The position numbers were made by a program, and so were the translations under genes. From assembly GCF_025231485.1 (NCBI RefSeq), contig NZ_CP104003.1, positions 124,001 through 188,000 on the forward strand: a DNA stretch of 64,000 bases, given 5' to 3'. Positions 1 through 64,000 of this stretch are shown here, piece by piece (positions within the stretch are counted from its first letter, which is position 1; each line of letters starts with the position of its first letter). Under the pieces are notes generated by a model. The model saw only the letters and a program-made list of their open reading frames with translations. It was not told the DNA's origin and made no database searches. The DNA is from Salinirubellus salinus. GTDB lineage: Archaea > Halobacteriota > Halobacteria > Halobacteriales > Haloarculaceae.

Positions 1-227
1 GCGTCGCCACCACCGGCATCGCCGGGCCCGACGGCGGCACCGAGGCGAAACCGGTCGGCACCGTCTACGTCGGCGTCGCCCACGCGGGCGAGTGGGGGAG
101 CGGTGAGTCGTACACGAGCGTCGAACGCCACGAGTTCGACGGTACCCGCACGGCGGTGAAAGGCCGGTTCGCCCGGCAGGCACTCACGGACCTGCTGGCC
201 GCCCTCACCGAACGGGACGGCGTATGA
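1..227 (+). CDS. CinA C-terminal domain protein (3' end only)
   Basis: The reading frame enters from the left edge (codons from position 3) and stops with TGA at 225-227. The visible part carries the CinA C-terminal signature TGIAGPDGG followed by KPVGTVYVGVA, then an amphipathic tail. This domain in the CinA/PncC family hydrolyses nicotinamide mononucleotide to nicotinate mononucleotide in NAD salvage. Start and any N-terminal domain lie outside the window, so whether this is a stand-alone PncC-type or full-length CinA protein cannot be told. Confidence 0.9.
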   Translation, partial: VATTGIAGPDGGTEAKPVGTVYVGVAHAGEWGSGESYTSVERHEFDGTRTAVKGRFARQALTDLLAALTERDGV

Positions 228-264
228 CGGAAACCCTTAGGAACCGACCCGCGTCGTCTCGGGC

Positions 265-807
265 GTGAACAAGAAGGGTCACGTCCTGAACGCCGTCCTC
301 CTCGGTATCGGGCTGGCATACGTCCTCGAACCCGCGGGCGACGTCCAGACGTTCGTCACCATCGCCGAGGTGACGATACCGGTCACGCTCGGGGCGCTCC
401 TCCCCGACGTGGACACGGCGTTCGGCAAGCACCGGAAGACGTTCCACAACCTCCCGACGCTGGTCGTCTTCCTCGCGTTCCCCCTCTACTTCGGGAACCT
501 CCAGTGGGTCTGGGTCGGCGTCCTCACGCACTACGTGCTGGACGTGCTCGGGAGCAAGCGGGGCATCGCGCTGTTCTACCCGTTCTCGCCCCGCGAGTTC
601 GGGTCGCCCACCGGCGTCACCACCTCCAGCAAGTACGCCGACGTGGTCACGCTCGTCGTCACGGCCTTCGAACTCGGCGTCGCGGCCGTCCTGGTCCACG
701 TCGTCCCGGGGCTCGTCCAGCGGGTCCTCCAGGCGCTCCCCGGCGACGTCGGCAACGCCGCCTCAGAACTCGCCGCGACGCTGCTCGCCGTCCCGTTCCC
801 GCTCTGA
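265..807 (+). CDS. YdjM-type membrane-bound metal-dependent hydrolase family protein
   Basis: 180 residues from a GTG start 37 nt after the upstream stop. The N-terminus NKKGHVLNAVLLGIGLAYVL begins a membrane segment. Then come LLPDVDTAFGKHRKTFHN and LTHYVLDVLGS, the His/Asp motifs of the YdjM/DUF457 family of small integral membrane proteins predicted to be metal-dependent hydrolases. About four hydrophobic segments are visible, including one near the C-terminus. Substrate is unknown across the family. The gene converges on the PHP gene that follows. Confidence 0.8.
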   Translation: MNKKGHVLNAVLLGIGLAYVLEPAGDVQTFVTIAEVTIPVTLGALLPDVDTAFGKHRKTFHNLPTLVVFLAFPLYFGNLQWVWVGVLTHYVLDVLGSKRGIALFYPFSPREFGSPTGVTTSSKYADVVTLVVTAFELGVAAVLVHVVPGLVQRVLQALPGDVGNAASELAATLLAVPFPL

Positions 808-817
808 ACCCGCCGGG

Positions 818-1570
818 TCAGTACACGGCGACGTCGTCGAACCGCCCCTCGTAGGCCGGGTTCCGCGGGTGCGTCGCCTCCTGCCCCTTCAGCACGACGC
901 GTTCGAACTTCTCCCACGTGTTCTCCCAGCTCAGGTGGGCGAACTCCGCGTGACACCGGAGCCGGTGGCGACGGCCGGGGCGGTGGAACACCCGCCGCGG
1001 CTCGCCCGCTCTCAGGGCCGCCGCGAGGCCGTCGGCCGTCTCGAACGGCTCCTCGAACGCCGTCCACACCTCGCCCACGGTGGGCGTGAGGTGGGCGTAC
1101 GATGAGGCGAACGGCGGGAGGCCCGTGTCGCCCGCCAGCGCCCGCGCCCGCTCGTTGTGCCCCGTCCGGTGTTTCGGATTGTACACCTCGATGCCGTCCA
1201 GCTGGTCACCGTAGGCGGCCAGCTCCGCGGCCCCGAAACTCACCGTCGCGAACTCCGGGTGCGGGACGAGCGTCGCGCAGTCCTGCCGGTCGAGTTCGGC
1301 CATCGCCCCCTCCAGCGTGACGAAGTCCGGGATGGGGTCGCTCGGGGCGACCGCGAGGACGTGCTTGCGGTCACGCCACGACCCGGTGAACACCTCGCGG
1401 GCGGGGACGACGAGCAACTCGTCGTCGGAGAACCGCTCGGCGCGCGCCTCGACGTCGGAGAGGTGGGTGAAGTGCGGCGCGTAGACGAGCGCGTCGAGAC
1501 CACGGGCCTTCGCACGCTCGACGACGCGCTCGTCGAGTATCTTCACGTGGGGGTCGACGCGGAAGGTCAC
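818..1570 (-). CDS. PHP-domain metal-dependent phosphoesterase
   Basis: 250 residues, read leftward from ATG at 1570. The start FRVDPHVKILDERVVERAKA, the central APHFTHLSD and the later LVPHPEF and IEVYNPKHRTGHNERA match PHP (polymerase and histidinol phosphatase) proteins, whose His/Asp/Glu residues bind several metals. The first motif is D-P-H-V rather than the usual D-x-H-x-H, so metal geometry may differ. Haloarchaea carry this as a stand-alone soluble protein with a PHP-associated C-terminal part. Substrate unknown. Read independently of its convergent neighbour at 265-807. Confidence 0.8.
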   Translation of the reverse strand: MTFRVDPHVKILDERVVERAKARGLDALVYAPHFTHLSDVEARAERFSDDELLVVPAREVFTGSWRDRKHVLAVAPSDPIPDFVTLEGAMAELDRQDCATLVPHPEFATVSFGAAELAAYGDQLDGIEVYNPKHRTGHNERARALAGDTGLPPFASSYAHLTPTVGEVWTAFEEPFETADGLAAALRAGEPRRVFHRPGRRHRLRCHAEFAHLSWENTWEKFERVVLKGQEATHPRNPAYEGRFDDVAVY

Positions 1571-1596
1571 TGCCCTCGGGTACCGGCGGCCGAGGT

Positions 1597-2037
1597 TTAG
1601 CGGTTACCGTTCGCCCCGTACCCAGCCAGCGAGGCCTGCCGCTCGCCCCCGGCGTGCTCCCGCTCGTGGGCCAGGAGCGCTCGCTTCAGGTCGACTCCAC
1701 CCTCGGCGGAGAACCCACCCAGCCTGTCTCGCCCGACCACGCGGTGACACGGGACGACGAGCGGCACCGGATTCCGCCCGCAGGCCCCACCGACGGCGAC
1801 CGGGCTGGTGTCGAGTTCGCCCGCGAGGTCACCGTACGTCCGCGTCTCGCCGTAGGGGATGGCCGCCATCGCGTCCATCACCCGTCCCGTGAAGTCGTCC
1901 GGGACGGCGACCGTGAGGTCGAACGCGTGGCGCTCGCCACGCTCGTACTCGCGGACCTGTCGACGCACCTCGGCCGGCGACTCGGTGATCCGCGACTCGT
2001 CCACCTCGAACCTGTAGCCCCAGAGTGCGACCTCCAT
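1597..2037 (-). CDS. ogt: methylated-DNA--[protein]-cysteine S-methyltransferase
   Basis: 146 residues from ATG at 2037. The frame is open further upstream, but the domain begins here. It carries the invariant VPCHRVV active-site motif, whose cysteine takes the methyl group from O6-methylguanine in a one-use suicide repair reaction. It also has the preceding helix region IPYGETRTYGDLAGEL and the closing GGFSAEGGVDLKRALLAHE. Length suits a minimal Ogt/AGT with a short N-terminal part. It lies 26 nt upstream of the PHP gene start and reads the same way, so the two may be cotranscribed. Start fairly sure. Confidence 0.93.
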   Translation of the reverse strand: MEVALWGYRFEVDESRITESPAEVRRQVREYERGERHAFDLTVAVPDDFTGRVMDAMAAIPYGETRTYGDLAGELDTSPVAVGGACGRNPVPLVVPCHRVVGRDRLGGFSAEGGVDLKRALLAHEREHAGGERQASLAGYGANGNR

Positions 2038-2160
2038 GCGCGTCGCTGGTGCCCGACCGGTATCTACCTTGGCCGAGCGGGGTGGAACTGGAGGGTGGAC
2101 GACGCGACACGCCGGCCCCTCGTCGGAACGTTCTTGCCCACCGCCCCGGACCCGACGGGT

Positions 2161-2448
2161 ATGTGGGAGTGTGCCATCGAGGGTTGTGGCGAGCGGACCG
2201 AGACGGCCGAGGAACTCCTCTTCCACCAGGCCACCGACCACGAGCGCGTCCGCTGTGCGGTCTGTGGTACGACCGTCGCCGACGGCTACTTCGCCATGCG
2301 TCACACCGCCTCCGAGCACACCCGGACCCAGTACCTCAGGGCCTACGACGCCGACCGCGAGGACCTGAAACACCGCGAAGCGGTCCTCGAGCGCGTCGAA
2401 GCCGAGGCCGACGTGGCGTCGGTCCTCGACCGCTTGCGGGACGAGTGA
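2161..2448 (+). CDS. small double C2H2-type zinc finger protein
   Basis: 95 residues from ATG 2161. Two zinc-finger-like units are visible. The first has Cys at 4 and 9 followed by His residues in FHQATDH. The second, CAVCGTTVADGYFAMRHTAS followed by EH, is a Cys-x2-Cys/His pair. The rest is an acidic helical tail. Such small haloarchaeal zinc finger proteins are common and mostly uncharacterised; nucleic acid or protein binding is likely. It diverges from the ogt gene, whose start lies 123 nt to the left. Confidence 0.75.
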   Translation: MWECAIEGCGERTETAEELLFHQATDHERVRCAVCGTTVADGYFAMRHTASEHTRTQYLRAYDADREDLKHREAVLERVEAEADVASVLDRLRDE

Positions 2449-2469
2449 TCCGTTCCCGTCCCGCCCGGT

Positions 2470-2847
2470 TCACTCCTCGCCCATCCCGTTCCAGACGTCG
2501 CGGTGGATGCGCCACGTCCCGTCCTCGGGTCTCCAGACCTCGACGAACTTGACGTGGTCCAGCACCTCGCCCGCCGTGTCCTTCATCCAGGCCTCGCCGG
2601 TCCGCATCGCCAGCTCGTCGTCTCGCTCCACGTCGCGGGCCTCGATGTCTACCGACGCGACACCTGCCTCTGCGACGTCTTGCCAGTACGACACGACGGA
2701 CGGCACTCCCGCGACGAAGTCGCCGTCCGGCGGGAGCAACTCCGCGTCCCGCGTGTAGAGGTCGCCGAGTCGCTCGGCGTCGCCGCTCGGCAGCACCTCG
2801 CTCACCGACTCGATGCGCTCCTCGAACGCTGTCTCTCCCATCGCCAT
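2470..2847 (-). CDS. SnoaL/NTF2-like fold protein (YybH type)
   Basis: 125 residues from ATG 2847 (a second ATG sits two codons on, at 2841). The sequence shows the NTF2-like cone fold pattern: an N-terminal helix, LGDLYTRDAELLPPDG, a middle strand AMRTGEAWMKDTAGEVLDHV, and the closing EVWRPEDGTWRIHRDVWN, which is typical of the YybH/DUF4440 group. These small alpha+beta proteins bind or isomerise small ligands, but no function is established for this member. It converges on the zinc finger gene and ends 21 nt from it. Confidence 0.75.
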   Translation of the reverse strand: MAMGETAFEERIESVSEVLPSGDAERLGDLYTRDAELLPPDGDFVAGVPSVVSYWQDVAEAGVASVDIEARDVERDDELAMRTGEAWMKDTAGEVLDHVKFVEVWRPEDGTWRIHRDVWNGMGEE

Positions 2848-3004
2848 CGGTCTCTCCCTCGGCGCCTGCCACCGGCCGTGTCCACGACCGGTCGCTGACG
2901 CGCCGCACAACTACGGGTCGGGGGATGTTAACAGTTCGCAAGAGTCGTTCCCCGTGACACTCCCGGCCGGAGGCGGGTCCGTGCTGGTACCGGTGGACGA
3001 GTCG

Positions 3005-3442
3005 CTACCGTTCTTCCGAGTCGAGGACGCGAATCTGGTCGCCGCGGACCGTCACCGGGATGGGGACCGTCGCCTCGTAGAGTTCGACCGTCACCTGGTC
3101 CTTGCCCTCGTCGATGCGCTGGACCTGTGCCTTCTCGCCCTTGAACGGGCCGGCGATGAGTTCGACGATGTCGCCCTCGGCGATGCCCTCGACGTCCGGC
3201 TTGGGCGAGAGGAAGTGCTCCACCTCGGCGATGGAGGACTTGCCCTGCACGACCCCACGGGCGTGGGGGATCTCGTCGAGGATGCGCTCGAACACGCTGG
3301 CGTCGTCGGCCTCCACCATCACGTAGGAGGTGAGCGAGTCCGGCGCCAGCGCCGCGTGGACCGACGCCTCCTCGCGGTTCATGATCATGTCCGCGACGGT
3401 CCGCTCCTGCGAGGCGGTGGTCTTGACCGCGAAGATGGCCAT
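3005..3442 (-). CDS. spt5: transcription elongation factor Spt5 (NusG family)
   Basis: 145 residues. An N-terminal NGN domain occupies about residues 1-85 (IFAVKTTASQERTVADMI, then RGVVQGKSSIAEVEHFL). A KOW domain follows at about 90-145 (EGDIVELIAGPFKGEKAQVQ). Archaeal Spt5 pairs with Spt4, clamps RNA polymerase on DNA for processive elongation and couples it to ribosomes. The gene starts one base after the secE stop and is third in the leftward ftsZ1-secE-spt5 block, an order conserved in haloarchaea. No SD precedes its ATG. Confidence 0.96.
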   Translation of the reverse strand: MAIFAVKTTASQERTVADMIMNREEASVHAALAPDSLTSYVMVEADDASVFERILDEIPHARGVVQGKSSIAEVEHFLSPKPDVEGIAEGDIVELIAGPFKGEKAQVQRIDEGKDQVTVELYEATVPIPVTVRGDQIRVLDSEER

Positions 3443-3443
3443 C

Positions 3444-3617
3444 CTAGATCCCTCCGGGCATGAACGTCATGATGACGAAGATGACGAAGCCGAGGAACCC
3501 CACGAGCATGATACCCGCACCGGCGACGAGCGAGACCTGCGAGAACTCCTCGGTAGAGGGCGTGCTGGCGAGCTTCAGCACGCGGACGTACGAGGTGAGG
3601 TCTTTGGGTACTTCCAT
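3444..3617 (-). CDS. secE: preprotein translocase subunit SecE (Sec61 gamma)
   Basis: 57 residues, ATG at 3617, TAG at 3444-3446. The protein begins MEVPKDLTSYVRVLKLASTP, has the conserved amphipathic helix STEEFSQVS at 21-29, and then one membrane helix, GIMLVGFLGFVIFVIMTFM. That architecture is the archaeal/eukaryotic SecE/Sec61-gamma subunit, which braces SecY in the membrane. It lies one base upstream of spt5. ftsZ1 starts well upstream, with 119 nt between its stop and this start. Size and position leave little doubt. Confidence 0.95.
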   Translation of the reverse strand: MEVPKDLTSYVRVLKLASTPSTEEFSQVSLVAGAGIMLVGFLGFVIFVIMTFMPGGI

Positions 3618-3736
3618 ACCTGCGGTATCCTCGCGGGCACTTCTATACCTGTTGGTCCGTCACGGAATCGCTCGCGGGCGTCCGCGGCGCTCGTGGGTGT
3701 CGAAAGAACGGAGAACGTCGGGGCCGACGGACGGCG

Positions 3737-4909
3737 TTACTCGATGAAGTCGATGCCGCCGTCGGAGGTGGCCGGCTGCTGGCTCCCACCCTGCTGGCGG
3801 GCGGCGCGTTCGCGCTCGGCCTCCGACTTGCCGTATATCTGCGGGCTCTCGACACCCGTGACGACGACCATCGTCTCCATCTTCCCGTCGAACTCGTTGT
3901 TGACCGAGGCGCCCCAGATGATGCGGGCGTCGGGGTCGATGCGGTCGTAGATCTCCTCGACCACACCCTCCGCCTCCTCGATGGACATGTCGGGGCCACC
4001 GACCACGTTGACGAGCGCCGAGTTCGCGCCGTCGAACTCGACGTCGAGCAGCGGCGAGCGCAGCGCCGAGCGCATCGAGTCCTGCGCCTTGTTCTCGGAG
4101 TCGGACTCGCCGAGGCCGATCATCGCGACGCCACCGTTCTCCATGATGGTCTTCACGTCGGCGAAGTCGACGTTGACGAGGCCGGGCTTCGTGATGAGCT
4201 CGGTCATCCCCTTGACCGAGCGCATCAGGACGCGGTCACAGATCTTGAACGCGTCCTGCAGGGGCAGGTTCGGCGCGTAGTCGAGCAGTCGGTCGTTCGG
4301 GATGACGATGACCGTGTCCGCCACCGCACGGAGCCGTTCGAGACCCGCGTCGGCGTTGGCCCGCCGTCGCTCGCCCTCCGCGGTGAACGGGATGGTGACG
4401 ACGGCGATGGTGAGCGCGCCGGCCTCCTGCGCGGCCTGCGCGACGACCGGGGCGCTCCCGGTGCCGGTGCCGCCACCGAGGCCGGCGGTGACGAACACCA
4501 TGTCCGAGTCGTCGATGGACGCCTGGATGTCGTCGATGTTCTCCTGTGCCGCTTCCTCGCCGATCTTCGGGACCGAACCCGCCCCGCGGCCGCCGGTCCG
4601 CTGGCGACCGATGAGGATCTTCGTGTCGGCGATGACCTGCTGGGCGAGGTGTTGGGCGTCGGTGTTGGCCGCGACCAGCGAGGCCCCGTGGATGCCCTCC
4701 TGGGCCATCCGCGTGACCGTGTTGCCGCCGGCACCGCCGCAGCCGACGACCGTGATGTTCGTCTCGAGGTCCTTGACGACCTGCGCCAGCTCGTCGTCGG
4801 TCATCGTCCCCGACGTGTTCGGGCTGGCGCCGCCAGCACCCGACTCCCCAGTCGGGCTCTCCCCGTGCTCCTCGGCCTCTTCGATGGCGTCCTCGATCAA
4901 CGAGTCCAT
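3737..4909 (-). CDS. ftsZ1: cell division protein FtsZ1
   Basis: 390 residues. An acidic N-terminal extension (1-40) precedes the tubulin/FtsZ GTPase: GCGGAGGN at 56-63, the signature GGGTGTG at 145-151, and the T7-type loop around [12 protein letters not shown] conserved C-terminal tail ends DGGIDFIE. Haloarchaea have two FtsZ proteins. The one beside secE-spt5 is FtsZ1, which forms the mid-cell ring scaffold. The protein polymerises with GTP under the membrane at the division site. A TATA-like box lies about 26 nt upstream of the ATG, suggesting a leaderless message. Confidence 0.96.
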
Positions 4910-4933
4910 GCTACTCGGCGCCTTGCGTGTGCA

Positions 4934-4947
4934 TCATATGTATCTAT
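4934..4947 (-). promoter_or_regulatory. TATA-type promoter of ftsZ1
   Basis: On the minus strand the sequence ATAGATACATATGATG ends about 25 nt before the ftsZ1 ATG at 4909. It is the most AT-rich stretch in an otherwise GC-rich leader. The spacing fits an archaeal TATA box driving a leaderless or nearly leaderless transcript of the ftsZ1-secE-spt5 block. Confidence 0.6.
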
Positions 4948-5193
4948 CGCCGGCGTCTGACGCCTGTCATACGGTCTCGGGCCGTCTGTGGGCCGATTTC
5001 CCGGTTCGAGCGTAAACCGCTGACCGCGATATAGAATCCTGTCGGTCGGGGTCCAGTGGGTGCCGCGGGTGTCTGACGCGAGCGCGCCAGCCGTGGTGAG
5101 CGCCCGTAGCGTCGAGTGGTGGGTCGGTGTCCGTGGGATTGAGCGGGGGTAGCGTGGTACAACGTGAACCGCACCCGCACCGCACCAGCACTG

Positions 5194-5226
5194 CTTCCGC
5201 ACCGCTTCCGAACCGCCTCCGCACCG
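5194..5226. repeat. three tandem 11-bp repeats
   Basis: CTTCCGCACCG (5194-5204), CTTCCGAACCG (5205-5215) and CCTCCGCACCG (5216-5226) follow each other without a gap and differ by one or two bases. They sit just downstream of the dtdA stop codon (gene read leftward, ending 5251). Confidence 0.8.
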
Positions 5227-5250
5227 CGTCCCTCCCCTCGACCTACCGAC

Positions 5251-6600
5251 CTACACCTCGAACGTCTCCTCCCGCACGCTCGTCACCGCCTCGGGGTCGA
5301 TGGTCCGACCGCCGACCTCAACGGCCTGCCCGCTCGCCAGTTTGCCGAACGCCGGCCCCTCGCTCACGCCGAGGGTCGCCGCCTTCTCTGGGTCGAACTC
5401 GCGCGTGCGTACGGTGACAGTGTCGCCGTTCCGGGTCACCTCGTCGTAGCGCGTCTCCAGCAGCGGGACGAGGGCGTCGACGACGGCGTCCCGGTCGGCC
5501 CCGTCGACGAGCAGCACGGGGCCGGTCGGGACCGTGCCGCCCTCGTCGGTGGCGAACGCCACGCTGCGTTCGGCGACGGCCGCCCGCGCGCGGTCACGGT
5601 CGATGCCGACGCACTCCTCCAGCAGACGCTCGGGAAGGGTCGCCTCGACGAACGCGTCGGGGGCGGTCTCGCCGGCGATGTCACCGAAGCGGGTCCCCTC
5701 GTCGACGCTCCCGAAGCGATGTTCGACCCGCTCGACCACGTCGAGCGGGACGCCACTCGTCTCGCGGAGCCACGTCTCGCTCACCACGTCGTAGCCGAGG
5801 TCCGCGACCAGTTCGCGCATCGCGTCGGTGTCGCCGTCCCCGTCCAGGAGCGCGCGGGTCGCCGCCGACGCCTCGAACGCCTCGCGGAACACCGCGGGGT
5901 GCTCCCGTGGGTCGCCGACGTCCCCGAGCGCCCAGTCCGAGGCGACGTGGCCCACCGCCCAGTCCGTCTCGACGACGAGGCGCTCGAACCGGTGGACGTA
6001 GTGGCCCCCACCGAGGCCGACGACGCTTCGCTCGCGGTGCGGGTCGACGCCACGGAGGTCGAGGACCGCCCGGGCGACGGCCTCGGCGCCCGCCTCGTCT
6101 CCCCACTGCGGTTCGTCGCTCCCGAGTTCCGCGAACAGCGACGGACACCCCACGTCGGTCGGGCCGTGGTGGGTACACTCCATCCCCACCTCGTAGCCGT
6201 CGGGGGCGTGCTCGGCGAACGCCTCGCGGATGCGGGCCAGCGCGTTCGGGGCGGCCTCGGCGAGCGCGTAGTCCTCGCCGCCGAACTCGGCCGGCCCGAA
6301 GTTGCCGGTGGTGTGGGCCGTCAGGAGGGCGTCGGTGTCGCCGGCGTGCCGGGAGGCGAACACGAGCAGGTCGGGTGTCCCGGAGAAGGCGTCCGCGGGT
6401 CGTCCGAGGTGGAGGTGGAGTGCCTCGAAGGTACGGAGTTCGACGGCGCCCGGAGCGCCTTCCAGTCGGTGGTAGGTCCCGCCACCGTCGCTCTCGGGTC
6501 GCTCGCGGTCCTCGTGGGTGGTCCAGTCGGCCAGTTCGAGCAGTCGGTCACCGACGTTGACGGAGGCCTCGTCGGCCCGCGAGACGACGATCGCCAGCAC
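5251..6600 (-). CDS. dtdA: D-aminoacyl-tRNA deacylase
   Basis: 449 residues, GTG start at 6600. The N-terminal DtdA/GEK1 catalytic domain shows FASRHAGDT at 81-89, HTTGNFGP at 96-103 and ECTHHGPTDV at 141-150, the diagnostic motifs. A haloarchaeal C-terminal extension with PLDVVERVEHRFGSVDEG follows. The enzyme hydrolyses the ester between a D-amino acid and tRNA, recycling mischarged tRNA in archaea and plants. It begins one base after the cation exchanger stop, so the two genes are probably cotranscribed. Assignment is firm. Confidence 0.95.
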   Translation of the reverse strand: MLAIVVSRADEASVNVGDRLLELADWTTHEDRERPESDGGGTYHRLEGAPGAVELRTFEALHLHLGRPADAFSGTPDLLVFASRHAGDTDALLTAHTTGNFGPAEFGGEDYALAEAAPNALARIREAFAEHAPDGYEVGMECTHHGPTDVGCPSLFAELGSDEPQWGDEAGAEAVARAVLDLRGVDPHRERSVVGLGGGHYVHRFERLVVETDWAVGHVASDWALGDVGDPREHPAVFREAFEASAATRALLDGDGDTDAMRELVADLGYDVVSETWLRETSGVPLDVVERVEHRFGSVDEGTRFGDIAGETAPDAFVEATLPERLLEECVGIDRDRARAAVAERSVAFATDEGGTVPTGPVLLVDGADRDAVVDALVPLLETRYDEVTRNGDTVTVRTREFDPEKAATLGVSEGPAFGKLASGQAVEVGGRTIDPEAVTSVREETFEV

Positions 6601-6601
6601 G

Positions 6602-7921
6602 TCAGTCGGCGCGCTCCGGCGTCGGTTCCTTCGACCCGAACGCCACCTGCACGGTGTCGCTCGCGCGGCCGACCAGCCGTCGCAGCGAGTCGCGCCGCCG
6701 GACGAACATCGCGGTCCCGACGATCATGTAGATGGCCGTGTAGATCAGCAGGAGTTCGTAGCTCGTCAGCACCTCCGGGACGAACCCACGGATGAGGCCG
6801 AACTCGAGGAACACCTGCGAGAGGAACAGCACCAGCAGCGCGACGGCCTCGCGGAGACTGATGTCGAAGTTGACGAGGATGGCCAGCGCGAAGTACGACT
6901 GGGCCGCGGTGATCCATATCTCGGCCGCCTGCTTCTCGTCGAACGGGAGCGGTCCGTACGCGCCGAGCCCGATGGAGTAGACGACGACGAGCGTCCCGAT
7001 GAGCAGCGTCCACTGGTTCAACTTCGAGGAGATGAGCGCGTTGAACCCCGCGGTCGAACGGGCCTTGTTCACGAGGTAGGCGACGACGATGAGTTCGGGT
7101 GACTCGCTCGCGAGCGGAGCGATCCACTGGACCATGAAGAACGCGGGGATGCCGAAGTCCTCGCCGAGCACCTCCAGCCCGTGCGCGAACGGCTCGACGG
7201 CCGTGAATATCATGAGTCCGGAGTAGGCGAACAGACCGATGACGATGGGGACGCGTGCCGCACGGGCGAACGACTGGAAGTAGGCGGGGACCCCGACCTG
7301 CTCTTCGACCTCCTCCACGTCGCCCCTGAGGACGACGGCGATGTAGGCGACGTAGAGACCGACGAGGAAGAACGCGTCTATCGCGTCGATGCCGCCACCG
7401 AGGGGGACGAGGAATGCCCACATCGTGGCGAGGAAGAGGAACATGACCTCGAGCGAGATGTCGCGGTCGAGGTTGACCCTGTCCGCGAGGAAGCCACGGC
7501 GCGTCTCGACGGCGGGGTCGTCGGTGGCCTTGGCCTTGTAGACGGTGAACAGCGCGATACCGGACCAGCCCAGGCCGATGAGGATGCGGTTCGCGCCGGT
7601 CATGTTCGCGACGGCGAGGTTGGCGGACTCGGGGTCCCCCCGGCCAGCCTGGAAGGCGTAGAGGGCGTCGACGGCGTACTCCGGCGCGACGGCGAGCACC
7701 GCGAGGACGGCGATGGCGAACGCCCGTGGGACGTCCTTCTCGGCGGTCTCGGCGCCCCACGCGAGGAGGAACGAGGCGCCGAGGACGGACAGCCCGGCGA
7801 CGGTGACGACGGTGATGTTCGAGAATCCGCCGACGGCGCCGAAGAGGCTCGACCCCACCCACGGGGCCGTGAGGAGGAGCGCCATCGCGACGCCGACGAG
7901 CGGATGACGGAGACGACTCAT
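6602..7921 (-). CDS. sodium/calcium exchanger family membrane protein
   Basis: 439 residues from ATG 7921, with about ten hydrophobic segments. Two inverted alpha repeats of the NCX/CaCA superfamily can be seen. The first is around [20 protein letters not shown]. The second is around [20 protein letters not shown], with acidic and small residues of the ion path. These proteins exchange Na+ or H+ for Ca2+ across the membrane. An acidic stretch between them ([11 protein letters not shown]) replaces the usual cytoplasmic loop. First gene of a two-gene unit with dtdA. Ion preference cannot be read from sequence. Confidence 0.85.
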
Positions 7922-8085
7922 TGGCCGGACAGGGGCGAGGTACGCACCTAACTCTGACGCTCTGGGGCCGGGTGTGCGGGCCGGTCCCACCGCTCGGACG
8001 CCGTCTCGCCGGCTGCCTGTCTGCCGCCGTGACCGCCGTCGCCGCCACCGTCACCGTTTACCCGACGCCCCCCGCACCGCGGGGT

Positions 8086-8883
8086 ATGCAGGTGTACGGT
8101 TTGCTCGGCAACCCGGTGGGGCACTCGCTCTCTCCGCCGATGCACGAGGCCGCCTACGAGACGCTTGGGCTGGACGCCCGCTACGTCACCTTCGAACCGG
8201 CCCGCGACGACCTCGCCGCCGCCCTCTCGGGGGCCGAGGCGCTCGGCATCCGGGGGCTGAACGTCACCATCCCGTTCAAGGAGGACGTGTGCTCGCTCGT
8301 GGACACGGACCCCCTCGCCGAACGTATCGGCGCGGTGAACACCGTCGACCTCTCGGGTGAGCGCCCGACGGGGCACAACACCGACGCACTCGGGGTGACA
8401 CGGGCGTTCGAGCACCACGGCGTCGACATCGCGGGGACGGCGGTGGTCGTCGGTGCCGGCGGGGCGGGCCGGGCCGCCGCGTTCGGCCTCGCCGACGAGG
8501 GTGTCGAGGTGCGTATCGCCAACCGGACCGTCGAACGGGCCGAGTCGCTGGCGAGCGAGGTGCCGGGCGCGAGCGCCCACGGCCTCGACGCGCTGGGTGA
8601 CCTGCTCGCCGACGCGGACCTCCTCGTCAACGCGACGAGCGTCGGCATGGAGACAGACGAGACGCCGGTGTCGAAGGCCGCGCTCCACGCGGACCTCGCC
8701 GTGCTCGACGCGGTGTACCGACCGCTCGAGACGCGACTGCTCCGGGAGGCGAGCGCCGTGGGCGCGCTGACCGTCGACGGGGCGTGGATGCTGCTGTTCC
8801 AGGGGGCCGCCGCGTTCGAGCGCTGGACGGGCCACGAGGCCCCCGTGGACCCGATGAACCGGGCATTACGGGCCGGTCTATAA
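8086..8883 (+). CDS. aroE: shikimate dehydrogenase (NADP+)
   Basis: 265 residues from ATG 8086; an AT-rich CCGTTTACC lies about 30 nt before it. The substrate domain carries [17 protein letters not shown] at 8-24 and NVTIPFKED with the catalytic Lys65. NTDALG supplies the paired Asp near residue 100. The NADP-binding loop is [12 protein letters not shown]. The protein ends with the typical [17 protein letters not shown] helix. It reduces 3-dehydroshikimate to shikimate for aromatic amino acids. It stands alone here without other aro genes. Confidence 0.96.
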
Positions 8884-8902
8884 GTGCCACCGTTGTGTAC
8901 GA

Positions 8903-8912
8903 GTTTAAGTAG
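8903..8912 (+). promoter_or_regulatory. TATA-box promoter for the helix-hairpin-helix protein
   Basis: GAGTTTAAGT ends about 24 nt before the ATG at 8934, with a purine-rich BRE-like position just before it. Spacing and composition fit a haloarchaeal core promoter for a leaderless message. Confidence 0.6.
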
Positions 8913-8933
8913 TGTCGTTCACTTGTAACCACT

Positions 8934-9512
8934 ATGAGCGTACTCGGCATCATCGGGGACATCCTGTCCATCTTCGGACTGGGGTCCTCACGTAGCGACC
9001 GTGGGAAGTCGAACGGGTCGTCCAGCACGGACGTGCGCATCGAACGCGAGAGCGGTGACGGCGAGGCCGCCACGGAGAACGAGGCGGCCGTCAAGGGGAC
9101 GGAGGAGTCGCCCGAGCACGAGGAGAGCGAGGCGGTCGACGCCGACACCGAGGACGAGGAGCCGGTGGCCGCCGAGACGGACGCCACGGCCTCCACCGGG
9201 TCGATGGCCGACGAGTCCGGCGAGAGCGAGGTGGCCGAGGACGCGGAGGCCACGGGCGTCACGGAACACGCGGGCACGGAGGAGTCGGCGGCCGAACCCG
9301 CCGAGGCGGCCGGTCCCGTCCCGACCGAACCCGAAGCAGGCGAGGAACCGGTCGACTCCGTCAGCGGTATCGGCCCAGCCTACGCCAAGCGCCTGAACGA
9401 GGCCGGCGTCGAGAGCGTCGCGGACCTCGTCGCGGCCGACGCCGCCGAGGTGGCCGACGAGACGGGTATCTCCGAGAAGCGCGTCCGTGGCTGGCAGGAC
9501 GCCGCGGAGTAA
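8934..9512 (+). CDS. acidic protein with C-terminal helix-hairpin-helix domain
   Basis: 192 residues. The first 20 are hydrophobic/amphipathic (VLGIIGDILSIFGLGSS). Residues about 30-140 are a low-complexity Glu/Ala/Asp/Thr linker. The last 50 form a helix-hairpin-helix unit (VSGIGPAYAKRLNEAGVESV and RVRGWQDAAE) of the kind found in DNA polymerases, repair proteins and haloarchaeal TopA. The layout suggests a short membrane or protein anchor holding a DNA-binding module on a flexible tether. Function unknown. It is monocistronic, with its own promoter. The unit resembles the one ending TopA in this window. Confidence 0.75.
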   Translation: MSVLGIIGDILSIFGLGSSRSDRGKSNGSSSTDVRIERESGDGEAATENEAAVKGTEESPEHEESEAVDADTEDEEPVAAETDATASTGSMADESGESEVAEDAEATGVTEHAGTEESAAEPAEAAGPVPTEPEAGEEPVDSVSGIGPAYAKRLNEAGVESVADLVAADAAEVADETGISEKRVRGWQDAAE

Positions 9513-9639
9513 CACCGCCCCGCCGCCGCTTCTCCGACCTGCACGCCCGTCAGCGGCGGCGCCGGGTCGCATCACGCCAGCCGTGGGCCGGGCGCCCCGC
9601 ACCCAAACAGGGAAACCGCCGTGCCCCGACCGTGAGCGC

Positions 9640-10512
9640 ATGTACCACGTCGACGGCGACCTCGTCGCCCGCGAGGACGCCACAGTCAGCGTCGAGGACC
9701 GGGGATTCCGCTACGGCGACGCCGCGTTCGAGACGATGCGGGTCTACGGCGGTACCGTCTTCGAGTGGGAGCGTCACCTCGCGCGACTCCGGCGGACCTG
9801 CGAGACGCTCGGGATGCCCGACGCCGTCCCCGGCGACCTCGCTGCGCGCGTCTCCGAGACGCTCGCGGCCAACGACCTGCGCGAGGCCTACTGCCGGGTC
9901 TCGGTCACGCGCGGCGTCCAGCCCGGGAAACTCACGCCCGACCCCGAGGTGGACCCGACGGTGGTCGTCGTCGTCCGAGAACTCCCGGTGGGAGGTGTCG
10001 GCGGCGGGAAGTCGTGGACCGACCCCGCGGTGGTCCGTAGCGTCGAGACGCGGCGGGTGCCCGACGCGTGCCTGCCGGCGGACGCGAAGACGCACAACTA
10101 CCTGAACGGCATCCTCGCCCGCGTGGAACTCCGGCGGGCGGCGGCCGAGGGCGACGGACGGGTCGCCGACGAGGCGCTGATGCGGGACACCGAGGGGTTC
10201 GTCGCCGAGGGCGCCTCGAGCAACCTGTTCTTCGTCGACGACGGGACGCTCCACACCCCCGCGGCGGGTGACCTCCTCCCCGGCGTCACCCGCGAGGTGG
10301 TCCTCGAACTCGCGGCCGAGGAGTCGTTCCCGGTCGAGGAGGGGCGCTACACCGTCGGTGAGGTCCGTGGGGCCGACGAGGTGTTCCTCACGAACTCCAC
10401 GTGGGAACTCCGTCCGGTCGCGAGTGTCGACGGTGTGATCACCAGTGACGGGCCGATCACGAACCTGCTGACACGCCTCTACGAGGGGCGCGTCGAGGCA
10501 CGGTGCTACTGA
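9640..10512 (+). CDS. class IV (branched-chain/aminodeoxychorismate lyase) aminotransferase
   Basis: 290 residues from ATG 9640. It has the fold-type IV PLP pattern: RGFRYGDAAFETMRVYGG near the start, PLP lysine at 150 in ADAKTHNYLNGILARVEL, and EGASSNLFFVDDG with FLTNSTWELRPV near the end. The family contains branched-chain aminotransferase (IlvE), D-amino acid aminotransferase and 4-amino-4-deoxychorismate lyase (PabC). The short length and PVASVDG ending lean toward PabC for folate/methanopterin-type cofactor synthesis. No pabA or pabB lies nearby, so specificity is open. Confidence 0.82.
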   Translation: MYHVDGDLVAREDATVSVEDRGFRYGDAAFETMRVYGGTVFEWERHLARLRRTCETLGMPDAVPGDLAARVSETLAANDLREAYCRVSVTRGVQPGKLTPDPEVDPTVVVVVRELPVGGVGGGKSWTDPAVVRSVETRRVPDACLPADAKTHNYLNGILARVELRRAAAEGDGRVADEALMRDTEGFVAEGASSNLFFVDDGTLHTPAAGDLLPGVTREVVLELAAEESFPVEEGRYTVGEVRGADEVFLTNSTWELRPVASVDGVITSDGPITNLLTRLYEGRVEARCY

Positions 10513-10613
10513 GTGACGTGTGTAGCACTCGCACGAACTGTCGGGCCTCTATACAGTGTGTGTGGCCAACAGGTTCTTGCTGTCTCGCCGTGTTCCGCCT
10601 CACGGATACCATC

Positions 10614-10835
10614 GTGAGCAGAACGTGTCGGCTCTGCGGGGACAGGTCGGGGACGTACCGTACGGTGCAGGTTGGCGACGGCCTGAGCCGTCGGTGGGCG
10701 GTCTGTGACCCCTGCGTCGACACGCCCCGTGGGGCCACGTGGCTGTCGGTGGACGAGGCGGGCGACCCGGAACGGGTGGTCCTCCGGGTCGAACCGGAGT
10801 CGGTGGTGGGAGCGATGTGGGACGACGAGACGTGA
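10614..10835 (+). CDS. small zinc-ribbon protein (hypothetical)
   Basis: About 73 residues if started at GTG 10614, which immediately precedes the conserved-looking SRTCRLCGDRSGTYRTVQVG. An in-frame extension back to 10503 is possible but overlaps the preceding gene and is Cys/Trp-rich in an unconvincing way. CRLC and CDPC form a four-cysteine zinc-binding site, followed by an acidic tail. Similar short haloarchaeal proteins have no known role. The next gene starts 26 nt downstream. Function not assigned. Confidence 0.6.
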   Translation: MSRTCRLCGDRSGTYRTVQVGDGLSRRWAVCDPCVDTPRGATWLSVDEAGDPERVVLRVEPESVVGAMWDDET

Positions 10836-10861
10836 GCGTGCCGCTTCCGAGCTGAACGACG

Positions 10862-11278
10862 ATGGACCGAGTCACGCCGAACCTCTACGTCGGGTCGCTC
10901 GCCGACGCTGGCGACGTGGCGACACTCCACGACGCCGGCGTCGAGACCGTGATTCGACTCACGCACGAGACACCGAGCGACGCTCCGACCGACCCGAGGG
11001 TCCACGCCCGCCCGATGGTCGACGGGCCACGGAACGACGCCGAGCGTTTCGCGGCGGCCGCTCGCGCGGCGGTGGCGGCGCTCGAACGCGGCGAGACGAC
11101 ACTGGTCCACTGCTCGGCGGGGGCCTCACGCAGCGTGTCGGTGGCCGCCGCGGCACTCGCGGTCCACGACGGGACCGACGTTCGCGAGGCGTTCGCTCGC
11201 GTCGGCGCGGCCCGCGACGAGGCGGACCCGCACCCGGCGCTCGTCAGGCGGGCGGCGGCGTTCGTGGAGCGGGCCTAG
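10862..11278 (+). CDS. dual-specificity protein phosphatase
   Basis: 138 residues. The P-loop LVHCSAGASRSVSVAAAAL holds the catalytic Cys84 and Arg90 of the HCx5R cysteine phosphatases. An Asp in MVDGPRND (about 54) could be the general acid, and the start RVTPNLYVGSLADA is typical of DSPs. It would remove phosphate from Ser/Thr/Tyr of cytoplasmic proteins. Its TAG stop overlaps the stop of the convergent regulator through the shared tetranucleotide CTAG at 11275-11278. Confidence 0.88.
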   Translation: MDRVTPNLYVGSLADAGDVATLHDAGVETVIRLTHETPSDAPTDPRVHARPMVDGPRNDAERFAAAARAAVAALERGETTLVHCSAGASRSVSVAAAALAVHDGTDVREAFARVGAARDEADPHPALVRRAAAFVERA

Positions 11279-11565
11279 TCGATGGTGAACGACGGTTCCT
11301 CCACGTTCTCGGACTTGCACTCCGGGCACCGTGAGGGGCGATTGACGAGGTCGTCGAAGTCGGTGAACCCGCAGTCGCGGCACTCCGGCGGGGCGACGAG
11401 GAGTTCCTCGTCGGTGCCCTGCAGCGACGCCGCGATGTGTTCGACGTGCGTGAGCGCCGTGTTCGTGGTGACGCCGAACTCGTTGGCGAGGGTCCCACCC
11501 TTCGCGGGTTCGTGACGGAGGTACTCGGCGATGCGCTGGCGGGTGGTCCGTTCGGCACCCTGCAT
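11275..11565 (-). CDS. winged-helix transcriptional regulator with zinc ribbon
   Basis: 96 residues. The N-terminal winged helix (TTRQRIAEYLRHEPAKGGTL, then ANEFGVTTNTALTHVEHIAA) is followed by a C4 zinc ribbon with Cys62, Cys65, Cys80 and Cys83. This arrangement is the small archaeal predicted regulator family of COG3357 type. It probably binds DNA as a dimer. Targets are not evident. The gene diverges from the nucleotidyltransferase at 11668 (about 100 nt apart), which could be a regulated neighbour. Confidence 0.83.
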   Translation of the reverse strand: MQGAERTTRQRIAEYLRHEPAKGGTLANEFGVTTNTALTHVEHIAASLQGTDEELLVAPPECRDCGFTDFDDLVNRPSRCPECKSENVEEPSFTID

Positions 11566-11667
11566 ACCACCCGTTCGCGTCGCCCGAACAAGTGCCTTCT
11601 CCCCGCCACGGCCCGCGAAACTGTCGAAGGGAAAGGGACTTACCGGCCCGGAGATAGGTCACACGCC

Positions 11668-12633
11668 ATGAGAGCAGTCGTCCTGGCCGGCGGGTACGCC
11701 ACCCGCCTGTGGCCGATCACGAAACACCGCCCCAAGATGTTCCTCCCCGTCGGCGAGACGACGGTCATCGACCGCATCTTCCGGGAACTGGAGGCCGACG
11801 AGCGCATCGAGGAGGTGTTCGTCTCCACCAACGAACGGTTCGCCGCGGACTTCGAGCGGTACCTCGCAGAGAGCGAGTTCGAGAAGCCCACCCTCTCGGT
11901 GGAGGAGACCACCGAGGAGGACGAGAAGTTCGGCGTCGTCGGTGCGCTCGCCCAGCTCGTCGACCGCGAGGGCGTGGACGACGACCTGCTCGTCGTCGCC
12001 GGCGACAACCTCATCGGCTTCGACCTCTCCGAGTTCGTCGACTTCTTCGAGGCCAAGGAGGGCCCGGTCCTCGCGGCCTACGACGTGGGGAGCAAGGAGA
12101 AGGCCCGCTCGTACGGGCTCGTGGAACTCGACGGCGACACCGTCGTGGACTTCCAGGAGAAACCCGACGACCCCAACAGCACGCTCGTATCCATCGCCTG
12201 CTACGCGTTCCCGCGTGAGTCCATCCGGTTCGAGGAGTACCTCGAGGGGGGGAACAACCCCGACGAACCCGGCTGGTTCATCCAGTGGCTCGTCGACCGC
12301 GAGACCGTCTCGGCGTTCGCGTTCGACGAGGCGTGGTTCGACATCGGCACGCCGGCGTCCTACCTCGAGGCCGTCTCGTGGGCGCTGAACGGGACCAACG
12401 TCGTCGCCGAGAGCGCCACGGTCACCGACAGTGTCGTCGACGCGGACTCGCACGTCATGGCCGGCGCCCACGTGGAGAACAGCGTCGTCCGCGGCTCCGT
12501 CGTCTTCCCCGGCGCCCGCGTCGTCGACTCGGAGATCCACGACACCATCATCGACGAGCAGACCACCATCGAGAACATGGACCTCGCGGGGGCGTTGATC
12601 GGGGCGCACACGCAGCTGACGACCGAAGAATAG
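11668..12633 (+). CDS. sugar-1-phosphate nucleotidyltransferase (GlmU/RmlA-like)
   Basis: 321 residues from ATG 11668. The nucleotidyltransferase signature LAGGYATRLWPITKHRPK opens the protein, followed by the acceptor-site AGDNLIGFDLS and GLVELDGDTVVDFQEKP. The last 70 residues (ESATVTDSVVDADSHVMAG and on) are hexapeptide-like repeats forming a left-handed beta helix. It would make an NDP-sugar from a sugar-1-phosphate for glycan or S-layer glycosylation. Which sugar cannot be said. No other glycan genes are adjacent. Downstream lies a T-run at 12641-12645 and a GC palindrome. Confidence 0.85.
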   Translation: MRAVVLAGGYATRLWPITKHRPKMFLPVGETTVIDRIFRELEADERIEEVFVSTNERFAADFERYLAESEFEKPTLSVEETTEEDEKFGVVGALAQLVDREGVDDDLLVVAGDNLIGFDLSEFVDFFEAKEGPVLAAYDVGSKEKARSYGLVELDGDTVVDFQEKPDDPNSTLVSIACYAFPRESIRFEEYLEGGNNPDEPGWFIQWLVDRETVSAFAFDEAWFDIGTPASYLEAVSWALNGTNVVAESATVTDSVVDADSHVMAGAHVENSVVRGSVVFPGARVVDSEIHDTIIDEQTTIENMDLAGALIGAHTQLTTEE

Positions 12634-12639
12634 AACCCA

Positions 12640-12678
12640 CTTTTTACTCCTCGGGTGCGCTCGCTCCGCTCGCGCACC
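12640..12678 (+). terminator. T-rich stop region with palindrome after the nucleotidyltransferase gene
   Basis: CTTTTTAC at 12640-12647 lies 7 nt after the stop codon; archaeal termination usually relies on such T-runs. It is followed by an inverted repeat with arms GGTGCG (12654-12659) and CGCACC (12673-12678) around a CTCGCTCCGCT-type core. That palindrome resembles the intergenic element at 48327-48362. Confidence 0.5.
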
Positions 12679-12754
12679 TCTCGTCGCAAAAACGTGGGGA
12701 AAAACTGCGCCGTTCGCGCCTCCGGCGCTCACGGTGGGTAGGTGCGCTGGTGGT

Positions 12755-12802
12755 CACCGCTCAGCGCCGCGACCGCACAGCCACCGCTCAGCACCGCGAC
12801 CG
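12755..12802. repeat. two imperfect 21-bp direct repeats
   Basis: CACCGCTCAGCGCCGCGACC (from 12755) is repeated as CACCGCTCAGCACCGCGACC (from 12782), a 27-bp period with one mismatch. The pair ends two bases before the stop codon of the Dph6-type gene. Confidence 0.8.
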
Positions 12803-12804
12803 CC

Positions 12805-13551
12805 CTACTCCAGAGACGCGTCCGTCACCTCGACGTGTCCCCGGTCCCCCTCCCACACCGTCTCGTACTCCAGTGCGATACGGCGGTCCATGTGCGGCCC
12901 GTCGACGACGAACGTCTCGAACTCGCCGCCTTCGCCCAGCAGGTGGACGCCGTACTCGTCGTGGAGCTCCTCGAGCTCCGCGAGGGCCTCGTGGTCGAGC
13001 GTGCGCCCGAGCCACGACTCGTCCAGCCCGTAGGCGGCCACCTGCACGATACGTATCTCGAAGCCCGCGTCGAGCATCTCCTCGGCCAGTTCGCGGGGGG
13101 AGCGCTGCCAGAGCGGGGCGAACAGCTGACAGCCGAGCCGGTCGGCCATCGCCCGGATGCGCGAGGTCTGGTACTCGCTCTCGATGGCGCCGGCCGTGAC
13201 GCCGGCGAGTCCACCGAGCTCGTCGCGGAGTGACTCGAGCGCCCGCTCCATCGGTTCGAGCTCGCGGTCGCCGCGCTCGCCCGAGTCGGTGTCGCGCTCG
13301 GCGTCCGCCTCGAAGTCCTCCGGGTGGACGTCAACGAGGTCGATGCCGACGCTCTCGGCGGCGAGCGTGGCGAGGTGCGTCGCCGGCGTGTGGTACATGA
13401 ACGACTCCCCCCGCGGGTGGACGGTGAGCAGTCGTTCGACGGGGAGGTCGAGCGAGAGTGCGCGGTAGAGCGCCCACGAGGAGTCCTTGCCGCCGGAGAA
13501 CAGGCTCACCCACGGCCCGCCGCGGTCCCACTCGTAGTCGTGGTCGGTCAT
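12805..13551 (-). CDS. Dph6-type ATP pyrophosphatase (diphthine--ammonia ligase family)
   Basis: 248 residues from ATG 13551. The PP-loop motif SLFSGGKDSSWALYRAL (about 17-33) binds ATP. GVTAGAIESEYQTSRIRAMA and APLWQRSPRELAEEMLDAGF are family signatures of the Mj0570/Dph6 group. The enzyme amidates diphthine on elongation factor aEF-2 in the last step of diphthamide formation. The acidic insertion around residues 85-105 is haloarchaeal. Stand-alone gene; divergent from the FxsA-like gene. Confidence 0.85.
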   Translation of the reverse strand: MTDHDYEWDRGGPWVSLFSGGKDSSWALYRALSLDLPVERLLTVHPRGESFMYHTPATHLATLAAESVGIDLVDVHPEDFEADAERDTDSGERGDRELEPMERALESLRDELGGLAGVTAGAIESEYQTSRIRAMADRLGCQLFAPLWQRSPRELAEEMLDAGFEIRIVQVAAYGLDESWLGRTLDHEALAELEELHDEYGVHLLGEGGEFETFVVDGPHMDRRIALEYETVWEGDRGHVEVTDASLE

Positions 13552-13658
13552 GTGGCCCCTCGGTCGGGTCGGGGCTTGTGCCCGTCGCTTCGCCACGGGC
13601 GCGGACGAGCGGCCTCGGCCATCGAAACCGGTTTGACGCCGACGCCGGTATGAGGGGT

Positions 13659-14201
13659 ATGGTAGACCTGCGGGTCGTCGGCGTCCTGTTGCTCATCCCG
13701 CTCCTGGACGCGATGTTGCTCGTCACGCTCGCCACCTCGATCGGACCGGTGGACCTGGGTGCCGTCGCGACGGTAGCGCTGGTGGTCTTGACGGCGCTCA
13801 TCGGCCTCCTCCTCGTCCGGGCGGAGGGGCGACACACCCTGCGCAGCCTCCAGTCCAAACTGGCACAGGGGGAGGTCCCGACCGACCAGTTGCTCGACGG
13901 GGTACTCCTCCTCGTGGCGGCGGTGCTCCTCTTGACGCCGGGTCTCGTCACGGACCTGCTCGGTATCGTGCTCGTGCTGCCACCGACGCGATACCCCATC
14001 CGGGTCCTGCTGAAGAAGTACGTCGTCGTCCCCTACGCCGACGCGAAGGCGGGCGGGATGATATCGGGCGGCGTCTACACTGGCGGGTTCCCCGGCGGGG
14101 TGGGTGCCGGCGGCGGCGAGCGCCGCGAGGTGAACCTCGACGAGGACGACTACCGGTTCGAGGACAGCGACCGGAACCGGGGCGAGACGGGCGAGAACTG
14201 A
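13659..14201 (+). CDS. FxsA family membrane protein
   Basis: 180 residues from ATG 13659; an in-frame ATG at 13650 is an alternative, and the AT-rich GGTTTGAC at about 13630 fits either. FxsA features are visible: an N-terminal helix LLLIPLLDAMLLVTLATSIG, a second helix, a charged RAEGRHTLRSLQSKL linker, then LLDGVLLLVAAVLLLTPGLV and LPPTRYPIRVLLKK. The tail is Gly-rich then acidic. FxsA proteins are small inner-membrane proteins first noted for suppressing phage F exclusion; their cellular job is unknown. Confidence 0.85.
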   Translation: MVDLRVVGVLLLIPLLDAMLLVTLATSIGPVDLGAVATVALVVLTALIGLLLVRAEGRHTLRSLQSKLAQGEVPTDQLLDGVLLLVAAVLLLTPGLVTDLLGIVLVLPPTRYPIRVLLKKYVVVPYADAKAGGMISGGVYTGGFPGGVGAGGGERREVNLDEDDYRFEDSDRNRGETGEN

Positions 14202-14376
14202 CTCGCGTTCCGGACGGACGAGCACTTCGGCCCGCCGCTGCTAGACTCCGGCGCCGAGTCCAGCGACGGGGACTGTCCTCGGCCAACCACACGCCTTTGC
14301 CCTCGGGGCATCTCTTTCCGATATCGACCTCTTCGCCTCCCGCGCCGCCCGTGACCGCACTCTGCTTCTCGGAGCG

Positions 14377-15027
14377 GTGGCGCTGGCCGCGCTCGGCCTC
14401 TTCGCGCTCTTCGGCTGGCGCTACGTCGGGTGGCTGACCGACGCCGACGCGGTCCGGGCAGCGGTCGACGGGTACGGCCTGCTGACGCCGGTGGTGTACG
14501 TCCTCGTCACGGCCGCCGGCATCGTGGTCGCGCCCGTCCCCGGCCCCGCGGTGGCGCTCGCGGGCGGCTACCTGTTCGGGTGGCTGGGCGGCACCGTCTA
14601 CACGATGGTCGGGGTGACCATCGGCTCCGTCGCCGCCTTCCTGCTCGCGCGCCGCTGGGGGCGCGCGTACGTCGAGCGGGCGTTCACGCCCGACGCGGTC
14701 GAACGGTTCGACGACCTCGTCGCCGCGCACGGCGACACCGTGCTGTTCCTCGCGTTCCTCGTCCCCGGGCTCCCCGACGACGCGCTGTGTTTCCTCGCCG
14801 GGCTGACGGCCATCCCGTTGCGCCGGTTCGTCCTGCTCGTCGTCGTCGCGCGCACGCCCGCGCACTTGCTGGTCGCCGCGGCTGGCGCGGGCCTCGCCAC
14901 GGGCGACCTGGAACTGGCCGTCGGGATCCTCGCTGTCCTCGCCGTCCTCGGGCTGCTGGGGTACCGCTACGGCGGACGGATGCTGGGGGCCGGTGGCACG
15001 GACCGTGAGACCGCGGCACGCCGCTGA
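14377..15027 (+). CDS. DedA/TVP38-type (VTT domain) membrane protein
   Basis: 216 residues from GTG 14377, the only usable start after the in-frame stop at 14242. It places the N-terminus directly in the first helix. The VTT/SNARE-associated core is visible: VVYVLVTAAGIVVAPVPGPA, GGYLFGWLGGTVYTMVGVTI and FLAFLVPGLPDDALCFLAGL, which carries the conserved Pro-Gly and Asp. Family members are thought to act as lipid scramblases/flippases or half-transporters. No partner gene adjoins. The preceding 150 bp (14202-14376) hold no other gene. Confidence 0.82.
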   Translation: MALAALGLFALFGWRYVGWLTDADAVRAAVDGYGLLTPVVYVLVTAAGIVVAPVPGPAVALAGGYLFGWLGGTVYTMVGVTIGSVAAFLLARRWGRAYVERAFTPDAVERFDDLVAAHGDTVLFLAFLVPGLPDDALCFLAGLTAIPLRRFVLLVVVARTPAHLLVAAAGAGLATGDLELAVGILAVLAVLGLLGYRYGGRMLGAGGTDRETAARR

Positions 15028-15052
15028 GGGGTCGCGGCTGCTCCCGAAACGA

Positions 15053-15064
15053 TACCCTTAAACG
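15053..15064 (+). promoter_or_regulatory. box A promoter of tRNA-Ile
   Basis: ACCCTTAAACGA lies about 34-45 nt before the mature tRNA 5' end at 15098. It is a TATA-like box in a GC-rich background and would start a precursor with a leader of roughly 10 nt. Confidence 0.5.
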
Positions 15065-15097
15065 AATCACGGCGGTACGGTGGAATGCGCTCATCTA

Positions 15098-15172
15098 GGG
15101 CCAGTAGCTCAGCTAGGTACGAGCGCTCGGCTGATAACCGGGAGGCCCTCGGTTCAAATCCGAGCTGGCCCA
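15098..15172 (+). tRNA. tRNA-Ile (anticodon GAT)
   Basis: 75 nt, folded by hand. Acceptor stem GGGCCAG (15098-15104) pairs with CTGGCCC (15165-15171), discriminator A 15172. D-stem GCTC/GAGC. Anticodon stem CTCGG/CCGGG closes the loop CTGATAA with anticodon GAT. T-arm CTCGG TTCAAAT CCGAG is canonical. No intron and no encoded CCA. It reads AUC (and AUU) isoleucine codons. The following ~0.9 kb is poor in intact genes, consistent with tRNA 3' ends being common integration sites. Confidence 0.97.
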
Positions 15173-15302
15173 CTTCTCGGTCTGACTCACACCGTGAGCA
15201 CCGCGGAGCGTGTGCGAGCCAGTGCGTCGCCGACCACTCCACTTCAACACCCTCCGTCCAGAGGCCCAACGACCGTGCCCGAGACCGCCGACGGGCGATC
15301 GT

Positions 15303-15794
15303 GTGACACTCACCTTCCCGAGTGAAGCGTGGTTCGCCGCGTATGGCGAGCGCATCGACGAGAGGGAGGCGGACGCCGAGTCCGCCAGCGACTGGGGCGT
15401 CGGGTTCGACGGCGACTTCCTGTTCGTGATGACCGACGTGCCCGTGGCGTCGGTGTCCGACGAGTTGCCCGAGGACCTCGCCGCGGAGATGGACACGCAC
15501 ATCGAGGACGGCACGGGCTACGGGTACCTCGGGCTCGAGGCCGGGGTGTGTACCCGCGCGGAGTTCGTCGCACCCGACGACCCCGCGGTCGAGCAGGCGG
15601 GTTTCGTGATGGCCGCGAGCCGAGATGATCACCGAGCGGTACGGCTGAACGGCGGCTTCGGACTCCTCGAAGACCGAGACGACCGTCGTGCTGGCTACGG
15701 AGTGGGTCTGCTCGGCGGTCGGAGGCACTACTGTACGGCACCACGCCGGTATGCGACGTCTGCCGACGGAACTCCCACGATTTTGTCGTCGTGA
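15303..15794 (+). pseudogene. truncated SCP2-like protein (paralogue of the gene at 48371-48793)
   Basis: Open from GTG 15303 for 163 codons. Residues 1-105 resemble the intact SCP2-like protein of this window: TFPSEAWFAAYGERID against EFPSEAWMEEYKNRLN, DWGVGFDGDFLF against GWGVGFDGDFIF, and QAGFVMAAS against EHGFVMRGA. After that point the similarity ends. The remaining 58 residues are Arg/Gly-rich, unlike haloarchaeal proteins, and the Met/Gly/Asp-rich C-terminal helices that complete the fold are missing in all frames I read. I infer a copy that lost its 3' half. A diverged functional protein is possible. Confidence 0.55.
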
Positions 15795-16092
15795 CCACGC
15801 CGACGGCGACGGTCACGAGCGTGAACACCGCCGGACTCGCGTTCTCGGTACGACCCACGGCCACCGAGAGCGGCTCCGGACTCACCGACGCTGGACTTTC
15901 TGATGCAGGGTCCTCTCTCGACCCCAAGCCCGCGTACGAACCGTCTCGCGTCGGTTCACCTCGCTCTCCACGTTTCGGGGCCCGGACTGGTCGGCGAATC
16001 CTGACCCCGGTCGGGGGACGTCGGCCGAGTCGGAGAGGCTTGCACTCGAAGGGGTAACGGGGGAGAGAGTCGGAGCGTTAGGTGGGACTGCA
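15795..16092. other. 298-bp region with no convincing gene
   Basis: Between the truncated SCP2-like frame and the copper-protein gene. An 88-codon forward frame (15791-16057) and a reverse frame ending near 15310 are open, but both are Ser/Arg/Pro-rich with no recognisable motif. No inverted-repeat ends, transposase motif or duplicated piece of the tRNA was found. Probably decayed sequence. Confidence 0.6.
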
Positions 16093-16443
16093 ATGTCCCT
16101 TGCAGAGACGGTCGGGAAGATCGACCACCTGAGCGGAGAACAGCGCGAGTGCATCGAGAACTGTAACGAAGCCGCCCAGACCAGCGAGTGGTGCGCCGAC
16201 GAGTGTCTCGGTGAGGAGGAGATGGAGCGATGCGCCCGGCTCTGCCGGGACGTCGCCGACATCGCCTCGTTGCACGCCCGATTCATGGCCCGCGATTCGG
16301 AGTACAGCGGCCACCTCGCCGAGGCCTGCGCGGAGGTCTGTGAGGCCTGCGCCGAGGAGTGCCGCCAGCACGATCACGGCCACTGTCAGGTCAACGCCGA
16401 CGTCCTCGCCGACTGCGCCGAGAGTTGCCGGCAGATGGTCTGA
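16093..16443 (+). CDS. four-helix-bundle copper-binding protein (Csp/DUF326 type)
   Basis: 116 residues with Cys spaced i, i+4 along predicted helices: ECIENC, EWCADEC, ERCARLC, EACAEVCEACAEEC, HCQ and DCAESC. Cysteines lining the inside of a four-helix bundle are the mark of copper storage proteins, which bind many Cu(I) ions in the core. There is no signal peptide, so it is cytosolic. HDHGHC near residue 92-97 adds histidines at the mouth. Possible role in copper buffering alongside the nosL/nosDFY copper locus further on, though not in an operon with it. Confidence 0.9.
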   Translation: MSLAETVGKIDHLSGEQRECIENCNEAAQTSEWCADECLGEEEMERCARLCRDVADIASLHARFMARDSEYSGHLAEACAEVCEACAEECRQHDHGHCQVNADVLADCAESCRQMV

Positions 16444-16601
16444 ACGCGGTACCGGACTCGGAACGTCCGGGCGTGACGGGTCGGACACCACACGACCTTC
16501 CGTTCGTCCTCCTATCGAGGAGTGTTCCGTGGCCGGGCCGCCCCTTCGCTACAGCGTCGGCCAACCGAACTACCGAACGACGGCCGGGGGGTGCGTGTCG
16601 A

Positions 16602-17878
16602 CTACACGGGTGTATGCAGTGACGTCTGTTCGGCGCGTCGTTCGGCGTTCTCCGTGTACGCCGAGTGCTCGGTCGGTTCCTTGCCGACGACGAGCTTCTG
16701 TCTCTCCGTCGTCCCGTCCGGGATGGTCAGGGTGCGGGCGTCGCGGTAGTACCGTTCGAGGCGGTTCCCGGTCTTCAGGCCCTCGCCACCGTGGACTGGA
16801 GCGCCGAGTCGGCCACGTCGACGGCCCGCTCGCAGCAGAACCCCTTGGCGAGCGAGGTGAGCCGGCGGACGTCCTCCGAGCCCTCCTGCAGGGCCTCTGC
16901 CGCCGTCCGGGCGAGACCCCGAGAAGCCTCCAGATCGGCGTTCATGTCGTAGAGGTGGCTCTGGACGAGCTGGTGTTGCGCGATGGGCTTGCCGAACGTC
17001 TCGCGCTGCTGGACGTACTCGAGCGCCTCGGCGAACGCGGCCTCCATGATGCCGATGCCCATGTAGGCCATCCCCGTCCGCATGAACGAGAACGTCGCGT
17101 TCAGCGGCTTCTGTCGGGCGAACAGGTCGGTGACGCTCTCGGGGAACGGGACGATCTCGGTCAGCTCGTGGCCGTCGACCATCGCGTTGCCGACGATGTT
17201 CGTCAGTTTGTTCTCGGCGGGCACGCGCACCTCGTCGAACTCCATCCGGGCGTTGTAGACACCTTTCCAGCCGAGCTTGTCGAGCGGCTCGGCCTCCCAC
17301 GGGCTGTTCTCCCGACTCACGAGGAACGTGTCGGAGGCGCCGATCTCGGTGTCCTCGGCGACGACGAGCGCCACGTCCGCGATACCGCCGTTGCCGACCC
17401 ACGTCTTCGACCCCTCGAGGACGTACTCGTCGCCGTCCCTGTGGGCCTTCCTTCGCGGGCGGGCCGTGTCGGAGCCACTGTCCGGCTCCGAGACGGCGAG
17501 ACAGGCGATGCACTCCCCGCGCTGGAGCTTGTCGAGTTCCGCGGCCCGCGTCGACTCGGCGGCGTGCTGGACGAACAGGGCCGGGAACGACAGCTGGATG
17601 GTGACGTTGAGCGACGGCCACACCCGCGATATCTCCTCGCTGGCGACGGCGAACCGCGGCAGGTCGTCGAAGTACTGCGGCGCCGTCTCGGGGTTGAACC
17701 CGACGCCGAGTTCGCGCAGGTCCCGCAGATAGGCCACGAGTTCGTCGCGGGCCATCGGGCCGTTCCGGTCGGCCTCGTCGACGACCGGTTCGATTTCCTC
17801 CTCGAGGTAGTCACGGAGGGCTGCTCTGAACGCCGCCGTGTCGTCGAACATCACCTCGTGGTCCGGCCGGGCGGGCAA
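16602..17878 (-). pseudogene. acyl-CoA dehydrogenase, interrupted by a one-base frameshift
   Basis: The first 367 codons (17878 to 16775; likely real start ATG 17851) give a normal acyl-CoA dehydrogenase: LAVSEPDSGSD, EGSKTWVGNGG and the FAD-contact QQRETFGKPIAQHQLVQ. At 16796 the frame shifts: DSALQ is followed by STVARA and a stop. The missing C-terminus, VHGGEGLKTGNRLERYYRDA through GKEPTEHSAYT, continues in another frame to TAG at 16602. Restoring one C in plus-strand GTGGACTGGAG rejoins them. Either a recent pseudogene or a sequencing deletion. The enzyme would oxidise acyl-CoA with FAD. Confidence 0.85.
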
Positions 17879-17997
17879 GCGACTATCCCGTCACATCGGA
17901 GGCCCTTGACGTGGGACGGTCACGCTCGGCGATACACTCCCGCGCCGTGGGACCCAGCCCGCGGCTCTAACGTCCCGGTGAGCCAACGTCGTGGCGG

Positions 17998-18858
17998 GTG
18001 AAGATCATGACCAGAGAACTCAGACGATGGCACCGCTGGTCGACGGTCGCCATCCTCGCCTTTTCGGTCGGCTCGTCGCTCGTCGGACTGCTCCGCCCCG
18101 GCCACTACCGGGCGCCGCCCGACATCGCCCTCTCCTACCAGATCCAGGACCTCACCGTACTCCTCGTCGGGGTGCCCGTGCTCGCCGTCGGGCTGTGGTC
18201 CGCCGCCCGTGGCTCGCCGCGCGGCCGTCTCGTCTGGCTCGGGGGGATGGCGTTCATGACGTACATCTGGGCGTCCGCCGCCATCCAGATACCCTACAAC
18301 GAGCTGTTCCTCGTCTACGTCGCGCTGTTCGGGCTCTCGCTGTTCACGTTCGTCGGCGGGATGTGGAGCACCGACCCGGAGCGCATCCGCCGGCGGCTGG
18401 AGGGGCGCGTCGACCCCGCGCTGTACGCCGGGGCGCTGTTCGTCGTCGGGCTGGGTCTCGCCGCGCTGTGGCTCTCTGACATCCTGCCGGCGCTCCTCCA
18501 GGGGACGACCCCCACCATCGTCGAGGAGTCGGGGCCGCAGGCCTTGACGAGCCACGTCGTCGACCTCGGGGTCGTGGTGCCCTCGATACTCCTCGCCGCC
18601 GTGTGGCTCTATCGACGGCGCACGTGGGGCTACGTCCTCGCCGGTGTCGTGCTGATACTCGGCGCGACGCTCGCGGCCCCCATCGGCCTGATGACGCTCG
18701 TCCTGCTGACGGGCGAGACGGTGACGGTCAGCCCCGTCGCTGCGTTCTTCACCTTCCTGCCAATCGTCGTCTCGGCGTTGCTGGCCGTGGCGTACGTCCG
18801 GTCGATGAGTGGCTCCGGCGGAATCCCCGGCGACGGTGAGGGTGCCCAGTCGACCTGA
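17998..18858 (+). CDS. multi-pass membrane protein, unknown function
   Basis: 286 residues, GTG start at 17998 (ATG four codons later is an alternative). About eight hydrophobic segments are seen, beginning WSTVAILAFSVGSSLVGLL and including LTVLLVGVPVLAVGLWSAA and GYVLAGVVLILGATLAAPIG. A short charged loop, STDPERIRRRLEGRVDPALY, sits in the middle. The C-terminus is Gly/Ser-rich and short. I do not recognise the family. It converges on the acyl-CoA ligase gene, ending 10 nt from it. Confidence 0.7.
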   Translation: MKIMTRELRRWHRWSTVAILAFSVGSSLVGLLRPGHYRAPPDIALSYQIQDLTVLLVGVPVLAVGLWSAARGSPRGRLVWLGGMAFMTYIWASAAIQIPYNELFLVYVALFGLSLFTFVGGMWSTDPERIRRRLEGRVDPALYAGALFVVGLGLAALWLSDILPALLQGTTPTIVEESGPQALTSHVVDLGVVVPSILLAAVWLYRRRTWGYVLAGVVLILGATLAAPIGLMTLVLLTGETVTVSPVAAFFTFLPIVVSALLAVAYVRSMSGSGGIPGDGEGAQST

Positions 18859-18868
18859 ACGCCCGCGG

Positions 18869-20821
18869 CTACCCGTAGATGTCGTCCAGCAGGTCTTGGT
18901 GCTCCTTCGAGATGTGCCGGCGCTTCTTCTTCATCGACGGGGTGAGCAGGCCGTTGTCCGCGGTCCACTCCTTCGAGACCAGCCGGAACTCCTTGACCCG
19001 TCCCGACTTGTCGAACCGCTCGTTCGCCTCGGTGACGGCCGCCTCGACCCAGCCACGGACCGTCGCGTCCTCGCAGCGAGCGCCCTCGTCGTCGGGCAGG
19101 TCGTACCCCTCGCGCTCGGCCCTGCGCTCGAGTTCGGCCGCGTCCGGGACGACGATGGCGCCGATGAACTTCTGGTCGTCGCCGACGACCATCGCCTGCG
19201 CGACGACGTCCTGCGTCGTCAGCGCGTCCTCGATCGGCTGGGGCGCCACGTTCTTCCCGGTGTCGAGCACGATGAGTTGCTTGAGCCGGTCGCGGTAGGT
19301 GAGGTAGCCGTCGTCGGACTGCTCGACGAGGTCACCCGTCCGGAACCACCGCTCACCGTCCATCTCGGTGAAGGCTCCCTGCGTCTCGCCGGGCTTCTCC
19401 CAGTAGCCCTGCGTGACGTTCGGCCCGTTCACGAGCAGTTCGCCGAGGCTCCCCTCGGCCTCGGCCTGTTCGTCCTCGTCGACGACGCTCTCGTCGATGT
19501 GGACGTCGACGTTCGCGAGCGGCGGGCCGAGCGACCCGTGTCGCGGCGCCTCGGGCGGACTGACGCTCACGACGGGTGACGTCTCGGTGAGGCCGTACCC
19601 CTGGTTGATGGGCAGACCCATCCCGTCGAACAGCTCCGTGAGCTCCTGCGGGATGGAGCCGCCGCCGGAGATGAGCGCCTCGACGCGGCCGCCGACACCC
19701 TCGCGGACCTGCGAGAACACGAGGCTGTCGGCGATGGCGCGCTTGACCTTCAGGTCGAGGCCGACCGGGTCGTCGGTCCGTTTCACCTCGCCGTAGTCAC
19801 GCGCCACGTCGAGCGCCCACTGGAAGATGCGCCCGCGGGTGCCGTCGCCGGCCTGCTCGCGCATCTGGGCGTAGATGCGCTCGTAGACGCGCGGGACGCT
19901 GTTGACGCCCGAGGGCGCCACGGCCTCCATGTCGTCGCCGACGGTGTCGGTGGACTCGGCGTAGGCGACGGTGCCACCGGAGCCGAAGATGAGGAAGTGG
20001 CCCGCCATCCGCTCGAAGACGTGGGCCAGCGGGAGGAACGAGAGCATCCGTATCTCCTCGTCGATGACGGGGACGTCGTCGCCCTTGTCGGGTCGCGGGC
20101 CGAACCGCTTGCGGACGCCCGCGACGTTCGACCGGAAGTTCCGGTGGGTGAGCTGGACGCCCTTGGGCTGGCCCGTCGTCCCGGAGGTGTAGACGAGCGA
20201 GGCGAGGTCGTCGGGGTCGCGCTCGACCGGGATGCCGTCCCGGTCGGCCTCCCGACCGAGCCGGTAGACGTCCGCGAGCGTGAGCACGTCCTCGCGGTCG
20301 CTCTCGTACTCGTCGACGACGACGACGAACTCGAGGTCGAGTTCGTCCTCGACGGAGAGGACCCGTTCGAGCAGTTCCTCGTTCTCGACGACGACGCCGT
20401 CGGCGTCCGGGTCGTCGAGCAGATACTGGATGCGTTCGGGTTCGGACTCGGTGTAGACGGTGGTGACCACCGCGCCGGCCGAGAGGAGCGCGAAGTCCGA
20501 CTGCGCCCACTCCATCCGGGTGTTGGCGTGGATGCCGACCCGGTCGCCGGGTTCGACGCCGAGTTCGCGGAACCCCGCGGCGAGCCGCTCGACGATACCC
20601 GCCATCTCGGCGTAGGTGAGCGACGCCCACTCTCCCTCCAGCGCGGCGTGGAACGCCAGCCCCGAGAGCGAGCGGTCGTAGACCCCACCCTTGTACCACT
20701 GGGCGTCGCGGCTGCCGTGGCGCTCGGCGGCCGCGAAGAACAGCTCGGGGAGCGTCCCGTCCTCGGTGACGTAGTCCTCGTACTCCCGCTCGGCGCGTCG
20801 CCAGTCCGGCTCTCCTGTCAT
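18869..20821 (-). CDS. long-chain fatty-acid--CoA ligase (AMP-forming)
   Basis: 650 residues. The AMP-binding P-loop LVYTSGTTGQPKGVQLTHRN, the adenylate motif NQGYGLTETSPVVS, GERWFRTGDLVEQSDDGYLT and DRLKQLIVLDTGKNVAPQPI mark the ANL superfamily long-chain acyl-CoA synthetases. Length and the C-terminal MKKKRRHISKEHQDLLDDIY agree with FadD/FAA-type members. It activates fatty acids with ATP and CoA. Haloarchaeal lipids are isoprenoid, so the substrate is more likely scavenged acid or another carboxylate. It diverges from the HTH-10 regulator at 20956, a possible controller. Confidence 0.92.
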   Translation of the reverse strand: MTGEPDWRRAEREYEDYVTEDGTLPELFFAAAERHGSRDAQWYKGGVYDRSLSGLAFHAALEGEWASLTYAEMAGIVERLAAGFRELGVEPGDRVGIHANTRMEWAQSDFALLSAGAVVTTVYTESEPERIQYLLDDPDADGVVVENEELLERVLSVEDELDLEFVVVVDEYESDREDVLTLADVYRLGREADRDGIPVERDPDDLASLVYTSGTTGQPKGVQLTHRNFRSNVAGVRKRFGPRPDKGDDVPVIDEEIRMLSFLPLAHVFERMAGHFLIFGSGGTVAYAESTDTVGDDMEAVAPSGVNSVPRVYERIYAQMREQAGDGTRGRIFQWALDVARDYGEVKRTDDPVGLDLKVKRAIADSLVFSQVREGVGGRVEALISGGGSIPQELTELFDGMGLPINQGYGLTETSPVVSVSPPEAPRHGSLGPPLANVDVHIDESVVDEDEQAEAEGSLGELLVNGPNVTQGYWEKPGETQGAFTEMDGERWFRTGDLVEQSDDGYLTYRDRLKQLIVLDTGKNVAPQPIEDALTTQDVVAQAMVVGDDQKFIGAIVVPDAAELERRAEREGYDLPDDEGARCEDATVRGWVEAAVTEANERFDKSGRVKEFRLVSKEWTADNGLLTPSMKKKRRHISKEHQDLLDDIYG

Positions 20822-20955
20822 CGTTCGCTCCCCACGAGCCGCTCGTGCACTGTGTTTTCCCCGTTCATGCTTGGCGCTTCTTGTGTCGGGGAGCCTGAAA
20901 AGCGACCCGGAACTCCCGGCAGAAGGGGTATCTATCCCCCTGCGAAGGGTGGGGT

Positions 20956-21651
20956 ATGCGATTCATCGACTTCCGACTGGTCCCACCCAACGGCGGGTTC
21001 CACCCGGCCGAGCGGGTGGTCGGTGAGGACCCGACCATCCGGCGGGTCGCCATCCACCAGTTCCGCACGCTCGACGACGGGACCGCCGTCGCGATGTTCG
21101 AGTCGGTTGGCGACGCCGCGCGGGCGGCCGAACTCCTCGAGGCCGAGCCCTCGGTCCACTCGTTCGACATCGCGACCACCGGCGGCGACCGGCTGTACGC
21201 CCACTGCCACGTCGACGTGGCCGACGGCGTCGCCCGCGTGTTCGGTATCGCCGAGCGCCACGAACTCGTCCTCGACATGCCGATGCGCTACGCCGAGCGC
21301 GGCGGCCTCGAGATACGCGCCATCGGCAAGTACGAGACGTTCCGCGACGCGATGCAGGAGATCCCAGAGTCCGTGGCGTTCACGCTCCTCCGGACCGGCG
21401 AGTACGCCCCCGGCGCCGAGGGGTTCTTCCAGCGACTCACGCCCCGGCAACAGGAGACGCTCCGGACGGCCGTCGAGGTGGGCTACTACCAGGAGCCACG
21501 GCGCGTCACCTACCAGGACATCGCCGACCGCATGCACATCTCGGCGGGGACCGTCGGCGAGCACCTCCGGAAGATCGAGGCGAAGATACTGACGAACGTG
21601 GTGCCCGAGCGCCAGCCACGGGCCGTCACCGACGGCTCGGGCGAGCGGTAG
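20956..21651 (+). CDS. HTH-10 (bacterio-opsin activator-type) transcriptional regulator
   Basis: 231 residues from ATG 20956. The first 150 residues form the Bat-like sensor portion (FESVGDAARAAELLEAEPSV). The C-terminus is the HTH-10 domain: FFQRLTPRQQETLRTAVEVG, GYYQEPRRVTYQDIADRMHI and SAGTVGEHLRKIEAKIL. This family, expanded in haloarchaea, activates or represses adjacent operons in response to redox or metabolic cues. Its gene is divergent from the acyl-CoA ligase with 134 nt between starts, so that promoter is a likely target. Confidence 0.88.
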   Translation: MRFIDFRLVPPNGGFHPAERVVGEDPTIRRVAIHQFRTLDDGTAVAMFESVGDAARAAELLEAEPSVHSFDIATTGGDRLYAHCHVDVADGVARVFGIAERHELVLDMPMRYAERGGLEIRAIGKYETFRDAMQEIPESVAFTLLRTGEYAPGAEGFFQRLTPRQQETLRTAVEVGYYQEPRRVTYQDIADRMHISAGTVGEHLRKIEAKILTNVVPERQPRAVTDGSGER

Positions 21652-21733
21652 GCGTCGTCGGGACCGGGCCGCGTCGCTCGTGGCGTCGTTCCCCCGAGAA
21701 GTGGGCGGGGGCCGGGCGGACCGCCGCGACCGT

Positions 21734-21988
21734 TCAGATGTGGTCGCGCTCTTCGAGTCCGTCCAGCAGCGCCTCGACGAGGTCGTCGACGCTGTCGTAG
21801 GGGTAGTCGGCCTCGCCCTGCGCGCGCTGGTTCAGCTCCATCGCGGTGATGGTCTCCTCACCGACGTCGAACCGTGTCGCCGGGCCGTTCGGAAGGGCCG
21901 GGACGAGGTCCATCGGGCTGTTGACCGGGTAGTCGGCTCCCTCGAACGCTTCCACGAACTGCTCTCGAACCGCCTCTCTGTCTGGCAT
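21734..21988 (-). CDS. MTH865-like family protein
   Basis: 84 residues from ATG 21988. An acidic mixed helix/strand small protein: REQFVEAFEGADYPVNSPMD, then ATRFDVGEETITAMELNQRA and DYPYDSVDDLVEALLDGL. This order, with paired YP-V/D motifs at both ends, is that of the archaeal MTH865 family, known from a structure as an EF-hand-like helical fold but with no assigned role. It stands alone between the regulator and the cyclase-like gene. Confidence 0.75.
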   Translation of the reverse strand: MPDREAVREQFVEAFEGADYPVNSPMDLVPALPNGPATRFDVGEETITAMELNQRAQGEADYPYDSVDDLVEALLDGLEERDHI

Positions 21989-22098
21989 CACTCTCCCGTA
22001 CGACACGGTGACGGGTGTGTCTGTCCCCGCCGAACGGAGGCCCATCAAGTGGTTCGGAGGTCGCTCCCCGAGCTGTGAGAGGGCTTCTGGAGTCGCCC

Positions 22099-22620
22099 TC
22101 AGCGCCCGCCGCGGACCGCCCCGAGCAGCAGTTTCGGGAGCTGGAACAGGACCGCCGGGAACGTCATCCCGAGCTGTTCCATCACCTCGCGGGTATCGAA
22201 GTAGACGCGGTGTTCGGTGACGCGACCGTCGTCGAAGGTGAGCTTCGAGACGCCCCGGACGTCCATCCGGCGACCCGTGGGCGGGAGGCCGTTCAGGTTC
22301 CCCTCGTGGGTGCCCGTCAGGCGGACCTCGTACATCGCCCCCGCCTCGTCGGCGAACAGGTCCAGTACCTCGACCTCGAAGTCGGGGTAGCCCGTCGTCA
22401 CGCCCTCGAGGAACTGCCGGAGCCCCTCGCGGCCGTGGACCTCGCCCTTCGGCCCCGCGACGCCCTCTTCCGGCGCGGCCGGGTCGTACATCACGAACCA
22501 GTCGGTGACCAGCTCCTCGATGGCCGACGAATCACGGGTGTTCCACATCTCGACGTACGCCTCGACGAGTTCGACCGACGCTGCCGGTGCGGTCGACGCT
22601 CGCGTGTTCTGGGACGCCAT
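22099..22620 (-). CDS. SnoaL-like ester cyclase family protein
   Basis: 173 residues. SVELVEAYVEMWNTRDSSAI starts an NTF2-like cone fold. GREGLRQFLEGVTTGYPDFE and THEGNLNGLPPTGRRMDVRG are the signatures of the SnoaL-like polyketide/ester cyclase group. A short hydrophobic tail (MTFPAVLFQLPKLLLGAV) may touch a membrane. Members range from aldol cyclases to proteins without a known reaction. Separate transcription from its neighbours is likely because the gaps on both sides exceed 80 nt. Confidence 0.75.
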   Translation of the reverse strand: MASQNTRASTAPAASVELVEAYVEMWNTRDSSAIEELVTDWFVMYDPAAPEEGVAGPKGEVHGREGLRQFLEGVTTGYPDFEVEVLDLFADEAGAMYEVRLTGTHEGNLNGLPPTGRRMDVRGVSKLTFDDGRVTEHRVYFDTREVMEQLGMTFPAVLFQLPKLLLGAVRGGR

Positions 22621-22702
22621 GGTTCCTCGGGTCCCCGAGGCGAGACTCCGTAATCAGTGTTGGTCCGGTGTGGTTCCGGAGTTCGAGACGGTCGCCGGCC
22701 GA

Positions 22703-23524
22703 CTACCGCAGGCGCTCGATGCGCTTCTCCGTCGGCGGGTGCGTCGAGAAGAGCTTCTGGAGCAGGCCCCGGTCAGTGTTCAGGATACAGAGCGCGCTGA
22801 CGCTGTCGTCGAGCTGTGACTCCTTCCCCTCTGCGCCCCGACTGATCTTCTCGAGCGCCCGCGCCAGCGGGTCGCCCGTGCCGATGGCCTCCTTCGCGTC
22901 GGCGTCGGCGACGTACTCGCGGTAGCGCGAGATGGCGAGCACGAACAGCATCACGAGCGCGTTGGCGATGGATGAGGCCACCATCGCGACGAGGAAGCTC
23001 CCGATGTTGCGCTCGCCGCCCATCAGCACCGCGAAGTAGGCGACGTAGCCGACGAGCATCGCGATGGACTGGCCGACGACCATCGTGATCACGTCGCGGT
23101 TCTTGATGTGGGCGAGTTCGTGCGCGAGGACGCCCTCGAGTTCGTCGCGGTCGAGCAGGTGGAGCAACTGGGGGGAGACGGCGACGACGCCGGCCCCCTT
23201 CCGCCCGACGGCGAACGCGTTCGGGACGCCCATCTCCATCACCATCAGTTTCGGCTTCGGGACGTCCATGTCCCGCGAGAGGGACTCGACGGTGCGGTGT
23301 ATCTCGGCGTACTCGCCGCGCTCGGGCATCTCCTCGGCGCCACGGAGCGCCATCCACTTCCCGAGCTTGTACTGTAACGCCGGGACGACGACGATACCGA
23401 CACCGAAGACGAGCCACAGTGGGGCGCCCGTCGCAGCCGTGACGAACGCCGCGACACCGAGGTAGAACGCGAACAGGATGGCCCCGACGATCGCCATCCG
23501 CACGCGGAGGTTCCAGTCTGTCAT
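22703..23524 (-). CDS. htpX: HtpX-type membrane zinc metalloprotease
   Basis: 273 residues from ATG 23524. Two N-terminal membrane helices (MAIVGAILFAFYLGVAAFV and PLWLVFGVGIVVVPAL) precede the M48 catalytic site HELAH at 135-139, with downstream helices and the third ligand region YREYVADADAKEAIG. The end STHPPTEKRIERLR is the M48 closing motif. The enzyme degrades damaged membrane proteins, with the active site facing the cytoplasm. Several membrane-quality-control HtpX copies are normal in haloarchaea. Confidence 0.94.
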   Translation of the reverse strand: MTDWNLRVRMAIVGAILFAFYLGVAAFVTAATGAPLWLVFGVGIVVVPALQYKLGKWMALRGAEEMPERGEYAEIHRTVESLSRDMDVPKPKLMVMEMGVPNAFAVGRKGAGVVAVSPQLLHLLDRDELEGVLAHELAHIKNRDVITMVVGQSIAMLVGYVAYFAVLMGGERNIGSFLVAMVASSIANALVMLFVLAISRYREYVADADAKEAIGTGDPLARALEKISRGAEGKESQLDDSVSALCILNTDRGLLQKLFSTHPPTEKRIERLR

Positions 23525-23710
23525 CAGTGACCGTAGGTGCCGGACCGGTGTTAAACGCCGTGGCCGACGCGCCGGGAGAAACCCCGCGTGCGTTGCCCGG
23601 CGTTGGACGTGCCACGGACCGAACAGGTATTGTGCGAGGACTCCCCACGGGCGGGTACGAATGCGAACTGCTGACACACGCGACGGTGCGGCCGACGTGG
23701 GGGGCACCTC

Positions 23711-24298
23711 GTGAGCTACGTCCGTGGCACCCTCGCGGCACTCGTGGACGCCATCGTCCCGGAGACGCCCGAACTCGCTGCACTCGGCGAGGAACACGTC
23801 CCCGGTGGGCTAGATGCTGGACTGGACGAACTGCTCCACGAGCGCGTGAACCAGTTGCAGGAGGCCGACGGCGGCGTCTGGGGCGCGCTCGGGTACGACA
23901 CCGTCCCACTGGGGCCGCTCGTGGCCGCGTTGCTCGACGTCGCGGCACTGGAACTCACCCTGCGTGGGAAGCGCGAGTCGGGGTTCCAGTCGCCCGAGTC
24001 GGCGTTCTCGGTCGGGCCGTACTCGTGGCTGGCGCCGCGTGACCGCCTCCGGGCGGTCCGGATGCTCGAGTCCGAGGGCATCGTCCCGAGACTCGCCGAG
24101 GACAACGAGAACCTCGGTATCGTCCAGTACATCGCGGGCGCCACGGTCGTCCTCGTGCAGTTCTGTTACTACACGGAACTGACCGGTGACGGCGAGGGCT
24201 CGCAGGGCTGGACGCAGGCGGGCTACCCCGGTCCCGCGGAGGGGTACGCCGTCTCGATGGGCTACGAGGTCGACGAGTTCGAGGAGGACGATTACTGA
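23711..24298 (+). CDS. gluconate 2-dehydrogenase subunit 3-like partner of the GMC oxidoreductase
   Basis: 195 residues, GTG start. A small helical protein beginning YVRGTLAALVDAIVPETPEL, with LRGKRESGFQSPESAFSVGP in the middle and a YYTELTGDGEGSQGWTQAGY C-terminal motif, as in the small subunits that accompany GMC-type dehydrogenases. The usual Tat signal of gluconate dehydrogenase subunit 3 is absent. The stop TGA overlaps the ATG of the flavoprotein (ATGA-type overlap at 24296-24300), indicating tight cotranslation and probably a complex. Confidence 0.75.
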   Translation: MSYVRGTLAALVDAIVPETPELAALGEEHVPGGLDAGLDELLHERVNQLQEADGGVWGALGYDTVPLGPLVAALLDVAALELTLRGKRESGFQSPESAFSVGPYSWLAPRDRLRAVRMLESEGIVPRLAEDNENLGIVQYIAGATVVLVQFCYYTELTGDGEGSQGWTQAGYPGPAEGYAVSMGYEVDEFEEDDY

Positions 24299-26067
24299 TG
24301 CGCGAACGCGAGACGGACGTCGTCGTGGTCGGGGCGGGTGGCGACGGCCCGGCGCTGGCGTGGCGCCTCGGCGAACTCGGTATCGACGTTACCGTCCTCG
24401 AGGCGGGGCCGTTCTACGGCAACGAGCAGTGGCCCGCGCCGCGCGAGGCACCGGGTGGCGAGTCGTCCTCGGACCCGAGCGACCTCTCGGGCGACCGGTA
24501 CGACGAGCAGTTCACCGCGAAGGAGGGCGAGATGAACGACCTGATAATGGGGAAACTCCGGTGGGGTCCCGCCGACGGCGACCGCCCAGCGTGGGCACGC
24601 ACGGTCCCCCAGCAGGCCATCGTCGCTCAACTGGCGGGCGTCGGCGGCACCACCCAGCACTACTACGCGAACCACCCGCGGGCGTTTGTCGGGAGCGTCG
24701 ACGACCAGCCCGACTGGCCCATCGACTACGCAGACCTCGTGCCCTACTACCAGCACCTCGAGGCGACCCACCCCATCAGGCCGGCCCCGACGACTCCCAA
24801 GGCCGAACTGTTCTTCGAGGGCGCCCGACGGGCGGGCTACGACCTCACGACGGGCTACAACGTCACCGAGGAGGGCTACCGGCCGTTCCCGAACGCCATC
24901 CTCCAGCCCGACGAGCGACTCGCCCGAGACGGCGACTACGACGGCGACTTCGGGGACGTCGAGGGTGACACGCTCGCCGCGCACGAGCACCAGGGCGGCC
25001 CGCACCCCCGTGGGTCCGACTTCGAGGACCGGGCGCGACGCTCCTCGAACGTCTCGCTCGTCCCGCGGGCGATGGAGACCGGCCACGTCGAGATACGGCC
25101 GAACGCGTTCGTCACCGAGGTGCTGACCGGGGGCGGCACGGGTGACCCGCAGGCGACGGGCGTCGAGTTCCGCGACACGTGGGCCGGCACGTGCGAGCGC
25201 GTCCACGCCGACGTGGTCGTGCTGGCCGCCGGCTGCATCGAGACGCCCCGGCTCTGGCTCGACTCCGGCCTCCCCGACAACGGCTGGGTCGGCAAGGGGA
25301 TGACCACCCACTGGTTCGACTTCGTGGCCGGTGTCTTCGACCCGGACACGCTGGAGGGGACCATCGGCCAGCGCGAGGTGAACCCCCATCAGGGACAGGC
25401 CGCCGGGTCACGCCTCGACGTGCCCGGCGTGGGCGGTATCGCGGTCAACACGTTCGCGCCCGGCATCACCTCGATGGCGATGTACGGCGGCGGGCAGGGC
25501 GAGTTCTGGTTCGACCGCGACACCGCGGGGGAGCCGTGGGACACGGCCGGTCGCGTGACCGGCCGGAAACTGAAGGAGCTGATGAGCAAGTACCGCCGGA
25601 CGCTCACGCTCATCTGTCACACGGACGACCGACCCCGGCGAGAGAACGGCGTCTCGCTCGACTTCGACACCGAGGACGAGCACGGTCCCGTCCCGCTCGT
25701 GAAGTTCCAGCCGCACCCGGAGGACGACGCGCGGCGCGACGAGCTCGCCGAGCGGGCCGCTCGTCTGCTGCGCGAGGTGGGTGCCGAGCACGTCCACCGC
25801 GCGGACGCCGCACCCATCCTGCTCCACCTGCAGTCCTCGATGGCGATGGGTCGCGTGCTCGACGAGGGGTGTGAGGCCTACGACGTGGACCGCCTGTTCG
25901 TCGCGGACCACTCCGCGCTGGCGAACGGGGTCGGCGGCGCGAACCCCACCCACACGGGCCAGGCGCTCGCGCTCAGGACGGCTGAGACGGTGGCAGAACG
26001 GTACTTCGACGGGGTCACGGACCCCATCGGCGGGCGGACGGCGCCCGCGACGGCCGACGAAGACTAG
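24298..26067 (+). CDS. GMC-family FAD-dependent oxidoreductase
   Basis: 589 residues. The dinucleotide-binding start VVVVGAGGDGPALAWRLGEL is a slightly altered GxGxxG. AQLAGVGGTTQHYYANHPRA, LAAGCIETPRLWLDSGLPDN and the C-terminal LANGVGGANPTHTGQALALR with active-site His/Asn identify a GMC (glucose-methanol-choline) dehydrogenase. It likely oxidises an alcohol or sugar. No Tat signal, so it appears cytoplasmic. Paired with the small subunit just upstream. Its stop shares CTAG (26064-26067) with the convergent thioredoxin gene. Confidence 0.9.
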   Translation: MRERETDVVVVGAGGDGPALAWRLGELGIDVTVLEAGPFYGNEQWPAPREAPGGESSSDPSDLSGDRYDEQFTAKEGEMNDLIMGKLRWGPADGDRPAWARTVPQQAIVAQLAGVGGTTQHYYANHPRAFVGSVDDQPDWPIDYADLVPYYQHLEATHPIRPAPTTPKAELFFEGARRAGYDLTTGYNVTEEGYRPFPNAILQPDERLARDGDYDGDFGDVEGDTLAAHEHQGGPHPRGSDFEDRARRSSNVSLVPRAMETGHVEIRPNAFVTEVLTGGGTGDPQATGVEFRDTWAGTCERVHADVVVLAAGCIETPRLWLDSGLPDNGWVGKGMTTHWFDFVAGVFDPDTLEGTIGQREVNPHQGQAAGSRLDVPGVGGIAVNTFAPGITSMAMYGGGQGEFWFDRDTAGEPWDTAGRVTGRKLKELMSKYRRTLTLICHTDDRPRRENGVSLDFDTEDEHGPVPLVKFQPHPEDDARRDELAERAARLLREVGAEHVHRADAAPILLHLQSSMAMGRVLDEGCEAYDVDRLFVADHSALANGVGGANPTHTGQALALRTAETVAERYFDGVTDPIGGRTAPATADED

Positions 26068-26417
26068 ATCGCGTCGGGGTCCTCACCGAGGAACTCGAGC
26101 ACCCCGTCGGCCCCCACGAACCCCTCCGAGAGTCGGTCGACCTCCTCGCCGTCCTCGAACAGCAGGAGGGTGGGCACGGAGCTGATGCGGTACTCGCTCG
26201 AGAGGTCGAACAGGTCACCGCCGTTGACGAGGGCGATGGGCGTCTCGGTCACCTTCGCGACGTTCCCGAGCACCGGCTCCATCGCGGCACACATCGAGCA
26301 GTTGCGGGTGTAGAACTCCACGAGGACGCGTGGCTCGCTCGCGAGGAGGTCCTCGAACGCCTCGGTGGAGTCGATGCTGACGGGCCGGTCGTACGTTGGT
26401 GACTCGGGTTCGCTCAT
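26064..26417 (-). CDS. thioredoxin family protein
   Basis: 117 residues from ATG 26417. Thioredoxin fold with VLVEFYTRNCSMCAAMEPVL, the CxxC at Cys40 and Cys43 having Ser-Met between the cysteines, and the cis-proline in ISSVPTLLLFEDGEEVDRL. The CSMC active site differs from the CGPC of housekeeping thioredoxins, so a special partner is likely. It reads in the same direction as nosL and lies 61 nt downstream of it; it could serve copper-site maturation, but this is inference from position only. Confidence 0.88.
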   Translation of the reverse strand: MSEPESPTYDRPVSIDSTEAFEDLLASEPRVLVEFYTRNCSMCAAMEPVLGNVAKVTETPIALVNGGDLFDLSSEYRISSVPTLLLFEDGEEVDRLSEGFVGADGVLEFLGEDPDAI

Positions 26418-26478
26418 GGCAGTGGTACGCGGTCGGTGCACAAGTGTCTGTCACCCGCCGTCGACGGGGTGGACGGGG

Positions 26479-27069
26479 TCACTTCCCCACCAGTGCCGGG
26501 CCGATGTCGTCGTAGCGGACGACGCGGCCGCCGTACTCGTCGACGAACGCCTCGGCGTCACTCTCCACCGAGAACGGGACGAAGTCCTGTCCCATCGCGC
26601 CGCGGATGTCGCTCTCGACGACGTAGTAGAGGTCCTCGGCGAGCGCGAACGACTCGGGGGCGACGTGCGAGGAGATGTAACTCCGGCGCGGCTGGCCGTC
26701 GCCGGAGACGTCGTAGTCGACCTTCGAGTAGTCGGTGACGTAGACGGCCTCGACCGTCCAGCCGCGCTGCTCGCGCTCCATCGTGTACGGGAACAGACAC
26801 TGTTTCAGCGCGTCGAAGCGCGCGGGGTTCTCGTGGCCCTCCGGGGACTCGTCCGCGAAGAACACCTGGCCGTTCGGGCCGGGGTGTTTCTCGACGACCA
26901 TCCCGCAGTTGTCACACTGCAGGCCGCCGGCGAGGGAGACGGCGGCGGGCGTCTCCCCGCCGGTCAGGGAGGTACAGCCGGCGAGCGCGAGGGTGGCGAG
27001 CGACCCCCCGGCGGCGAGCGTCTCGCGGCGGGTCAGGTGGTGGACTGGGTCGGGCGGCGTGCGTGTCAT
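26479..27069 (-). CDS. nosL: NosL-type copper-binding lipoprotein
   Basis: 196 residues. TRRETLAAGG followed by LATLALAGC gives a twin-arginine lipoprotein signal, with lipid-modified Cys32. The copper motif CDNCGM (52-57) is the NosL signature. FFADESPEGHENPARFDALK and VPFSVESDAEAFVDEYGGRV complete the domain. NosL carries Cu(I) outside the membrane for the copper centres of nitrous oxide reductase. It is divergent from nosD with a palindrome between them, and the thioredoxin gene follows. nosZ is not in the window. Confidence 0.9.
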   Translation of the reverse strand: MTRTPPDPVHHLTRRETLAAGGSLATLALAGCTSLTGGETPAAVSLAGGLQCDNCGMVVEKHPGPNGQVFFADESPEGHENPARFDALKQCLFPYTMEREQRGWTVEAVYVTDYSKVDYDVSGDGQPRRSYISSHVAPESFALAEDLYYVVESDIRGAMGQDFVPFSVESDAEAFVDEYGGRVVRYDDIGPALVGK

Positions 27070-27099
27070 GACGTGGAATCACCGGCGGGCGACAACCCG

Positions 27100-27140
27100 C
27101 CCTGCTATATTGCGCTAGACGCGCAACACTATTTAACCGG
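27100..27140. promoter_or_regulatory. divergent nosL/nosD promoter with 17-bp palindrome
   Basis: TTGCGC TAGAC GCGCAA (27110-27126) is a perfect 6-bp inverted repeat with a 5-bp spacer. It lies between AT-rich boxes for the two divergent genes: CTATAT (27105-27110) for nosL leftward and CTATTTAACC (27129-27138) for nosD rightward. Its position over both core promoters fits a shared operator for a dimeric regulator. Which regulator is unknown. Confidence 0.6.
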
Positions 27141-27209
27141 AACGCCCGCTCCCACGAGATTGGAACGACAGGGGTACCCTTGTGCGGCGGGTACGAACAG
27201 TCACTACAG

Positions 27210-29174
27210 ATGGACCCGCGTCCCGTCCTGGTCGGTCTCCTCGTGGTGCTGCTCGTGGCGGCGGCGGCGTTCGTCCCCCAGGTCGGCGGTGACGCCGGCG
27301 GGAGTTACGACCCCGTCGCGTTCGAGGACACGGTGAAACTCGGGCTGACGGACGCGGCGGCCGTCGAGGTGCGCGCGTCGAACCGGACGGTCCCGCAGGG
27401 ACAGGTGTTCTACTCGCAGTATCGCTACGTCGTCGGCTACTACGGCGTGGAGGCGCTGGTGAGCGACCTGCAGCGCCCCGGCCGGGAGCGACAGGTGGGC
27501 CGGCCGCTCGCCGTCTTCGTCACCGCGTACGAGGGGACCGAGCTCCGGGTGAACGACGACGACGAACTCTACATCCCCAGCACGACCCCGGCGACGGTCT
27601 CGTGGGTTCCGGCGGACTCGGCCACCTACGTCGTCGGGAGCGAGGCCCGCACGCCCGCCGGCGAGGTGGTGGTGCCGTTCCAGACGGCGGCAGCCGCCCG
27701 CGAGTTCGCCGACGCCCACGGCGGGCGCGTCCTCGGGTGGGACGCGGTCCGTGACCTCGACCTCCCGGGTATCGAGGCCACGCGCGACCGGATGCGGACC
27801 GCGGTGGCCGAGCGGACCGGGTGGGCCGACCGGCAGTCCGCGGCGGCACACGCGCTGCTCGACCGACCGGTCTCCGTCGTCGTCGGCGAGGACGCCCCGA
27901 CGCTGGCGGCGGCCGTCGAGCAGGCCCCTCCGAACACCACGGTCCGCCTCCCGCCGGGGACCTACGAGGCGAACGTGACCGTCTCGAAGCCGCTGACGCT
28001 CCGCGGCGCGGGCAACGACACCCACCTGCTCGGCGACGGGAACGGGAGCGTCGTCCGGGTCCACTCGCCGGGCGTCGCCGTCGCGGACCTCCGGGTGACG
28101 GGGGTCGGAAACAGCACCAGCCCCGACGTGCGCCCCGAGGACACCGGCGAGTGGGACTACGCGGTCCAGATGGGCTACGGCTACGGCGACGCGGCCGTCT
28201 CCGTCGTCGAGTCGGACGGGGTGCTCGTCTCGAACGTCTGGACGCGGACGCCCGCCAACGGCGTCCTCGTCCGGGACAGCGACGGTGTGGTCGTCGCCAA
28301 CGTCACCGTCGTCGGCAGCGGGGAGTGGCAGGACGGGTTCATGGGCGTGATGTCGATGCGTGCGCGGCCCGTCGTCCAGGACTCGACGTTCGTCGGCGGA
28401 CGCGACGGCGTCTACATGCACCTCTCTGACGGCCTCGTCGTCCGCGACTCGCGGATGGTCGGGATGCGCTTCGGCGTCCACGAGATGTACTCCTCCGACA
28501 TCCTCGTGGCGAACAACACGGTCCGGGAGACGGACGTGGGGCTCATCACGATGACCCGCCCACGTGGCAACGCCCTCGTCGACAACGACGTTCGCGAGAG
28601 CGGCGCCGGCATCGCCATCAGCGGGTCGGCCACCTACGTCGCCGGCAACGTCCTCGTGGACAACCGCTACGGCCTGCAGATACCCTCGGAGACGAGCCTC
28701 TACGAGCACAACGTCGTGGCGTACAACGAGATCGGCGTCAGGGCGACCGCGCTCCTCCCGTCGAACACCGTCGTCGCCAACGACTTCGTCGGCAACGACC
28801 GCCCGGTCGTCGCCCCCCTCGGCCCGCTGCGCGTCTGGACCGTCGACGGCGAGGGCAACTACTGGGACACGGCTCCCGGACGGGACCGCGACGGCGACGG
28901 CACGCTGGAGCGAGCGTACCGTCCGACGGGTGCCGTCGACGGACGCGTGGGACGCGTCCCGGGTGCCGAGACGCTCGCCCGGTCGCCAGCCGTCGCCGGC
29001 CTCCGGACCCTGCAGGAGGCCGTCCCCGGCCTGCGTTCGAGGGGCGCCGTCGACCTCGCGCCGAGCGTCTCACCCGGTCGCCCGACGGTCGTCGAGCGAC
29101 TGAACGCCACCCGACCCGAGCCGAGCACCGCCCGCGACGTGACGACCGACCGGACCCTCGACCCCCAGCCATGA
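27210..29174 (+). CDS. nosD: NosD-type copper-processing beta-helix protein with N-terminal NosL-like domain
   Basis: 654 residues from ATG 27210. Residues 1-25 form a signal/anchor helix. Residues about 45-185 resemble a second NosL-like domain: TYVVGSEARTPAGEVVVPFQ and AAAREFADAHGGRV match the end of the NosL protein next door, but the CxxCGM copper motif is absent. From about 215 comes the periplasmic right-handed beta helix (NosD/CASH repeats): TVRLPPGTYEANVTV, GVLVRDSDGVVVANVTVV and so on to about 560. NosD with NosF and NosY supports assembly of the N2O reductase copper cluster. The tail is low-complexity. Confidence 0.9.
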   Translation: MDPRPVLVGLLVVLLVAAAAFVPQVGGDAGGSYDPVAFEDTVKLGLTDAAAVEVRASNRTVPQGQVFYSQYRYVVGYYGVEALVSDLQRPGRERQVGRPLAVFVTAYEGTELRVNDDDELYIPSTTPATVSWVPADSATYVVGSEARTPAGEVVVPFQTAAAAREFADAHGGRVLGWDAVRDLDLPGIEATRDRMRTAVAERTGWADRQSAAAHALLDRPVSVVVGEDAPTLAAAVEQAPPNTTVRLPPGTYEANVTVSKPLTLRGAGNDTHLLGDGNGSVVRVHSPGVAVADLRVTGVGNSTSPDVRPEDTGEWDYAVQMGYGYGDAAVSVVESDGVLVSNVWTRTPANGVLVRDSDGVVVANVTVVGSGEWQDGFMGVMSMRARPVVQDSTFVGGRDGVYMHLSDGLVVRDSRMVGMRFGVHEMYSSDILVANNTVRETDVGLITMTRPRGNALVDNDVRESGAGIAISGSATYVAGNVLVDNRYGLQIPSETSLYEHNVVAYNEIGVRATALLPSNTVVANDFVGNDRPVVAPLGPLRVWTVDGEGNYWDTAPGRDRDGDGTLERAYRPTGAVDGRVGRVPGAETLARSPAVAGLRTLQEAVPGLRSRGAVDLAPSVSPGRPTVVERLNATRPEPSTARDVTTDRTLDPQP

Positions 29175-30043
29175 CCACCTCCGACTCGACCCAGCGGACG
29201 GCCGACCCGACCGGTACCGACAGCCAGTCCCCGCCCGAGCAGGCTCGGGCGGACGAGACGTCCACCGAGGTGTCGGACGCGCGGACGCCACTGCTCACCG
29301 TCGACGGCGTCTCCAGGTCGTTCGGCGACCTCCGGGTCCTCGACGACGTCTCGTTCGTCGTCGAGCGCTCGTCGGTGGTGGCACTGGCCGGACCGAACGG
29401 ATCGGGCAAGTCGACGCTCCTCCGGATCGTCGCCGGGCTCACCGAGAACGGCGGGACCGTCACGCTCGCGGCGAGCGGGCCGCGACGGGTGGGCTACCTG
29501 CCGCAGTCACCCGCGTTCCGACCGGGGTTCACCGTGGACGAGACGCTCTCGTTCTACGCCGCGTTGCTCCCCGGCGACCCGTCCGTCGAGGCGGCGCTCG
29601 AGCGGGTCGGCCTCTCGGCCGCTCGCGACCGACGCGTCGAGGACCTCTCGGGCGGGATGCGCCGTCTACTCGGGCTGGCGCAGGCGTCGCTCGGCGACCC
29701 GGCCCTGCTGTTGCTCGACGAGCCGACGAGCGACCTCGACCCACGGATGACGGCCCACGTCTTCGCCGTGGTCGACGAGCTCGCGGCCGCCGGGGCGTCG
29801 GTGGTGCTGGCGACCCACGACCCGCGTGGGGTCGACCGGAGCGACGTGGCGATGTTGCTGGCCGACGGCCGGATCGTCGCCCGGGGCCCGCCGGCCGAGT
29901 TCCGCGACGGGGACCACGACGCCCTCGCGGGGCTGTTCGAGGCCGCACCGGGTGGCGCCGTCACGGAGGCGGGGGTCGCGCCGATGGTCGGAGCGGCGGC
30001 CCGACAGGCCGAGGGTGACGAGGTCGGAGGTGACGGGCGATGA
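29171..30043 (+). CDS. nosF: NosF-type ABC transporter ATP-binding protein
   Basis: 290 residues. A disordered 40-residue N-terminus precedes an ABC ATPase: Walker A GPNGSGKST (74-82), signature LSGGMRRLLGLAQASLG, Walker B LLLLDEPTSDLDP and the switch His in VVLATHDPRG. Its ATG overlaps the nosD stop and its stop overlaps the nosY start (ATGA both times), so nosD-nosF-nosY is one operon. With NosY it forms the exporter that works with NosD. Confidence 0.92.
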   Translation: MTTSDSTQRTADPTGTDSQSPPEQARADETSTEVSDARTPLLTVDGVSRSFGDLRVLDDVSFVVERSSVVALAGPNGSGKSTLLRIVAGLTENGGTVTLAASGPRRVGYLPQSPAFRPGFTVDETLSFYAALLPGDPSVEAALERVGLSAARDRRVEDLSGGMRRLLGLAQASLGDPALLLLDEPTSDLDPRMTAHVFAVVDELAAAGASVVLATHDPRGVDRSDVAMLLADGRIVARGPPAEFRDGDHDALAGLFEAAPGGAVTEAGVAPMVGAAARQAEGDEVGGDGR

Positions 30044-30918
30044 GCGAGGCGACCACGGAGGCCGGGTCGGCCGCGGAGTCCGGGGCCGAACGCGGCGGTC
30101 GGCGCGCCGCCGTCGACCGCTTCCTCGCCGTCGTGGAGCGAGAACTGACGACGACGGTCCGGACCCAGAGCGTCCTCGCGCTCGCGGTGGGGTTCGCCCT
30201 CGTGGTGGTCGGGCTCGGCTGGGTCGGCGGCACCGTCGGCTACGTCCCGGCGGTGCTGAACCTGCTCACGCCGACCGAACTGCTCGTCCCGGTGCTCGCG
30301 CTGGCGTTCGGGTTCCGTGCGGTCCTCGGTGACGCCGAGCGGGGCGAACTCGACGTGCTCCGGACCTACCCCGTCGAGCGGACGGAGTACGTCCTCGGGG
30401 TCTACGTCGGGCGCGCGGCGGCGCTGGTCGTCGTCCTGCTGGTGCCGTACCTGCTGGTGGGGCTGCTGGTCGCCGTCGCCGGTGGGGCCGGCACGAGCGT
30501 CGTCGCCTCGCACGCGGGCGCGGACTCGATCCTGCTCTACGTCCGGTTCGTCGTCCTGACGGTCCTGCTGGGGCTGGTGGCGCTCGCGGTGGCACTCGCC
30601 ATCTCGGCAGCCGCCGCGGGCGCCCGGAGCGCCGTCGCGCTCGCCGTCGGCACGGCGCTCGCGCTCGGCGTCGGGTTCGACCTCGCCGTCGTCGGAGGGC
30701 TGAGCGGTGGCTACGTCTCCGAGGGGGCGGTCCGCTGGCTACTCGCGCTGAGTCCGACCGGCGCGTTCCGGGGGCTCGTCCTCCGGACCGTCCTCGACCC
30801 GGTGCTGTCGGGGGCGAGCGGGTCGGGCCTGCCGGACCTCGTCGGGCTGGTGCTGTGGCTCGCCGGGGCGCTGTTCGTCGCACTGGTGGCCGTCGCCCCC
30901 GTCCGGTGGCGGCGCTGA
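30040..30918 (+). CDS. nosY: NosY-type ABC transporter permease
   Basis: 292 residues with six hydrophobic segments, beginning with a soluble N-terminus and LAVVERELTTTVRTQSVLAL. LNLLTPTELLVPVLALAFGF and DAERGELDVLRTYPVERTEY are typical of NosY/ABC-2 permeases, the latter being the coupling-loop motif. It is the membrane part of NosF/NosY. Overlaps nosF. No further gene follows in the unit; the next is in the opposite direction. Confidence 0.9.
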   Translation: MSEATTEAGSAAESGAERGGRRAAVDRFLAVVERELTTTVRTQSVLALAVGFALVVVGLGWVGGTVGYVPAVLNLLTPTELLVPVLALAFGFRAVLGDAERGELDVLRTYPVERTEYVLGVYVGRAAALVVVLLVPYLLVGLLVAVAGGAGTSVVASHAGADSILLYVRFVVLTVLLGLVALAVALAISAAAAGARSAVALAVGTALALGVGFDLAVVGGLSGGYVSEGAVRWLLALSPTGAFRGLVLRTVLDPVLSGASGSGLPDLVGLVLWLAGALFVALVAVAPVRWRR

Positions 30919-30937
30919 GCGACGCGCGCCGGGCGGG

Positions 30938-31516
30938 TCAGTCGACGACCTCCTCCATCGTCCGTCGGTCGGTCCGGTAGGTCCGGCCGAGTCGCTCGGT
31001 GTCGACCTCGAGCAGTTCCTCGAACTCCTCGGGGTAGCGGTAGCCCGAGACACGGGCGTCCTGCTGGACGCGGAGGACGTGGGCGTACTCGCCGGCGGTG
31101 GACGGGGCCACGCCGAGCTCGGCGGCGGCGTCCGCGACGCTCGCCCCGCCGTCGAGGAGTGTCCGGAGCGCGTCCACGTCGAACGTCGCCTCGGTGTCGG
31201 CCGGCCGGAACAGGTGGAGGTTCACCCGAGCCCGGGCGACCGTCTCGGGGCTGACCCCGAGGTGGGCGGCCACCTCGGCGTCGGACCGTCCGGCGTAGTA
31301 CCCCCTGACGACGGTCACGAGCGCCGGGCGGTCGAGCGAGGTGCGGAAGCCGTAGCGTTCGCGCATCCGCTCGACGACGCGCCCGAGCCGCTCGTCGACG
31401 GTCGCCTCGTCGGGGAAGTCACCCCGCCGGGCGTGCTGTCGCTCGGTCGAGGTCGGCTCCCCGCCGAGGTCGATGTACAGTTGCTTGAGGCGCTCTACGC
31501 GGTCGTTCGTCTGCAT
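30938..31516 (-). CDS. conditioned-medium-induced protein 4 homologue (HTH protein)
   Basis: 192 residues from ATG 31516. LKQLYIDLGGEPTSTERQHA at the start, VERMRERYGFRTSL, then two homeodomain-like helix-turn-helix units: YYAGRSDAEVAAHLGVSPET and LDGGASVADAAAELGVAPST. This matches the haloarchaeal protein family first named for induction by conditioned medium in high-density cultures. It is probably a DNA-binding regulator. It converges on nosY, ending 20 nt from it, so control of nos from this gene would have to be in trans. Confidence 0.83.
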   Translation of the reverse strand: MQTNDRVERLKQLYIDLGGEPTSTERQHARRGDFPDEATVDERLGRVVERMRERYGFRTSLDRPALVTVVRGYYAGRSDAEVAAHLGVSPETVARARVNLHLFRPADTEATFDVDALRTLLDGGASVADAAAELGVAPSTAGEYAHVLRVQQDARVSGYRYPEEFEELLEVDTERLGRTYRTDRRTMEEVVD

Positions 31517-31648
31517 GGTGGTACCTCGCCCGGCCGTCGCTGGCCGAGCAGTATAACGCTCACAGTAGGTCCCGTGAGGATATAGCCCTTCCTCGCCACC
31601 CGACGCGAGGCGGTAGGCCTTTGCTACTCCCGCACGTACCTCGATACA

Positions 31649-31966
31649 ATGATTCAGCGTCTGGTCGACCAGCTGGAGAAGCAGGCACGTGACCTCACTG
31701 TCCTCGAGACGGTCATCGAACACCACCCCATCGGCATCGTCCGGCTCTCGCAGGAGACGGACGTTCCCGAGCACAAGGTGCGCTACTCCCTCCGGATGCT
31801 GGAGAACGACGGGCTCATCGAGGCGACCCAGCAGGGGGCCATCCCCGCCGAGGGCATCGAGGAGACGGTCGAGGACATAAATGCGAGCATCGACGACCTG
31901 ATCGCCCGCATCGAGGCCATGGGCGAGGGGCCCGTCGAGGAAGTGACCGACGCGACGGCCGACTAG
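31649..31966 (+). CDS. small winged-helix regulator
   Basis: 105 residues. LTVLETVIEHHPIGIVRLSQ, then ETDVPEHKVRYSLRMLENDG and LIEATQQGAIPAEGI form a winged helix of the archaeal predicted regulator type. The C-terminal half (IEETVEDINASIDDLIARIE) is an acidic amphipathic helix, probably for dimerisation. No effector domain. Its stop shares CTAG (31963-31966) with the convergent acetyltransferase. Targets unknown. Confidence 0.75.
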   Translation: MIQRLVDQLEKQARDLTVLETVIEHHPIGIVRLSQETDVPEHKVRYSLRMLENDGLIEATQQGAIPAEGIEETVEDINASIDDLIARIEAMGEGPVEEVTDATAD

Positions 31967-33210
31967 AAGCCCTCTCTGAGGAGCGTCGGTTCTGCGGGGA
32001 ACAGCGCGTCGAGCGACGCCACCGCCGGGTCCGTCGGGGCGGCGGCTATCGCCCCCGTCTCGGCGAGGAACGTCGCGTCGCGGAAGCCGACGACCAGTTG
32101 CGAGAGCGCCCGCATCGGGAGCGTCACGACCGGGTCCGCCTCGGTCGGCTCGCAGCGTGGCTCACCTCCCTCGACGGTCAGCCGGAACGTCCCGTCGTTC
32201 GCCGGGAGGACCGGGTCGGTGACGCCGACCGTGACCGTCCCGTCGGTGGGGTAGTCGAGCGTCGAGAGCGCGTCGACCACGTCCACCACGCGGACCATCG
32301 GGCCGGCCTTCGTCCGGACGGTCACCGCGGAGGGGTCCTCGACGAGGTCGAGCAGCCGCGCGTCCGGGTCGGGCGGGCAGTACCACTCGACGGTCTCGAC
32401 CTGCGAGTCGTGGTCGCCGAGGAACCGCAGGAGGTGGCGGTACGCCTCGTGGTCGGTCCAGGCCGACTCCAGCACCCGGAGCGTCCGGCCGTCGTCGCCG
32501 TCGCCGTCGGCGAACCGGTAGACGAGGTACGCGCGGGCCTCGCCGCCGTCGTCGTCCCAGCGGTAGCCGAAACTGTCCTCGCCGCCCCACCACTGGAAGA
32601 CGCGCTTCTCCCACCACTCGGCGGTCCGGTCGACGTGGAGCGCGCGGTCGGCCTCGTGGGCCGCCAGTACGGGCGCGAGCGTCTCCCAGTCGTCGGGGCC
32701 GGAGGGGACGAACTCGCCCGCCGGCGCGGCGCCCGCGCCGCGCAACTGTTCGGGCGGGGTCTCCACCTCGTCGTACAGCGAACAGGTCTCCCAGCCCAGC
32801 GCGCGGTAGAACGACCGCTTGAACGGCCAGAGCACGGAGAGCGGCAAGTCGGCCTCGCGGAACTCCACGAGCATCTCGGTCAGGAGGTCGCGGACGTGAC
32901 CGCGGCGGCGGTGTTCGGGCGGGGTGGCGGCAGCCGTCACCGCGCCGAGCGGGTGGAACGCACCGCGGACGCGGGTCTCGAACTCGTGCCACCCGGCGAC
33001 GGCGACCGGGTCGGCGTCGGCCTCGCCGGCGGGGAACAGGCCACGGTTCTCGCGGGCGACGAGTTCGTCGTCCTCGACGCGCTCGCGGAGGTCCTCGCGG
33101 GCGTCCTCGTCCCACGGGCCCGCCGTCGGGCGGAAGGCGTAGCGGACGTACTGGTGGAACCGCTCGTCGTCGGCCGGCAGGTGCCGGTACTCGGTCCGCG
33201 GGGTGTCCAT
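31963..33210 (-). CDS. GNAT acetyltransferase of the Eis type
   Basis: 415 residues from ATG 33210. A GNAT core occupies the first half: HPLGAVTAAATPPEHRRRGH carries the acetyl-CoA-binding V/A-x-PEHRRRGH loop, and VLWPFKRSFYRALGWE is the Eis motif. A second degenerate GNAT repeat and an SCP2-like C-terminal domain follow (VGFRDATFLAETGAIAAA). Eis proteins acetylate amines on aminoglycosides or lysines. In archaea the substrate is unknown. Cytoplasmic. Confidence 0.85.
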   Translation of the reverse strand: MDTPRTEYRHLPADDERFHQYVRYAFRPTAGPWDEDAREDLRERVEDDELVARENRGLFPAGEADADPVAVAGWHEFETRVRGAFHPLGAVTAAATPPEHRRRGHVRDLLTEMLVEFREADLPLSVLWPFKRSFYRALGWETCSLYDEVETPPEQLRGAGAAPAGEFVPSGPDDWETLAPVLAAHEADRALHVDRTAEWWEKRVFQWWGGEDSFGYRWDDDGGEARAYLVYRFADGDGDDGRTLRVLESAWTDHEAYRHLLRFLGDHDSQVETVEWYCPPDPDARLLDLVEDPSAVTVRTKAGPMVRVVDVVDALSTLDYPTDGTVTVGVTDPVLPANDGTFRLTVEGGEPRCEPTEADPVVTLPMRALSQLVVGFRDATFLAETGAIAAAPTDPAVASLDALFPAEPTLLREGF

Positions 33211-33316
33211 ATCCCCGAGGGGACGGCGCGGGTCAAGAGTGCGTCGGCGGCGTGTGTGGTGCTCACGCCCGCCGTGGGGCGTCAGATTCAGGGTTCGGCC
33301 ACCCGTACTCGGTGGT

Positions 33317-33568
33317 ATGCCCACTATCGTCTCGCCAGAGATGGAGTCGGACCCCCCGCGGTGGCTGCGTGCGCTCGTGGTGCTCGCGGCGGGGATCGCG
33401 CTCTCGGGGATCGCCGACTTCGCGCTGACACAGGCCGGCTACAGGGGGCTCGGGGCCTACGTCTGGGCGACGGGGTACGCCGGCACCATCCTGCTCATGT
33501 TCTTCCTCTACCTGCGGCCGCTCGACCTGCAGGGACCGGACGGGGAGGGCGAGGAGCGGGCCGACTGA
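33317..33568 (+). CDS. small two-helix membrane protein, unknown
   Basis: 83 residues from ATG 33317 (an internal ATG at 33341 is possible). Two hydrophobic segments: WLRALVVLAAGIALSGIADF and GYAGTILLMFFLYLRP, then a short acidic tail. No family recognised. A similar-size membrane gene follows 90 nt on, but with its own upstream AT-rich box. Confidence 0.6.
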   Translation: MPTIVSPEMESDPPRWLRALVVLAAGIALSGIADFALTQAGYRGLGAYVWATGYAGTILLMFFLYLRPLDLQGPDGEGEERAD

Positions 33569-33658
33569 CGGGGCCGGCCGCGGCGCCCGCCGAGTGTTCC
33601 ACGGTCCCGCTCGCTAACGGAAACCTTATGCGCGAATCCACGCCATTTCGGGGCAAGG

Positions 33659-33925
33659 ATGTTCGCGCTACCGCTCCAGCTCGTCGACAGCTTCCTCCTC
33701 CAGTACAACGTGGGGCAAGCCATCCTCGCGCTGTACATCCTGAGCACGCTCGCGGCGCTCCCGCTCAAGTCGCAGAAGATAATCGGCATCAACACCGTCG
33801 TGTTCGGCGTCATCTTCCTGCTGACGCCGACGGGCCCGGCGGCGCTCCAGCCGGTCCACTTCCAGTTCCTCGGCATCGCGCTCATCTTCGTCGGGCCGTT
33901 CCTCGTCCTCACCGCCGACCGGTGA
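33659..33925 (+). CDS. small three-helix membrane protein, unknown
   Basis: 88 residues from ATG 33659, preceded by the AT-rich ACCTTATGCG about 33 nt upstream. Hydrophobic segments: NVGQAILALYILSTLAAL, IIGINTVVFGVIFLLTP and FLGIALIFVGPFLVLTA, joined by short basic LKSQK and polar loops. The compact, well-conserved-looking sequence suggests a real haloarchaeal protein, but I cannot name a family or function. The 218 bp after it hold no gene. Confidence 0.65.
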   Translation: MFALPLQLVDSFLLQYNVGQAILALYILSTLAALPLKSQKIIGINTVVFGVIFLLTPTGPAALQPVHFQFLGIALIFVGPFLVLTADR

Positions 33926-34143
33926 CCCGGCCCCGGTGGTGACCTGCCCCCGGCTCCGACGCGCGCGAACCGCCCCCGCTCTCTCCGCTCTCCTCCCGAT
34001 CCGTCCCGTTCCACCCACCCGACAGTCCCCACGCCCGGCGAGCGCCGTCGTCACTCCCCGGGCGAGTGCCGGCCGAGCCGACACGGCTGTCGCTCGGGAG
34101 TGGTGATAATACGGTCTGAGTACGGTACCTCTACTCGACTGCC

Positions 34144-34338
34144 TTACAGGCGGACGAGGTTCTTCGCGCGCGGGCCCTTGTCGGACTGCGTGATCTCGAA
34201 CTCGACCTCCTGACCCTCTTCCAGGTCCGGGCCGCCGACGTCTTCCATGTGGAAGAAGACGTCCTCGTCGGAATCCTCAGTCTCGATGAAGCCGTAGCCG
34301 CCAGTGTCGTTGAAGAAATCAACCTTTCCGGTCGCCAT
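34144..34338 (-). CDS. cspA: cold-shock domain protein
   Basis: 64 residues from ATG 34338. Single CSD: RNP1-type [18 protein letters not shown]2-type [29 protein letters not shown] at the end. It binds single-stranded RNA/DNA and acts as an RNA chaperone. More acidic than bacterial CspA, as expected for haloarchaea. A TATA box sits about 30 nt upstream. Abundant, stand-alone gene. Confidence 0.96.
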
Positions 34339-34363
34339 TTGCGATTGGAGGGAATGCAGCCCC

Positions 34364-34374
34364 ACGTATAAGGC
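34364..34374 (-). promoter_or_regulatory. TATA-box promoter of cspA
   Basis: Minus-strand GCCTTATACGTG lies 27-36 nt before the cspA ATG at 34338, the standard distance for a leaderless or short-leader archaeal transcript. Confidence 0.65.
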
Positions 34375-34468
34375 TTCTGGCGTAGACGTTCAGATAGTCG
34401 ACAGGTGTCTAGGCACCCCAGACTGGTCCGAACGGGTCGTAGAACTCTCCAGAGTGCCGTCTGGGCGC

Positions 34469-35515
34469 TCAGTCGCCCCGGACGAGCTCCTCGTAGCGCG
34501 CGCCCGTCTGCTTGAGCGTCTCCGTTGAGTAGAGTCGCTCGTGCTCGAACGGGAGGTGCTCGCTCGCGAGTTCGTCCACCTTCGCGTCGACGGCGTCGGC
34601 CTCGCGGCCGTGGACCATCGTGAAGAGGTTGTAGTGCCAGTCCTGCTCGGGCCGGCGTGGTCGGTGGTAACAGAGCGTGACGTACGGGAGCGTCCCGACG
34701 GCCTCGCCCCGCGCGTCGAGTTCCTCGTCGGGGACGTCCCAGACGACCATGCAGTTGGCGTCGAACCCCGTGACGACGTGGTTGACGACACAGCCGATGC
34801 GCTTGATACAGCCGCCCGCGAGGAGGCGCTCGACCGCCTCGAGTACCTCGGCCAGGTCGGCATCGATGGCGTCGGCCACGTCCCGGTACGGTGTCGCGGT
34901 GAGTGGGAACCCACCCTGGATCTCGACGAGGAGTCGCTTCTCCATCTCGGAGAGGTCCGCGGTCGCCGACTCCGAGATGCGCGTGGCGTTCACCTCGGTC
35001 GACTCCAGCGACTCGCGGGCGAACCGGTCCTCGTTCATCACGGGGAACTCGAGGTCGATGTAGTAGTCCGTCAGCATCGGGAGGTTCAGCACCTCCAGCC
35101 CCGTGCGCTCCTCGATCTCCGCGAGGATGCGGTCGCGCGTCTCGCGGGAGGCCGCGGTGACGACGAACCACATGTTCCACTCGTGGCTCCGGCGGTAGTT
35201 GTGGTTCACCTGCTCGTAGCCGTTCACCACCTCGGCCACCTCGTCGAAGCGGTCCTCGGGCGCCGAGACGGCCGCGAGCGTCGAGGAGCCGATGACCGGC
35301 GGGTTGAGCACCGCGCCGAACCGTCGGAAGACACCCCGTTCACGCAGCCGCCGCACGCGGTCGAGCGCCTCGTCCTCGGTCACACCTAGCGCCTCCCCTA
35401 CCGCGCGGAACGGCCGCTCTTCGACGGGGAAGCCGCTCTGGAACTCGTCGACGAGGGTGGCGTCCACGTCGTCGAGGCCGGCCCGCCAGTCGCCGTCCTC
35501 GGCCTGCGAACTCAT
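34469..35515 (-). CDS. siroheme decarboxylase, AhbA-AhbB-type fusion (Lrp/AsnC fold)
   Basis: 348 residues made of two similar Lrp/AsnC-like halves. In the N half (about 15-165), the winged helix FQSGFPVEERPFRAVGEALG is followed by NYRRSHEWNMWFVVTA. In the C half (about 190-340), EIQGGFPLTATPYRDVADAI is followed by CYHRPRRPEQDWHYNLFTMV. The conserved His/Arg of the NYRRxHEWNMWF and HRPR motifs belong to siroheme decarboxylase (AhbA/AhbB, NirDLGH), which turns siroheme into didecarboxysiroheme on the way to heme b or d1. Both subunits lie in one chain here. The N-terminal HTH is probably vestigial. Confidence 0.88.
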   Translation of the reverse strand: MSSQAEDGDWRAGLDDVDATLVDEFQSGFPVEERPFRAVGEALGVTEDEALDRVRRLRERGVFRRFGAVLNPPVIGSSTLAAVSAPEDRFDEVAEVVNGYEQVNHNYRRSHEWNMWFVVTAASRETRDRILAEIEERTGLEVLNLPMLTDYYIDLEFPVMNEDRFARESLESTEVNATRISESATADLSEMEKRLLVEIQGGFPLTATPYRDVADAIDADLAEVLEAVERLLAGGCIKRIGCVVNHVVTGFDANCMVVWDVPDEELDARGEAVGTLPYVTLCYHRPRRPEQDWHYNLFTMVHGREADAVDAKVDELASEHLPFEHERLYSTETLKQTGARYEELVRGD

Positions 35516-35573
35516 TGCCCTGACGACGGCCCGACGGGGCCTATCGCTTTCGTTCCCGGCTCGGTCGCCCGGT

Positions 35574-36053
35574 TCAGGCCGCCGCCTCGACCGCCTCGAG
35601 CAACGCCTCGTAGTCCGGTTCGTTCGTCGGGTCCTCCGTCGTCCAGACGTACGTCACGACGCCGTCCTCGTCGAGGACGAACACGGCGCGGTTGGCGACA
35701 CCGTGCAGGCCGAGGTCGTCGATGTCGATCTCGAGGTCGTAGGCGTCGATGGCCTCGCGGCTCATGTCGCTCACGAGGTCGAACTCGATGCCGTGTTCCT
35801 CGCGGAAGGCGTTGAGCGAGAACGCACTGTCGGCGCTCACGCCGAGGAGCGTCGCGCCCGCGGCCTCGAACGCGTCGAGGTGCCCCTGTAGCGCGACCAT
35901 CTCGTTCGAGCACGGCGGGGTGAACGCGCCGGGGAAGAAGGCGAGCACGACCGGGCCGTCACCGAGGTACGCCTCGAGGTCGAACGGCTCCAGGTCCCCG
36001 TTGGCGAGCGTCGCGGTGAACGTCGGTGCGGTGTCAGATTCGGAAACCATCAC
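35574..36053 (-). CDS. peroxiredoxin (AhpC/TSA type)
   Basis: 159 residues; either of two consecutive ATG codons may start it. FFPGAFTPPCSNEMVALQGH contains the peroxidatic Cys48 in the PxxxTxxC motif. No obvious resolving cysteine is seen, so it may be 1-Cys type. GVSADSAFSLNAFREEHGIE and RAVFVLDEDGVVTYVW complete the thioredoxin fold. It reduces peroxides with electrons from a thioredoxin-like protein. Downstream of the siroheme decarboxylase in map order but on the same strand and upstream of it in transcription (58 nt gap), so both could be cotranscribed. Confidence 0.9.
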   Translation of the reverse strand: MMVSESDTAPTFTATLANGDLEPFDLEAYLGDGPVVLAFFPGAFTPPCSNEMVALQGHLDAFEAAGATLLGVSADSAFSLNAFREEHGIEFDLVSDMSREAIDAYDLEIDIDDLGLHGVANRAVFVLDEDGVVTYVWTTEDPTNEPDYEALLEAVEAAA

Positions 36054-36260
36054 TCACCTGTAGGGTCGGCCGACGGAAAACATCGTGGTCGGAGCGTCGA
36101 GGTCGTCGGTCGCCGCGACCGGGCTCGCAGTCGTCGTGCGACGGCGTGTGACCACCGCCGCCGAAATAAAGGAACGCCGTATTGCCGGCTCACAGGCCTC
36201 ACGTCGCGGAGTTCGCCGCAACGCCGTACGTTCATACCAGTCGGCTCCATACCCCTGCCC

Positions 36261-37220
36261 ATGTCCGAACTCACCTTACGCGATATGTCCGGAGAGACGG
36301 CCCTCGTCACGGGCGCGACGAGCGGCATCGGCCGACACGCGGCCGTCCTGCTCGGCCGGGCCGGTGCCCGGGTCCTCGTCCACGGCCGGAACGAGGAGGC
36401 CGGCGCCAAGACCGTCCAGATGGTCGAGGACGCCGGCGGCGAGGCGTCCTTCCACGGGGCGGACTTCGCGGACCTCGACGAGGTACGGGCGCTGGCCGAC
36501 GAGGTCCGCGAGGAGACGGACGAACTCGCCGTCCTCGCCAACAACGCCGGACTCACCGTGACGGACTATCAGGAGTCGAAACAGGGCTACGAACTCCACC
36601 TCGCCGTCAACCACCTCGCGACCTACCTCCTGACCCACGACCTCGTCGACCACCTCGCCGACGAGGCCCGCGTCGTCACCACCTCCTCGCTGGCCCACCG
36701 CAACGGCGGCATCGACTTCGACACCCTCGCCGAGGAGGGGTCGACCGGCGACATGAGCATCTCCGGGCGCTCCGACATGGCGCTCGTCTCGAAACTGACG
36801 CGGGCGACGGGACTCGCCCGCGTCTCCGGACTCTCCGGGTTCTCCGCCTACTCCGACTCCAAGCTCGCGAACGTGCTGTTCACCCGCGAACTGGCCGCCC
36901 GACTGCCGGCGGGCCAGACGGCCAACTGCTTCCACCCCGGCGTCATCCCCGGCAGCGGCTTCGCCCGCGGGATACCGTTCCCACTGTCGATGGGGTGGGA
37001 GGCCGTCGAACTCGTCCCCGGCGTCACCGACAGCGTCGAGGACGGCGGTCGGGCGCTCGCCTACCTCGCCGCCTCGCCCGCGCTGGAGGGGGTCACCGGT
37101 CAGTACTTCGACCAGCAGCGCCAGCGTCGCCCCTCTCGGTCCGCGCGCGACGACGAGACGGCCGACCGGCTCTGGGACCTGAGTGCCGACCTCGTGGGCG
37201 TGGACCCGGACTGGCCGTAG
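36261..37220 (+). CDS. short-chain dehydrogenase/reductase
   Basis: 319 residues. TALVTGATSGIGRHAAVLLG has the Rossmann TGxxxGIG. LANNAGLTVTDYQESKQGYE has NNAG, VVTTSSLAHRNGGIDFD supplies the catalytic Ser, and FSAYSDSKLANVLFTRELAA the YxxxK pair. Length and the C-terminal GGRALAYLAASPALEGVTGQ resemble retinol dehydrogenase/WW-oxidoreductase-like SDRs. NADP preference is suggested by HGRNEE after the second strand. Substrate unknown. Separate from the trpD-like gene by 93 nt. Confidence 0.9.
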   Translation: MSELTLRDMSGETALVTGATSGIGRHAAVLLGRAGARVLVHGRNEEAGAKTVQMVEDAGGEASFHGADFADLDEVRALADEVREETDELAVLANNAGLTVTDYQESKQGYELHLAVNHLATYLLTHDLVDHLADEARVVTTSSLAHRNGGIDFDTLAEEGSTGDMSISGRSDMALVSKLTRATGLARVSGLSGFSAYSDSKLANVLFTRELAARLPAGQTANCFHPGVIPGSGFARGIPFPLSMGWEAVELVPGVTDSVEDGGRALAYLAASPALEGVTGQYFDQQRQRRPSRSARDDETADRLWDLSADLVGVDPDWP

Positions 37221-37313
37221 CGCGACGGACCGGAGGAGGACGACGGGCGGACGACACCGGCCCGTGTCGCCCGGATGGGACGCTTTTTGTCGCTCGCGCT
37301 CCGACAACCGAGC

Positions 37314-38381
37314 ATGGCCGAGACCACGACGAAGTACGGCGAGTGGCCGCTGAAACGCCTGATGACGGAGGTCGTCGGTTCCGGACACAAGTCCGCCGAC
37401 GACATGACCCGCGAGCAGGCTCGCGAGGCGATGCAGCGCATCCTCGCGGACGAACCCGACCACACCACGCTCGGGGCGTTCTGGCTCGCCAACCGCTGGA
37501 AGCGCAACACGCCCGAGGAGCTCGGCGCGTACCTCGACGTCATCGTCGAGGAGTCGCTGGAGCCGTACGCCCCCGAGGCCGACCCGGTCGACTGCGGGGC
37601 CAACTACGACGGCAAGGGTCGGACCGCCATCCTCGGCGTCGCTGCGGGTGCCGTCGCCGCCGCCGCCGGCACCCCCGTCGTCACCCACTCGGGCGACCGG
37701 GTCCCGACCCAGAAACAGGACGCCTACAAGCACGTGCTGGACGAACTCGGCGTCCGCACGGAGCTCCAGCCCGAGGAGTCCGCGGAGATGGTCGACGAGA
37801 CGGGCTTCGGCTTCTACTACCAGCCGAACTTCAACCCCGGCCTGCACGCCATCGAGGACCGGCGCGACCAGATGGGGGTCCGCACGTTCGTCAACACCAT
37901 CGAGACCATCTGCAACCCGGCGAACGCGGACTACCACCTCGGCTCGTTCTACCACCTCCCCTACGCCAAGCGCATCGTCGACACGTTCCAGGAGAGCGAA
38001 CACGTCTCGCCGCGCCGCGTCGTGATGTTCCAGGGGCTGGAGGGGTACGACGACATCCGACCGGGGAACACGAAGGTCGGCGAGTGGTCCGCCGGCTCCG
38101 AGTTCACCGACTTCGACATCAAGACTCCCGAGTACGGCATGGACTGGGAGGAGGCCGACCTCTCGGTCGAGAACGTGGCCGAGGAGTCCGCCACCATCAC
38201 CGAGGCGGTGCTGGCCGGCGAACGCGACGGCCCCTTCGCCGACGCCGTCGCGCTGAACGCCGCCGTCCGCATCTACGCCCGCGAGGACTGTGCGGACCTC
38301 GACGCCGGGCTGGAGATGGCCCGCGACGCCATCGCCGACGGCTCCGCCCACGAGGTCCTCGAGGACCTCCGGGCGTTCTGA
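37314..38381 (+). CDS. anthranilate phosphoribosyltransferase-like protein without the PRPP motif
   Basis: 355 residues from ATG 37314. The N-terminal helical domain (WPLKRLMTEVVGSGHKSADD, then ARAEQ-type helices) and phosphorylase-like fold of the TrpD/NP-III family are visible: QPEESAEMVDETGFGFYYQP and NFNPGLHAIEDRRDQMGVRT, then KVGEWSAGSEFTDFDIK. At the position of the Gly-rich GTGGD PRPP loop it reads CGANYDGKGRT, and the KHGN loop reads THSGDRVPTQKQ. It therefore probably does something other than canonical tryptophan synthesis. Overlaps the next gene (TGATG). Confidence 0.75.
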   Translation: MAETTTKYGEWPLKRLMTEVVGSGHKSADDMTREQAREAMQRILADEPDHTTLGAFWLANRWKRNTPEELGAYLDVIVEESLEPYAPEADPVDCGANYDGKGRTAILGVAAGAVAAAAGTPVVTHSGDRVPTQKQDAYKHVLDELGVRTELQPEESAEMVDETGFGFYYQPNFNPGLHAIEDRRDQMGVRTFVNTIETICNPANADYHLGSFYHLPYAKRIVDTFQESEHVSPRRVVMFQGLEGYDDIRPGNTKVGEWSAGSEFTDFDIKTPEYGMDWEEADLSVENVAEESATITEAVLAGERDGPFADAVALNAAVRIYAREDCADLDAGLEMARDAIADGSAHEVLEDLRAF

Positions 38382-39124
38382 TGGCCGAGGACGAGGGGAC
38401 CGACGGGCCGTTCGAGGCGACACTCCCGGGGGACGAGGCGCGCCGGGCGGCGTTCCGCGAGGCCGTCGCGGCCGGTGACGTGCCGTGGGACGGCCCACGC
38501 GTGGCGGGGAACCTCTCGACCGGGTTCCAGGCGCTCGACGAGGGCTGGGGCGGCTTCTCGCCGGGGGCGCTCGTGGCGCTCGTGGCCCCGCCGGACGCGC
38601 CGAGCGAGGAACTGCTGTACCCGCCGGCGACGTTCGCGCCGGCCCGGTACCTCTCGCTGTTGCGGAACGCGCCCGAGGTGGCGCGACACGCCGCCGCGAC
38701 GGGCTACGAGGCCTTCGACGTGACCGAGACGGACACCACCCGCCTGCTGGACGACCCGGCCGGGGCGCTCTCGGGGCTGGACCCGGAGTCCGTCGTCGTC
38801 GTGGACCCGGCGACCGAACTCGAACGCGAGGGTCGCGAGCGCTACCTCACGTTCGTCTCGACGCTGAAACGGGCGGTCGAGACGACCGACAGCGTCGCCG
38901 TCCTCCACTGCCCGCGGATGAACCCACGAGCGCTCCAGCGTGACCTCACCCTCGCGCGGGCCGACGTGGTGCTCGAACTGGAGCGCTACCGGGCCGACGA
39001 GCCACGCCACGGCGTCCAGTGGTTCTGCTACTGCCACAAGAACCGCCTCGGGCGCGTCCCCGACACCCCCGTCCGGTTCGCGTTCGACGACGGGCCGCGG
39101 ACCGTCCAGCCGCGGGACGCCTGA
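38381..39124 (+). CDS. RAD55/KaiC-like protein lacking the P-loop
   Basis: 247 residues; its ATG overlaps the stop of the TrpD-like gene (TGATG at 38379-38383). The RecA-fold entry LSTGFQALDEGWGGFSPGAL matches RAD55 ATPases, but the Walker A site is replaced by VAPPDAPSEELLYP (no GKT/S). ESVVVVDPATELEREGRERY matches the Walker B region, and DLTLARADVVLELERYRADE with WFCYCHKNRLGRVPDTPVRF is the usual C-terminal part. Likely a non-hydrolysing paralogue working with its overlapping partner. Function unknown. Confidence 0.7.
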   Translation: MAEDEGTDGPFEATLPGDEARRAAFREAVAAGDVPWDGPRVAGNLSTGFQALDEGWGGFSPGALVALVAPPDAPSEELLYPPATFAPARYLSLLRNAPEVARHAAATGYEAFDVTETDTTRLLDDPAGALSGLDPESVVVVDPATELEREGRERYLTFVSTLKRAVETTDSVAVLHCPRMNPRALQRDLTLARADVVLELERYRADEPRHGVQWFCYCHKNRLGRVPDTPVRFAFDDGPRTVQPRDA

Positions 39125-39181
39125 GCGGCCTCCGGGGCTCCCACCGGCACCCTTTTCGGACCCGCACGCCACCTGCCGGGT

Positions 39182-39748
39182 ATGAGCAACGAGGTCAGCA
39201 ACCCCGACAACCCGACCGCGACGTTCCACACCACCCACGGCGAGTTCACGGTCGAACTGTTCGCGGACAAGGCGCCCAAGACGGTCGAGAACTTCCTCGG
39301 ACTCGCCCGGGAGGACCCCGCCGCGGACGCGACGCCCGCGCCCGACACGAACACCTGGAAGGACCCCGAGAGCGGCGAGGTGCGAGGGGACTCGCTCTAC
39401 GCCGGCGCCGTCTTCCACCGCGTCATCGGCGGCTTCATGATCCAGGGCGGGGACCCGACCGGCACCGGCCGTGGCGGTCCAGGCTACCAGTTCGAGGACG
39501 AGTTCCACGACGACCTGACCCACTCCGGGCCGGGCATCCTCTCGATGGCGAACTCCGGACCGAACACGAACGGCTCGCAGTTCTTCGTCACGCTCGACGC
39601 CCAGCCCCACCTCGACGGCCGACACGCCGTCTTCGGGCAGGTGGTCGAGGGGATGGACGTGGTCGAGGAGATCGGCTCGGTGCCGACCGACCGCAACGAC
39701 CAGCCGCGCGAGGAAGTGAAGATCGAGCGCGTCGACATCGACGAGTAA
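39182..39748 (+). CDS. cyclophilin-type peptidyl-prolyl cis-trans isomerase
   Basis: 188 residues. [60 protein letters not shown] and [19 protein letters not shown] are the cyclophilin catalytic and CsA-binding motifs. No signal peptide; cytosolic. It speeds prolyl bond isomerisation during folding. An insertion around [20 protein letters not shown] is common to haloarchaeal members. Its end is duplicated in part just after the stop: the IERVDIDE-coding stretch recurs as a 20-odd-bp near-repeat (39728-39772). Confidence 0.95.
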
Positions 39749-39783
39749 TCGAGCGAACCGACACCGACGAGTAACGACCCGAC

Positions 39784-40548
39784 TCACTCCTTCTCTGCGC
39801 ACACCACGAGGAAGCGCGGCGTCCGCTCGGCGAAGTACCGCAGGTGCTCGGCGTCGGACTCGGGTTCCGGTTCCCGGAGGTCGGTGACCGCGAACCCGGC
39901 CGCGAACAGGGGGCGCGTCACCTCGGCGAGCGGCCGACGGTAGACCGGCATCCGGGTCTCGCCCTCGCCCTCGACGTGGGGCCACACCTTCTCGAACCGC
40001 TCGACAGCGTAGTAGTCCGCGGACTGTGCGGTGGCGTTGCCCACCGCCTCGGGTTCCTCCTCGACGACGAAGTAGGTCGTGAACGGGTGGTCGACGCTGA
40101 CGACCAGCGTGCCGCCGGGCCGGCAGACGCGGGCGAACTCGGCGAACGGGGCGTCCCAGTCCTCGACGTGGTCCAGCGTGAGTTGCGAGCAGACGAGGTC
40201 GAACGTCGCGTCCGGGAAGGGAAGCGGCGCCCGGAGGTCGCCGTGGACGAACGCCGGGCCGTCGGTCCGCTCGTGCGCCTCGCGGAGCATCCCGGCGCTG
40301 GCGTCGAGGCCGACCACGTCGGCGCCGCGTTCGGCCAGCCACGCGGCGTAGTGACCCGTGCCGGTACCGGCGTCGAGCACCCGCCGGCCGTCGACGTCCG
40401 GGAGCACCTCGCGGACGGCCGGCCACTCGTAGGCGGCGCGGGCGTCGGCGCTCGGGTTCCCGGCGGCGTAGGCGCTGGCCGTCTCGTCGTACACCTCGTG
40501 GGCCTCGTGCGAGCCGTCCGTGGCCTCGGCTGGCGGGTCGTCGGGCAT
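39784..40548 (-). CDS. class I SAM-dependent methyltransferase
   Basis: 254 residues from ATG 40548. Motif I VLDAGTGTGHYAAWLAERGA with acidic VVGLDAS, then LPFPDATFDLVCSQLTLDHV (motif II/III) and FARVCRPGGTLVVSVDHPFT are typical of the UbiE/Methyltransf_11 group. FFAERTPRFLVVCAEKE closes the fold. The acceptor cannot be named. It converges on the cyclophilin gene. Confidence 0.88.
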   Translation of the reverse strand: MPDDPPAEATDGSHEAHEVYDETASAYAAGNPSADARAAYEWPAVREVLPDVDGRRVLDAGTGTGHYAAWLAERGADVVGLDASAGMLREAHERTDGPAFVHGDLRAPLPFPDATFDLVCSQLTLDHVEDWDAPFAEFARVCRPGGTLVVSVDHPFTTYFVVEEEPEAVGNATAQSADYYAVERFEKVWPHVEGEGETRMPVYRRPLAEVTRPLFAAGFAVTDLREPEPESDAEHLRYFAERTPRFLVVCAEKE

Positions 40549-40593
40549 CGCTCCTCGGTCGACGCCGCGGGTGAAAAGTCCGGGGTGCGCGTG

Positions 40594-41853
40594 TTACTCC
40601 GCCTGCGCCTCGGGGCTGTCGGCGACGAGGTCGTCGACCGGGATTCGCTCCTCCAGCAGTTTCTCCTCGCGGCCGGTCAGGTCGACCTGTTCGCGGGCGA
40701 GCCGCTTGAGCGCGGACTGCGGCGAGAGGTCGCCGATGAGGACGCCGCCGATGACCCTGCCGTCCTTCAGGGCGACGCGGCGCCACTCGTCCTCGCTGTA
40801 CTTCTTCTCGACCGAGTCGTCGCCGAGGGTGGGGTGGCCGAACGAGAGGAACGGGAAGTCGAAGTGGGTGATGGAGTACGAGGAGACCCACTCGAACGTC
40901 TCCTCGGGCTCGTCCCACTCCCCGACCATGTTCGCGCCGGCGATGGAGCCCTGTTCCTTCGCGCTGCCCCACGCGCCGTTCTGTGCGCGCTCGCCGAGCA
41001 GGACGTCGTGGAACTCCGTGATGTCGCCGGCGGCGTAGACGTCCTCGACGTTGGTCCGCATGTGCTCGTCCGTGAGCACGCCGTCGTCCGTCTCGACGCC
41101 GGAGCCACGGAGCCACTCGGTGTTGAAGTTCAGGCCGATGGCGACGCCGGCGAACTCGGCCTCGTAGCGCTCGCCGTTCGGGTCCACGGCGGCGACGACG
41201 TGACCGTCGTCGTCCGTCTCGAAGTGGTCGACGCCGGAGCCGAAGACGGGCGTGACGTTCCGCTCGCGCAGGGCGTCGTGGATGATCTCGGCACCCTCCT
41301 CGCTGAGGGCGTAGCGCCACCACGCCTGCCCGCGCATCAGGTAGTGTGCGTCCAGTTCCTGCGCGGCGGAGATAGCCGCGAGGTCGATGCCCAGCAGGCC
41401 CGCGCCGACGACGACGCCGGTGTCGGCGTTCTCGGCGTTCTCCTTGATGGCGCGGGCGTCCTGGAACGTCCAGAAGTGGTGGACGCCGTCGGCGTCGCTG
41501 TTCTCGACCGGCAGCTGCGTGGGGGTCCCGCCCGTGGCGACGAGCAGTTTGTCGTAGTCGTAGGTGTCGCCGCCGTGGGTGTGGACCGTCTTGGCCTCCG
41601 TGTCCACGCGGACGACGTGCGTGTTCAGCTCGAGGTCGATGTCACGCTCCTCGTACCAGTCCGGGGAGTGGATGGAGATGGGCGCCTCGGGGAGTTTCCC
41701 CTTGGCGAACTCCTTGATGAGGATGCGGTTGTAGAGGGCCTCGCCCTCCTCTGTGAGTACAGTCACCGACGCATCGGTGTCGGCCTCGCGGATGGTCTCG
41801 GCGGCAGAAGAACCCGCGATGCCGTCGCCGATGATCACGTGCGACGTCGCCAT
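40594..41853 (-). CDS. FAD/NAD(P)-dependent oxidoreductase (nitrite reductase/rubredoxin reductase-like)
   Basis: 419 residues. HVIIGDGIAGSSAAETIREA binds FAD; TGVVVGAGLLGIDLAAISAA binds NAD(P)H; VYAAGDITEFHD is the second FAD motif. ALYNRILIKEFAKGKLPEAP resembles NirB/rubredoxin reductase type pyridine nucleotide-disulfide oxidoreductases without redox-active CxxC. The C-terminal 100 residues, with SALKRLAREQVDLTGREEKL, form a small accessory domain. Electron partner unknown. Divergent from the DUF6149-like gene. Confidence 0.88.
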   Translation of the reverse strand: MATSHVIIGDGIAGSSAAETIREADTDASVTVLTEEGEALYNRILIKEFAKGKLPEAPISIHSPDWYEERDIDLELNTHVVRVDTEAKTVHTHGGDTYDYDKLLVATGGTPTQLPVENSDADGVHHFWTFQDARAIKENAENADTGVVVGAGLLGIDLAAISAAQELDAHYLMRGQAWWRYALSEEGAEIIHDALRERNVTPVFGSGVDHFETDDDGHVVAAVDPNGERYEAEFAGVAIGLNFNTEWLRGSGVETDDGVLTDEHMRTNVEDVYAAGDITEFHDVLLGERAQNGAWGSAKEQGSIAGANMVGEWDEPEETFEWVSSYSITHFDFPFLSFGHPTLGDDSVEKKYSEDEWRRVALKDGRVIGGVLIGDLSPQSALKRLAREQVDLTGREEKLLEERIPVDDLVADSPEAQAE

Positions 41854-42006
41854 ATCCGCGCTAACGCACCCTGCCTATTGGGCGTTGCCATCTCCTCGGC
41901 ACGCGGATTCGGGCGCAGGTCCGTGGGTCGGTCGGCGGCCGATTCGGTCCCTGCCGAAACGACCGGATACCGGACGTTCAAGGGACTCGAACCCGAACAG
42001 CAGGGT

Positions 42007-42606
42007 ATGAAGATACGCCAGAACCTCCGGCACTGGGCCGCGAAGAAGGCCCTCACGACACCCGTCGTCGGCCCGCGGGTCAACGACAAGCTCGTGGACA
42101 TGCACACGGGCATCTTCCTCGGGAAGACCGACGAGTCCAACCACGACGAGCGCCGTGCGCACCTCGACGACTTCTTCGACGCGACGATGGACACGTACGT
42201 CGCGGCGCTGGAGAGTGGGTACCCGGAGGCCGAGGCCCGCGAGATAACGCACGTCCAGGCCAACTTCGACTTCTTCAACCACGGGTGGACGGAGATGATG
42301 GAGATCCCCGGTGACGAACTGGAGGACCACTACCGCCGCTACGAGGCGTTCTTCGCAGACCACGGCATCACCATCGACGACCCGCTCGGCGAGTTCCGCC
42401 CGCTCGGCGGCATCGCCGAGGCCCCGAAGACCCCGGAGAGACTTGAGGAACCGGAGTACGAGAACGCCCTCGCCGGCTTCGCCGACGACGTATACGTCGA
42501 GACGCCGGAGGGCACCTTCGAGGGCCACGGCACCGAGGAACCCGAGGACGTCGACGTGTCGCAGGCCCCCGGTGCCGACGCCGACGAGGAGGCCAGGGCG
42601 GACTGA
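42007..42606 (+). CDS. haloarchaeal DUF6149-like protein
   Basis: 199 residues from ATG 42007. A basic/aromatic N-terminus (KIRQNLRHWAAKKALTTPVV) leads to DMHTGIFLGKTDESNHDERR and YVAALESGYPEAEAREITHV, a helical region. An acidic tail rich in Glu/Asp/Pro ends it. I associate this start with the haloarchaea-specific family DUF6149; no function is known. The 220 bp downstream to the next gene hold three CTCGGTCAC-like short repeats but no gene. Confidence 0.7.
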   Translation: MKIRQNLRHWAAKKALTTPVVGPRVNDKLVDMHTGIFLGKTDESNHDERRAHLDDFFDATMDTYVAALESGYPEAEAREITHVQANFDFFNHGWTEMMEIPGDELEDHYRRYEAFFADHGITIDDPLGEFRPLGGIAEAPKTPERLEEPEYENALAGFADDVYVETPEGTFEGHGTEEPEDVDVSQAPGADADEEARAD

Positions 42607-42816
42607 CCGGGTCGCGGGTCGGGTGACCCGCCCCGGCCACTCACGGTCCCAGTCGCACCCGGTCCGGTCACGGCATATCTCGTCTCGGTCACAGCACGTC
42701 CCCTCTCGGTCACCGGCTACCGCCCGTCAGTGCGGCGACTCGTCCTCTGCCACCCGTCTCCGTTCGACAGCTGTGCGGAACGTGTATATCCCAGTAGGTC
42801 GAACGTGAAGGGACTC

Positions 42817-42823
42817 GGGAGGA
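42817..42823 (+). promoter_or_regulatory. Shine-Dalgarno sequence before the membrane protein gene
   Basis: GGGAGGA lies 4 nt before the ATG at 42828, one of the few strong SD sites in the window. It fixes that start and implies a leadered mRNA; an AT-rich GTATATCCC box sits at 42783-42791. Confidence 0.65.
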
Positions 42824-42827
42824 AACG

Positions 42828-43676
42828 ATGGCCGCACCGACCCCGGTTCCGCGGCGCTGGATCGACACCTCGGTCCGCGACGGGCACGTTCTCCCGCTCA
42901 CTCGGTGGGTCGCACGGTTCATCATCCCGTTTCTCGCCGCGGCCGCGCTGGTCCTCTACGGCGTGCCGGGTCGGACCACCGAACTCTTCGCGTGGACGAT
43001 CCGCCCCGACACGACGCCCCTCATCATGGGGGCTGGCTACGGCGCGGGCGTGTACTTCTTCTACCGGGTGTCTACCGTCGACGCGTGGCACACGGTCGCG
43101 CCGGTGTTCCCGGGCATCGCGACGTTCACGTGGTTGATGGCGTTCGCGACGGTACTCCACTGGGGCAATTTCAACCACGAGCACTACACGTTCTTCCTCT
43201 GGGTGTTCCTCTACGCGGTGACGCCGGTCCTCGTCCCGGGGCTCTGGGCACTCAATCGGCGGACAGAACCCGTCTCTCCCCGGGTGACTGAGCCTCGGCT
43301 CCCCCGGGCCGTGCGGGTGCTCGGCGGGGCGCTCGGCGTGGTCATCACGGTCAGTGCCGTGGCGCTGTTCGTCGTTCCGGGGCCGATGATCGAGCTGTGG
43401 CCGTGGAGCGTCTCCCCGCTGACGGCACGGGTCCTGACGGGCTGGTTCGCGCTGCTCGGTATCGTGAACGCCGTCGTCGTCCTCGACCCGCGGTGGAGTG
43501 CCGCGCGGATACTGGTCCAGAGTCAGCTCCTCGGCTTCGGACTGGTGTTGCTCGGGGTCGTCCGTGCCTGGGGCGACTTCGACCAGTCGAACGTCCTGAC
43601 CTGGAGCTTCGTCGGCGGGATGGTGCTGTACCTCGGGGCCGTACTCGTGCTGTACGTCGGGATGGAGCGTCGGTGA
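42828..43676 (+). CDS. seven- to eight-helix membrane protein, unknown
   Basis: 282 residues, start fixed by the SD. Hydrophobic segments begin FIIPFLAAAALVLYGVPG and LIMGAGYGAGVYFFYRVST, and continue to VGGMVLYLGAVLVLYVGM. A loop LHWGNFNHEHYTFFLWVFL carries a His/Asn cluster in or near a helix. No signal for a transporter or enzyme family that I recognise. It converges on the flavoprotein at 43708. Confidence 0.7.
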   Translation: MAAPTPVPRRWIDTSVRDGHVLPLTRWVARFIIPFLAAAALVLYGVPGRTTELFAWTIRPDTTPLIMGAGYGAGVYFFYRVSTVDAWHTVAPVFPGIATFTWLMAFATVLHWGNFNHEHYTFFLWVFLYAVTPVLVPGLWALNRRTEPVSPRVTEPRLPRAVRVLGGALGVVITVSAVALFVVPGPMIELWPWSVSPLTARVLTGWFALLGIVNAVVVLDPRWSAARILVQSQLLGFGLVLLGVVRAWGDFDQSNVLTWSFVGGMVLYLGAVLVLYVGMERR

Positions 43677-43707
43677 GCGACCCACCGACAGCCCGTCTCG
43701 TGGTCCC

Positions 43708-45012
43708 CTACTCCAGTATCCGGTCGGCACACTCGTAGCCCGCCAGGACGCCGCCGTCGAGCGACCGCTCCGGGTACTGTGCCCGCGAGGCCATCCCGGC
43801 GTAGTAGAGGCCGTCGGTGACGTCCGCCGCGAGGTCGTACGGGACCACCCGGTCGAGGTAGCCACGGGAGTAGATGGGGGCAGTCCGTGGGTTCCGAGCG
43901 ACCTCCATCCACTCGACGGCCGAGCGGTCGAAGTCGGGGTAGAGGTCGGCGATGCCGTCCAGCCACAGCTCCCGGACCTCGTCGTCGTCCAGCCGCCAGA
44001 GCTCCTCCTCGGTGTCCTGGACGTAACTCGCCACGTAGAGCAGGTGTTCGCCCCCGTAGCGCTCGGGCGGGACGAAGTTCGTGTGCTCGATGAGCGCGCC
44101 GAACGGCGCCTCGTCGGCGATGTTGAGCCAGTAGGTGTCCATCAGCGACTCGGACATCCCGACGACGGCGCAGACCGAGCCCTGGAACTCCACGTCGCAC
44201 TCGTAGCCGGTCAGCGCCTCGAGGACGTTCGGCATCGTCGCGACCACCACGTCGTCCACGTCGTACTCGGTGGTCCCGTCGGGTGTCTCGACGGTCATCG
44301 ACTCCACGCTGTCGCCGAACGCGAGGTCGGTCACCCGGGCCTCGGTCTCGATGTGCTCCGTGCCCACGGCGTCGACGAGCGCGTCCAGCAGGCGGCCGAA
44401 CCCGCCCTCGACGTAGCCCAGTTCCTCGCCACGCAGGAGGTCACGCTCCGAGCGGAACTTGATGCGCCCGAGGAGCCACGCTGCCGAGACGTCCTCCTTC
44501 CGGGAGCCGAACTTCGCGTCCAGCAGGGGCTCGAAGAAGTACTCGTAGACGCCGCGGGTGGTGTGTTCGAGCAGGAACTCCTTGATGGGGACGTGCTCGA
44601 ACGCCTCGAGGTCCTCGTAGGTGTCGAACGTCGGAATCCCGCCGCGGACGTCTATCTCCTTGGTGAGCATCGCGAGGCGGAACTTGTCGTACACCGAGAG
44701 GTAGGGGTAGGCGGCGATCTCCCAGGCGGTGTCGAGCGGGTGTTCGACCCCCTCGACGTAGTAGGCGTTCTCGCCGATACGCCACTCGACGGCGTCACCG
44801 AGGCCGAGTTCCTCGGCGAGTTCGACGATGGTGGTCTCGTTCTTCGAGAGGTGGTGGTAGAACTTCTCGATGCGGTCGCCCCGCGTGTCGTAGGTGGCGG
44901 CGAGACCGCCGACGTCGTCGCTGGCCTCGAACACGCGGACCTCCTCGCCGGCCTCCCGGAGTCGGTAGGCGGCCGCGAGTCCCGCGATGCCGCCGCCGAC
45001 GACGCCTATCAT
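43708..45012 (-). CDS. FAD-dependent amine oxidase/protoporphyrinogen oxidase-like flavoprotein
   Basis: 434 residues. IGVVGGGIAGLAAAYRLREA then VRVFEASDDVGGLAATYDTR binds FAD as in protoporphyrinogen oxidase, phytoene desaturase and UDP-galactopyranose mutase relatives. KFYHHLSKNETTIVELAEEL and SKFGSRKEDVSAAWLLGRI-type motifs (FGSRKEDVSAAWLLGRIKF) are common to haloarchaeal 'NAD(P)/FAD oxidoreductase' proteins placed near glycan or carotenoid genes. GLYYAGMASRAQYPERSLDG ends it. Substrate not assigned. Downstream of the lipoprotein gene on the same strand (63 nt). Confidence 0.83.
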   Translation of the reverse strand: MIGVVGGGIAGLAAAYRLREAGEEVRVFEASDDVGGLAATYDTRGDRIEKFYHHLSKNETTIVELAEELGLGDAVEWRIGENAYYVEGVEHPLDTAWEIAAYPYLSVYDKFRLAMLTKEIDVRGGIPTFDTYEDLEAFEHVPIKEFLLEHTTRGVYEYFFEPLLDAKFGSRKEDVSAAWLLGRIKFRSERDLLRGEELGYVEGGFGRLLDALVDAVGTEHIETEARVTDLAFGDSVESMTVETPDGTTEYDVDDVVVATMPNVLEALTGYECDVEFQGSVCAVVGMSESLMDTYWLNIADEAPFGALIEHTNFVPPERYGGEHLLYVASYVQDTEEELWRLDDDEVRELWLDGIADLYPDFDRSAVEWMEVARNPRTAPIYSRGYLDRVVPYDLAADVTDGLYYAGMASRAQYPERSLDGGVLAGYECADRILE

Positions 45013-45075
45013 ATCTCGAGCGTCGCCGCGGGTCGGTATGGGCCTTTTGACCGATGGTCGGAGACGTCGGCGGCC

Positions 45076-46098
45076 TCAGCCGTACTGCTCGCCCAGCGCC
45101 TCGATGCGCGTCTCGAGTTCGGCCACCGTCGTCTCGTATGTGGTGGAGACGGTGTCGCCGTCCTGCGAGACGGTCAGGCGGTCGAGGGCGGCCTCGACCT
45201 CCTCGGTCGTGCTCTCCGTCGACTTCGCGACGGTGACGAGTGCCTCCGTCTGCTCGACCACCGCCTCGGCGGCCTGCGAGTCGACGGCGACGAACACGAC
45301 TTCGAGGCCGACCGTGTCGCCGTTCGAGTAGAGCGCCCCACCGCTGTGGGTGACCCGCTGGTAGGCGTCGAGTTCGACCGTCTCGCCACCAACCGGGATG
45401 CGCCGGGGAAGCGAGTCGTCCGGGACCTCCGCTCCGTAGCGGACGTAGCCGTCGCGGGTGCCGTCGTAGGCGTTCGAGAGCGCCGACCCGATGGCGTCAC
45501 CCTCGCCGTTCGCCACGTCGACGGCGTCCTCGACGGCGTCGGTGGAGCCGACGACGTACCGGCCATCACCGAGGACCGCCAGTTCGGCCTCGACGTACTC
45601 GCTGTCGTTCGTGTACGTGGTCGTCCCCGAGTACTCACCCTCGGTGTAGGTCGCCCCACCATCCTCGAGTGCGTCGACGACTTCCGTCTCGGACCACTCG
45701 GCCTCGAACACGGCACCGGCGTAGGCGTCACCACCGAAGCCGAAGTAGCCGAACTCGCCGAACCCGAGGACCGACTGGAGGCCGGAGGGCGGGAGCGTCG
45801 CCTCGGCCTCCGCCTCGTCGAGGACCGCCTCGTAGCTCTCTGGGCCGCTGTAGTACTCGTTCTGCGAGACGACGCCGAGGTAGGCGTTCGCGAGGCGGGC
45901 CGTGTTCTCGTCACCGAGGAGGCCCTGTACGTCTGCGGTGAACACGCCACGGGAGGCCGCGGGCGCGCTGTCGGTGCTCACGCCACCGCCACCGGTGAAA
46001 TCGCTTATCTGCTCGGTACAGCCGGCACTGGCGGTGAGGGCGGCGAGGCCGACGCCGGCGCTCGCGCGGAGGACGTCTCGTCTAGAGGGACCAGTCAT
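45076..46098 (-). CDS. Tat-exported lipoprotein of unknown function
   Basis: 340 residues from ATG 46098. SRRDVLRASAGVGLAALTAS then AGC: a twin-arginine signal and lipobox, with lipidation at about Cys27. The mature part is acidic, Tyr/Gly-rich, with a hydrophobic-poor beta-like profile: GSALSNAYDGTRDGYVRYGA, GETVELDAYQRVTHSGGALY and VSTTYETTVAELETRIEAL. It would be anchored on the outer face of the membrane. No family recognised. Diverges from thrB. Confidence 0.75.
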   Translation of the reverse strand: MTGPSRRDVLRASAGVGLAALTASAGCTEQISDFTGGGGVSTDSAPAASRGVFTADVQGLLGDENTARLANAYLGVVSQNEYYSGPESYEAVLDEAEAEATLPPSGLQSVLGFGEFGYFGFGGDAYAGAVFEAEWSETEVVDALEDGGATYTEGEYSGTTTYTNDSEYVEAELAVLGDGRYVVGSTDAVEDAVDVANGEGDAIGSALSNAYDGTRDGYVRYGAEVPDDSLPRRIPVGGETVELDAYQRVTHSGGALYSNGDTVGLEVVFVAVDSQAAEAVVEQTEALVTVAKSTESTTEEVEAALDRLTVSQDGDTVSTTYETTVAELETRIEALGEQYG

Positions 46099-46150
46099 GT
46101 AGTCGAGACGCGTGCCGGGACCGGTATAGGCCTTCTTGCTTCGTTCGGGT

Positions 46151-46160
46151 ACATTTAACC
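46151..46160 (+). promoter_or_regulatory. TATA-box promoter of thrB
   Basis: ACATTTAACC ends 23 nt before the ATG at 46183; spacing fits a leaderless thrB mRNA. Confidence 0.65.
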
Positions 46161-46182
46161 GTCCCCTCTCGTTACGCCGGGT

Positions 46183-47061
46183 ATGCTCACCGTCCGGGCG
46201 CCGGCGACGAGTGCGAACCTCGGCAGCGGGTTCGACGTCTTCGGCGTCGCCCTCGAACGCCCGGCGGACGTGGTCCGCGTCGAGAAGGCCGCAGAGACCA
46301 CCATCACCGTCACGGGCGCGGGGAGCCAGTACATACCCGAGGACCCGCGGAAGAACACGGTCGGTGCCGTCGCCGAGGCGCTGGAGGCGCCCGCCCACAT
46401 CCGCATCGACAAGGGGATCCGCCCGGCCTCGGGGCTCGGCTCCTCGGCCGCCAGCGCCGCCGCCGCCGCCGTCGGGCTGAACGAACTCTACGACCGGGGC
46501 TACACCCGCGAGGAACTCGTCCCCATCGCCGCCGAGGGCGAGGCCGTCGTCTCGGGGGCGGCACACTCCGACAACGTCGCGCCATCCATCCTCGGCGGGT
46601 TCACCATCGCCCGGCACGACGGCGTGACGAGCGTCGACGCGGACATCCCGCTCGTCGCCTGCCTCCCCGAGATCGTCGTCTCGACCCGCGACGCCCGTCG
46701 GGTCGTCCCCGACGGCGCCCGGATGGAACAGGTCGTCGAGACGGTCGGCAACGCCGCGACGCTCGCCGTGGGGATGGCCCGCGACGACCCCGACCTCGTC
46801 GGCCGGGGGATGCACGACTCCGTGGTCACGCCCGCGCGTGCGGAACTCATCGACGGGTACGGGAACGTCCACGCCTCCGCGGTCGAGGCGGGTGCCACCG
46901 GCGTCACCATCAGCGGCGCCGGCCCGACCGTCATCGCGGCCTGTCACGAGGGTGACCGGGGCGCGGTGGCCAGCGCGATGCTCGACTCCTTCGAGCGCTC
47001 GGGCGTCGAAGCCCGCGCGTTCAAGACGCGCATCGGGCGTGGCGCCGAGATGTTCGACTAG
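46183..47061 (+). CDS. thrB: homoserine kinase
   Basis: 292 residues. GHMP kinase: VRAPATSANLGSGFDVFGVA at the N-terminus, ATP loop IRPASGLGSSAASAAAAAVG (about 79-98), and the C-terminal ATGVTISGAGPTVIAACHEG. It phosphorylates homoserine for threonine synthesis in the cytoplasm. Stand-alone, with a leaderless promoter. Its stop shares CTAG (47058-47061) with the convergent phosphotransferase gene. Confidence 0.95.
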   Translation: MLTVRAPATSANLGSGFDVFGVALERPADVVRVEKAAETTITVTGAGSQYIPEDPRKNTVGAVAEALEAPAHIRIDKGIRPASGLGSSAASAAAAAVGLNELYDRGYTREELVPIAAEGEAVVSGAAHSDNVAPSILGGFTIARHDGVTSVDADIPLVACLPEIVVSTRDARRVVPDGARMEQVVETVGNAATLAVGMARDDPDLVGRGMHDSVVTPARAELIDGYGNVHASAVEAGATGVTISGAGPTVIAACHEGDRGAVASAMLDSFERSGVEARAFKTRIGRGAEMFD

Positions 47062-48155
47062 GCGTCGAGTGCGCGTTCGACGTCGGTGCGGAACCGCGCT
47101 GCGACCGCCTCGACCGTCCCGTCGGGGAGGTCGAGGTGGCCGAAGTCGTTCATCACCCGCGTCGCCGCCAGCAGCTCGTAGCACGGCGTCGGCTCGCGCA
47201 CCCGGTCGACGAGGCCGGATGCTGTCTCCGCGTACCCGTCGAGCAGCGCCTCGCGGACGAGGGGCCGGCGGTCCCGTGGCTCGCCACGGACCTCGTGGCG
47301 CGACGAAGTCGTGACACGGCGGTCACGCACGTCGGGGAGGCCAGCGAGGAACGACCCGCCGTAGAGGTAGGCCGCGAACTCGAAGTCGAACGCGGGCGGC
47401 ACGGCGAGCGTGTACGCCCAGTCGGGCTGGGCGGTCACTCGACCCGCGTCGGGGTCCACGAGGAGGTTGTGGAAGCCGTGGTCGTTCCGGCCCAGCGCGG
47501 GCCGGAACGGGCCCGAGAGCGCGGCGATTCGCTCCTCGAACCACACCGTCAGCCGCTCGGTGAGGGCCGCGAACCGGGAGTCTACGTGGCGGTCGAGTTC
47601 CGCCCGCGTCCGCGCCCACAGATACTCGGGCCACGTCTCGCGCCCGCGGACGACGCGGAGGTCGCTCGGGTCGCCGCTCGGCCGCTCGCCGTCGAGCGAC
47701 GGCCCTCCGTTGGCGACGTAGCCGAAGGCGTCGACGGCGTCGAGCGTGTGCAGCGACCCGAGGTGGCGTCCCACGTCACGCGTGAGGCCCTGCAAGACGT
47801 CGTCGGAGACTCGGCCGACGGCCTCGTAGGGGAGGGTCTCGCTCGGCACGGCGGCGCTCAGGTGGAACGGCGCGGGCAGGTCGGGGTCGTCGTCGACGAC
47901 GCCGAGGACCGGCGTCACCGGGACGTCGGTCCCGTCCTCGAGGAGTCGCTGGATGCGGGCGTCCGCCGAGACGCCCTCGCCGTCGCCCTCCGTGGTACAC
48001 TTCAGGTAGCAGGTGTCCACGTCGCCACCGGAGACCGAGAGCCGATAGACCGCCGAGAACCCACTCTCGACCGGTTCCGCACATTCGAGCCGCCACTCGG
48101 GTTCGACGCGTTGGAGCATCCGTTCGAGCGTGGCGTAGGGGAGGGCATCGGTCAT
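47058..48155 (-). CDS. APH-family phosphotransferase (kinase-like fold)
   Basis: 365 residues from ATG 48155. ECAEPVESGFSAVYRLSVSG then VDTCYLKCTT is the nucleotide-binding N-lobe. ALGRNDHGFHNLLVDPDAGR is the catalytic loop (Asp as base, His/Asn) and VTAQPDWAYTLAVPPAFDFE stands where the DxD/DFG metal site lies, here PDW. The fold is that of aminoglycoside/choline kinases. Substrate unknown. Haloarchaea carry several. Confidence 0.85.
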   Translation of the reverse strand: MTDALPYATLERMLQRVEPEWRLECAEPVESGFSAVYRLSVSGGDVDTCYLKCTTEGDGEGVSADARIQRLLEDGTDVPVTPVLGVVDDDPDLPAPFHLSAAVPSETLPYEAVGRVSDDVLQGLTRDVGRHLGSLHTLDAVDAFGYVANGGPSLDGERPSGDPSDLRVVRGRETWPEYLWARTRAELDRHVDSRFAALTERLTVWFEERIAALSGPFRPALGRNDHGFHNLLVDPDAGRVTAQPDWAYTLAVPPAFDFEFAAYLYGGSFLAGLPDVRDRRVTTSSRHEVRGEPRDRRPLVREALLDGYAETASGLVDRVREPTPCYELLAATRVMNDFGHLDLPDGTVEAVAARFRTDVERALDA

Positions 48156-48326
48156 ACTCGCGCCGTACGGGGGGTCAGGGAAGTGTCTTTGCGTGGGGCG
48201 AGACGGACCGACACGGTGCCACGGCTGTACGGTGCGAGGCGGTGCGGTAGAAGCCAGCGTACCGCGGCGACGCCGCGGTTTCACTCGCTCCGAGTGGAGC
48301 GAGGAGCGCCGTTCGCACCCACTGTT

Positions 48327-48362
48327 TTACGCGAGTGGTCCGCGAAGCGGACCCGAGCGTAA
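48327..48362. repeat. 36-bp palindromic intergenic element
   Basis: TTACGC at 48327-48332 mirrors GCGTAA at 48357-48362, enclosing a perfect inner inverted repeat GGTCCGC-GAA-GCGGACC. It lies just after the 3' end of the SCP2-like gene (ending 48371) and could act as its terminator or be a dispersed palindrome. A related GC palindrome is at 12654-12678. Confidence 0.7.
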
Positions 48363-48370
48363 CAGGATGG

Positions 48371-48793
48371 TCAGTACGCGTACTCGGTGTCGATGCTCGC
48401 GCTCGTCTCCGTCATCGCCACCGCGGCACCGGAGTACTGCATGACCTTCTGCATGTCACCCTCGAGGTCGAAGACGCCGGACATCATCCCGTCGATGGCA
48501 CCCATCTCGCCGTCGTTGAGCTTCTGCCAGTCGGAGTAGGCGCCCCGCATGACGAAGCCGTGCTCGACCTCGTCGAGGTCGTCGACCTCCTTCACCGCGG
48601 TACACTTGCCATCCTCGAGTGCGATGTAGAAGTAGCGGTCCTCCGGGAGTCGGTCGTCAGCGACGATGTGGAAGATGAAGTCGCCGTCGAACCCGACGCC
48701 CCAGCCGGCGCCCTGCTCTCCGTACTCCTCGCTCTCGTTCAGTCGGTTCTTGTACTCCTCCATCCACGCCTCACTCGGGAACTCGTATGCCAT
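48371..48793 (-). CDS. SCP2 sterol-binding-like protein
   Basis: 140 residues from ATG 48793. EFPSEAWMEEYKNRLNESEE, then GWGVGFDGDFIFHIVADD and CTAVKEVDDLDEVEHGFVMR, with a C-terminal half MGAIDGMMSGVFDLEGDMQK and VMQYSGAAVAMTETS. The order W-x-GD/GMMSG-x-GD is that of the SCP2 lipid-binding fold, which holds hydrophobic ligands. The acidic sequence is haloarchaeal. It has a strong SD whose bases are inside an RNA hairpin. A truncated relative is at 15303-15794. Confidence 0.8.
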   Translation of the reverse strand: MAYEFPSEAWMEEYKNRLNESEEYGEQGAGWGVGFDGDFIFHIVADDRLPEDRYFYIALEDGKCTAVKEVDDLDEVEHGFVMRGAYSDWQKLNDGEMGAIDGMMSGVFDLEGDMQKVMQYSGAAVAMTETSASIDTEYAY

Positions 48794-48800
48794 GATGTGT

Positions 48801-48824
48801 GCCTCCGTACCACGTATCGGAGGC
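48801..48824 (-). promoter_or_regulatory. 5'-UTR hairpin enclosing the SD of the SCP2-like gene
   Basis: In the mRNA, GCCTCCG and CGGAGGC are separated by ATACGTGGTA, giving a perfect 7-bp stem. The 3' arm contains the ribosome binding site GGAGG, whose last base is 8 nt before the ATG at 48793. Folding would hide the SD. Candidate translational switch. No known riboswitch aptamer recognised. Confidence 0.55.
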
Positions 48825-48985
48825 CCGTGTGCCGAATAAGCGTTCTGCCGCGCTGACGGCGAACGTATAAATACCAGGGGGTGGCGAGCGGCGGCGTCCC
48901 GTCAGGCGGTTCTGTGGCGCCGGACATAAACTCCCGTTTCATCCCCACGGAACCCTTTACCGTGCGGTATTCCAGACGGTGGACA

Positions 48986-51367
48986 GTGACGACCCGAGAG
49001 ATACGAGATCACACGAACACGTCCGCATCGCGGCTCGGCGGGGCCGAGTTCCAGGCGGCCGTCGTCGGAGCCCTGGTGGGTGGGGCCGTCGGCGCGGCCG
49101 CCATGGAGCGACTGGCGCCGGGCCACCTCCGACTGGTGGGTGCACTCAGTGGCGAGGCAGCGTTCGCCCAGTCGCTCGTGACCTGGTTCGGGCTCTGTCT
49201 CCTCCTCGGTCTCGGCTTCGCCTACGTCGCCTCGCGCAGTCTGAACCGCTACACCACCGTCGTGGTGGCGCTGACCTCGCGCAGCACCACGCTCCGACGG
49301 CTGTTGATGCCCGCGGTCCGGCGGTCAATGCTCGGGACCACCGCCGCCGGCATCGGCGTGCTGTTCGGTGCCGCCGCGGCCGTCGTCGTCGGCTTCGTCG
49401 GCGTCCCCGTGGCCGTCGACGTGGCGACGGACTACCGCCCCTCGGTGCCCATCGTCGACTCCTCCGTCGCCCTCGGCTACGTCCTCACGGGGACCGTCAT
49501 CGGCGCTGGCTACGGGACGACGCTGGACGGGTCGCTCCCCACCCTCGGCCTCGGGACCGACCGTGGACGTGGGGTCGTCTACGGGACGCTCCTCGGAGGA
49601 GCGCTGGGCGGGGGGACGCTGGCTCTGCTCGCGCCGCTGCACCTCCGGTATGTCGGCGCCGTCGTGGGGAGCGGGTCCGTGGGTCGTGGTCTGCTCGTCT
49701 TCTTCGCCACCGCGTTCGTCCTGACAGCCGTCTTCGCGGTGACCGCTGCGAAGCTCGGCGGTCGTGGACCGGGATACACCCGGCGGACGGCGTTCGCGGG
49801 CATCTGTTTCGGGGCACTCGCCGGCGTCGCCCTGAGCCTGTTCGCCGTGCCGGCCGTCGTCAACAGCGAGACGCAGTTCACGCTCGCCTCCCCGCTCGGT
49901 GACCGGGCCGTCCTCGCCGGGTGGACCGTCTACGGCCTGTTCGCGGGGTACGGCTACGCCCGCGGCGTCGAAGGGGGCTCGGTCCTCCCGGACAAGCTCG
50001 TCGACCGGGTCGGTGCCGTCACCGCGTCCACGCTCGTCGCGGGGACCGTCGGCTCGGTGTTGCTCTACCTCATCTCGCCGGTGCACCTCCGGTTCGTCGG
50101 CACACTCACGCGCTCCGGAACGCTCGAACGCGGCATCCTGAGCGTCTACCTGTTCGCCCTGCTCGCGGCCGTCGGCGTCGCGCTGTTCGCCGACGAGACG
50201 GCCCGCCGCTCGGGGCTCCGTCTCGGGAGTGCCGTCGGCGTGCTGAGTGTGCTGTTCGGCCTCTTCACTCTCCCACTCTACGTGAACCGCGTGACGACGT
50301 TCACGCTGCAGGTGCCGCTGGGTACCCCCCGCGTCCTGCTCGGGTGGGGTGCCTTCGGGATGGTCTTCGGGTTGACATATGGCGTCGTCCGCCGGCGCGA
50401 GACACCCCTGCTCGGCGCCGAGCGCACCCGGGCGACGGTGTACGGTGCGGCCGGTGCGGCCGTCGCCTCCACGTTCGTCTTCTACGCCGGGTGGCCGGTC
50501 TACCTGCGGTACTTCGGCGACCTCGCGGGGAACGCGACGTTCGCCCGCGGGACGGCCGTCTGGGCCGCGCTGGCGGTGCTGTTCGCGCTCGGGTTCGCGC
50601 TCACGCTCGGCAAGCAGGTCGAGTCGTCGACGCCGTTCGCCGACGCCGTCCGCCGGGGGGCGGCCTACGGGGCCGGTCTCGCGGCGGTGGTCGGCCTCGT
50701 GCTCGTCCCGTTCTTCGTCGACGAGACGACGGCCTCGGCCCTGCCACTGCCGCACACCGACCCCGCCGTCCTCCTCGGGTACGTCGCGTTCGGTGGCGTC
50801 CTCGGCGCGACGTACCGCTCGACGCTGCCGACGGACGCCGAGACGCTGGGGGCCGACCTCTCGGCGCGGGCGCGCCGTCGACGCGCGACCCTCTTCGGCG
50901 CGCTGTTCGGCGCGTTCGTCGGCGGGCTCGTCCTCCAGCACCTCGCCGGCCTCGTCCACCTGCGGTACGTCGGCTCGCTGGCCGGGCAGGGTGGCTCGGT
51001 CGTCGGGTCGTGGGCCGTCTGGCTGGCGCTCGCGGCACTGTTCGCGGTGGCGTTCCGGGTCGCCGTCGGCGGTCGGTTCGACGAGTACGAGCGGCGCGTC
51101 CGGACCGTGGCGAAGCAGGACGCCGACCTGAACCGACTGCTCGGCGGCGCGCTCGACGACACCCCGCGGGCGACGACGGGGCTGCTCGTCGGCACGGGGT
51201 ACGGGATCGCGCTGGCCGTCGGCGTCGGGATACTCGCCGTCCCGCTCGTCGTCAACACCGCGACACCGTTCCTGATGCCGCTCCCGAACCTCGACGCCTA
51301 CGTCCTGCTCGCGTTCGTCGCCTACGGTACCGTCCTCGGGACGGGCTACGGCGTGATGCTGGAGTAG
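48986..51367 (+). CDS. large membrane protein of five internal repeats, unknown function
   Basis: About 793 residues from GTG 48986, about 28 nt after the CCTTTACC box (48952-48959). GTG 48962 and GTG 48881 are in-frame alternatives, the latter too close to a TATAAATA at 48868. The chain repeats one unit five times: an (A/L)xHLRxVGxL motif at residues 47, 219, 367, 506 and 658, two helices, and a helix ending VLLGY/W-x-x-FG-x-x-x-G-x-x-YG at about 161, 309, 450, 595 and 773. Roughly twenty membrane helices. No ATPase, permease or enzyme motif. I recognise no family. Confidence 0.8.
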   Translation: MTTREIRDHTNTSASRLGGAEFQAAVVGALVGGAVGAAAMERLAPGHLRLVGALSGEAAFAQSLVTWFGLCLLLGLGFAYVASRSLNRYTTVVVALTSRSTTLRRLLMPAVRRSMLGTTAAGIGVLFGAAAAVVVGFVGVPVAVDVATDYRPSVPIVDSSVALGYVLTGTVIGAGYGTTLDGSLPTLGLGTDRGRGVVYGTLLGGALGGGTLALLAPLHLRYVGAVVGSGSVGRGLLVFFATAFVLTAVFAVTAAKLGGRGPGYTRRTAFAGICFGALAGVALSLFAVPAVVNSETQFTLASPLGDRAVLAGWTVYGLFAGYGYARGVEGGSVLPDKLVDRVGAVTASTLVAGTVGSVLLYLISPVHLRFVGTLTRSGTLERGILSVYLFALLAAVGVALFADETARRSGLRLGSAVGVLSVLFGLFTLPLYVNRVTTFTLQVPLGTPRVLLGWGAFGMVFGLTYGVVRRRETPLLGAERTRATVYGAAGAAVASTFVFYAGWPVYLRYFGDLAGNATFARGTAVWAALAVLFALGFALTLGKQVESSTPFADAVRRGAAYGAGLAAVVGLVLVPFFVDETTASALPLPHTDPAVLLGYVAFGGVLGATYRSTLPTDAETLGADLSARARRRRATLFGALFGAFVGGLVLQHLAGLVHLRYVGSLAGQGGSVVGSWAVWLALAALFAVAFRVAVGGRFDEYERRVRTVAKQDADLNRLLGGALDDTPRATTGLLVGTGYGIALAVGVGILAVPLVVNTATPFLMPLPNLDAYVLLAFVAYGTVLGTGYGVMLE

Positions 51368-51430
51368 GCCCGTTGCCCGTTCTTCCGGCGGGACCACCCC
51401 ACCTTAGTGTCGCGGCCGCTTCGGACGGGT

Positions 51431-51577
51431 ATGGACGACTCACTGGCGGCGTTCTTCGACGAGTACGACGACGCGGTGCGCGACTACGAGAAGGGGTACG
51501 CGGACGCCGACGCGACGCTCGAACGGGTGACGAAGGCGGCCGAGGCGCTGCGGGAGGCGGCCGACGACGACGCGTAG
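51431..51577 (+). CDS. 48-residue acidic helical protein
   Basis: ATG 51431 to TAG 51577: MDDSLAAFFDEYDDAVRDYE and on to EALREAADDDA. An amphipathic acidic helix with regular leucines, typical of tiny haloarchaeal proteins. It lies between the five-repeat membrane gene and a thiolase gene. Codon use and acidic bias match real haloarchaeal genes. No function. Confidence 0.6.
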   Translation: MDDSLAAFFDEYDDAVRDYEKGYADADATLERVTKAAEALREAADDDA

Positions 51578-51660
51578 CCGTCTCGCGCCCACGACGGCGA
51601 GGACGGCGGTTACCCTCGACTCACGAGCCTCTATATGTGTGTCGAGGTACAGACCTCGGT

Positions 51661-52827
51661 ATGCACGACGTCGTACTGGTGGACGGTGCTCGTACGCCTC
51701 ACGGCGCACTGCTCGGCGGCCTCGCGGACGTGAGCGCCGTCGAACTGGGGCGGACGGCGCTCGACGGACTGCTGGACCGCGTTGCCCTCGCGCCCGAACA
51801 GGTCGACTACGTCACCGTAGGCAACGCCATCCAGGCCGGCATCGGGCAGGTTCCAGGCCGCCAGGCGGTGTACGCCTCGACGCTGCCGAAGGAGACGCCG
51901 GTGACGACCATCAACGAGGCCTCCGGGTCGGGGGTCCGGGCCATCATGAACGCCCACGACCACCTCGCGGCGGGGCGGGCCGAGTTCGCCATCGCGGGCG
52001 GGATGGAGTCGATGACGAACGCCCCGCACGTCCTGCCGGGCCACCGGAAGGGCGAGCGGATGGGCGACGCGACGCTGAAGGACTCGATGATCTACGACTC
52101 GCTCTGGGACGTCTCGTACGACGCCCATATGGGCGAGCTGACCGAGGCACTGGTCGAGCGCGAGGGCATCACCCGCGAGCGACAGGACCGGTACGCCCTG
52201 GAGTCGAACGAACGCGCCGTCGCGGCGACGGAGGCGGGCCTGTTCGACGACGAGATGGTCCCCGTCGAGACGCCGGACCGGGTCGTCGACACGGACGAGG
52301 GGCCGCGTGCCGACACGTCGCTGGAGGCGCTCGGGCGACTCCCGACGCCGTTCGCCGACCCCGGGACCATCACGCCGGGCAACGCCTCGAAGCTCTCGGA
52401 CGGTGCGGGGTTCGTCCTGCTGGCGACGGCCGAGGCCGCCGAGGCCGCCGGGCTCGAACCGATGGCTCGCGTCACGGACTACGCGGTCCAGTACCGCGAC
52501 CCGAAGTGGTTCAACGACGCCGTCGCCGCCGCCGTCGAGGCCCTGCTGGCGCAGAACGACCTCGCGGTCGAGGACGTCGACCGCTACGAGGTGAACGAGG
52601 CGTTCGCCGCGCAGATGGTCCACGTGATGGACCGGGTCGGCGTGCCGCGCGAGCGACTCAACACGCGTGGTGGGGCCGTCGCCTACGGCCACCCCATCGG
52701 GGCCAGCGGTGGGATGATAGCCGCGTCGCTCGCCTACGAACTGGAGCGCGAGGACCTCGCCCGTGGGTTCGTCGGGATGAGCGTCGGTGGTGGCGGTGGC
52801 GTGATGGCGATGCTCGAGCGGCCGTAG
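51661..52827 (+). CDS. acetyl-CoA acyltransferase-type thiolase with Ser at catalytic Cys sites
   Basis: 388 residues. Thiolase fold throughout: DGARTPHGALLGGLADVSAV, AGGMESMTNAPHVLPGHRKG, YEVNEAFAAQMVHVMDRVGV, AVAYGHPIGASGGMIAASLA. The nucleophile motif, normally N-x-x-CGSG, reads NEASGSG (Ser88), and the C-terminal base, normally C-x-GGG, reads GMSVGGGGG (Ser374). His344 remains. It may act through a serine or be a variant. Family role: thiolytic cleavage or condensation of acyl-CoA. Preceded by AT-rich CTATATGTGTG box about 30 nt before ATG. Confidence 0.88.
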   Translation: MHDVVLVDGARTPHGALLGGLADVSAVELGRTALDGLLDRVALAPEQVDYVTVGNAIQAGIGQVPGRQAVYASTLPKETPVTTINEASGSGVRAIMNAHDHLAAGRAEFAIAGGMESMTNAPHVLPGHRKGERMGDATLKDSMIYDSLWDVSYDAHMGELTEALVEREGITRERQDRYALESNERAVAATEAGLFDDEMVPVETPDRVVDTDEGPRADTSLEALGRLPTPFADPGTITPGNASKLSDGAGFVLLATAEAAEAAGLEPMARVTDYAVQYRDPKWFNDAVAAAVEALLAQNDLAVEDVDRYEVNEAFAAQMVHVMDRVGVPRERLNTRGGAVAYGHPIGASGGMIAASLAYELEREDLARGFVGMSVGGGGGVMAMLERP

Positions 52828-52986
52828 CCGTCGCTCGGGAGTGGCGGACAGGCCGGCCGTCACGTCGCTCCACGCGGGGTGGCCGACACACCCGCTCCGG
52901 CCCCGCGTGGCTCCGTCCAGGGCACGCGCGGGACTGGTCGCGCCATCCGACTTAAACCCTCGCCGGTTCGTGGATGTCTCCCGGAC

Positions 52987-54420
52987 TCAGGCTTCGACGG
53001 CGCCGTACTCCGTCTCGAGGTAGTCGAGGGCTCGCTCGACCACGGCCCCATCGTAGCTCCAGAAGCCGTCGTAGCGACCGGGCTCGAGTTCGCGCGTGAC
53101 GAGTGCACCCCCCGCGTCCGTGTCGCCGTCGTAGACGACGAACCACGCGTCGCCCACCTCCTCGGCGGGGAGCCCGCGGACGACGGCGCCGTCGAGCGGC
53201 TCCGGCAGCGAGGCGTCCAGTTCGCCGTATAGGTGGACCTCGACGCCCTCCGCCAGCAGTCGCTCGTAGACGCCGACCGTGTCCCGGTCGCGCGTGAGTC
53301 GGGAGAACAGCTGGAAGCCGGCGTGGACCGTCCCGGACCCCTCGCGGAGCGCCAGTCGCTCGACGGTACGACTCGCGCGCAGTAGACGGCCCCTGCCAGC
53401 CTCGTTCGTCGCGAACACGTCCGTCGGGAGCGCCTCGACGACGGACGAGCGGGTCCCGTCCACGTCGCCGAACGGGTCGTCGATGCCGACCACAGCCTCT
53501 TCGAGTGCGCCCGCGGCCAGCAACTCCGCGCCGTCGTGGAGCATCGCCACACCCGCTGGAACGCCGCCGCCGAACTGGAGTTCCTCGACGCCGACGGCGT
53601 GCCGCTGTGCGCGCTCGACGAGCGGCCCGACGTCCGTCTCTGACGGGACGTTCCCGAACGTGAGCGTCGGCCGTCCCTGTCGGACGGCGGCGATGAGTGC
53701 CGCCAGCGACTCCTGACTCGTGTGGGTCTGGCGTTCCACCCCCGGTGCCGCGCTGTCCGTGGCTGCCGCCGTCGCCGCCTCGCCCGCATCGACGGTGACC
53801 GTGCCGGGGTCCTCCAGCCGACGCCACTCACTGGCGCCACCCTCCTCGTCGACGAGTCGGCACTCGGCGGCGTTACGACACTCGACGCGGCTGTCGGCGA
53901 TCGACAGGAACCGGCTTCGCTCCTCGCGGGCGACGCTGTCGTCGTCGAGGCTGAACGCGACGACGCCGCCCCGGTCTCGGACCTGCTGGATGAAACTGTG
54001 GAGGAACCGGAACACGCGGCCGAACGCGGCGTAGAGCGTGAGCGTCGTCACGGAGTCGACGACCACGACGACCGGTCGGTCGCCGTGGTCGAGTTCGTCC
54101 AGCGCCTTCGAGACCGCGACGGCGATGCCGGTCAGGTCGGCCGCGGAGGCGACCCGATGGACGACGTGTCCCGTCTCGGGTGGTCGCGAGTCGGTGCAGT
54201 CCACGATGCCGGTCCGGTCGGCCGGGAACGCGTCGGGATAGCGACTCAACAGCCCCGCGGCGTTCTCGTCGGTGGTGACGAACAGCGCGGGGTGACCGGC
54301 CGCTACCGCCTGGCCGACGAGGGTGACGAGGAACTCGCGCTTGCCCGTGAGCGGTGGCCCGTGACAGAGGACGGCCTGGCCGTCGCCCGCTCCTTCGAGG
54401 ACGCGGCGAGTGACGTGCAT
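52987..54420 (-). CDS. RAD55-type ATPase fused to a DICT sensory domain
   Basis: 477 residues. N-terminal RecA-like ATPase (about 1-195): P-loop GPPLTGKREF at 21-30, Walker B RPVVVVVDSVTTLTLYA, and SRFLSIADSRVECRN. A Ala/Ser-rich linker follows to about 235, then a C-terminal DICT domain: GVEELQFGGGVPAGVAMLHD, FQLFSRLTRDRDTVGVYERL, GVEVHLYGELDASLPEPLD, GVALVTRELEPGRYDGFWSY-type end. DICT domains sit in haloarchaeal and cyanobacterial light/redox sensors. A soluble signalling ATPase is likely. Divergent from topA. Confidence 0.85.
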   Translation of the reverse strand: MHVTRRVLEGAGDGQAVLCHGPPLTGKREFLVTLVGQAVAAGHPALFVTTDENAAGLLSRYPDAFPADRTGIVDCTDSRPPETGHVVHRVASAADLTGIAVAVSKALDELDHGDRPVVVVVDSVTTLTLYAAFGRVFRFLHSFIQQVRDRGGVVAFSLDDDSVAREERSRFLSIADSRVECRNAAECRLVDEEGGASEWRRLEDPGTVTVDAGEAATAAATDSAAPGVERQTHTSQESLAALIAAVRQGRPTLTFGNVPSETDVGPLVERAQRHAVGVEELQFGGGVPAGVAMLHDGAELLAAGALEEAVVGIDDPFGDVDGTRSSVVEALPTDVFATNEAGRGRLLRASRTVERLALREGSGTVHAGFQLFSRLTRDRDTVGVYERLLAEGVEVHLYGELDASLPEPLDGAVVRGLPAEEVGDAWFVVYDGDTDAGGALVTRELEPGRYDGFWSYDGAVVERALDYLETEYGAVEA

Positions 54421-54609
54421 GCTTGACGGTCACGCCAGCGTGGCAAAGTCGTTCGCTTCGCCTCGCGGTGGGTACCCGCAGCCCACACGCGGGTGTCGAC
54501 AGTCGCCGCCTCGTGAGCGTACGTTCACGTGCGCGCGCCGCCGCACGCGCCCCTCGCCCGAGGCCGCGTACGCGCGCCTTCGGGCGGTTTCCGGCGTTCT
54601 GGCCCCGAA

Positions 54610-54620
54610 AGGTTTAGACA
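54610..54620 (+). promoter_or_regulatory. TATA-box promoter of topA
   Basis: AAGGTTTAGAC lies 24-34 nt before an ATG at 54644 and about 47 nt before the usable in-frame start GTG 54667. Spacing to the ATG would be standard for a leaderless gene, which bears on where topA really starts. Confidence 0.5.
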
Positions 54621-54666
54621 CGGGAACGGCATAGTCGCCCCCAATGAGCACGACGCGGACACGCGG

Positions 54667-57291
54667 GTGGACACCGTGGAACTGATAATCACGGAGAAGG
54701 ACAACGCCGCCCGCCGTATCTCGGAGATCCTCAGTGACGGGTCGTTCGGCACGGACCGGCGCAACGGGGTCAACGTCTACCGCTGGGGCGGCAAGCGCTG
54801 CGTGGGTCTCTCGGGCCACGTCGTCGGCGTCGACTTCCCGCCGGAGTACGACGACTGGCGGGACGTCGAACCGGTCGAACTCGTCGACGCGCCGATGGTC
54901 AAGCGCGCGACGAAGGAGAACATCGTCCGGACGCTGCAGGACCTCGCCCGCGAGGCCGACGCCGCGGTCATCGCCACCGACTACGACCGCGAGGGTGAAC
55001 TCATCGGGAAGGAGGCGTACGAACTCGTCGAGGAGGTGGCGGACGTCCCCATCAGGCGCGTCCGGTTCTCCTCCATCACCGAACGCGAGGTGACCGAGGC
55101 GTTCGCCGACCCCGACGAACTGGACTTCGACCTCGCCGCCGCCGGCGAGGCCCGACAGATGATCGACCTGATGTGGGGGGCCGCACTCACCCGGTTCCTG
55201 TCGCTCTCCTCCGGCCAGCTCGGCAACGACTTCATCTCGGTCGGCCGGGTGCAGTCGCCCACGCTCAAACTCATCGTCGACCGCGAACGCGAGATCGAGG
55301 CGTTCGACCCGGAGGACTACTGGGAACTGTTCGCCGACCTCACGAGCGAGGACGCCGACGGCGCGTTCGAGGCCCAGTACTTCTTCCGCGAGGAGGGCCG
55401 CGAGAACGAACGCGTCTGGGACGAAGCGGCGGCGAACGCCGCTCACGAGCAGCTGCTGGCGGCGAGCGAGGCCACCGTCACGGAGGTCGACCGGCGGACC
55501 CGCACCGACCAGCCGCCGACCCCGTTCAACACCACGCAGTTCATCAGCGCCGCCTCCTCGCTCGGGCACTCCGCGCAGAAGGCGATGAGCGTCGCCGAGG
55601 AACTCTACACGGCTGGCTACATCACCTATCCCCGGACGGACAACACGGTCTACCCGGAGGACACCGACCCCGTCGCCCTGCTGGAGACGTTCGCCGACAC
55701 CGGGACGTTCGGCGAGGACGCCGCCTCGCTGCTGGAGGCCGACGACGTCGAACCCACGCGCGGCGAGAAGGAGACCACCGACCACCCGCCCATCCACCCG
55801 ACGGGTGAACTCCCGCCGCGACAGGATCTCTCGGCGGACGAGTGGGAACTGTACGAACTCGTCGTCCGGCGGTTCCTCGCGACCTGTGCGGAGCCGGCGA
55901 CGTGGGAGCACCTCCGCGTGGTCGCGGCGGCCAACGGCTGTCTGCTGAAGGCCAACGGCAAGCGCCTGCTCGATCCGGGCTACCACGCGGTCTACCCGTA
56001 CCTCTCGACGAGCGAGAACTTCGTCCCGGACGTGACCGAGGGCGAGTCGCTGGCGGTGAGCGACGTGCGACTGGAGGCCAAGCAGACCCAGCCCCCGCGC
56101 CGGCGTGGTCAGTCGCGGCTCATCGAGACGATGGAGGACCTCGGCATCGGGACGAAGTCGACCCGGCACAACACGCTCCAGAAGCTCTACGACCGGAACT
56201 ACATCGAGGGCGATCCGCCGCGCCCCACGAAACTCGCGATGGCCGTCGTCGAGGCGGCCGAGCAGTTCGCCGACCGCATCGTCGACGAGGGGATGACCGC
56301 GCAACTGGAGCGGGACATGGACCGCATCGCCAGCGGCGAGGTGACGCTGGACGAGGTGACCGAGGAGTCCCGCGAGATGCTCTCGGTCATCTTCGAGGAG
56401 CTCCACGAGTCACGCGAGGCGGTCGGGGACCACCTCCGCGACGGGCTGAAGGCGGACAAGACGCTCGGCCCGTGTCCGGAGTGTGGCGAGACGCTGCTGG
56501 TGCGGCGCTCCCGGCGCGGGTCGTACTTCGTCGGCTGTGACGGCTACCCCGACTGCGAGTACACCCTGCCGCTCCCGTCGAACGGCGAGCCGACGCCCAT
56601 CGACGAGACGTGCGAGGAGCACGACCTGCGCCACGTGAAGATGCTGGCTGGCCGTTCGACGTACGTCCACGGCTGTCCCCAGTGCGAGGCCGAGAAGGCC
56701 GAGGACGAGGAGGACGTGGTCATCGGGGCCTGCCCGGACTGTGGTGACGACCACGAGGGGGCACTCGCCATCAAACGGACCCGTGCGGGTGGCCGGCTCG
56801 TCGGCTGTACGCGCTACCCCGAGTGCGACTACTCGCTGCCGCTCCCGCGGCGTGGCGACATCGAGGTGACCGACACCTACTGCGAGGAGCACGACCTGCC
56901 CGAACTCCACGTCGTGCAGGACGACGAGGACGACCCGTGGGAGCTGGGCTGTCCCATCTGTAACTTCGAGGAGTACCAGGCCCGCCAGCGCAAGACCGAC
57001 GTGGAGGACCTCGACGGCATCGGGAAGAAGACGGCCGAGAAGCTCGCGGACGCGGGAATCGACTCGCTCGTGAAGCTCGCCGACGCCGACCCGGAGGCGG
57101 TGGCGAGCGAGGTGCAGGGCGTGAGCGCCGACCGGGTGCGTGACTGGCAGGCGCAGGCCCGCGAGGCCATCGACGAAGGCGGTGACGACACCGACCCGGA
57201 CGACGGGGAGGAGACGGTCGTCGAGGACGACGAGGGACGGGACACCCTCGGCGACGTCGAGGCCGAGGTCGACGAGGCCACCGCGGGCTGA
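54667..57291 (+). CDS. topA: DNA topoisomerase I (type IA)
   Basis: 874 residues from GTG 54667 (GTG 54676 also possible). Toprim domain: LIITEKDNAARRISEILSDG, ATDYDREGELIGKEAYELVE. Catalytic tyrosine in GYITYPRTDNTVYPEDTDP. Then C4 zinc fingers (CPECGETLLVRRSRRGSYFV, CPDCGDDHEGALAIKRTRAG and two more Cys pairs), a helix-hairpin-helix (LDGIGKKTAEKLADAGIDSL) and an acidic tail. Relaxes negative supercoils. An out-of-frame ATG at 54644 reading MSTTRTRG suggests a one-base deletion near the start. Confidence 0.94.
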   Translation: MDTVELIITEKDNAARRISEILSDGSFGTDRRNGVNVYRWGGKRCVGLSGHVVGVDFPPEYDDWRDVEPVELVDAPMVKRATKENIVRTLQDLAREADAAVIATDYDREGELIGKEAYELVEEVADVPIRRVRFSSITEREVTEAFADPDELDFDLAAAGEARQMIDLMWGAALTRFLSLSSGQLGNDFISVGRVQSPTLKLIVDREREIEAFDPEDYWELFADLTSEDADGAFEAQYFFREEGRENERVWDEAAANAAHEQLLAASEATVTEVDRRTRTDQPPTPFNTTQFISAASSLGHSAQKAMSVAEELYTAGYITYPRTDNTVYPEDTDPVALLETFADTGTFGEDAASLLEADDVEPTRGEKETTDHPPIHPTGELPPRQDLSADEWELYELVVRRFLATCAEPATWEHLRVVAAANGCLLKANGKRLLDPGYHAVYPYLSTSENFVPDVTEGESLAVSDVRLEAKQTQPPRRRGQSRLIETMEDLGIGTKSTRHNTLQKLYDRNYIEGDPPRPTKLAMAVVEAAEQFADRIVDEGMTAQLERDMDRIASGEVTLDEVTEESREMLSVIFEELHESREAVGDHLRDGLKADKTLGPCPECGETLLVRRSRRGSYFVGCDGYPDCEYTLPLPSNGEPTPIDETCEEHDLRHVKMLAGRSTYVHGCPQCEAEKAEDEEDVVIGACPDCGDDHEGALAIKRTRAGGRLVGCTRYPECDYSLPLPRRGDIEVTDTYCEEHDLPELHVVQDDEDDPWELGCPICNFEEYQARQRKTDVEDLDGIGKKTAEKLADAGIDSLVKLADADPEAVASEVQGVSADRVRDWQAQAREAIDEGGDDTDPDDGEETVVEDDEGRDTLGDVEAEVDEATAG

Positions 57292-57348
57292 GCCGTCCGG
57301 TCGTGTCGCTCGTGAACTTGATTATCGACGGCTCGTAAACGCTGCACG

Positions 57349-57858
57349 ATGACGTTCGTCGTCGCCTTCGACGGGAGTGAACTGGCCGAGGCGGCCCTCG
57401 TCAGGGCCGTGGAGTTCAACAAGGTGCTCGGAGATCGGGTGGTGGCGGTGACCATCATCCCGGACGGGAACCGTTCGTACGCACGGGAACGGGGCTGGCT
57501 CGACGCCGGCGAACCGTTCGACCGTGAGGACATCCTCGCCGGGGTCCACGAGCAGGTCAGTCGGCTCGCACCCGCCGCCGACTTCGTCCACCGTACGGTC
57601 GACGAGCACGCCACGGCCGGCACCATCGCCTCGCGGCTGCGGACCCTCGCGCTGGACGAGGAGGCGACCTTGGTCTTCGTCGGGAGCGAGAACGCCGGCC
57701 GCCTGGCGACGACGCTCAGCAGCGTCGGGAGCACCGTCGCTGCCGGCGACGCCTACGACGTCGTCATCGTCCGCCACCCGCGTCCCTCGGCGGTGGAAGC
57801 CGTGCGCGACCGCTCGCCCTTCCGCCGCGAGAAGTCGGAGTTCTTCCTGACGGAGTAG
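57349..57858 (+). CDS. universal stress protein (UspA family)
   Basis: 169 residues. FVVAFDGSELAEAALVRAVE starts the fold, and EATLVFVGSENAGRLATTLS is the G-x2-G-x9-G(S/T)-like nucleotide region, followed by SVGSTVAAGDAYDVVIVRHP. The consensus GxxGxxxxxxxxxG(S/T) is only partly kept (GSENAGR). Cytoplasmic stress-associated protein, many copies in haloarchaea. Stand-alone between topA and the bactofilin-like gene. Confidence 0.88.
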   Translation: MTFVVAFDGSELAEAALVRAVEFNKVLGDRVVAVTIIPDGNRSYARERGWLDAGEPFDREDILAGVHEQVSRLAPAADFVHRTVDEHATAGTIASRLRTLALDEEATLVFVGSENAGRLATTLSSVGSTVAAGDAYDVVIVRHPRPSAVEAVRDRSPFRREKSEFFLTE

Positions 57859-57897
57859 CGCCGGACCGGTTGAACCGTCCGAGGTTCCGACGCCCTG

Positions 57898-57919
57898 GCG
57901 TCTGCCGAACGTCAGACGC
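57898..57919. repeat. inverted repeat upstream of the bactofilin-like gene
   Basis: GCGTCTG-CCGAACGT-CAGACGC, 7-bp arms with an 8-nt spacer, lies about 22 nt before the TATA-like GGGTTTAAGC (57938-57947) of the next gene. Possible regulator site or the end of the preceding usp transcript. Confidence 0.5.
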
Positions 57920-57970
57920 TGGGCTGACGCGGCGTGAGGGTTTAAGCAGGCGCCAGCGTCAATGCCTGCC

Positions 57971-59089
57971 GTGTCAGTCCGTTCCGACCCGCTGGACCGA
58001 CTCGCCATCCCCGACGGGACGACCGTCGAGGAACACGATCTCGTCACGGACGGTGACGTGGTCGTCGGCGGGCAGAGCGCCGTCGAGTTCGGCGTCCGAG
58101 GGCGGAACGTGTTCGCCGGCGAGCGCGTGAACTTCGGCGGCGACATCGAGGCCAACGGCGACTGCCGCCTCGACATGTGGTGCGACGTGGACGGGAACGT
58201 CCTCGTCGGCGGCGACGCCTACCTCGGCGAGCGGGTCCACGTCGGCGGCCAGTTGATGGTGTCGGGTGACCTCGACATCGGCGACGACGTGGACATCGAG
58301 GAGGGGTTCGAGGCCAACGGCTGGATCGTCATCCGCAACCCGATGCCGGCCATCGTCTTCTTCTTCATGTACCTCACCCAGTTGCTGCGGATGGGCGAGG
58401 ACGAGACGGCCGAGGAGATGGTCGACGAACTCCACGCCGCGCAGGAACGCGAACACGACCCCGTCGTCGTCCCGCGTGGCTCACGCGTGAGCGACGACGC
58501 GTGGCGCGTCTCCACGCCCGCGACCATCGGCGACGGCTGTCGGCTCCACGGCAACGTCCGGGCCAAGACGCTCGAGGTGGGCTCCGACAGCGAGATGTTC
58601 GGCTCCCTGCGCGCGAAGGGTGACCTCTCCGTCGGGCAGGCCACCGTCGTCCACGGTGACGTGACGACCCGCAACGGCCACGTCACCATCGCCGCCGACG
58701 CGCACGTCCGCGGCGACGTCTCCTGTGAGGACCTCACGCTCCACCACGACGCAGAGGTGGACGGGTCCATCCGCGCCCGCGGTGAGATGAGTATCGTCCG
58801 CGACGAGGCCCGGCCGTCCATCGGGGACGTGGAGAGCGAGGCGGGACTGGAAGGAGCGCCCCGTGACCAAGCGGAGACGGTCGAAGACGACCCGAGCGAG
58901 GAGACGGACCCGGCGCCCGAACCCCCCGAGACGGACTGGGACTCGCTCACGCCCGCGGTCCGGCGTGTCGAGGACGCGGCGGAGGACGCGGACACGGTTG
59001 CAGACGCCGACGAGGAGTACGACTCCATCGGCGACGACACGGCGATGGAGGAGACCCTCGGGGACGCCATCGCCGAGGCCGAGCGGTAG
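57971..59089 (+). CDS. bactofilin/halofilin-like polymer-forming protein
   Basis: 372 residues from GTG 57971 (ATG 57962 gives three more; the TATA at 57941 favours 57971). The start SVRSDPLDRLAIPDGTTVEE, then a right-handed/parallel beta-helix of short repeats: DGDVVVGGQSAVEFGVRGRN, VDGNVLVGGDAYLGERVHVG. It is broken at about 117-135 by a hydrophobic stretch (NPMPAIVFFFMYLTQLLRMG), resumes at about 180 (CRLHGNVRAKTLEVGSDSEM), and ends in an acidic tail. Matches haloarchaeal polymer-forming cytoskeletal proteins related to halofilins, which shape cells. Likely self-assembles at the membrane. Confidence 0.83.
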   Translation: MSVRSDPLDRLAIPDGTTVEEHDLVTDGDVVVGGQSAVEFGVRGRNVFAGERVNFGGDIEANGDCRLDMWCDVDGNVLVGGDAYLGERVHVGGQLMVSGDLDIGDDVDIEEGFEANGWIVIRNPMPAIVFFFMYLTQLLRMGEDETAEEMVDELHAAQEREHDPVVVPRGSRVSDDAWRVSTPATIGDGCRLHGNVRAKTLEVGSDSEMFGSLRAKGDLSVGQATVVHGDVTTRNGHVTIAADAHVRGDVSCEDLTLHHDAEVDGSIRARGEMSIVRDEARPSIGDVESEAGLEGAPRDQAETVEDDPSEETDPAPEPPETDWDSLTPAVRRVEDAAEDADTVADADEEYDSIGDDTAMEETLGDAIAEAER

Positions 59090-59131
59090 GCTGGCGCACA
59101 CACTTTTGGTCGACGACGACCCCCACCGGGT

Positions 59132-59923
59132 ATGACGATTCAACAGGGGTTCACCGTCGAGAACGGCGCCGACGAGGAGACCGCGTTCGCGTTCGCCGCC
59201 GAGCGGGGCTTCGACTTCCTCGAACTCAACATGGACCACCAGTTCGACCGGCGACGCGTCGACACCGAGGCGGTCCGTGACCTCGCGGCGACGTACGACC
59301 TCGACCTGCTGGTCCACCTCCCCTATCGCGTCGACGTCGGCACCCCGCTCGAACACGTCCGCGAGGGCTCGCTGCGCGAACTGGAGGCGAGCATCGACAC
59401 GGCCGTCGAGCTCGGGGCCGAGACGGGCGTCTACCACGCCACGACGCAGGTGCGGGCATCGAAGTGGCCGCACGACCAGGTCCGGGACTGCCTCTACGAG
59501 TCCATCGACCGCCTGACCGAGTACGCCGACGAGCGGGGGTTCGAGGCCGTCGTCGAGAACGTGAAGTCGCCGTTCTTCGACGCCGGCGACCTCCCGGACC
59601 TGTTCGAGGAGACGGCCGCGACGGCGTGTCTCGACAGCGGCCACGCCCACGTCACCGGCCAGTACGGGAGCGAGCAGGCCGACCTCCTGCGCGAGTACGG
59701 CGACCGTATCTCGCACGTCCACCTGAACGAGACCCGGACCGCGAGCGGCGACGAACACCTCCCGGTCGGGCTGGGGAAGGTCGACTTCGAGGCCATCGCC
59801 GAGGGGATGGTCGAGACGGACTGGTCGGGTACCTGCACCCACGAGGTGTTCACGTTCGACAACGAACCACGGGCGTTCGGCAAGGAACGGTTCGACGAAC
59901 TGCTCTCCACCGCCAAGAGTTAA
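59132..59923 (+). CDS. sugar phosphate isomerase/epimerase (AP-endonuclease 2 fold)
   Basis: 263 residues. A TIM barrel with the metal-site motifs of the xylose isomerase-like family: FLELNMDHQFDRRRVDTEAV (early Glu/His), LLVHLPYRVDVGTPLEHVRE, GVYHATTQVRASKWPH, EAVVENVKSPFFDAGDLPDL (Glu), TACLDSGHAHVTGQYGSEQA (Asp/His), SHVHLNETRTASGDEHLPVG (His). It isomerises or epimerises a sugar-like compound, or is an endonuclease relative. Divalent metal needed. 26 nt upstream of the thiolase pair and may be cotranscribed. Confidence 0.85.
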   Translation: MTIQQGFTVENGADEETAFAFAAERGFDFLELNMDHQFDRRRVDTEAVRDLAATYDLDLLVHLPYRVDVGTPLEHVREGSLRELEASIDTAVELGAETGVYHATTQVRASKWPHDQVRDCLYESIDRLTEYADERGFEAVVENVKSPFFDAGDLPDLFEETAATACLDSGHAHVTGQYGSEQADLLREYGDRISHVHLNETRTASGDEHLPVGLGKVDFEAIAEGMVETDWSGTCTHEVFTFDNEPRAFGKERFDELLSTAKS

Positions 59924-59949
59924 CACGGTTCGGCCGTGACCTCCGGAGG

Positions 59950-61122
59950 ATGCCAGAGCCAGTCGTCGCCGCCGTCGGCAGTTCCACGCTCGGTCGGACC
60001 GACCTCCCCGGGCGCGACCTGTTCTCGGTGGCACTCGCAGAAGCGTTCGACGGCCTGCCGGACCCAGCAGACGTGTGTGAGGCACTCTACGTCGGCAACC
60101 AGTCCGAGCAGTACGAACACCAGATCATGTTGGGTACCCTGCTCGCGGAGTGGGCGGGGATGCGTGACGTGCCCGCCGAGCGGGTCGAGGGATGTGCGGC
60201 CGCGGGCGCACTCTCGTTCCGTCACGCGGTGAAGGACGTCCGCAACGGCGAGCACGAGGCGGTGCTGGCCTGCGGCGTCGAGAAGATGACCGCCGGGGGG
60301 ACCGGTGGCGCGACGGACGCGCTCTCGGCGGCGTTCGACCGGGCGCTCGAACAGCGCTCGGGCGTGACCGCGCCGAGTCAGTACGCGATGCTGGCCCAGC
60401 GGTACCTCCATGAGACCGACGCCACGGAGCGTGATCTCGCCGAGATCGCGGTGAAGAACCACGGCAACGGGGCGCAGAACCCGCGGGCACAGTTCCAGGA
60501 GGAGATAGACGTCCAGACCGTGCTGGAGTCACCGCCGATCGCCCAGCCGCTGAAACTGTACGAGTGTGCGCCGGTGGGCGACGGCGCGGCGGTGGCGCTC
60601 GTGACGACGGCCGAGAAGGCCGCAGAACTCGGCGTCGACGCGGTCCGGGTCGCCGGCAGTGGCGCGGCGGCACACACCCTCTCGGTGGCCGAGCGCGACC
60701 TGACGGAGGTGCACGGCGCGCGTACCGCAACCCAGACGGCCTACGACGAGGCGGGTCTCGAGGCCGGGGACATCGACATCGCCGAGGTCCACGACGCGTT
60801 CACCGTCTGCGAGGCGCTGTTGGCGGAGGCCGCCGGGTTCGCACCGAAGGGTCGCGGCTACCAGAGCCCGCTCCCGCCCGAGGAGCGCGACGAGGGGTGG
60901 ACGGACGTCGAACTCAGCACGAGCGGCGGCCTGAAGGCTCGCGGTCACCCCATCGGCGCGACGGGCGTGTTGCAGGCCGTCGAGGCCTACGAGCAGTTGA
61001 CCGGCCGGGCGGGCGACCGGCAGGTCGAGGGGGCCGAACACGCCCTCCTGCTGAACGAGGGCGGCCTCGCCGACGCCGTGACGGTCGGACACGTCCTGAC
61101 GACCGAGGGGGTGGCGCGATGA
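59950..61122 (+). CDS. SCP2-type thiolase (large subunit of haloarchaeal ketothiolase)
   Basis: 390 residues from ATG 59950, with CTCCGGAGG ending just before it. Thiolase/SCP-x type: YVGNQSEQYEHQIMLGTLLA, LACGVEKMTAGGTGGATD, VHDAFTVCEALLAEAAGF and SGGLKARGHPIGATGVLQAV. The active-site motif, usually E-x-ACASG, reads EGCAAAG (Cys82 is one position early). HPIGATG is kept, and the C-terminal Cys is replaced in LLLNEGGLA. Its stop overlaps the OB-fold partner (ATGA). Acyl-CoA condensation/cleavage as a two-subunit enzyme. Confidence 0.85.
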   Translation: MPEPVVAAVGSSTLGRTDLPGRDLFSVALAEAFDGLPDPADVCEALYVGNQSEQYEHQIMLGTLLAEWAGMRDVPAERVEGCAAAGALSFRHAVKDVRNGEHEAVLACGVEKMTAGGTGGATDALSAAFDRALEQRSGVTAPSQYAMLAQRYLHETDATERDLAEIAVKNHGNGAQNPRAQFQEEIDVQTVLESPPIAQPLKLYECAPVGDGAAVALVTTAEKAAELGVDAVRVAGSGAAAHTLSVAERDLTEVHGARTATQTAYDEAGLEAGDIDIAEVHDAFTVCEALLAEAAGFAPKGRGYQSPLPPEERDEGWTDVELSTSGGLKARGHPIGATGVLQAVEAYEQLTGRAGDRQVEGAEHALLLNEGGLADAVTVGHVLTTEGVAR

Positions 61123-61550
61123 CGGACCACGAACTGGACGCCGACAGCCCGCTCACGCTGCCGGGGTTCTTCGACGCGCTGGCGGACGGGGACCTGCTCG
61201 GTGGTGTCTGTGCGGACTGCGGGCAGGTCCTGATCCCGCCGCGGCCGGCCTGTTACGAGTGCGGGAGTCGCGCGGTCGACGTGGAGTCACAGCCGAACAC
61301 GGGCCACGTCCACAGCTACACCGAGGTCCACACCGCGCCGCCGGCGTTCGAGGGCGACGCCCCGTACACGGTGGCCGTGGTGGAACTGGACTCCGGGGGG
61401 CGACTGCTGGGACGCGTCGACGCCGCCTACGAGGACGTGGCCATCGACGACCCGGTCGAACTGAGCGTGCGGGCACCGACCGAGGAGGAGCGGGCCGTCG
61501 CGCTCTCCTACGAGACGGAGTGGCCGATCCACGAGTTCGAGTTGCGTTGA
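61119..61550 (+). CDS. OB-fold zinc-ribbon partner of the SCP2 thiolase (DUF35)
   Basis: 143 residues; ATG overlaps the thiolase stop. CADCGQVLIPPRPACYECGS is a rubredoxin-like zinc ribbon, followed by an OB fold: GHVHSYTEVHTAPPAFEGD, APYTVAVVELDSGGRLLGRV and IDDPVELSVRAPTEEERAV. These DUF35 proteins form heteromers with SCP2 thiolases. In haloarchaea the pair acts as a beta-ketothiolase. The tight overlap supports one complex. Confidence 0.9.
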   Translation: MTDHELDADSPLTLPGFFDALADGDLLGGVCADCGQVLIPPRPACYECGSRAVDVESQPNTGHVHSYTEVHTAPPAFEGDAPYTVAVVELDSGGRLLGRVDAAYEDVAIDDPVELSVRAPTEEERAVALSYETEWPIHEFELR

Positions 61551-61575
61551 GTCTCCGGGCGAAGCGGCCCCGGAC

Positions 61576-61932
61576 TCACCCGGGGGCACGGAACGCCTTC
61601 AGGCGGAAGTGGAGGATGACGTCCTCGAGGACGGCCCGGTCGCCGACCCAGCTGATGGTCACCTCTGTGAGCCGGTAGGAGGGGCCGACCGGGACCTTCC
61701 GTGCCGTGAGGGTCGCCTCCCAGCCGTCACCCGTGACGGTGTGGGCGTCGCGCCGCGTGCCACCGAGGTGCGTCAGGTAGCCGATGGCCTGCTCGCGGCT
61801 CAGTCCGCGGAACCGGCGTGTCTCGTGGAGGGTACCGTCCGCCACGGTCCGTTCGACCGGCGGCAGTCCGGCGAGCGTGGCCCGCCGTGCGTCGAAGGCC
61901 GCCCCGCCGCCTTCGTGTTCGAGTCGCTCCAT
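61576..61932 (-). CDS. conserved hypothetical protein, 118 residues
   Basis: From ATG 61932. EGGGAAFDARRATLAGLPPV, FRGLSREQAIGYLTHLGGTR, WEATLTARKVPVGPSYRLTE and VTISWVGDRAVLEDVILHFR. Alternating beta-like segments without a domain I can name; haloarchaeal-looking composition but less acidic than usual. Converges on the OB-fold gene, ending 26 nt from it, and diverges from ychF. Confidence 0.65.
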   Translation of the reverse strand: MERLEHEGGGAAFDARRATLAGLPPVERTVADGTLHETRRFRGLSREQAIGYLTHLGGTRRDAHTVTGDGWEATLTARKVPVGPSYRLTEVTISWVGDRAVLEDVILHFRLKAFRAPG

Positions 61933-62085
61933 GGGTCGGTATCGGTCGGCCGAGACGATAGCCGTGTAGGTGGTTCTCACGGTGCTGGAAACACGGCCCA
62001 CCTGTCCTGAGAAAAAGCGTCGCCGGGGACGTACACCGGGTCGAACGACCGAAACCCCCTTCCGGCCGTCTGCGGTACCCGTACC

Positions 62086-63267
62086 ATGCTCTCTATCGCG
62101 CTGGCCGGCAAGCCCAACGCCGGCAAGTCGACCTTCTACAAGGCCGCGACGATGGCCGACGTGGACGTGGGGAACTACCCGTTCACCACCATCGACCCGA
62201 ACCGCGGGGTGAGTCAGGCCCGCACCGAGTGTCCCTGTCTCGACCGCGAGGAACGGTGTGGCGACGAGCACTGCCACGACGGCAAGCGCTACGTCCCGGT
62301 CGAGCTCATCGACGTGGCCGGTCTCGTCCCCGGCGCCCACGAGGGGCGTGGACTGGGCAACCAGTTCCTCGACGCGCTGACGAACGCCGACGTCATCCTG
62401 AACGTCGTGGACGCCTCCGGGGGGACGAACGCGGAGGGCGAACCGGTCGAACTCGGCTCGTACGACCCGGTACAGGACGTGGACTTCGTCGAGGAGGAGA
62501 TGGACCTCTGGCTGGCGAGCATCGTCGAGCGCAACTGGGAGAGTATCGGCCGCAAATCGAGGTCGCCGGAGTTCGACCTCGACGACGCGCTCGTGGACAT
62601 GCTCACGGGGGTGGGGGCGACGGAGTACGACGTGGCGCTCGTCCTGCGCTCGATGGAGTACCCGGAGGACCCGTTCCAGTGGACAGACGAGCACAAGGAG
62701 GAGCTCGCGCGGAAGATCCGCCAGCAGACGAAACCCATCGTCGTCGTCGCGAACAAGGCCGACGTGGCGCCGGCGGAGAACCTCGCGCGACTGCGCGAGG
62801 CGGCCGACATCGTCGTCCCCTGCACGGCGGAGGGTGAACTCGCGCTCCGGCAGGCCGCGAACGCCGGCCTCGTCGACTACGACCCCGGCGACGAGACGTT
62901 CGAGGTGACGGGCGACCTCAGCGACGCGCAGGCGAAGGGACTCGAACAGGTCCGCGGGGTGATGGACGAGTTCGGCGGGACGGGCGTGCAGACGGCGCTG
63001 AACACGGCCGTCTACGACCTGCTCGACCACGTCACCGCCTACCCGGTCCAGAACGAGGGGAGGTGGACCGACGGGGACGGGAACGTCCTGCCCGACGCCT
63101 TCCTGCTCCCGAGCGGGTCGACGCCGAAGGACCTCGCGTACGCCGTCCACTCGGACATCGGCGACGGCTACCTCCACGCGGTCGACGCGAAGGCCGGCCG
63201 GCGCGTGGGTGAGGACCACGAACTCGAGGAGGGCGACGTGGTGAAGATCGTCTCGACGGCGAGATGA
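62086..63267 (+). CDS. ychF: YchF/Obg-type GTPase (redox-regulated ATPase family)
   Basis: 393 residues. G1 ALAGKPNAGKSTFYKAAT, G2/G3 region NYPFTTIDPNRGV and ELIDVAGLVPGAHEGRGLGN, G4 VVVANKADVAP instead of NKxD in the ATP-type context, a helical A domain in the middle with a Cys/His-rich stretch CPCLDREERCGDEHCHDGK after G2 that may bind zinc, and a C-terminal TGS domain (LAYAVHSDIGDGYLHAVDAK). Ribosome-associated. Its stop overlaps the next start (ATGA at 63264). Confidence 0.93.
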   Translation: MLSIALAGKPNAGKSTFYKAATMADVDVGNYPFTTIDPNRGVSQARTECPCLDREERCGDEHCHDGKRYVPVELIDVAGLVPGAHEGRGLGNQFLDALTNADVILNVVDASGGTNAEGEPVELGSYDPVQDVDFVEEEMDLWLASIVERNWESIGRKSRSPEFDLDDALVDMLTGVGATEYDVALVLRSMEYPEDPFQWTDEHKEELARKIRQQTKPIVVVANKADVAPAENLARLREAADIVVPCTAEGELALRQAANAGLVDYDPGDETFEVTGDLSDAQAKGLEQVRGVMDEFGGTGVQTALNTAVYDLLDHVTAYPVQNEGRWTDGDGNVLPDAFLLPSGSTPKDLAYAVHSDIGDGYLHAVDAKAGRRVGEDHELEEGDVVKIVSTAR

Positions 63268-63479
63268 GCGGCGAGGAGGGGAGCGAGGGGGCCGACGCCG
63301 GCCGCGACCAGCGCGTCCGCCTCACGGTCGGCGGGTTCGTCGTGGCGGCGCTCCTCGGGCTCGTGCTCGAGGCGACGCTCCTCCCGCCCGAGCAACTACC
63401 CTTCGGCGTCCAGAGCCTCTTCATCGCGGTCGGCGCGGCCGCGGGGATGTGGCTCGTGGCGGGCGAACTGGAACGCTGA
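63264..63479 (+). CDS. small two-helix membrane protein, unknown
   Basis: 71 residues overlapping the ychF stop. Acidic/basic soluble N-terminus, then VRLTVGGFVVAALLGLVLEA and LFIAVGAAAGMWLVAGELE. Cotranslated with ychF. No family recognised. Confidence 0.65.
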   Translation: MSGEEGSEGADAGRDQRVRLTVGGFVVAALLGLVLEATLLPPEQLPFGVQSLFIAVGAAAGMWLVAGELER

Positions 63480-63480
63480 G

Positions 63481-63906
63481 TCAGCGCCCACCTCGGCCGG
63501 CTTCGAAGCTCTGGCGGGCGTGGCCGAACGGCACGGCCAGTCCCCCGGCGAGGAGGCCGACGAACGGCGCGAGCAGGAGGACGCCGCCGGCCGCTGCGGG
63601 GTTCGCCCCAACCAGGCCGGTGAAGGCTCCGAGGACGGCTCCGGCGACGGCACCGGCAGTCCCACTCACGAACCCCGTTCCGAGTTCCGCGTCGTAGACA
63701 CGGTTGGTGAGGCCCGCGACTGGTCCCGCGACGAGGGCCGCGAACGCCGGGCCGATGAGAGTCAGGGCGGCCACCCCCACCGCGACCACCGCGCCGAAAC
63801 CGGCCGCAAGCAGGTCGAGCCGGGCCGTCGTGAGCGGTCCTTCCCTCCCGCCCGACCAGATGCGACGACCGACCGGCTCGTCGTTCGGGACGTTATCGGA
63901 CTTCAC
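63481..63906 (-). CDS. DUF5518-like membrane protein
   Basis: 141 residues from ATG 63906. Glycine/alanine-rich membrane segments: ARLDLLAAGFGAVVAVGVAA, GTGFVSGTAGAVAGAVLGAF, GGVLLLAPFVGLLAGGLAVP. The pattern resembles the haloarchaeal DUF5518 family of small Gly-zipper membrane proteins. It converges on the small gene after ychF, ending two bases from it. Confidence 0.7.
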   Translation of the reverse strand: MKSDNVPNDEPVGRRIWSGGREGPLTTARLDLLAAGFGAVVAVGVAALTLIGPAFAALVAGPVAGLTNRVYDAELGTGFVSGTAGAVAGAVLGAFTGLVGANPAAAGGVLLLAPFVGLLAGGLAVPFGHARQSFEAGRGGR

Positions 63907-63945
63907 GGCTGGACGTGTCGGCGGTCCTGTATGAGTCTTCGGGCG

Positions 63946-64000
63946 CTACCCGCCGAGCAGTCGGTCGGCCAGCACCACCTCGGTCCCCGCCAGCCCCACC
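63946..64000 (-). CDS. 3' end of an unidentified gene running off the right edge
   Basis: Minus-strand frame ends TAG at 63946-63948; the last residues read VGLAGTEVVLADRLLGG. Too short to identify. The hydrophobic start suggests the end of a membrane or flavin/cofactor domain, but nothing can be assigned. Confidence 0.45.
   Translation of the reverse strand, partial: VGLAGTEVVLADRLLGG

Follow-up and report, generated by a model that had tools for sequence, protein, structure and literature searches.

A haloarchaeal membrane protein of five tandem four-helix units and its divergently encoded SCP2-like neighbour

The five-unit gene and its neighbourhood

The window, by which we mean the whole 64,000-nucleotide stretch of DNA analysed here, is chromosomal and belongs to the 4.38-Mb genome of a haloarchaeon. 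One forward-strand ORF within it encodes a membrane protein of 793 residues (translated span 48986-51364; Table 1). This ORF has the highest coding score in its region, orthologues are present in other genera, and comparison with close five-unit orthologues gave dN/dS values of 0.12-0.16 for the whole gene; these findings show the gene to be real. Each of the five units described below is itself under purifying selection (dN/dS of 0-0.29 between close orthologues). The predicted start at 48986 is backed by alignment to the start of a five-unit orthologue (L048), and the long antisense ORFs found across the region are an artefact of high GC content. Scans against Pfam, NCBIfam and PADLOC assigned no family to the 793-residue protein; the Pfam and NCBIfam searches likewise gave no match to a transporter or enzyme family. 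A preliminary description of the locus, made from the letters of the sequence, had reported that no ATPase, ion-selectivity or enzyme motif is visible; we likewise recognised no enzyme or ion-coupling motif.

Table 1. Positions in the window of the five-unit gene, its repeat units and neighbouring features
Feature	Position	Strand	Evidence
Five-unit membrane protein, 793 aa, 20 predicted membrane helices, predicted N-in/C-in	48986..51367	+	Translation, coding score, repeat comparison, AlphaFold2, charge bias
Unit 1, residues 18-184, long-loop type with cytoplasmic insertion (predicted)	49037..49537	+	Unit-versus-unit comparison, alignment, charge bias
Unit 2, residues 185-330, short-loop type	49538..49975	+	Unit-versus-unit comparison, alignment
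Unit 3, residues 331-472, short-loop type	49976..50401	+	Unit-versus-unit comparison, alignment
Unit 4, residues 473-617, short-loop type	50402..50836	+	Unit-versus-unit comparison, alignment
Unit 5, residues 618-793, long-loop type	50837..51364	+	Unit-versus-unit comparison; AlphaFold2 pLDDT 92.7, pTM 0.86
SCP2-like protein, 140 aa, conserved divergent partner	48371..48793	-	Pfam PF02036, 30.2 bits (cut-off 21.3)
Divergent intergenic region, 192 bp, between the SCP2-like and five-unit genes; presumed promoters	48794..48985	.	Arrangement in 17 of 18 loci with four or five units
Thiolase (acetyl-CoA C-acyltransferase), downstream neighbour; linkage to the five-unit gene not conserved	51661..52827	+	
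GHMP kinase (homoserine-kinase-like), syntenic-locus marker in several relatives	46183..47061	+	

SCP2 domains are lipid carriers. Among the 18 loci that encode proteins of four or five units, 17 have a divergent SCP2-type gene immediately upstream, the outer neighbours being variable, and the partner proteins at these loci are 54-69% identical to the window copy. The genome of the window has one SCP2 match above the cut-off and one weak match. For the one-unit relatives described below, an SCP2-like gene was found within three genes at 11 of 20 loci, mostly at a different locus that also has an acyl-CoA dehydrogenase gene; none was found within that distance at the other 9 of the 20, or at most of the three-unit genes. 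The neighbours of other one-unit genes are DUF6230, DUF6114 and DUF5518-like genes. Close SCP2 orthologues were also identified near homologous neighbours in loci that have no unit gene (L148, L149 and L150, with thrB in L148 and L150). Since SCP2 orthologues thus occur at the same syntenic locus without a unit gene, the pairing of unit and SCP2 genes may in part be inherited synteny.

Elsewhere in the window, a second SCP2-like ORF (15303-15794, +) was detected as an iterated-profile match that falls under Pfam's limit. It lies near an acyl-CoA-dehydrogenase-like gene (16775-17851, -), in a setting that resembles the neighbourhood of one-unit genes in other haloarchaea; a unit gene is absent there.

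Internal repeat and predicted topology

The preliminary description had proposed that the protein consists of five tandem copies of a helical unit, and named self-alignment as a check. When this was done, all ten of the ten unit pairs gave Smith-Waterman scores of 119-220, against means of 39-48 for 300 shuffles in which the hydrophobic/polar pattern was preserved (z of 9.2-20.7, or 9-21 standard deviations above the shuffles). The five copies are therefore homologous. A profile built from the units recovers every unit within the five-unit protein, and every unit aligns to the profile of the one-unit relatives (A3), invariant glycines and tyrosine included. Five positions are invariant in an alignment of the five units with seven one- or three-unit relatives. 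Both of the recurring motifs that had been described were found at the residues given for them, each with one variant. The (A/P/V)xHLRxVG-type motif begins at residues 47, 219, 367, 506 and 658, reading YLRYFG at 506, and the VLLG(Y/W)-type motif occurs at residues 309, 450, 595 and 773, with the variant VALGYVLTG near 161. The units are unequal in length because units 1 and 5, unlike units 2-4, have an insertion of about 30 residues, predicted to be cytoplasmic, that separates helix 2 from helix 3. In one-unit relatives this insertion reads SxNxFVxxxIxLSSxSxxLxKLLVPLLxRSAL. Within the unit family, no internal repeat was detectable inside the unit itself (helices 1-2 against helices 3-4).

AlphaFold2 modelling of the full-length protein, with eight sequences as input, predicted 20 membrane helices, four in each unit together with one short interfacial helix; about four per unit had been anticipated. 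The pTM of this model is 0.39, and its helices are clear but the placement of the units relative to one another is unreliable. Unit 5 alone was modelled confidently from 53 sequences (pLDDT 92.7, pTM 0.86). The order of elements in that model is helix 1, a short outer helix carrying the HLRxVG motif, helix 2, the cytoplasmic insertion helix, helix 3 and helix 4. When the helix boundaries of the full-length model were used to count charged residues, 28 Lys/Arg were assigned to inside loops versus 7 to outside loops. This charge bias argues strongly for an N-in/C-in topology, in which both termini, the linkers that join the units and the insertions in units 1 and 5 are predicted to be cytoplasmic, and the HLRxVG helices to face outward.

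Structural comparisons revealed no clear match in the PDB. A sequence search of the PDB with a one-unit profile gave zero matches. In fold searches with the unit 5 model, the best Foldseek E value was 1.4 and the best VIA-align Z score, to FtsX, was 5.5, which is in the range expected of unrelated helical bundles.

Relatives, copy number and the wider family

Whole-genome searches identified one-unit proteins of about 175-220 aa in several haloarchaeal families, with examples in Halocatena, Natrinema, Natrialba and Halococcus. Such single-copy homologues had been named as something for a profile search to look for. By our table count, strong matches to the unit profile (best E < 1e-25) were present in 38 of 391 Halobacteria genomes, and a sample of 295 genomes from the phylum yielded none beyond the order. 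Among the genomes searched, multi-unit proteins were confined to the taxonomic family of the window. Two units are fused to a DUF6114 domain in L051, and three units to DUF6114 in L055-L058, which come from one genus of this family and a thrB-linked locus. Four units were found at twelve loci, and five in the window protein and in L046, L047, L048, L114 and L115. The stand-alone one-unit version, of about 180 aa, and the two-, three-, four- and five-unit forms are thus all extant, and the larger ones share a related locus. Some four-unit proteins of one genus (g10) lack unit 1; their units 2-5 match units 2-5 of the five-unit orthologues. In L052 and L119-L121, which are four-unit proteins from one genus, what remains at the N-terminus in place of unit 1 is a single hydrophobic helix with a glycine-rich tail, which looks like the result of an internal deletion.

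A pseudo-fivefold ring, which the preliminary description had called conceivable, was also considered. Because orthologues with four units, unit 1 having been lost, exist at related loci, and relatives with three, two and one unit are found as well, five is not a fixed number and a fixed ring of this kind is unsupported.

In the unit tree, all units of the four- and five-unit proteins form one clade (support 97/79), and the units of the three-unit proteins form a separate one (87/45). The one-unit proteins group apart with the exception of L060, a one-unit gene with a divergent 140-aa SCP2-like gene, which adjoins the multi-unit clade (88/59). The tree, with this placement of L060, fits amplification in place: on sequence evidence there is strong support for the view that the unit was amplified at one locus of the window's taxonomic family and that some relatives subsequently lost copies. 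The best tree separates the three-unit from the five-unit proteins. Topology tests did not reject a shared multi-unit ancestor of these two forms (p of 0.09-0.48), and with AU p values in that range their independent amplification is not established.

Stand-alone DUF6114 and DUF6230 genes were observed as neighbours of one-unit genes (L061, L064 and others). Given this proximity and the C-terminal DUF6114 domain of the two- and three-unit proteins, the unit may act jointly with DUF6114 and DUF6230. We found no literature on DUF6114 or DUF6789, and DUF6230 is mentioned only incidentally.

The unit had been called unfamiliar. That holds insofar as it belongs to no Pfam or NCBIfam family, but it does have distant kin. 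The unit profile matched the profile of A4, a four-helix family common among haloarchaea, at Prob 98.2-98.8 and with E values of 3e-14 to 6e-17 (best hhalign alignment: Prob 98.8, E 5.5e-17, 143 columns), while control profiles for two multi-helix families encoded at unit loci, DUF5518-like and DUF6114, gave Prob < 1. Proteins of the A4 type reach the Pfam cut-off of DUF6789 (PF20587). Neither the window protein nor those relatives with one to four units that were tested reached the gathering cut-off of that family. Direct hhalign comparison of the unit profile (A5) with the core oxidase-linked DUF6789 profile (A9) gave no match (Prob 0.4); A4 and A9 aligned with Prob 75.6, in the second half only. 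To judge from these profile comparisons, the unit and the DUF6789-type four-helix family are distantly related, the unit having an inserted loop, but Pfam's rule does not make it a member. The first and second helix pairs of A4 are alike at a level that is suggestive only (Prob 78, P 2e-5), and this likeness in the DUF6789-like family raises the possibility that a helical hairpin was doubled to give the four-helix unit.

Several arrangements of DUF6789 genes were recorded. In one haloarchaeon a COX1 protein carries DUF6789 as a C-terminal fusion (L172:2348-4627), and in another DUF6789 is encoded divergently beside COX2/COX1-COX3 (L174:4972-8969); the fusion and the adjacency suggest that DUF6789 has an accessory role in respiratory oxidases. 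A further locus has two DUF6789-like genes of about 155-165 aa arranged head to tail (L083:4552-5681).

Possible roles and comparison with known systems

The conserved divergent SCP2 gene, together with the SCP2 and acyl-CoA neighbours of one-unit genes, points to lipid handling. The protein is a concatemer of a small haloarchaeal four-helix membrane domain, and we tentatively propose that it would act as a passive, multi-site platform for the SCP2-like lipid carrier. Under this proposal, the Gly/Ala-packed units would form a membrane platform with several hydrophobic sites; the soluble SCP2-like protein would dock on its cytoplasmic face, most likely at the unit 1 and unit 5 insertions, where an acyl or isoprenoid lipid would be loaded or unloaded. 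Fusion of units would raise the number of lipid sites in one chain or fix their geometry. A bolder form of the proposal, to which we give rather little weight, is that the protein represents a new kind of platform for lipid exchange, embedded in the membrane, whose tandem domains would offer several sites for SCP2 docking and loading and whose copy number, from one to five, would tune capacity or geometry. The preliminary description had also mentioned a sensor of the membrane; we saw no evidence of one, and the gene neighbourhood suggests lipid handling instead.

The conserved SCP2 gene and the acyl-CoA neighbours of one-unit genes would go unexplained if the protein were purely structural, its tightly packed helices serving to stiffen the membrane, to organise it or to hold a partner complex, and carrying no lipid. 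Such a scaffold could account for several other features. The membrane helices contain about 16% Gly and 18% Ala, and no charged residue lies deep within them, the few counted within helices being near the ends. Variable copy number is tolerated, two- and three-unit forms carry a fused DUF6114 domain, and the fusion of the related DUF6789 to a cytochrome oxidase subunit is what would be expected of an accessory packing module. We nevertheless think a scaffold of this sort rather improbable. The oxidase fusion and the COX-adjacent gene also raise the idea that the protein is itself an accessory module of a respiratory or redox complex, as DUF6789 appears to be. This is very unlikely, as no oxidase genes were recognised adjoining the unit genes examined, the kinship to DUF6789 is distant, and the unit profile has no direct match to the oxidase-linked one.

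The protein is large and polytopic, and repeated helical bundles in the same orientation can enclose a pore. It might therefore be a channel or transporter in which the five units surround a shared pathway for a small solute or lipid, with SCP2 as a chance or inherited neighbour, as the SCP2 orthologues that occur without a unit gene would allow. The copy number, which ranges from one to five and includes four in orthologues, fits poorly with a single central pathway. Moreover, the family scans gave no transporter match, the lack of deeply placed charge speaks against such a function, and no solved transporter showed a clear fold match, the FtsX score lying within the range of unrelated bundles. 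We consider a channel or transporter unlikely. For the lipid-carrier platform that we favour tentatively, the SCP2 pairing provides a concrete and cheap hypothesis about an otherwise unannotated archaeal membrane family. Five homologous four-helix units in one chain are unusual, and the copy-number series from one to five allows a direct test of the stepwise growth of a large membrane protein as units fuse and are lost.

A link to DUF1440 and YagU of E. coli comes solely through weak DUF1440 Pfam hits of A4-type proteins; hhalign of the unit or A4 against the single E. coli YagU sequence gave no match, a single sequence being a weak test, and we claim no membership in that family. YagU, which lies in the inner membrane, has been reported to play a part in acid resistance (PMC2270276). 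The nearest relatives of the window protein are the one-unit proteins, true homologues that share its four-helix unit and cytoplasmic insertion; they differ in having a single copy per chain rather than five, their neighbours differ in many genomes, and the family is unannotated. The proteins of L055-L058 share the tandem unit and come from the same taxonomic family, at the thrB-linked locus, but they have three units, all of the long-loop type, and a C-terminal DUF6114 domain, which is absent from the window protein. DUF6789 (PF20587) has the same order of four helices and similar glycine motifs, its homology to the unit being traced through the intermediate A4; it differs in having no insertion, occurring in single copy and sometimes being fused to COX1, and the window protein falls below its cut-off. 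SWEETs are sugar transporters of a family unrelated to the unit, and five tandem units are atypical of them. They offer an analogy all the same, in that the membrane unit occurs alone in SemiSWEETs and elsewhere, in SWEETs, is duplicated in one chain (PMC5742349).
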